Made by a program: the position numbers and the translations under genes. Positions 1 through 13,193 of a DNA stretch of 13,193 nt are shown in pieces. The DNA is from Prevotella sp. UBA7764 (GTDB lineage Bacteria; Bacteroidota; Bacteroidia; Bacteroidales; Bacteroidaceae), in the NCBI GenBank assembly GCA_002481295.1, contig DLDU01000012.1:55767-68959 (forward strand), written 5' to 3'. The notes beneath the pieces were generated by a model. The model had not been told where the DNA came from. It did no database searches and worked only from the letters and a program-made list of their open reading frames with translations. Every line of letters begins with the position of its first letter. Positions within the stretch are counted from its first letter, which is position 1.

Positions 1-369
1 CAGAACTCACCCTTCCAGGAAGCCGACAACCTCGTGAAGATGGTGTCCATGCTCTACGCTGCGCCTCCCAAGGGCAAGAAGGTGAAAGCCACATATATTG
101 ACACGATCATCGACAGGCTGATGAAGGAATATCCCTACTGGACACCGGGTGAGCACGTCAATCAGGACGTAGGCTTCGCCTTGCAGGACGCCGGCTTCAC
201 ACGCACACGCATTCACGGACGCTCAGCTTATAAGGTTGTGGAGAAAGACCCAAGGAAGATCGACGAGAGCTTCGACAGCGAGCCTGAGGAAAAAGAAGAG
301 GAGAACTTCGACAACAACCCGCTCGCCCGTGCACTGCTCGCCGGACTTGGCGGACTGAAAAAGCCATGA
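1..369 (+). CDS. 3' end of an unrecognised gene with a winged-helix-like C-terminus (partial)
   Basis: The reading frame is open from base 1, so this is the last 122 codons of a longer gene and the GTG at 34 is not its start. Residues from about 38 to 80 (the stretch ending in RIHGRSAYKVV) look like a small winged-helix domain: two helices, a basic turn, then a short strand with an aromatic-K-V-V ending. Similar tails close DUF3874/VapE-type P-loop ATPases of Bacteroidota mobile elements, but no ATPase motif is inside the window, so that family name is only a guess. The last 35 residues are acidic (EEKEEE) and end in a short Leu/Gly-rich stretch. The TGA at 367-369 lies inside a tandemly duplicated 23-nt sequence. 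No functional partner is visible; the next gene on the same strand starts 241 nt away. Confidence 0.6.
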   Translation, partial: QNSPFQEADNLVKMVSMLYAAPPKGKKVKATYIDTIIDRLMKEYPYWTPGEHVNQDVGFALQDAGFTRTRIHGRSAYKVVEKDPRKIDESFDSEPEEKEEENFDNNPLARALLAGLGGLKKP

Positions 370-417
370 CGGCAGACAGAAAAAAAATGAGTGAGGACTG
401 AAAAAGCCATGACGGCA
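352..417. repeat. Tandem duplication of the gene's 3' end, 43-nt period
   Basis: A 23-nt sequence starting GGACTGAAAAAGCC occurs exactly at 352-374 and again at 395-417. The first copy carries the last sense codons and the stop of the preceding gene; the second is a non-coding echo. A degraded third piece (GCTGAAAAGCC) follows at 419-429. This looks like replication slippage or a small tandem duplication. Confidence 0.8.
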
Positions 418-502
418 AGCTGAAAAGCCGCTCTTCACGACGTTTCTCCCCCCATGCTCATGCCGTGCGTCTTTCTAAGGCTTTAAGTGCACCTTATTTA
501 TA

Positions 503-540
503 ATAAGGCGTCCACCGCTTTTCATAAGGCGTCCACCGCT
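503..540. repeat. 17-nt tandem repeat upstream of the YhcH-family gene
   Basis: ATAAGGCGTCCACCGCT occurs exactly at 503-519 and 524-540, period 21 nt. Just before it, at 493-509, is a near-palindrome with 7-bp arms (CCTTATT/AATAAGG). The second repeat copy ends with the T that begins a TAnnTTTG promoter box, so the duplication lies where the upstream promoter element would be. Confidence 0.75.
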
Positions 541-547
541 ACATTTG
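540..547 (+). promoter_or_regulatory. Putative Bacteroidota -7 promoter box for the YhcH-family gene
   Basis: TACATTTG at 540-547 matches the Bacteroidota -7 consensus TAnnTTTG. The upstream -33 TTTG is not clear: only a T-run near 519-522 lies at about the right distance. Transcription would begin near 550-555, giving a leader of about 58 nt before the ATG at 611. This argues against the in-frame upstream TTG at 545 as the start. Confidence 0.4.
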
Positions 548-610
548 CCCGCACACCTTATTATATATATAGACACATCAACAATAAATTCATCTCAACA
601 ACCCATACAG

Positions 611-1234
611 ATGAAAAAAGCATTTCTCTTTCTGCTGCTCAGCCTGCTGACAGTAGCCACACATGCACAAGGTTATTACACAAAATACTATGCCGACAAA
701 GCCTTCGTCAAAAAGGCGCAGGACTGGATGAACAGCGGTGCCTGGCGTGAGGGATTCACGGCAGCAAGTCCTCACTCCACCGTCAACGCCGCTGAGTTCT
801 ATACACAATATCAGAAAAATCCGGAGCAGTGGAAGGCACTCTTCAGCTGGTTGGCAAAGACAGACTTACTCGCACTGCCCAAGGGACGCACGCCGATTCC
901 CGGCTCTACGCTTGTCGCCAGTGTGGAAGACGACGTCAACCGGGAGCTCAGCCAGCAGCGGTCTGAGAGTCATCACCATCATATCGACTTCCAATATGTC
1001 GTGAAAGGCACGGAGCGCTTCGGGCTCATCGACCACTACACCAGCAAGATCAACGTGCCCTACCGCCCCGATGTCGTGCACTATGCCTATGACGTGCAGC
1101 GTGCCCGCTTCTACGACAGCGACCCGCAGCACTTCTTCCTCTTCTTCCCCGGCGACTGGCACATTGCTAAAGTGAAGACCGACAGCGGTGACCAGCACAT
1201 CCGTGTCGTCGTCGTAAAGGTTGACTATCTCTAA
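611..1234 (+). CDS. Exported YhcH/YjgK/YiaL (EbgC-like) family protein
   Basis: This 207-residue protein belongs by motif to the YhcH/YjgK/YiaL (DUF386) cupin-fold family, whose members are linked to sialic acid and other sugar metabolism, including sugar-anomer handling and the EbgC beta-galactosidase subunit. The family signature is clear: a His-rich HHHHIDFQYVVKG block near residues 121-133 and FFPGDWH near 178-184, which together would form the metal/ligand site of the barrel. Unusually, it starts with a clean signal peptide: MKK, a leucine-rich core, and a likely cut after Ala-19 or so (ATHA/QG). It should therefore be periplasmic or membrane-associated, whereas classical family members are cytoplasmic. 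The ATG at 611 is chosen because it opens the signal peptide and lies downstream of the promoter box. No sugar-pathway genes are adjacent, so the substrate is unknown. Confidence 0.85.
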   Translation: MKKAFLFLLLSLLTVATHAQGYYTKYYADKAFVKKAQDWMNSGAWREGFTAASPHSTVNAAEFYTQYQKNPEQWKALFSWLAKTDLLALPKGRTPIPGSTLVASVEDDVNRELSQQRSESHHHHIDFQYVVKGTERFGLIDHYTSKINVPYRPDVVHYAYDVQRARFYDSDPQHFFLFFPGDWHIAKVKTDSGDQHIRVVVVKVDYL

Positions 1235-1258
1235 TTCTACAATAAAGGGTAATTGATC

Positions 1259-1287
1259 ATGAGTTTGATACTATCTTCAAAACTCAT
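1259..1287 (+). promoter_or_regulatory. Short inverted repeat upstream of mutS
   Basis: ATGAGTTT (1259-1266) pairs with AAACTCAT (1280-1287) across a 13-nt loop, 18 nt before the mutS ATG. No T-tract follows, so it is a poor terminator. TGAGTTTG at 1260-1267 is one mismatch from the TAnnTTTG promoter box, so the hairpin may instead overlap a weak mutS promoter. Confidence 0.3.
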
Positions 1288-1305
1288 TAAGTCTATACTA
1301 AATAT

Positions 1306-3975
1306 ATGTCTACAAAAGATACGGCGCTCACGCCGATGATGAAGCAGTTCTTCTCACTCAAGGCCAAACATCCCGATGCCTTGCTGCTCTTCCGCTGTGG
1401 TGACTTCTACGAGACCTATGGCGACGATGCCATCGTGGCCTCTCAGATCCTTGGCATCACGCTCACCAAGCGCAACAATGGCGGCAACACCGGCGACACG
1501 CCGATGGCCGGATTCCCGCACCATGCCCTCGACACCTATCTGCCGAAGCTCATCCGTGCCGGAAAACGCGTGGCTATCTGCGACCAACTCGAAGACCCGA
1601 AGAAAAAACGCGCCGCCATCAAAGGCAAGAAGGGGCTCTCCGAGATGGACAAAATGGTGAAGCGTGGCATCACCGAACTGGTTACGCCGGGTATTGCCAT
1701 GAGCGATAACGTACTCAACTACAAGGAAAACAACTTCCTCGCTGCCGTACACTTCGGTAAAACAGCCTGCGGACTGAGCCTGCTCGACATCTCCACAGGT
1801 GAGTTTCTCACCGGTGAAGGCACATACGACTACGTCGAGAAGCTCTTGGGAAACTTCTCGCCAAAGGAGGTACTCTATGACCGCACACGCAAGAAAGACT
1901 TTGAGCAGTTCTTCGGTACGAAATACTGTGTCTTTGAGATGGACGACTGGGTGTTTACAGAACAGAATGCCCGGCAAAAGCTATTGAAGCATTTCGGCAC
2001 CAAATCGCTGAAAGGCTTCGGTGTGGAGCATCTCAAGGCTGGCATCGTAGCCTCCGGTGCGATCATGCAATACCTGGAACTTACCCAGCATACCAGCATC
2101 AACCACATCACATCCTTGAAGCGCCTCGAGGAGGAAAAATACGTAAGACTCGATAAGTTCACCATCCGCTCACTGGAACTTCTACTGCCGATGCAGGAAG
2201 ACGGACTGTCGCTGCTCGACGTCATCGACCGCACGACCACGCCAATGGGTGGACGTATGTTGCGCCGGTGGATGGTATTTCCATTGAAAGAGGTGTCGCG
2301 TATCAACGAGCGACTCGACATCGTGGAGTATTTCTTCAAGCATCCCGACTTCCGGCAGCTCATCGACGAGCAGCTCCACCGTGTCGGCGACTTGGAACGC
2401 ATCATCTCCAAGGTGGCCGTGGGACGTGTATCACCGCGTGAAGTCGTACAGCTGAAAAATGCGCTGATGGCTGTGCAGCCTATCAAAGGGGCTTGTCAGA
2501 CTGCCGACAACGACTGTCTCAAACGACTCGGTGAGCAACTCAACCTTTGTGAAAGCCTGCGTGACCGCATCGAGAAGGAGATCACACCCGATCCGCCACA
2601 GCTTGTCAGCAAGGGTAGTGTCATCGCTGACGGATACAGCCCTGAGCTTGATGAGCTGAGAAATATCTCACGCGGCGGCAAAGACTACCTGTTGGAGATA
2701 CAGCAGCGCGAGACGGAGAAGACTGGCATTTCCTCGCTGAAGGTAGGATTCAACAATGTTTTCGGCTACTATCTTGAAGTGCGCAACACCTTTAAGGACA
2801 AGGTACCCGAAGGATGGATACGCAAACAGACACTTGCGCAGGCTGAGCGCTATATCACACCTGAGCTGAAAGAATACGAGGAAAAGATATTGGGTGCCGA
2901 TGAGAAAATACTGGAGTTGGAAGCCCGCCTCTTCTCTGAACTCATCGTGGCCATGCAGGAGTTCATCCCGCAGATACAGATCAATGCCAACATCCTGGCG
3001 CATATCGACTGCCTGCTCTCCTTTGCCAAGGTATCGGAAGACAACTGCTATGTGCGCCCCGTCGTGGACGACACAGATGTGCTCGACATCCACCAGGGCC
3101 GTCATCCCGTTATTGAGACACAAATGCCACTCGGCGAGCGCTATGTGCCCAACGATGTCTATCTCGACACAGAGAAACAACAGATCATGATGATTACCGG
3201 TCCTAACATGGCCGGTAAGTCTGCTCTGCTGCGCCAAACGGCACTGATTGTACTCATGGGACAGATAGGATGCTTCGTTCCGGCTGAGAGTGCAAGAATA
3301 GGAGTCGTAGACAAGATCTTCACACGTGTGGGAGCCAGTGACAATCTCTCATTGGGAGAGTCTACATTCATGGTGGAGATGACCGAGGCAGCTGATATTC
3401 TGAACAATGTGTCGCCTCATTCTCTCGTGCTCTTCGATGAACTCGGACGCGGCACTTCCACCTACGACGGCATCTCCATCGCCTGGGCTATCGTGGAGTA
3501 TCTTCATGAAAATGAGCATGCCCACGCCCGTACGCTCTTCGCCACGCACTATCATGAGCTCAACGAAATGGAGAAGCACTTCCCAAGAATCAAGAACTAC
3601 AACGTCTCGGTCAAGGAGGTTGACGGTAAGGTGATCTTCCTGCGTAAGCTTGTTCCCGGTGGTTCGGAGCACTCCTTCGGTATTCATGTGGCTGAGATTG
3701 CCGGTATGCCGCGCTCTATCGTCAAGCGCGCCAACACCGTCTTGAAGCAACTTGAGGCGGAGGGATCAGAAGTGGGAGCAGCAGGAAAACCTAAGATGGA
3801 AAACATTGCAGACAAGAAAGACGGTGTGCAACTCAATATCTTCCAACTCGACGACCCGGTGCTCTCACAGGTGCGTGACGAGATCCTCGGTCTCGACATC
3901 AATAATCTCACACCCGTGGAAGCTCTCAACAAGCTCAATGAAATCAAGAAGATAGTGACGGGGAAAAGCAAGTAA
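1306..3975 (+). CDS. mutS: DNA mismatch repair protein MutS
   Basis: This 889-residue protein is a full-length MutS1, which recognises base mismatches and small loops and recruits MutL to start repair of the new strand. The N-terminal mismatch-binding domain has the diagnostic Phe-X-Glu motif in GDFYE (F34, E36), which marks true repair MutS rather than MutS2. The connector, lever and clamp domains fill about residues 130-600. The C-terminal ABC-type ATPase has the Walker A loop GPNMAGKS at 632-639 (Ala where GPNMGGKS is commonest), the signature/Walker B stretch ending [11 protein letters not shown] with D711-E712, and the switch ATHYHEL. A short helical dimer/tetramer tail follows. The ATG at 1306 puts the mismatch motif at the expected distance from the N-terminus. 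mutL is not nearby; the gene is apparently transcribed alone, 71 nt after the YhcH-family gene. Confidence 0.97.
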
Positions 3976-3981
3976 GGGGAA

Positions 3982-4165
3982 GCCTCACCCCCTTACCCCT
4001 CTCCCAAGGAGAGGGGAGTGAAATGCCAGATAAACAAACGATCTAACACGATTAACGTGGGACGGCCTGCATCCACGGCGGTCCGTCCCTATACCACTCC
4101 CCCCCCCTATCACCCGCAGAGTATTTTACTCCCCCTCTCCTTTGGAGAGGGGTTTGGGGTGAGAC
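3982..4165. repeat. Modular inverted-repeat element (copy A) in the mutS/GT9 convergent gap
   Basis: Two outer boxes in opposite orientation bound this element: 3982-4026 and 4119-4165. Each reads, in the C-rich sense, as a CCTCACCCC-like lead, the palindrome CCCCTCTCC/GGAGAGGGG, then AGTAAAAT or a close variant. The palindromes lie at 3996-4016 and 4132-4152. Between them, about 4058-4090, is a GC-rich inner hairpin with arms GGGACGG/CCGTCCC. The same boxes recur in the element at 10491-10861. The element fills the space between two converging genes, so its hairpins could end transcription from both sides. A T9 run at 4173-4181 follows, but it is about 20 nt past the last hairpin. Confidence 0.8.
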
Positions 4166-4183
4166 TGAGAGAGTTTTTTTTTA

Positions 4184-5230
4184 TCACTTGAGTATCTTGT
4201 CTACTTTCTCAACGATGTCGAGAGGCTGGATACCCGTCAGACAAGCGTAGTCTCCGCGGCGGCACACCTTATTGCCATAGATGGAGCAAGGACGGCACGG
4301 CAGATCTGCCTGCACGGCATTGTCCTCACTCTGTCCCCATCCCATAAATCCGGCATAAGGATGCGTGGCGCCCCATACGCTCACCACAGGCGTGGCGACG
4401 AGAGAAGCCAAGTGCATGTTGGCGCTGTCCATGCTGATCATCACGTCAAGATGACTCATCAACACCAGTTCCTTCATCATACCACCCAGCGCGGCAGAGG
4501 CATTCACACAGTTGCTGTGACGGCTCACAAGGTCGTCGAGCTGCTGTTTCTCATTGTTGCCACCGCCAAAGAGGAAGATGCGGCAGGAAGGATGACGGCG
4601 CGTCAACTCAGCCACCACCTTCTCCATCTGTGCCAATGAATAGGCTTTTCCACGGTGTGCGGCAAAAGGAGCGATGCCGATCCACTGCTGAAACGGCTTC
4701 TTGATGTTATAGCCCTCCGGCAGTTGTGACAGTCCGGCCTGCTCAGGAGTAAGCAGTGAAGTAAATTCCAGATGTACGGGATAGCCCAACTGCTCAAACA
4801 CCTTGGCGTAATTGTCAAAAGCGGAGGGTATGGGCTCCAACACCTTATTATTATAGGATACCAGCTGACGGCGCTGCAAGCGGTGCTTGTCGAGATGCGC
4901 CACACGATAGCGGTCAAAGTTAAATCGCATACGCAGGTAATCCGACCGTATGACATTGTGCAGATCAGCGATCGCCGTGAAGTTCTTGGCAGTCAGACGG
5001 CGGTAGAGCGCATTGAGACCCTTCAGTCCATGATATTCATTAGCCAGGTCCGCCTCCATAAATCCCACGTTTGGCGCCAAGTTCTCAAACAGCGGGCGGG
5101 CAAACGGCTTGGACAGCATGGTGATGCGCACGTTGGGATACTGCTTTGCCAACGAATAGACCACAGGCACCGTCATGGCGACATCACCTAAGGCAGAAAA
5201 GCGGATGATCAGTATATGTTCGGTTTTCAT
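4184..5230 (-). CDS. Glycosyltransferase family 9 (heptosyltransferase-like)
   Basis: This 348-residue protein is a GT-B fold glycosyltransferase of family 9, the family that includes LPS heptosyltransferases. It probably adds a sugar to lipopolysaccharide core or another envelope glycan on the inner face of the cytoplasmic membrane. The N-terminal acceptor-side motif RFSALGD is at residues 10-16. The C-terminal donor-side domain has IGIAPFAAHRGK at 184-195 and the family hallmark DSANMHLASL at 268-277, followed by TPVVSVWGATHP. A cluster of four cysteines near the end (312, 315, 323, 330) is typical of many family members. It lies 44 nt downstream of the DUF4254 gene on the same strand, a pairing often seen in Bacteroidota, and is most likely co-transcribed with it. 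The precise sugar cannot be read from the sequence. Confidence 0.92.
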   Translation of the reverse strand: MKTEHILIIRFSALGDVAMTVPVVYSLAKQYPNVRITMLSKPFARPLFENLAPNVGFMEADLANEYHGLKGLNALYRRLTAKNFTAIADLHNVIRSDYLRMRFNFDRYRVAHLDKHRLQRRQLVSYNNKVLEPIPSAFDNYAKVFEQLGYPVHLEFTSLLTPEQAGLSQLPEGYNIKKPFQQWIGIAPFAAHRGKAYSLAQMEKVVAELTRRHPSCRIFLFGGGNNEKQQLDDLVSRHSNCVNASAALGGMMKELVLMSHLDVMISMDSANMHLASLVATPVVSVWGATHPYAGFMGWGQSEDNAVQADLPCRPCSIYGNKVCRRGDYACLTGIQPLDIVEKVDKILK

Positions 5231-5274
5231 GTTATTTTTAGGGCTAAGGTATCCTCACTTCTCGTCAGCTGTTC

Positions 5275-5880
5275 TCACTTCTTGCCGTAAAGCACAGGAT
5301 TGGTACTCGGATCGTTGTACATCTTCATCTGTCGATACACCTTCATGTATTTTCGTCCTTCCTGTATGTCCTCCAGCAATTGGTCGATGGCCAGCGAGAG
5401 ATCCTTCTGCTGCTCCAGGAGCACGTTGAGCTTCGCCTGGCAGCGTGCCTTGTGCTCTTCGGTAGCGTCGTCGCGCTGCGTCTGCTCCTTCATGTGGTAG
5501 ATCTTCAGTGCGAGGATACTCAGCCGGTCCACAGCCCAGGCGGGACTCTCAGTGTTGAGTCGTGCATCGGGCAGGGGAGTGACATCGGAATACTTCTGCC
5601 GGAAATAGGAGTCGATCTGCTCCACCAAGTCCGTGCGGTCCTGGTTGGATCGGTCAATGCGCCGTTTGATGCTCAAGGCCTCGATAGGATCAATATGCGG
5701 ATCACGTATGATATCTTCCAAATGCCACTGGACAGTATCTATCCAGCACTTCAGATAAAGCCGGTTGTCAATGGATTCGCGCTCATAAGGATTGTTGATC
5801 GGCGTATCCACATTGTCCGTGACATGGTAGTCATCAATGGCTTTGTTGAAAATCTCGTTGCACTGTTGAGTAAAAGACAT
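5275..5880 (-). CDS. DUF4254 family protein
   Basis: This protein of about 201 residues matches the DUF4254 family: a conserved N-terminal run around TDNVDTPINNPYE, then WIDTVQWHLEDIIRDP and the strongly conserved RRIDRSNQDRTDLVEQID. It is predicted to be all alpha-helical and cytoplasmic, with no signal peptide or membrane segment. The biochemical role is not known; its constant partnership with a GT9 glycosyltransferase suggests a part in envelope glycan assembly. An in-frame ATG ten codons upstream (5908-5910) exists, but a good promoter box at 5912-5919 would place the transcript start at about 5905, after that ATG. The start at 5880 (MSFTQQCNE) is therefore preferred. It is the first gene of the leftward DUF4254-GT9 operon. 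Confidence 0.88.
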   Translation of the reverse strand: MSFTQQCNEIFNKAIDDYHVTDNVDTPINNPYERESIDNRLYLKCWIDTVQWHLEDIIRDPHIDPIEALSIKRRIDRSNQDRTDLVEQIDSYFRQKYSDVTPLPDARLNTESPAWAVDRLSILALKIYHMKEQTQRDDATEEHKARCQAKLNVLLEQQKDLSLAIDQLLEDIQEGRKYMKVYRQMKMYNDPSTNPVLYGKK

Positions 5881-5911
5881 ATATTGTTCAGAATTGATTG
5901 ATGCGTTCATG

Positions 5912-5943
5912 CAAAGTTACCAACTAATTTTGAGATATACAAC
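5912..5943 (-). promoter_or_regulatory. Bacteroidota promoter for the DUF4254-GT9 operon
   Basis: Read on the minus strand, TAACTTTG (5912-5919) matches the -7 consensus TAnnTTTG. It is preceded by a 20-nt spacer and GTTG (5940-5943) in the -33 position. The spacing is ideal and no other box lies between it and the gene. Transcription should start near 5905, which favours ATG 5880 over ATG 5910 as the translation start. Confidence 0.65.
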
Positions 5944-5982
5944 GAAAAGGAGGAAAAAGAAGAAGAAAAAAACTATATTTTA

Positions 5983-6007
5983 TGCACAAACAATAGGTTA
6001 ATGTGCA
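5983..6007. promoter_or_regulatory. Possible operator: inverted repeat between divergent promoters
   Basis: TGCACA (5983-5988) and TGTGCA (6002-6007) form 6-bp arms around a 13-nt AT-rich centre, with half-sites about 19 bp apart. It sits between the leftward DUF4254 promoter and the rightward acpP promoter, where a shared regulator could bind. No regulator is identified. Confidence 0.3.
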
Positions 6008-6017
6008 CGAAAATAGC

Positions 6018-6033
6018 ATTTTATCGATAAAAT
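6018..6033. promoter_or_regulatory. Perfect 16-bp palindrome abutting the acpP promoter
   Basis: ATTTTATCGATAAAAT is fully self-complementary and ends one base before the -33 box of acpP. Part of it is repeated further down: TCGATAAAATATTTGT (6024-6039) and TCGGTAAAAAATTTGT (6044-6059) match at 14 of 16 positions, exactly 20 bp apart. A dimeric transcription factor controlling fatty-acid synthesis is one possible reader; this is inference. Confidence 0.4.
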
Positions 6034-6034
6034 A

Positions 6035-6066
6035 TTTGTGTAATCGGTAAAAAATTTGTTCCTTTG
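6035..6066 (+). promoter_or_regulatory. Bacteroidota promoter for acpP-fabF-rnc
   Basis: TTTG (6035-6038), a 20-nt spacer and TTCCTTTG (6059-6066) fit the -33/-7 pattern with one mismatch in the -7 box (TT for TA). Transcription would begin near 6072, leaving an A/T-rich leader of about 47 nt before the acpP ATG. Confidence 0.65.
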
Positions 6067-6118
6067 CACCCAGTTTAATAGTGAAAATACAAAATTAATC
6101 ATTTAAAACGTTACAATT

Positions 6119-6355
6119 ATGTCAGAAATTGAATCAAAGGTTAAGGCTATCATCGTAGACAAACTGGGTGTTGACGAGGCTGAAGTAAAGCCAGAAGCAA
6201 GCTTCACCAACGATCTGGGCGCTGATTCTCTCGATACCGTAGAGCTCATCATGGAGTTCGAGAAGGAGTTCGGCATTTCTATTCCCGACGACAAGGCTGA
6301 GACCATTCAGACTGTAGGCGACGCCATCAAGTACATTGAGGACAACGCTAAGTAA
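6119..6355 (+). CDS. acpP: Acyl carrier protein
   Basis: This 78-residue acidic protein is the acyl carrier protein of type II fatty-acid synthesis. It carries growing acyl chains on a 4'-phosphopantetheine arm between the Fab enzymes in the cytoplasm. The attachment site is Ser-37 in [16 protein letters not shown], followed by the conserved acidic recognition helix. Length and net charge are normal for the family. It is the first gene of the acpP-fabF-rnc cluster and has its own promoter immediately upstream. A large stem-loop region follows the stop codon and may allow much higher expression of acpP than of fabF. The leader has no Shine-Dalgarno but is rich in A and T, as in strongly translated Bacteroidota genes. 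Confidence 0.98.
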
Positions 6356-6360
6356 TCTAC

Positions 6361-6460
6361 GTCTGAAGCGTTTCTCCGTTTAGCGTTTAATGTAGTTCAC
6401 CATTTACATTTCTTTCAGACTGCCAGTTGGCAACTGACTCAGACACATTAAACGCTAAAC
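6361..6460 (+). promoter_or_regulatory. Large stem-loop region between acpP and fabF
   Basis: A perfect 16-bp inverted repeat pairs 6378-6393 (GTTTAGCGTTTAATGT) with 6445-6460 across 51 nt. Inside are a small hairpin TGCCAGTTGGCA (6420-6431) and the overlapping near-palindrome CAGTTGGCAACTG (6424-6436), which cannot form together. An alternative outer pairing, GTCTGAA (6361-6367) with TTCAGAC (6414-6420), would compete with the main stem. Only a short CTTTT follows at 6462-6466, so it is at best a weak terminator. A role as a processing site, 3' stabiliser or attenuator that sets the acpP:fabF ratio is inferred. It could also be a small inserted palindromic repeat. Confidence 0.6.
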
Positions 6461-6484
6461 TCTTTTAATCAAAAACATAATCCA

Positions 6485-7747
6485 ATGGAATTGAAAAGAG
6501 TAGTTGTAACAGGTCTGGGTGCCGTCACGCCCGTAGGTAACTCCGTCGAAGAGATGTGGAGCAACCTGCTTGCCGGCAAGAGCGGCGCAGCACCTATTAC
6601 ATCATTTGACACAACCAATTTCAAGACGAAGTTCGCTTGTGAAGTCAAGGACCTCAATGTCAATGACTACATCGACCGCAAGGAGGCCCGCAAGATGGAC
6701 CGCTGCACGCAGCTGGCCATGATCAGTGCCATTCAGGCTGTCAAGGACTCGGGCATGGATTTGGAGACTGTCGACAAAAACCGCGTGGGCGTGGTCTACG
6801 GTATCGGCATTGGAGGCATCAAGACATTCCAGGACGAGGTAGTGTACTACGGCCAGCACATGGATCGCGGACCGATGTTCAACCCGTTCTTCATCCCCAA
6901 GATGATTTCAGATATTGCAGCTGGACAGATCAGCATTCACTTTGGCTTCCATGGTCCCAACTATGTGACCACCAGTGCGTGCGCTTCGTCATGCCATGCT
7001 TTGGCTGACGCTTTCAACCTGCTGCGCCTGGGCAAGGCTGATGTCATCCTGGCCGGAGGTGCCGAGGCTGCCATTTGCGACTGCGGTGTCGGTGGTTTCA
7101 ACGCCATGAAGGCTCTTTCCACACGCAACGACGATCCTCAGGGCGCAAGCCGCCCCTTCAGCGCCAGCCGCGACGGATTCGTCATGGGTGAGGGATCAGG
7201 ATGCCTGATTCTTGAGACTCTTGAGCACGCCAAGGCACGTGGCGCCAAGATCTATGCCGAGATTGCCGGTGAGGGCATGAGCGCTGACGCTTATCACATC
7301 ACAGCCTCGCATCCTGAAGGTCTCGGTGCCAAGCTCGTCATGAAGGCTGCCCTTGAGGACGCTGGCATGAGCGTCGAGGACATCGACTACATCAATGTTC
7401 ACGGTACGTCCACTCATGTGGGCGACATCTCTGAGGCCAAGGCTATCAAGGATCTCTTCGGTGAGCAGGCTTACAAGGTCAACATCAGCTCTACCAAGAG
7501 CATGACCGGCCACCTCCTCGGTGCCGCAGGTGCCGTAGAGGGCATGATCTGCGTGCTGAGTGTAAAGAACGACATCGTGCCGCCGACCATCAACCACGCC
7601 GAGGGCGATGATGATCCGGAGCTGGACTACAACATGAACTTCACTTTCAACAAAGCTCAGAAACGTACCATACGCGCTGCCTTGTCCAATACCTTCGGCT
7701 TTGGCGGACACAACGCTTGCGTCATCGTCAAGAAGTACGCTGAGTAA
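6485..7747 (+). CDS. fabF: 3-oxoacyl-[acyl-carrier-protein] synthase II (KAS II)
   Basis: This 420-residue cytoplasmic thiolase-fold enzyme condenses malonyl-ACP with acyl-ACP, extending the chain by two carbons. It contributes to the control of chain length and membrane fluidity. All catalytic features are visible: the nucleophile Cys-166 in TTSACASSCHA, His-306 in NVHGTST, Lys-338 and His-343 in STKSMTGHLLGAAGAVE, and the C-terminal loop NTFGFGGHN. Length is normal for FabF. The ATG at 6485 begins MELKRVVVTGLG, the standard opening strand. It follows acpP after a 129-nt gap containing the stem-loop region and precedes rnc by 24 nt, so it is probably transcribed with both. FabB-type enzymes share this motif set, but the acpP neighbour and length favour FabF. 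Confidence 0.97.
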   Translation: MELKRVVVTGLGAVTPVGNSVEEMWSNLLAGKSGAAPITSFDTTNFKTKFACEVKDLNVNDYIDRKEARKMDRCTQLAMISAIQAVKDSGMDLETVDKNRVGVVYGIGIGGIKTFQDEVVYYGQHMDRGPMFNPFFIPKMISDIAAGQISIHFGFHGPNYVTTSACASSCHALADAFNLLRLGKADVILAGGAEAAICDCGVGGFNAMKALSTRNDDPQGASRPFSASRDGFVMGEGSGCLILETLEHAKARGAKIYAEIAGEGMSADAYHITASHPEGLGAKLVMKAALEDAGMSVEDIDYINVHGTSTHVGDISEAKAIKDLFGEQAYKVNISSTKSMTGHLLGAAGAVEGMICVLSVKNDIVPPTINHAEGDDDPELDYNMNFTFNKAQKRTIRAALSNTFGFGGHNACVIVKKYAE

Positions 7748-7771
7748 TAGATTGCTGAACAAAGAAAGTAT

Positions 7772-8836
7772 ATGTTTAATCATATCTTAGACAGAATAAG
7801 GCTCCCCTTCCGAAAGGATAAGGAGCTTTATTCTTCTTTATACCATATCATCGGTGTGTATCCACACAACATCAGCTATTACAAAATGGCGCTGATGCAC
7901 AAAAGTGTCATGCACCGCAACAAAAAAGGGAAACCCGTCAACAACGAGCGACTCGAATTCCTGGGCGACGCCATCCTCGACGCTGCGGTAGGCGACATCG
8001 TCTACCGACACTTCCCCGGCAAGCGGGAAGGCTTCCTCACCAACACGCGATCAAAACTCGTGCAGCGCGACACACTCAACAAACTGGCGATGGAGATGGG
8101 CATCAACAATCTCATCCTCTCCAGCGGACGCTCCGCCACACACAACAGCTATCTCGGTGGCAACGCTTTCGAGGCACTCGTCGGCGCGCTCTATCTCGAC
8201 CGTGGCTACGACGCCTGTATGACGTTCCTCAAGAAGCGCATCCTCTCGCAGATGATCAACATCGACAAGGTGGCTTACAAGGAGGTGAACTTCAAAAGCA
8301 AGCTCATCGAGTGGAGTCAGAAAAACAAGGTAAACCTCGACTTCAGCCAGACCACACAGAGCAAGGATGCCAACGGCAATCCTACCTTCTGCTGCGTCAT
8401 CAAGCTCGAAGGCCTTGACGGATGCATAGGCAAGGGCTTCTCCAAGAAGGAGAGCCAGCAGAAAGCCGCCAAGGACACCCTCGATAAACTCAAGCGCGAA
8501 CCGCAGTTCATCGACAGTGTCTTCGCCGCCAAGGCCAGCCGCACCAAGATGGAAGAGGAGCCGGTACAGGATGTGCCCAGCACCAGCGAGGCTGAAGCTT
8601 TCGTCAAGACGACAGACGCTTCCCGCAACATGGGGCCGAAGCACGAGACGTCGTTCCGCGAGCAGGTCTTCTCCGAAGAAGACAGTGCACTCGAGCAACC
8701 TGCCAACTCTGTAGAGGCAAAGGAAGAGGAATTCGACCTGAGCGACATCAGTGCACGCGAGAAAACCCGTGAGGAGATCATCGCTGCCGCTGAAGAGGCT
8801 GCCTTCGTTGAAGACGGAGACAATCAGAAACAATAG
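7772..8836 (+). CDS. rnc: Ribonuclease III with an acidic C-terminal extension
   Basis: This double-strand-specific endoribonuclease matures rRNA and processes structured mRNAs. The RNase III domain occupies about residues 20-160 with signature NERLEFLGDAIL (E59, E62, D66). A double-stranded-RNA-binding domain spans about 172-241. At 354 residues it is about 110 longer than usual: residues 250-354 form a low-complexity, Glu/Ala/Ser-rich tail that looks disordered. In the second catalytic motif, where E. coli has Asp-114 and Glu-117, this protein reads GNAFEALVGALYLD, so the Asp is Asn-131 while the Glu is kept (E134). I recall the same NAFEA form in other Bacteroidota, so it is probably active. 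The gene starts 24 nt after fabF and ends just before a strong terminator, closing the operon. Confidence 0.95.
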   Translation: MFNHILDRIRLPFRKDKELYSSLYHIIGVYPHNISYYKMALMHKSVMHRNKKGKPVNNERLEFLGDAILDAAVGDIVYRHFPGKREGFLTNTRSKLVQRDTLNKLAMEMGINNLILSSGRSATHNSYLGGNAFEALVGALYLDRGYDACMTFLKKRILSQMINIDKVAYKEVNFKSKLIEWSQKNKVNLDFSQTTQSKDANGNPTFCCVIKLEGLDGCIGKGFSKKESQQKAAKDTLDKLKREPQFIDSVFAAKASRTKMEEEPVQDVPSTSEAEAFVKTTDASRNMGPKHETSFREQVFSEEDSALEQPANSVEAKEEEFDLSDISAREKTREEIIAAAEEAAFVEDGDNQKQ

Positions 8837-8858
8837 CTTTTATTCTATCCATACGATG

Positions 8859-8903
8859 ATGATGGGCCCAACCTCGCCGTAGGTTGAGCCCATCATTGTT
8901 TTT
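8859..8903 (+). terminator. Rho-independent terminator after rnc
   Basis: A 16-bp stem with one mismatch (8859-8874 with 8881-8896; arms ATGATGGGCCCAACCT and AGGTTGAGCCCATCAT) encloses a 6-nt loop and is followed by TGTTTTT. It lies 22 nt beyond the rnc stop codon and is the clearest terminator in the window. It isolates the acpP operon from the non-coding region to the right. Confidence 0.9.
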
Positions 8904-8904
8904 C

Positions 8905-9483
8905 TACGCCAACCTCCTTATGCCTCTACAACCTACGAACAATGACACCGTCAGGCTGACACGCCCTCCTCATGATCTTTCATATACTTTATCCGATCAT
9001 GTTTACATAGCACATGATACACGATCAGTGATCCATAAAATCTTATTCACTATACACAATACATTGTCATTTCTATGTGGATAACCCTGTGGAAAACTGT
9101 GGAAAAACCCCGGAATAACTTTATGCTTATCCACACGATCGTGTCGAAAAGCCACGGACTGGGGATATCCACAGTCTTTTGCGAACAATGCGACAAAGTT
9201 TTCCACGCTTTTACACCGAAAAAAGATATAAACTTATTATCTTTGCACAATAGTTGATAATTGTGGATAAGTAGACAATGAGCTGATAAACAAAGAGAAG
9301 ATATTCAACCACGGTGTGCATCTCTCTGCATCCCGTGTTGATATCCTTATCTCCAAATTTTTCCGACTTCTCATATCAACTTTTCCACATTACATCATCA
9401 TACTATTATTTCTTTTTTTATAGAAGAAAGACTAATAGAATAATAATGAATGGTGGATAACACCGAAAACGGAACGCATACGC
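8905..9483. other. Candidate chromosomal replication origin (oriC): DnaA-box cluster
   Basis: This AT-rich stretch has no credible gene. It holds three perfect DnaA boxes (TTATCCACA or its complement): 9076-9084 (minus), 9127-9135 (plus) and 9262-9270 (minus). Six near matches are at 9088-9096, 9098-9106, 9165-9173, 9199-9207, 9381-9389 and 9452-9460; five differ at one base and 9199-9207 at two. A very AT-rich tract at 9390-9450 (long T and A/T runs) could be the unwinding element. Five GATC sites lie at 8974, 8995, 9023, 9029 and 9138, the last inside the palindrome ACACGATCGTGT (9133-9144), which overlaps a perfect DnaA box. By rough hand count the plus strand changes from C-rich in rnc to G-rich in nadA, though both genes lie on the same strand. 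dnaA is not adjacent, so origin status is inferred from box density and skew. Confidence 0.75.
9238..9245 (+). promoter_or_regulatory. Putative -7 promoter box inside the origin region, facing nadA
   Basis: TATCTTTG, followed by CAC, is a full match to TAnnTTTG and resembles strong Bacteroidota promoters. No good TTTG lies at the -33 distance. It is the only good box found between the rnc terminator and nadA, and would give a leader of about 230 nt crossing part of the DnaA-box cluster. Confidence 0.4.
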
Positions 9484-10482
9484 ATGGAGACAATCAAAGA
9501 GGAATGGAAGGAAAAAGGATTCGTCGATGAGCCGGTTCCCGAGGGACTGGACTTGAAGAAGGCTATCCGGCAACTGTGCAAGGAGAAGGATGCCATCATC
9601 CTGGCGCATTACTATACCGTGGGCGACATTCAGGACATCGCTGACTTTGTCGGTGACTCCCTGGCGTTGGCGCGCAAGGCTGCCGACACCGATGCGAAGA
9701 TGATGGTGATGTGTGGCGTGCACTTCATGGCTGAGACGTGCAAGCTGCTCTCGCCCGACAAGACGGTGCTCTGTCCGGATCTCACCGCGGGCTGCTCGCT
9801 GGCTGACAGCTGTGACGCTGCAGACCTGAAGAAATACAAAGAGGAGCATCCGGGTTATCAGGTGGTGAGCTATGTCAACACCACGGCGGCCGTCAAGGCC
9901 CTCACCGATTGTGTGGTCACCTCGGGCAATGCCGAGAAGGTGATGGCGAGCTTTCCCAAGGACGCGAAGATCATCTTTGGACCGGACTATAACCTGGGCA
10001 ACTATATCAACAGCGTCACGGGGCGTCACATGCTCTTGTGGAATGGCGGCTGTCATGTCCATGAGAAGTTCTCCGTTGACGGCATCGTGAAGCTCAAGCA
10101 GGAGCATCCTCATGCTGTGGTGATGGCGCATTTGGAGTGCAAGGCTCTCGTGCTGGCGATCGCCGACGTGAAGGGTTCCACTGCCACAATGCTGAAATAC
10201 GCGCAGGCGCATCCCGAGGTAAAGGAGTTCATCGTGGCCACGGAGGCGGGTATCTTGCACGAGATGCAGCGCACGTGTCCCGATCAGACTTTCATCCCCG
10301 TACCGCCGGAGGTCAGCGAGGGTGGCTTAGGCTGTTCATGCAACGAGTGCGAGTACATGAAGAAAAACACGTTGGCTAAGATCTACAACGCCTTGAAGTA
10401 CGGTTGGCCCAGCGTAGAGATAGACCCCGCCATCGCCCGAGAGGCCGTAAAGCCCATCCAGCGCATGCTCTCGCTGTCGTAA
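9484..10482 (+). CDS. nadA: Quinolinate synthase A
   Basis: This 332-residue enzyme condenses iminoaspartate with dihydroxyacetone phosphate to quinolinate in de novo NAD synthesis, using an oxygen-sensitive [4Fe-4S] cluster in the cytoplasm. The three pseudo-symmetric NadA repeats are visible. Likely cluster ligands are Cys-104 in DLTAGCSLADSC, Cys-219 in MAHLECKA (most family members read AHPEC) and Cys-289 in CSCNECEYMKKNTL. The motifs AHYYTVGDIQDIADFVGDSL near the start and VATEAGILHEM near 251-261 are typical. Length is normal. The ATG at 9484 is preceded by a purine-rich stretch but no clear Shine-Dalgarno. Its usual partners nadB and nadC are not in the window. It begins directly at the right edge of the candidate origin, 24 nt after the last DnaA-like box, and converges on the 71-aa peptide gene. 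Confidence 0.96.
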   Translation: METIKEEWKEKGFVDEPVPEGLDLKKAIRQLCKEKDAIILAHYYTVGDIQDIADFVGDSLALARKAADTDAKMMVMCGVHFMAETCKLLSPDKTVLCPDLTAGCSLADSCDAADLKKYKEEHPGYQVVSYVNTTAAVKALTDCVVTSGNAEKVMASFPKDAKIIFGPDYNLGNYINSVTGRHMLLWNGGCHVHEKFSVDGIVKLKQEHPHAVVMAHLECKALVLAIADVKGSTATMLKYAQAHPEVKEFIVATEAGILHEMQRTCPDQTFIPVPPEVSEGGLGCSCNECEYMKKNTLAKIYNALKYGWPSVEIDPAIAREAVKPIQRMLSLS

Positions 10483-10490
10483 GGAAAACA

Positions 10491-10861
10491 GCCTCACCCC
10501 CCAACCCCTCTCCAAGGGGAGAGGGGAGTAAAATGCTCTGCGGACGATAAGGTATTGGCGTAGGGGCGGCCCGCCGTGGCCGCCCTATCCCCCGTATGGC
10601 AACCTACAGAACAACCAAGGCTGTTTGGAGGTTAACACCCCACTACGTGGAATTACGAATATCCCCGAATATTAAGAATATTATTCTCGATATTCGGGGA
10701 TATAATTGTTACCGCCAAGTATGATGATCGATATATATGTCTTGCGGAGTTAGGGCGGCCACGGCGGGTCGCCCCTACCTTGTTGACCCCTTGTTAGTAA
10801 TTACTCCCCTCTCCTTTGGAGAGGGGTACAGGGGTGAGGCTGTGTTTTGGGGTGAGGCTGT
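10491..10861. repeat. Modular inverted-repeat element (copy B), nested hairpins
   Basis: Outer boxes lie at 10491-10537 and, inverted, at about 10797-10840, with palindromes CCCCTCTCC/GGAGAGGGG at 10505-10526 and 10806-10826. Inner boxes, a GC-rich motif TAGGGGCGGCCCGCCGTGG and its inverted near-copy, lie at about 10561-10586 and 10752-10778. A central 45-bp hairpin lies between them. A 13-nt direct repeat GGGGTGAGGCTGT (10831-10843 and 10849-10861) ends the element against the stop codon of the 71-aa gene. The boxes match copy A at 3982-4165. Both copies lie between converging genes. No transposase is present, so it is a non-autonomous or structural intergenic repeat. Confidence 0.82.
10659..10703. 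repeat. Central perfect hairpin of repeat element B
   Basis: ATATCCCCGAATAT (10659-10672) pairs perfectly with 10690-10703 over a 17-nt loop that contains AGAATATTATTCT, itself able to fold. Its AT-rich composition differs from the GC-rich boxes around it. It may be a separate module placed inside the element. Confidence 0.75.
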
Positions 10862-11076
10862 TATTCTTCCTCCTCCCACTGGTTGCCGGGGAACGACCCT
10901 TGCTTTGAGAGGGCACTGGTACCACTTACCTGCGGCGTGTTTTCCGTGGTGCCTATTATACCAGTATAGCTTTCACCTGTTGGAGCGAGGTTGTATTCTC
11001 CACTTCCGGCCAGCATACTTTCCTCCGCGTCTATTTTTATGGATTTCAAGGAGGGTTTCACATAAATTGCTTTCAT
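10861..11076 (-). CDS. Small protein with MKxxYVKP...MLAGS leader-like N-terminus
   Basis: This 71-residue protein has no assigned function. It begins MKAIYVKPSLKSIKIDAEES and continues MLAGSGEYN. That layout (start, basic-aromatic-x-P, alternating hydrophobic residues, then a Leu-Ala-Gly-Ser turn) recalls many short Prevotella/Bacteroides ORFs of unknown role. The rest is Gly/Ser/Thr-rich and ends in four glutamates, with no membrane segment or signal peptide. It starts 20 nt after the end of the secreted multidomain gene on the same strand, so the two are probably one transcript. Its stop codon directly abuts repeat element B. A peptide precursor with a leader, or a small companion of the secreted protein, are possible readings; neither is shown. 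Confidence 0.65.
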   Translation of the reverse strand: MKAIYVKPSLKSIKIDAEESMLAGSGEYNLAPTGESYTGIIGTTENTPQVSGTSALSKQGSFPGNQWEEEE

Positions 11077-11096
11077 TGTATTGACGTTTTAGGGTT

Positions 11097-12524
11097 TTAC
11101 TTCAGGATGACTTTATGGCCGTTGACGATGACCAGGCCTTGATAGTTGTTGTTGACGCGCTGTCCCACGAGGTTATAGCGCACGCCGTCCGTGTTCTTAG
11201 CCTCTACTACGCCATTGCTGATGTCGGTGGTAGTGTTGCTGATGGCATAGTAGGGTTTAGCGGAAGAAGCGGCGGGGAGCGTGAGGTTGCCTTTGAAAGG
11301 TGCCAGCGTTTCACCTGCCTTCACGGGATAAAAACTGCAGCCGTCGCCATGCTGAGCCAGCACATAGATGGAGAAGGCAGTTGGCACCTTTGTGTCTGTA
11401 TCACCGAACTTCAGGTCGTTGTCAGTGATTGTCGTTCCCGGATCGCCTTGCTGCAAGTCATACGTTCCAGCGTTGCCCTTGACGACGACTGCCGTATTGC
11501 CGGGGATGGCTGTAACGGGAGATAGCGTCACCTGATTGGCGGTAGTATCGTACTTTACCGTGTAAGCGCTGAGATTACTGGTATTAGAGAAGTCCACAAA
11601 GGTGGCCCATCTGGCAGTGCTTATCTTTGCCTGATCTATACATTCACTGATGCTTAGCAACTGTACGTTCTTTAGTACTTTAGCATCATTATTTGTATCT
11701 ACAGTAGCTGCAAGGACGACCTCGTCACCACGAACAATCTGAAAGGCATTCGATATTTTAGTATTTTGAAGATATCGTCCGTTTAATATTCTGAGAGTTT
11801 CAGCAGCATTTTCGGCGTCAGCTATGTAGTAGTTGAGCGTGGGACAACTGCTGTTGTATGTATTGGTCTTGGCGACCTTTGCCTTGATATATACTTGAGT
11901 GCCGTTGTCAGTTTTAAGAGCTTGTGCAACAGAGATTAGTTCGTTCTCTTCTACCTTTTTAAAGTTTTGTGAGATCACCTTGCTTCTTTCACCATTTACG
12001 TAGGCTACGGCTTTCACATTGGTGGAGCTTTTTAGTGAAAAAGGTGCCGTGTATGCTGTGCTCTGATCTGTAGGTTCTGTGCCGTCGGTAGTGTAGTAGA
12101 TCTTGGCATCTTGATTTTCGCTACTGAGCGTCACAGAAGTACTGTCGAGAAATGAGGTGGAGCCGGAGATATGAGGAGTGCTGTCTGAAGTGTAATAGGC
12201 TATTTTAGAGATTTGAATAGAGCCATTTTGCGTAGCTCTACTATTTAGGGATAAATAAAATTTATAATAGCAATTTTTTGGGGGTTGTGGAATTACACAT
12301 GATACAATACCACCTTTTTTGAAAATAGTTGTAATGTAGATTGTTTGTGTAATTTTGCTAAAGTTTGAATCTGTACTTATTAGAATTTGTGCATAGTTTA
12401 CAACTTGGGGTGTTATTTTATCAACATTGATATCTATTTTAGATACAGCTTTTTCATATGGTTGCATATTGATTATATATGCATTTGACATTTCATTTTT
12501 CTTCCGCATTTCACGTATTTCCAT
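11097..12524 (-). CDS. Secreted multidomain protein, C-terminal part (frameshifted from its signal peptide)
   Basis: This 475-residue frame encodes most of an exported protein but has no signal peptide of its own. From about residue 11 to 112 it holds the second part of a beta-rich domain whose first part is encoded at 12473-12718 in another frame. A chitobiase/beta-hexosaminidase C-terminal-like domain follows at about 117-188 (IYYTTDGTEPT), then an OB-fold-like domain at about 195-292, a further beta-rich module, and a C-terminal tail (YNLVGQRVNNNYQGLVIVNG, then HKVILK). That tail resembles the ends of many Prevotella outer-membrane or secreted proteins, possibly a short type IX sorting signal. 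No catalytic site is recognised. Adding one A to the A5 run at 12496-12500 would join both frames into a protein of about 540 residues. The annotated ATG at 12524 is probably not a natural start. Confidence 0.72.
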   Translation of the reverse strand: MEIREMRKKNEMSNAYIINMQPYEKAVSKIDINVDKITPQVVNYAQILISTDSNFSKITQTIYITTIFKKGGIVSCVIPQPPKNCYYKFYLSLNSRATQNGSIQISKIAYYTSDSTPHISGSTSFLDSTSVTLSSENQDAKIYYTTDGTEPTDQSTAYTAPFSLKSSTNVKAVAYVNGERSKVISQNFKKVEENELISVAQALKTDNGTQVYIKAKVAKTNTYNSSCPTLNYYIADAENAAETLRILNGRYLQNTKISNAFQIVRGDEVVLAATVDTNNDAKVLKNVQLLSISECIDQAKISTARWATFVDFSNTSNLSAYTVKYDTTANQVTLSPVTAIPGNTAVVVKGNAGTYDLQQGDPGTTITDNDLKFGDTDTKVPTAFSIYVLAQHGDGCSFYPVKAGETLAPFKGNLTLPAASSAKPYYAISNTTTDISNGVVEAKNTDGVRYNLVGQRVNNNYQGLVIVNGHKVILK

Positions 12525-12718
12525 TCGGCATGGTTGTTATTAAAGTAATATACCCTCCATGAGTCCTTGCCATAAGTTGCCGTCCATTTTACAGAGTAGC
12601 TATTACATTTCTCCATTTCTGCTTTTGCAAAGTCCAAAGTCTTGTAGACAATGTTGTCTGCAAATAGCTTATCCGAAACAGTTAACAGGAGAAAGCATAC
12701 CATTAAGAGTATTACCAT
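12473..12718 (-). CDS. Signal-peptide and N-terminal part of the frameshifted secreted protein
   Basis: This 81-residue frame starts with a signal peptide (a hydrophobic core at residues 2-14 and a probable cut after LFA at 18-20), then DNIVYKTLDF and the start of a beta-rich domain containing WRVYYFNNNHAEWKYVKCGRK. Related Prevotella secreted proteins, as I recall them, continue from a GRK-N motif into an A-Y-I strand. Here that continuation (NEMSNAYI) is found only in the -1 frame. After GRK the present frame reads MKCQMHI and stops. The break falls in the A5 run at 12496-12500. Either the gene is broken, the run has lost a base in sequencing, or a -1 slip on the A-run joins the halves. The signal peptide lacks lysines, but an in-frame AAA-AAA lies just before the ATG, preceded by ATA. 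Confidence 0.62.
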   Translation of the reverse strand: MVILLMVCFLLLTVSDKLFADNIVYKTLDFAKAEMEKCNSYSVKWTATYGKDSWRVYYFNNNHAEWKYVKCGRKMKCQMHI

Positions 12719-12754
12719 TTTTTTATAGTTGTTAGTTTATTATTTTATTCGTTA

Positions 12755-12785
12755 CAAAAATAAACATAATACTTGAGAAAAACAA
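12755..12785 (-). promoter_or_regulatory. Bacteroidota promoter for the secreted-protein gene
   Basis: On the minus strand TATTTTTG (12755-12762) matches TAnnTTTG and is preceded by a 20-nt spacer and CTTG, with TTG at 12783-12785. Transcription would start near 12748, about 30 nt before the ATG at 12718. An intact promoter suggests that the frameshifted gene is still transcribed. Confidence 0.65.
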
Positions 12786-12865
12786 GAAAATAACTAATAA
12801 AAGTATTTTTTTTATTAGATAATAAATGAAAATGTATGTATTTTATTGTGGTGCGGATATTAGGC

Positions 12866-12976
12866 TTATTTCAAAATAGCAATAACAGCACCGACAGCTC
12901 CACTACAGGCACTGGTCCAAAAAGCATACTTAAGAGCAATAGTAAATCGCTGCCAAAAGATATTGTTCCTATTCAT
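12866..12976 (-). CDS. Small hydrophobic peptide (36 aa), single membrane segment
   Basis: This short frame encodes 36 residues: a basic N-terminus (MNRNNIFWQRF), then one hydrophobic helix from about residue 11 to 35 with a small-residue stretch (SGAVGAVIAI), ending in Lys. The layout (FW near the start, LKYA, then a Gly/Ala-rich helix) resembles tiny Bacteroidales membrane proteins such as those annotated as smalltalk proteins, but I cannot confirm membership. It lies 80 nt upstream of the promoter of the frameshifted secreted gene, on the same strand. A promoter-like box lies 90 nt upstream of its start. It could be a regulatory membrane peptide or the toxin half of a small toxin system; no antisense RNA or partner is identified. 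Confidence 0.5.
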   Translation of the reverse strand: MNRNNIFWQRFTIALKYAFWTSACSGAVGAVIAILK

Positions 12977-13067
12977 CTGTTGTCTTGTTGTTGTTTTTAT
13001 CTGTTTTCTTTATTCATTTATATTTAGGGAGTGCTTCACGTTCCGAAATTTTTCCTCTTTATGCAAG

Positions 13068-13075
13068 CAAATGTA
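13068..13075 (-). promoter_or_regulatory. Putative -7 promoter box for the 36-aa peptide gene
   Basis: TACATTTG on the minus strand matches TAnnTTTG, and GCTTGC follows it. The -33 element is weak (GTT at about 19 nt upstream). It lies between the upstream membrane-protein gene, which stops at 13106, and the 36-aa peptide gene, and would give a leader of about 85 nt. Confidence 0.35.
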
Positions 13076-13105
13076 GCGAACTCCGTTGCGATAGAACTTA
13101 TTATT

Positions 13106-13192
13106 TTATGCCGTGGTTTGATTGCGGCGTTTTTTCTTTAGCTTTAGCGTATAGTATAGGGAGATGGCCACACCTATTAATATAGCGATGAC
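13106..13192 (-). CDS. 3' end of a probable membrane protein gene (partial)
   Basis: The minus-strand frame entering from the right edge runs 28 codons to a TAA at 13106-13108. It encodes a hydrophobic stretch (VIAINIGVAISLYYTL) followed by a strongly basic end (KLKKKRR, then NQTTA). That is the usual picture of a last transmembrane helix with a cytoplasmic basic tail. The other two minus-strand frames stop within 20 nt of the edge, which supports this frame. Nothing more can be said about identity. Confidence 0.45.
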   Translation of the reverse strand, partial: VIAILIGVAISLYYTLKLKKKRRNQTTA

Positions 13193-13193
13193 G

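Follow-up and report, generated by a model that had tools for sequence, protein, structure and literature searches.

A DnaA-box cluster upstream of nadA is very probably the chromosomal replication origin of a Prevotella draft genome

Described origins and the setting of the locus

A chromosomal replication origin (oriC) located beside dnaA, dnaN or gidA is common, and such a location is not required. The oriC of Escherichia coli lies away from dnaA and combines DnaA boxes in mixed orientation with an AT-rich unwinding element on one side. The Prevotella locus described here is alike in these respects, with a distant dnaA, boxes in both orientations and a probable unwinding element at one side. 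It differs from the E. coli origin in its flanking genes, and the 13-mer repeats of the latter are not demonstrated in the Prevotella segment.

In Bacteroidetes, oriC is commonly far from dnaA according to the text of PMC4755523, and because of this the origins of Bacteroidota are hard to locate. In the same source, the oriC of chromosome I of Prevotella intermedia OMA14 is an Ori-Finder prediction. As described there, it shares with our locus the presence of multiple DnaA boxes, a GC-skew transition and a position not near dnaA. This likeness is one of description, and the word nadA is absent from the main text of that article. The other close model is the basal unwinding system (BUS), found in Bacillus subtilis among other bacteria. 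PMC8287927 presents it as a DnaA box followed by a short spacer and at least three NAN triplets. The search rule given in that source allows up to two mismatches in the box and a spacer of 0–16 nt. The Prevotella locus has the same layout, with TTTTCCACA as the box and a spacer of 4 nt; it differs by an extra conserved block ~130 bp away and by being known from its sequence alone.

A literature search combining oriC, quinolinate synthase and replication origin returned 0 papers, and we found none tying oriC to nadA in Bacteroidales in the titles and abstract openings among the matches listed. We do not claim priority for the place of this origin; DoriC may list predicted origins of relatives. 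Origin positions are needed for growth-rate estimates from metagenome coverage, for genome rotation and for the design of origin plasmids.

The locus is part of a 13,193-bp stretch of DNA that was analysed as a whole (hereafter the window). It belongs to a 76,208-bp contig, C8, of a 2.85-Mb draft assembly that comprises 71 contigs and is 88.6% complete. The closest named relative that we found for its nadA gene, with 98% identity, comes from the uncultured Prevotella isolate RUG318, and the organism is accordingly called a Prevotella here. From left to right, the window contains a YhcH-family gene, mutS, genes for a family 9 glycosyltransferase and a DUF4254 protein, fabF, rnc, the box cluster and nadA. 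The first of these, a YhcH/YjgK/YiaL-family gene at 602–1234 (plus strand) upstream of mutS, is ordinary. The DnaA-box region is non-coding and lies between rnc and nadA. No tRNA was found within the window, and an Rfam scan of 8800–9700 gave a single chance-level match, far under the gathering score. In this genome dnaA is located on a different contig, C64, and the cluster accordingly has no dnaA beside it, as a preliminary description of the window had surmised. The immediate neighbours of the cluster are as follows.

7772..8836, plus strand: rnc (ribonuclease III), upstream neighbour (TIGR02191, 186 bits, above cut-off)
8859..8896, plus strand: likely rnc terminator, an inverted repeat with 16-nt arms (94% complementary) followed by a T-run; outside the origin
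9484..10482, plus strand: nadA (quinolinate synthase), downstream neighbour (NF006878, 410 bits, above cut-off)

DnaA boxes and the putative unwinding module

A box scan identified three exact and five one-mismatch DnaA boxes on both strands inside 9076–9460, bearing out the count and the mixed orientation that had been reported for these 385 bp. Two weaker boxes were read by eye. In the list below, offsets are relative to the conserved block.

9076..9084, minus strand: exact DnaA box; most relatives have a box near offset −150
9088..9096, minus strand: DnaA box TTTTCCACA, one mismatch; several relatives have a box near −138
9098..9106, minus strand: DnaA box TTTTCCACA, one mismatch; several relatives have a box near −127
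9127..9135, plus strand: exact DnaA box; several relatives have a box at −98 or −99
9165..9173, plus strand: DnaA box ATATCCACA, one mismatch; several relatives have a box at −60 or −61
9199..9207, plus strand: weak box TTTTCCACG, two mismatches, read by eye, within the stretch AAGTTTTCCAC that is conserved in the alignment
9225..9247, plus strand: conserved block GATATAAACTTATTANNTTTGCA, carrying TAnnTTTG
9252..9260, minus strand: weak box TTATCAACT, two mismatches, read by eye
9262..9270, minus strand: exact DnaA box, +37 from the block
9381..9389, plus strand: DnaA box TTTTCCACA of the putative unwinding module, one mismatch (box scan)
9390..9393, plus strand: 4-nt spacer TTAC between box and triplets
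9390..9451, no strand assigned: AT-rich tract, probable duplex unwinding element
9394..9420, plus strand: nine consecutive NTN triplets, ATC ATC ATA CTA TTA TTT CTT TTT TTA, which read as DnaA-trios (3'-NAN-5') on the other strand
9452..9460, minus strand: box-like TTATCCACC, one mismatch, facing the AT-rich tract; absent at that offset in nine relatives

The 13-kb window harbours 13 matches at up to one mismatch; shuffled sequences had 2.98 on average, and 13 was reached in none of 200 shuffles. Exact boxes number only 15 in the whole 2.85-Mb draft. The cluster is their sole grouping in this 88.6%-complete assembly; apart from its three, exact boxes on the same contig of the draft are at least ~8 kb apart. 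At up to one mismatch, 673 matches were found genome-wide, which corresponds to 0.09 expected per 385 bp. For eight or more boxes in a 385-bp interval, the Poisson probability is ~1e-13 at a fixed position and ~1e-9 once multiplied by the number of 385-bp places.

On their right side, the boxes adjoin the AT-rich tract also noted in the preliminary description, whose A+T content is 82% vs 50% for the window. The box at 9381 and the start of this tract make up a layout in which the BUS search rule finds one mismatch, a spacer of 4 and nine triplets, with NAN on the opposite strand. None of 1000 shuffles scored as well as the box, spacer and trios of 9381–9420. We also looked, in the 300 bp upstream of nadA, for a box (two mismatches allowed) separated by four letters from a following ATCA. 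This pattern is present in 27 of 80 named loci; it occurred in 16 of 1600 shuffled sequences and in 2 of 324 other windows. ATCAT after the spacer is invariant in ten genomes of the genus. A mirrored combination of a minus-strand box and triplets, also nine in number, starts from 9452; we did not rely on it because its box is missing at that offset in nine relatives.

This organization suggests how initiation might proceed. DnaA would bind the left array (9076–9173) and the boxes at 9262 and 9381. From the latter, it would extend across the triplet repeats (9394–9420) and would open the AT-rich tract (9390–9451), where helicases would be loaded. Replication forks would then leave the opened tract in both directions.

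Conservation and GC skew in relatives

Because the genome is a draft and its own contig is uninformative for skew, the case for oriC was built on relatives. The raw cumulative skew of this 76-kb contig has its minimum at the cluster; once gene orientation is modelled, the upward step at that place adds nothing, and the strongest modelled steps are downward ones, located 14–15 kb and 69 kb into the contig.

The 23-bp block GATATAAACTTATTANNTTTGCA was searched for, with up to one mismatch, in 121 genomes of the family, i.e. this one and 120 others. It occurs exactly once, always free of mismatches, in 10 of the 11 genomes of the same genus, and in none of the 110 other family genomes. The reversed pattern, used as a control, had no match in any of the 121. 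The only genome of the genus devoid of the block, G099, has no nadA match either. As the pattern was drawn from seven loci of the genus that had already been seen, seven of the ten hits are not independent; the single copy per genome, the absence from the 110 genomes and the hits in G116, G042 and G068 are.

Around the block, box offsets recur near −150, −138, −127, −104, −98, −65, −60, +37, +91 and +156. The full set is found in no single genome, and +37 is occupied in all ten block-bearing genomes (10/10). Over ~435 bp, the relatives are 49–59% identical to the window. In the ten-way alignment, a run of 20 columns that spans the beginning of the block is invariant, as is TTTGCA after it; the alignment rows were chosen by the block pattern, and the invariance of the block there is partly due to this selection. 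Block variants occur in other named loci, and a slightly looser form of its first part is present in 20 of the 36 closest ones. The middle motif, at up to two mismatches, was found in 47 of 80 nadA upstream regions vs 5 of 205 control windows, using a pattern picked after some of those same nadA loci had been seen. Thus, the site and the spacing of its boxes are conserved within the genus, which answers the comparison proposed in the preliminary description, and they are only partly conserved outside it.

GC skew was sampled in six chromosomes or near-complete contigs (contig C1 of G116 being the largest of about 20), each represented by 20 stretches 20 kb long, with denser sampling around the candidate site in G108, G004 and G116 and one N-rich bin dropped in G004. 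The skew was corrected for gene orientation by regression in 5-kb bins. Origins were scanned every 10 kb, with the terminus placed 0.38–0.62 of the way round. For permutation tests, one straddling stretch was dropped per chromosome, the terminus was set opposite the site and the stretches were permuted 5000 times. The lines below give the best-fit origin, the site, the grid positions that fit better than the site and the permutations that reach the observed effect.

G108: 1.50 Mb, site at 1.510 Mb; 1 of 353 positions; 0 of 5000 permutations
G116: 0.84 Mb, site at 0.839 Mb; 0 of 327 positions; 17 of 5000 permutations
G098: 3.21 Mb, site (nadA) at 3.205 Mb; 0 of 417 positions; 8 of 5000 permutations
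G042 C1: 0.01 Mb, site (module) at 0.017 Mb; 0 of 180 positions; 0 of 5000 permutations
G004: 2.64 Mb (loose, range 2.62–3.11), site at 2.666 Mb; 27 of 329 positions; 48 of 5000 permutations
G063: 1.85 Mb (range 1.61–1.99), site (nadA) at 1.785 Mb; 39 of 293 positions; 72 of 5000 permutations

The skew check that had been suggested for the cluster thus gave, in relatives, a clear switch at the site in four of the six sampled chromosomes and a loose one in a fifth, G004. In G063, which has neither the block nor a box in the 600 bp preceding nadA, the switch is weak and broad. Among the sampled relatives that harbour the module, the switch is clear in G108, G116 and G042 C1 and loose in G004. 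For contig C2 of G068, the raw sign, without orientation correction, was as expected in seven of eight short samples. The skew variance explained by an origin at dnaA vs one at the module is 0.63 vs 0.87 in G108 and 0.72 vs 0.72 in G004; for dnaA vs the nadA site, the values are 0.63 vs 0.76 in G098 and 0.10 vs 0.16 in G063.

The cluster at 9076–9460 is therefore very probably the chromosomal oriC, as had been proposed from the window; this is the best explanation, and the skew and the box spacing of the relatives agree with it. We infer that the genome under study behaves like these relatives. In kind, the locus is very probably an ordinary origin, located far from dnaA.

G098 belongs to another genus, and no box at up to one mismatch was detected within 600 bp upstream of its nadA gene (L172). 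Its skew switches at nadA though no TTATCCACA-like box is found there, and a related middle motif, TTAACTTTGCA, is present. Since the switch occurs at nadA without such a box, the DnaA boxes of G098 may have diverged, or its origin may merely be close by.

nadA as a landmark and alternative roles of the cluster

We surveyed the neighbourhoods of 80 named nadA loci, 58 of which include the full 10 kb upstream. Of the 36 loci whose nadA is at least 70% identical (L077–L112), 31 have at least three boxes (up to one mismatch) in the 600 bp upstream of nadA; the five misses include L098, with only 158 bp upstream. Among the 44 remaining named loci, 10 have at least three. Outside these 600 bp, 78 of the 80 loci have fewer than 0.5 boxes per 600 bp. 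The 22 nadA loci from outside the genus labelled L013–L034 have at most two boxes in any 600 bp. Because box counts upstream of nadA fall outside the close clade, nadA is a good landmark in that clade and a partial one beyond.

The preliminary description had put forward the position between rnc and nadA as a landmark, and only half of this pair held up: in the close clade the cluster usually adjoins nadA, with the exception of two genomes, G042 and G068, and rnc is no such landmark. The rnc gene is adjacent and co-oriented in a single locus of the 80, the near-identical L077; seven further loci have it no more than 10 kb away, on the opposite strand. Of the 80 named loci, 33 have a gene for a SpoU-family methylase (PF00588, as tested with the copy of L137) in the 2.5 kb upstream, and 32 of these 33 genes are oriented divergently to nadA. 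The methylase gene is also found in two of eight loci of the genus; the window has rnc at that place. With the nadA neighbourhood and the 23-bp tag, a single-copy sequence in all but one of the 11 genomes of the genus, origins can be found even in draft genomes of the clade.

The frequent association of at least three boxes with nadA in the closest named loci, together with the presumably promoter-like TAnnTTTG of the block, would also be expected if DnaA regulated nadA as a transcription factor, independently of initiation. However, in G042 and G068, which belong to the same genus, the block and boxes are intact, and the contig that carries them has neither nadA nor dnaA, both of which are located on the second contig. 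In G042, the module lies between a DUF3108 gene and the gene for the small subunit of ribonucleotide reductase; in G068, it is flanked by reading frames near-identical to those of G042. Both genomes (L220 and L221) consist of two contigs, and dnaA and the oriC-like module are on different ones. As the module is away from nadA in these genomes and the skew switch of G042 goes with the module, regulation of nadA is strongly disfavoured as its reason to exist; G042 largely refutes this explanation, which we regard as very improbable. Eight boxes in 385 bp also appear to exceed the needs of a promoter, in line with the earlier argument that one regulated gene needs fewer.

E. coli has sites for the titration or reactivation of DnaA, datA and DARS, and a dense DnaA-box cluster of that sort, far from dnaA and away from the true origin, would appear alike. 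However, the skew of relatives switches at the site, the AT-rich tract and the trio layout are attached to the cluster, and the 88.6%-complete genome contains no second cluster of exact boxes that could act as the origin. This role seems to us just as improbable as that of a nadA regulatory region. Lastly, the low-GC stretch at the right of the window and contig, and the two chromosomes of some Prevotella mentioned in PMC4755523, might point to the origin of an integrated mobile or secondary replicon, but the surrounding mutS, fabF, rnc and nadA genes and the presence of the module genus-wide, including in the single-contig chromosomes of G004 (3.3 Mb) and G108 (3.5 Mb), make this scarcely credible.

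If the cluster is oriC, as we favour, the role of the block deserves attention. Although not a DnaA box, it is conserved more strongly within the genus than any other part of the module. The minus strand of the block resembles the AT-rich tract, with 77% complementarity over 22 nt between 9219–9240 and 9397–9418. We take its TAnnTTTG to resemble the −7 promoter motif of Bacteroidota. Judging from these sequence features, the block could promote transcription of the downstream gene and assist opening, or it could represent a second opening element. A broader proposal, which we consider speculative and rather unlikely, is that the origin of Bacteroidales goes back to an ancient module, inherited in a position upstream of nadA and containing two opening elements, the trio tract (9390–9451) and the block (9225–9247). 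Given the resemblance of its minus strand to the tract and the exact box to its right, at 9262, the latter could be a second opening site of opposite direction or be recognized by an undescribed initiation factor dedicated to this lineage. The block raises a testable question on initiation in this group.

Further right in the window, a gene on the minus strand (11097–12524) codes for a 474-residue protein with Fn3_assoc and chitobiase C-terminal domains. Low-GC DNA starts beside this gene, with a GC content of 30% near 12.2–13.2 kb and of about 35–47% to the end of the contig. This DNA to the right of the origin may be foreign or a recent acquisition.
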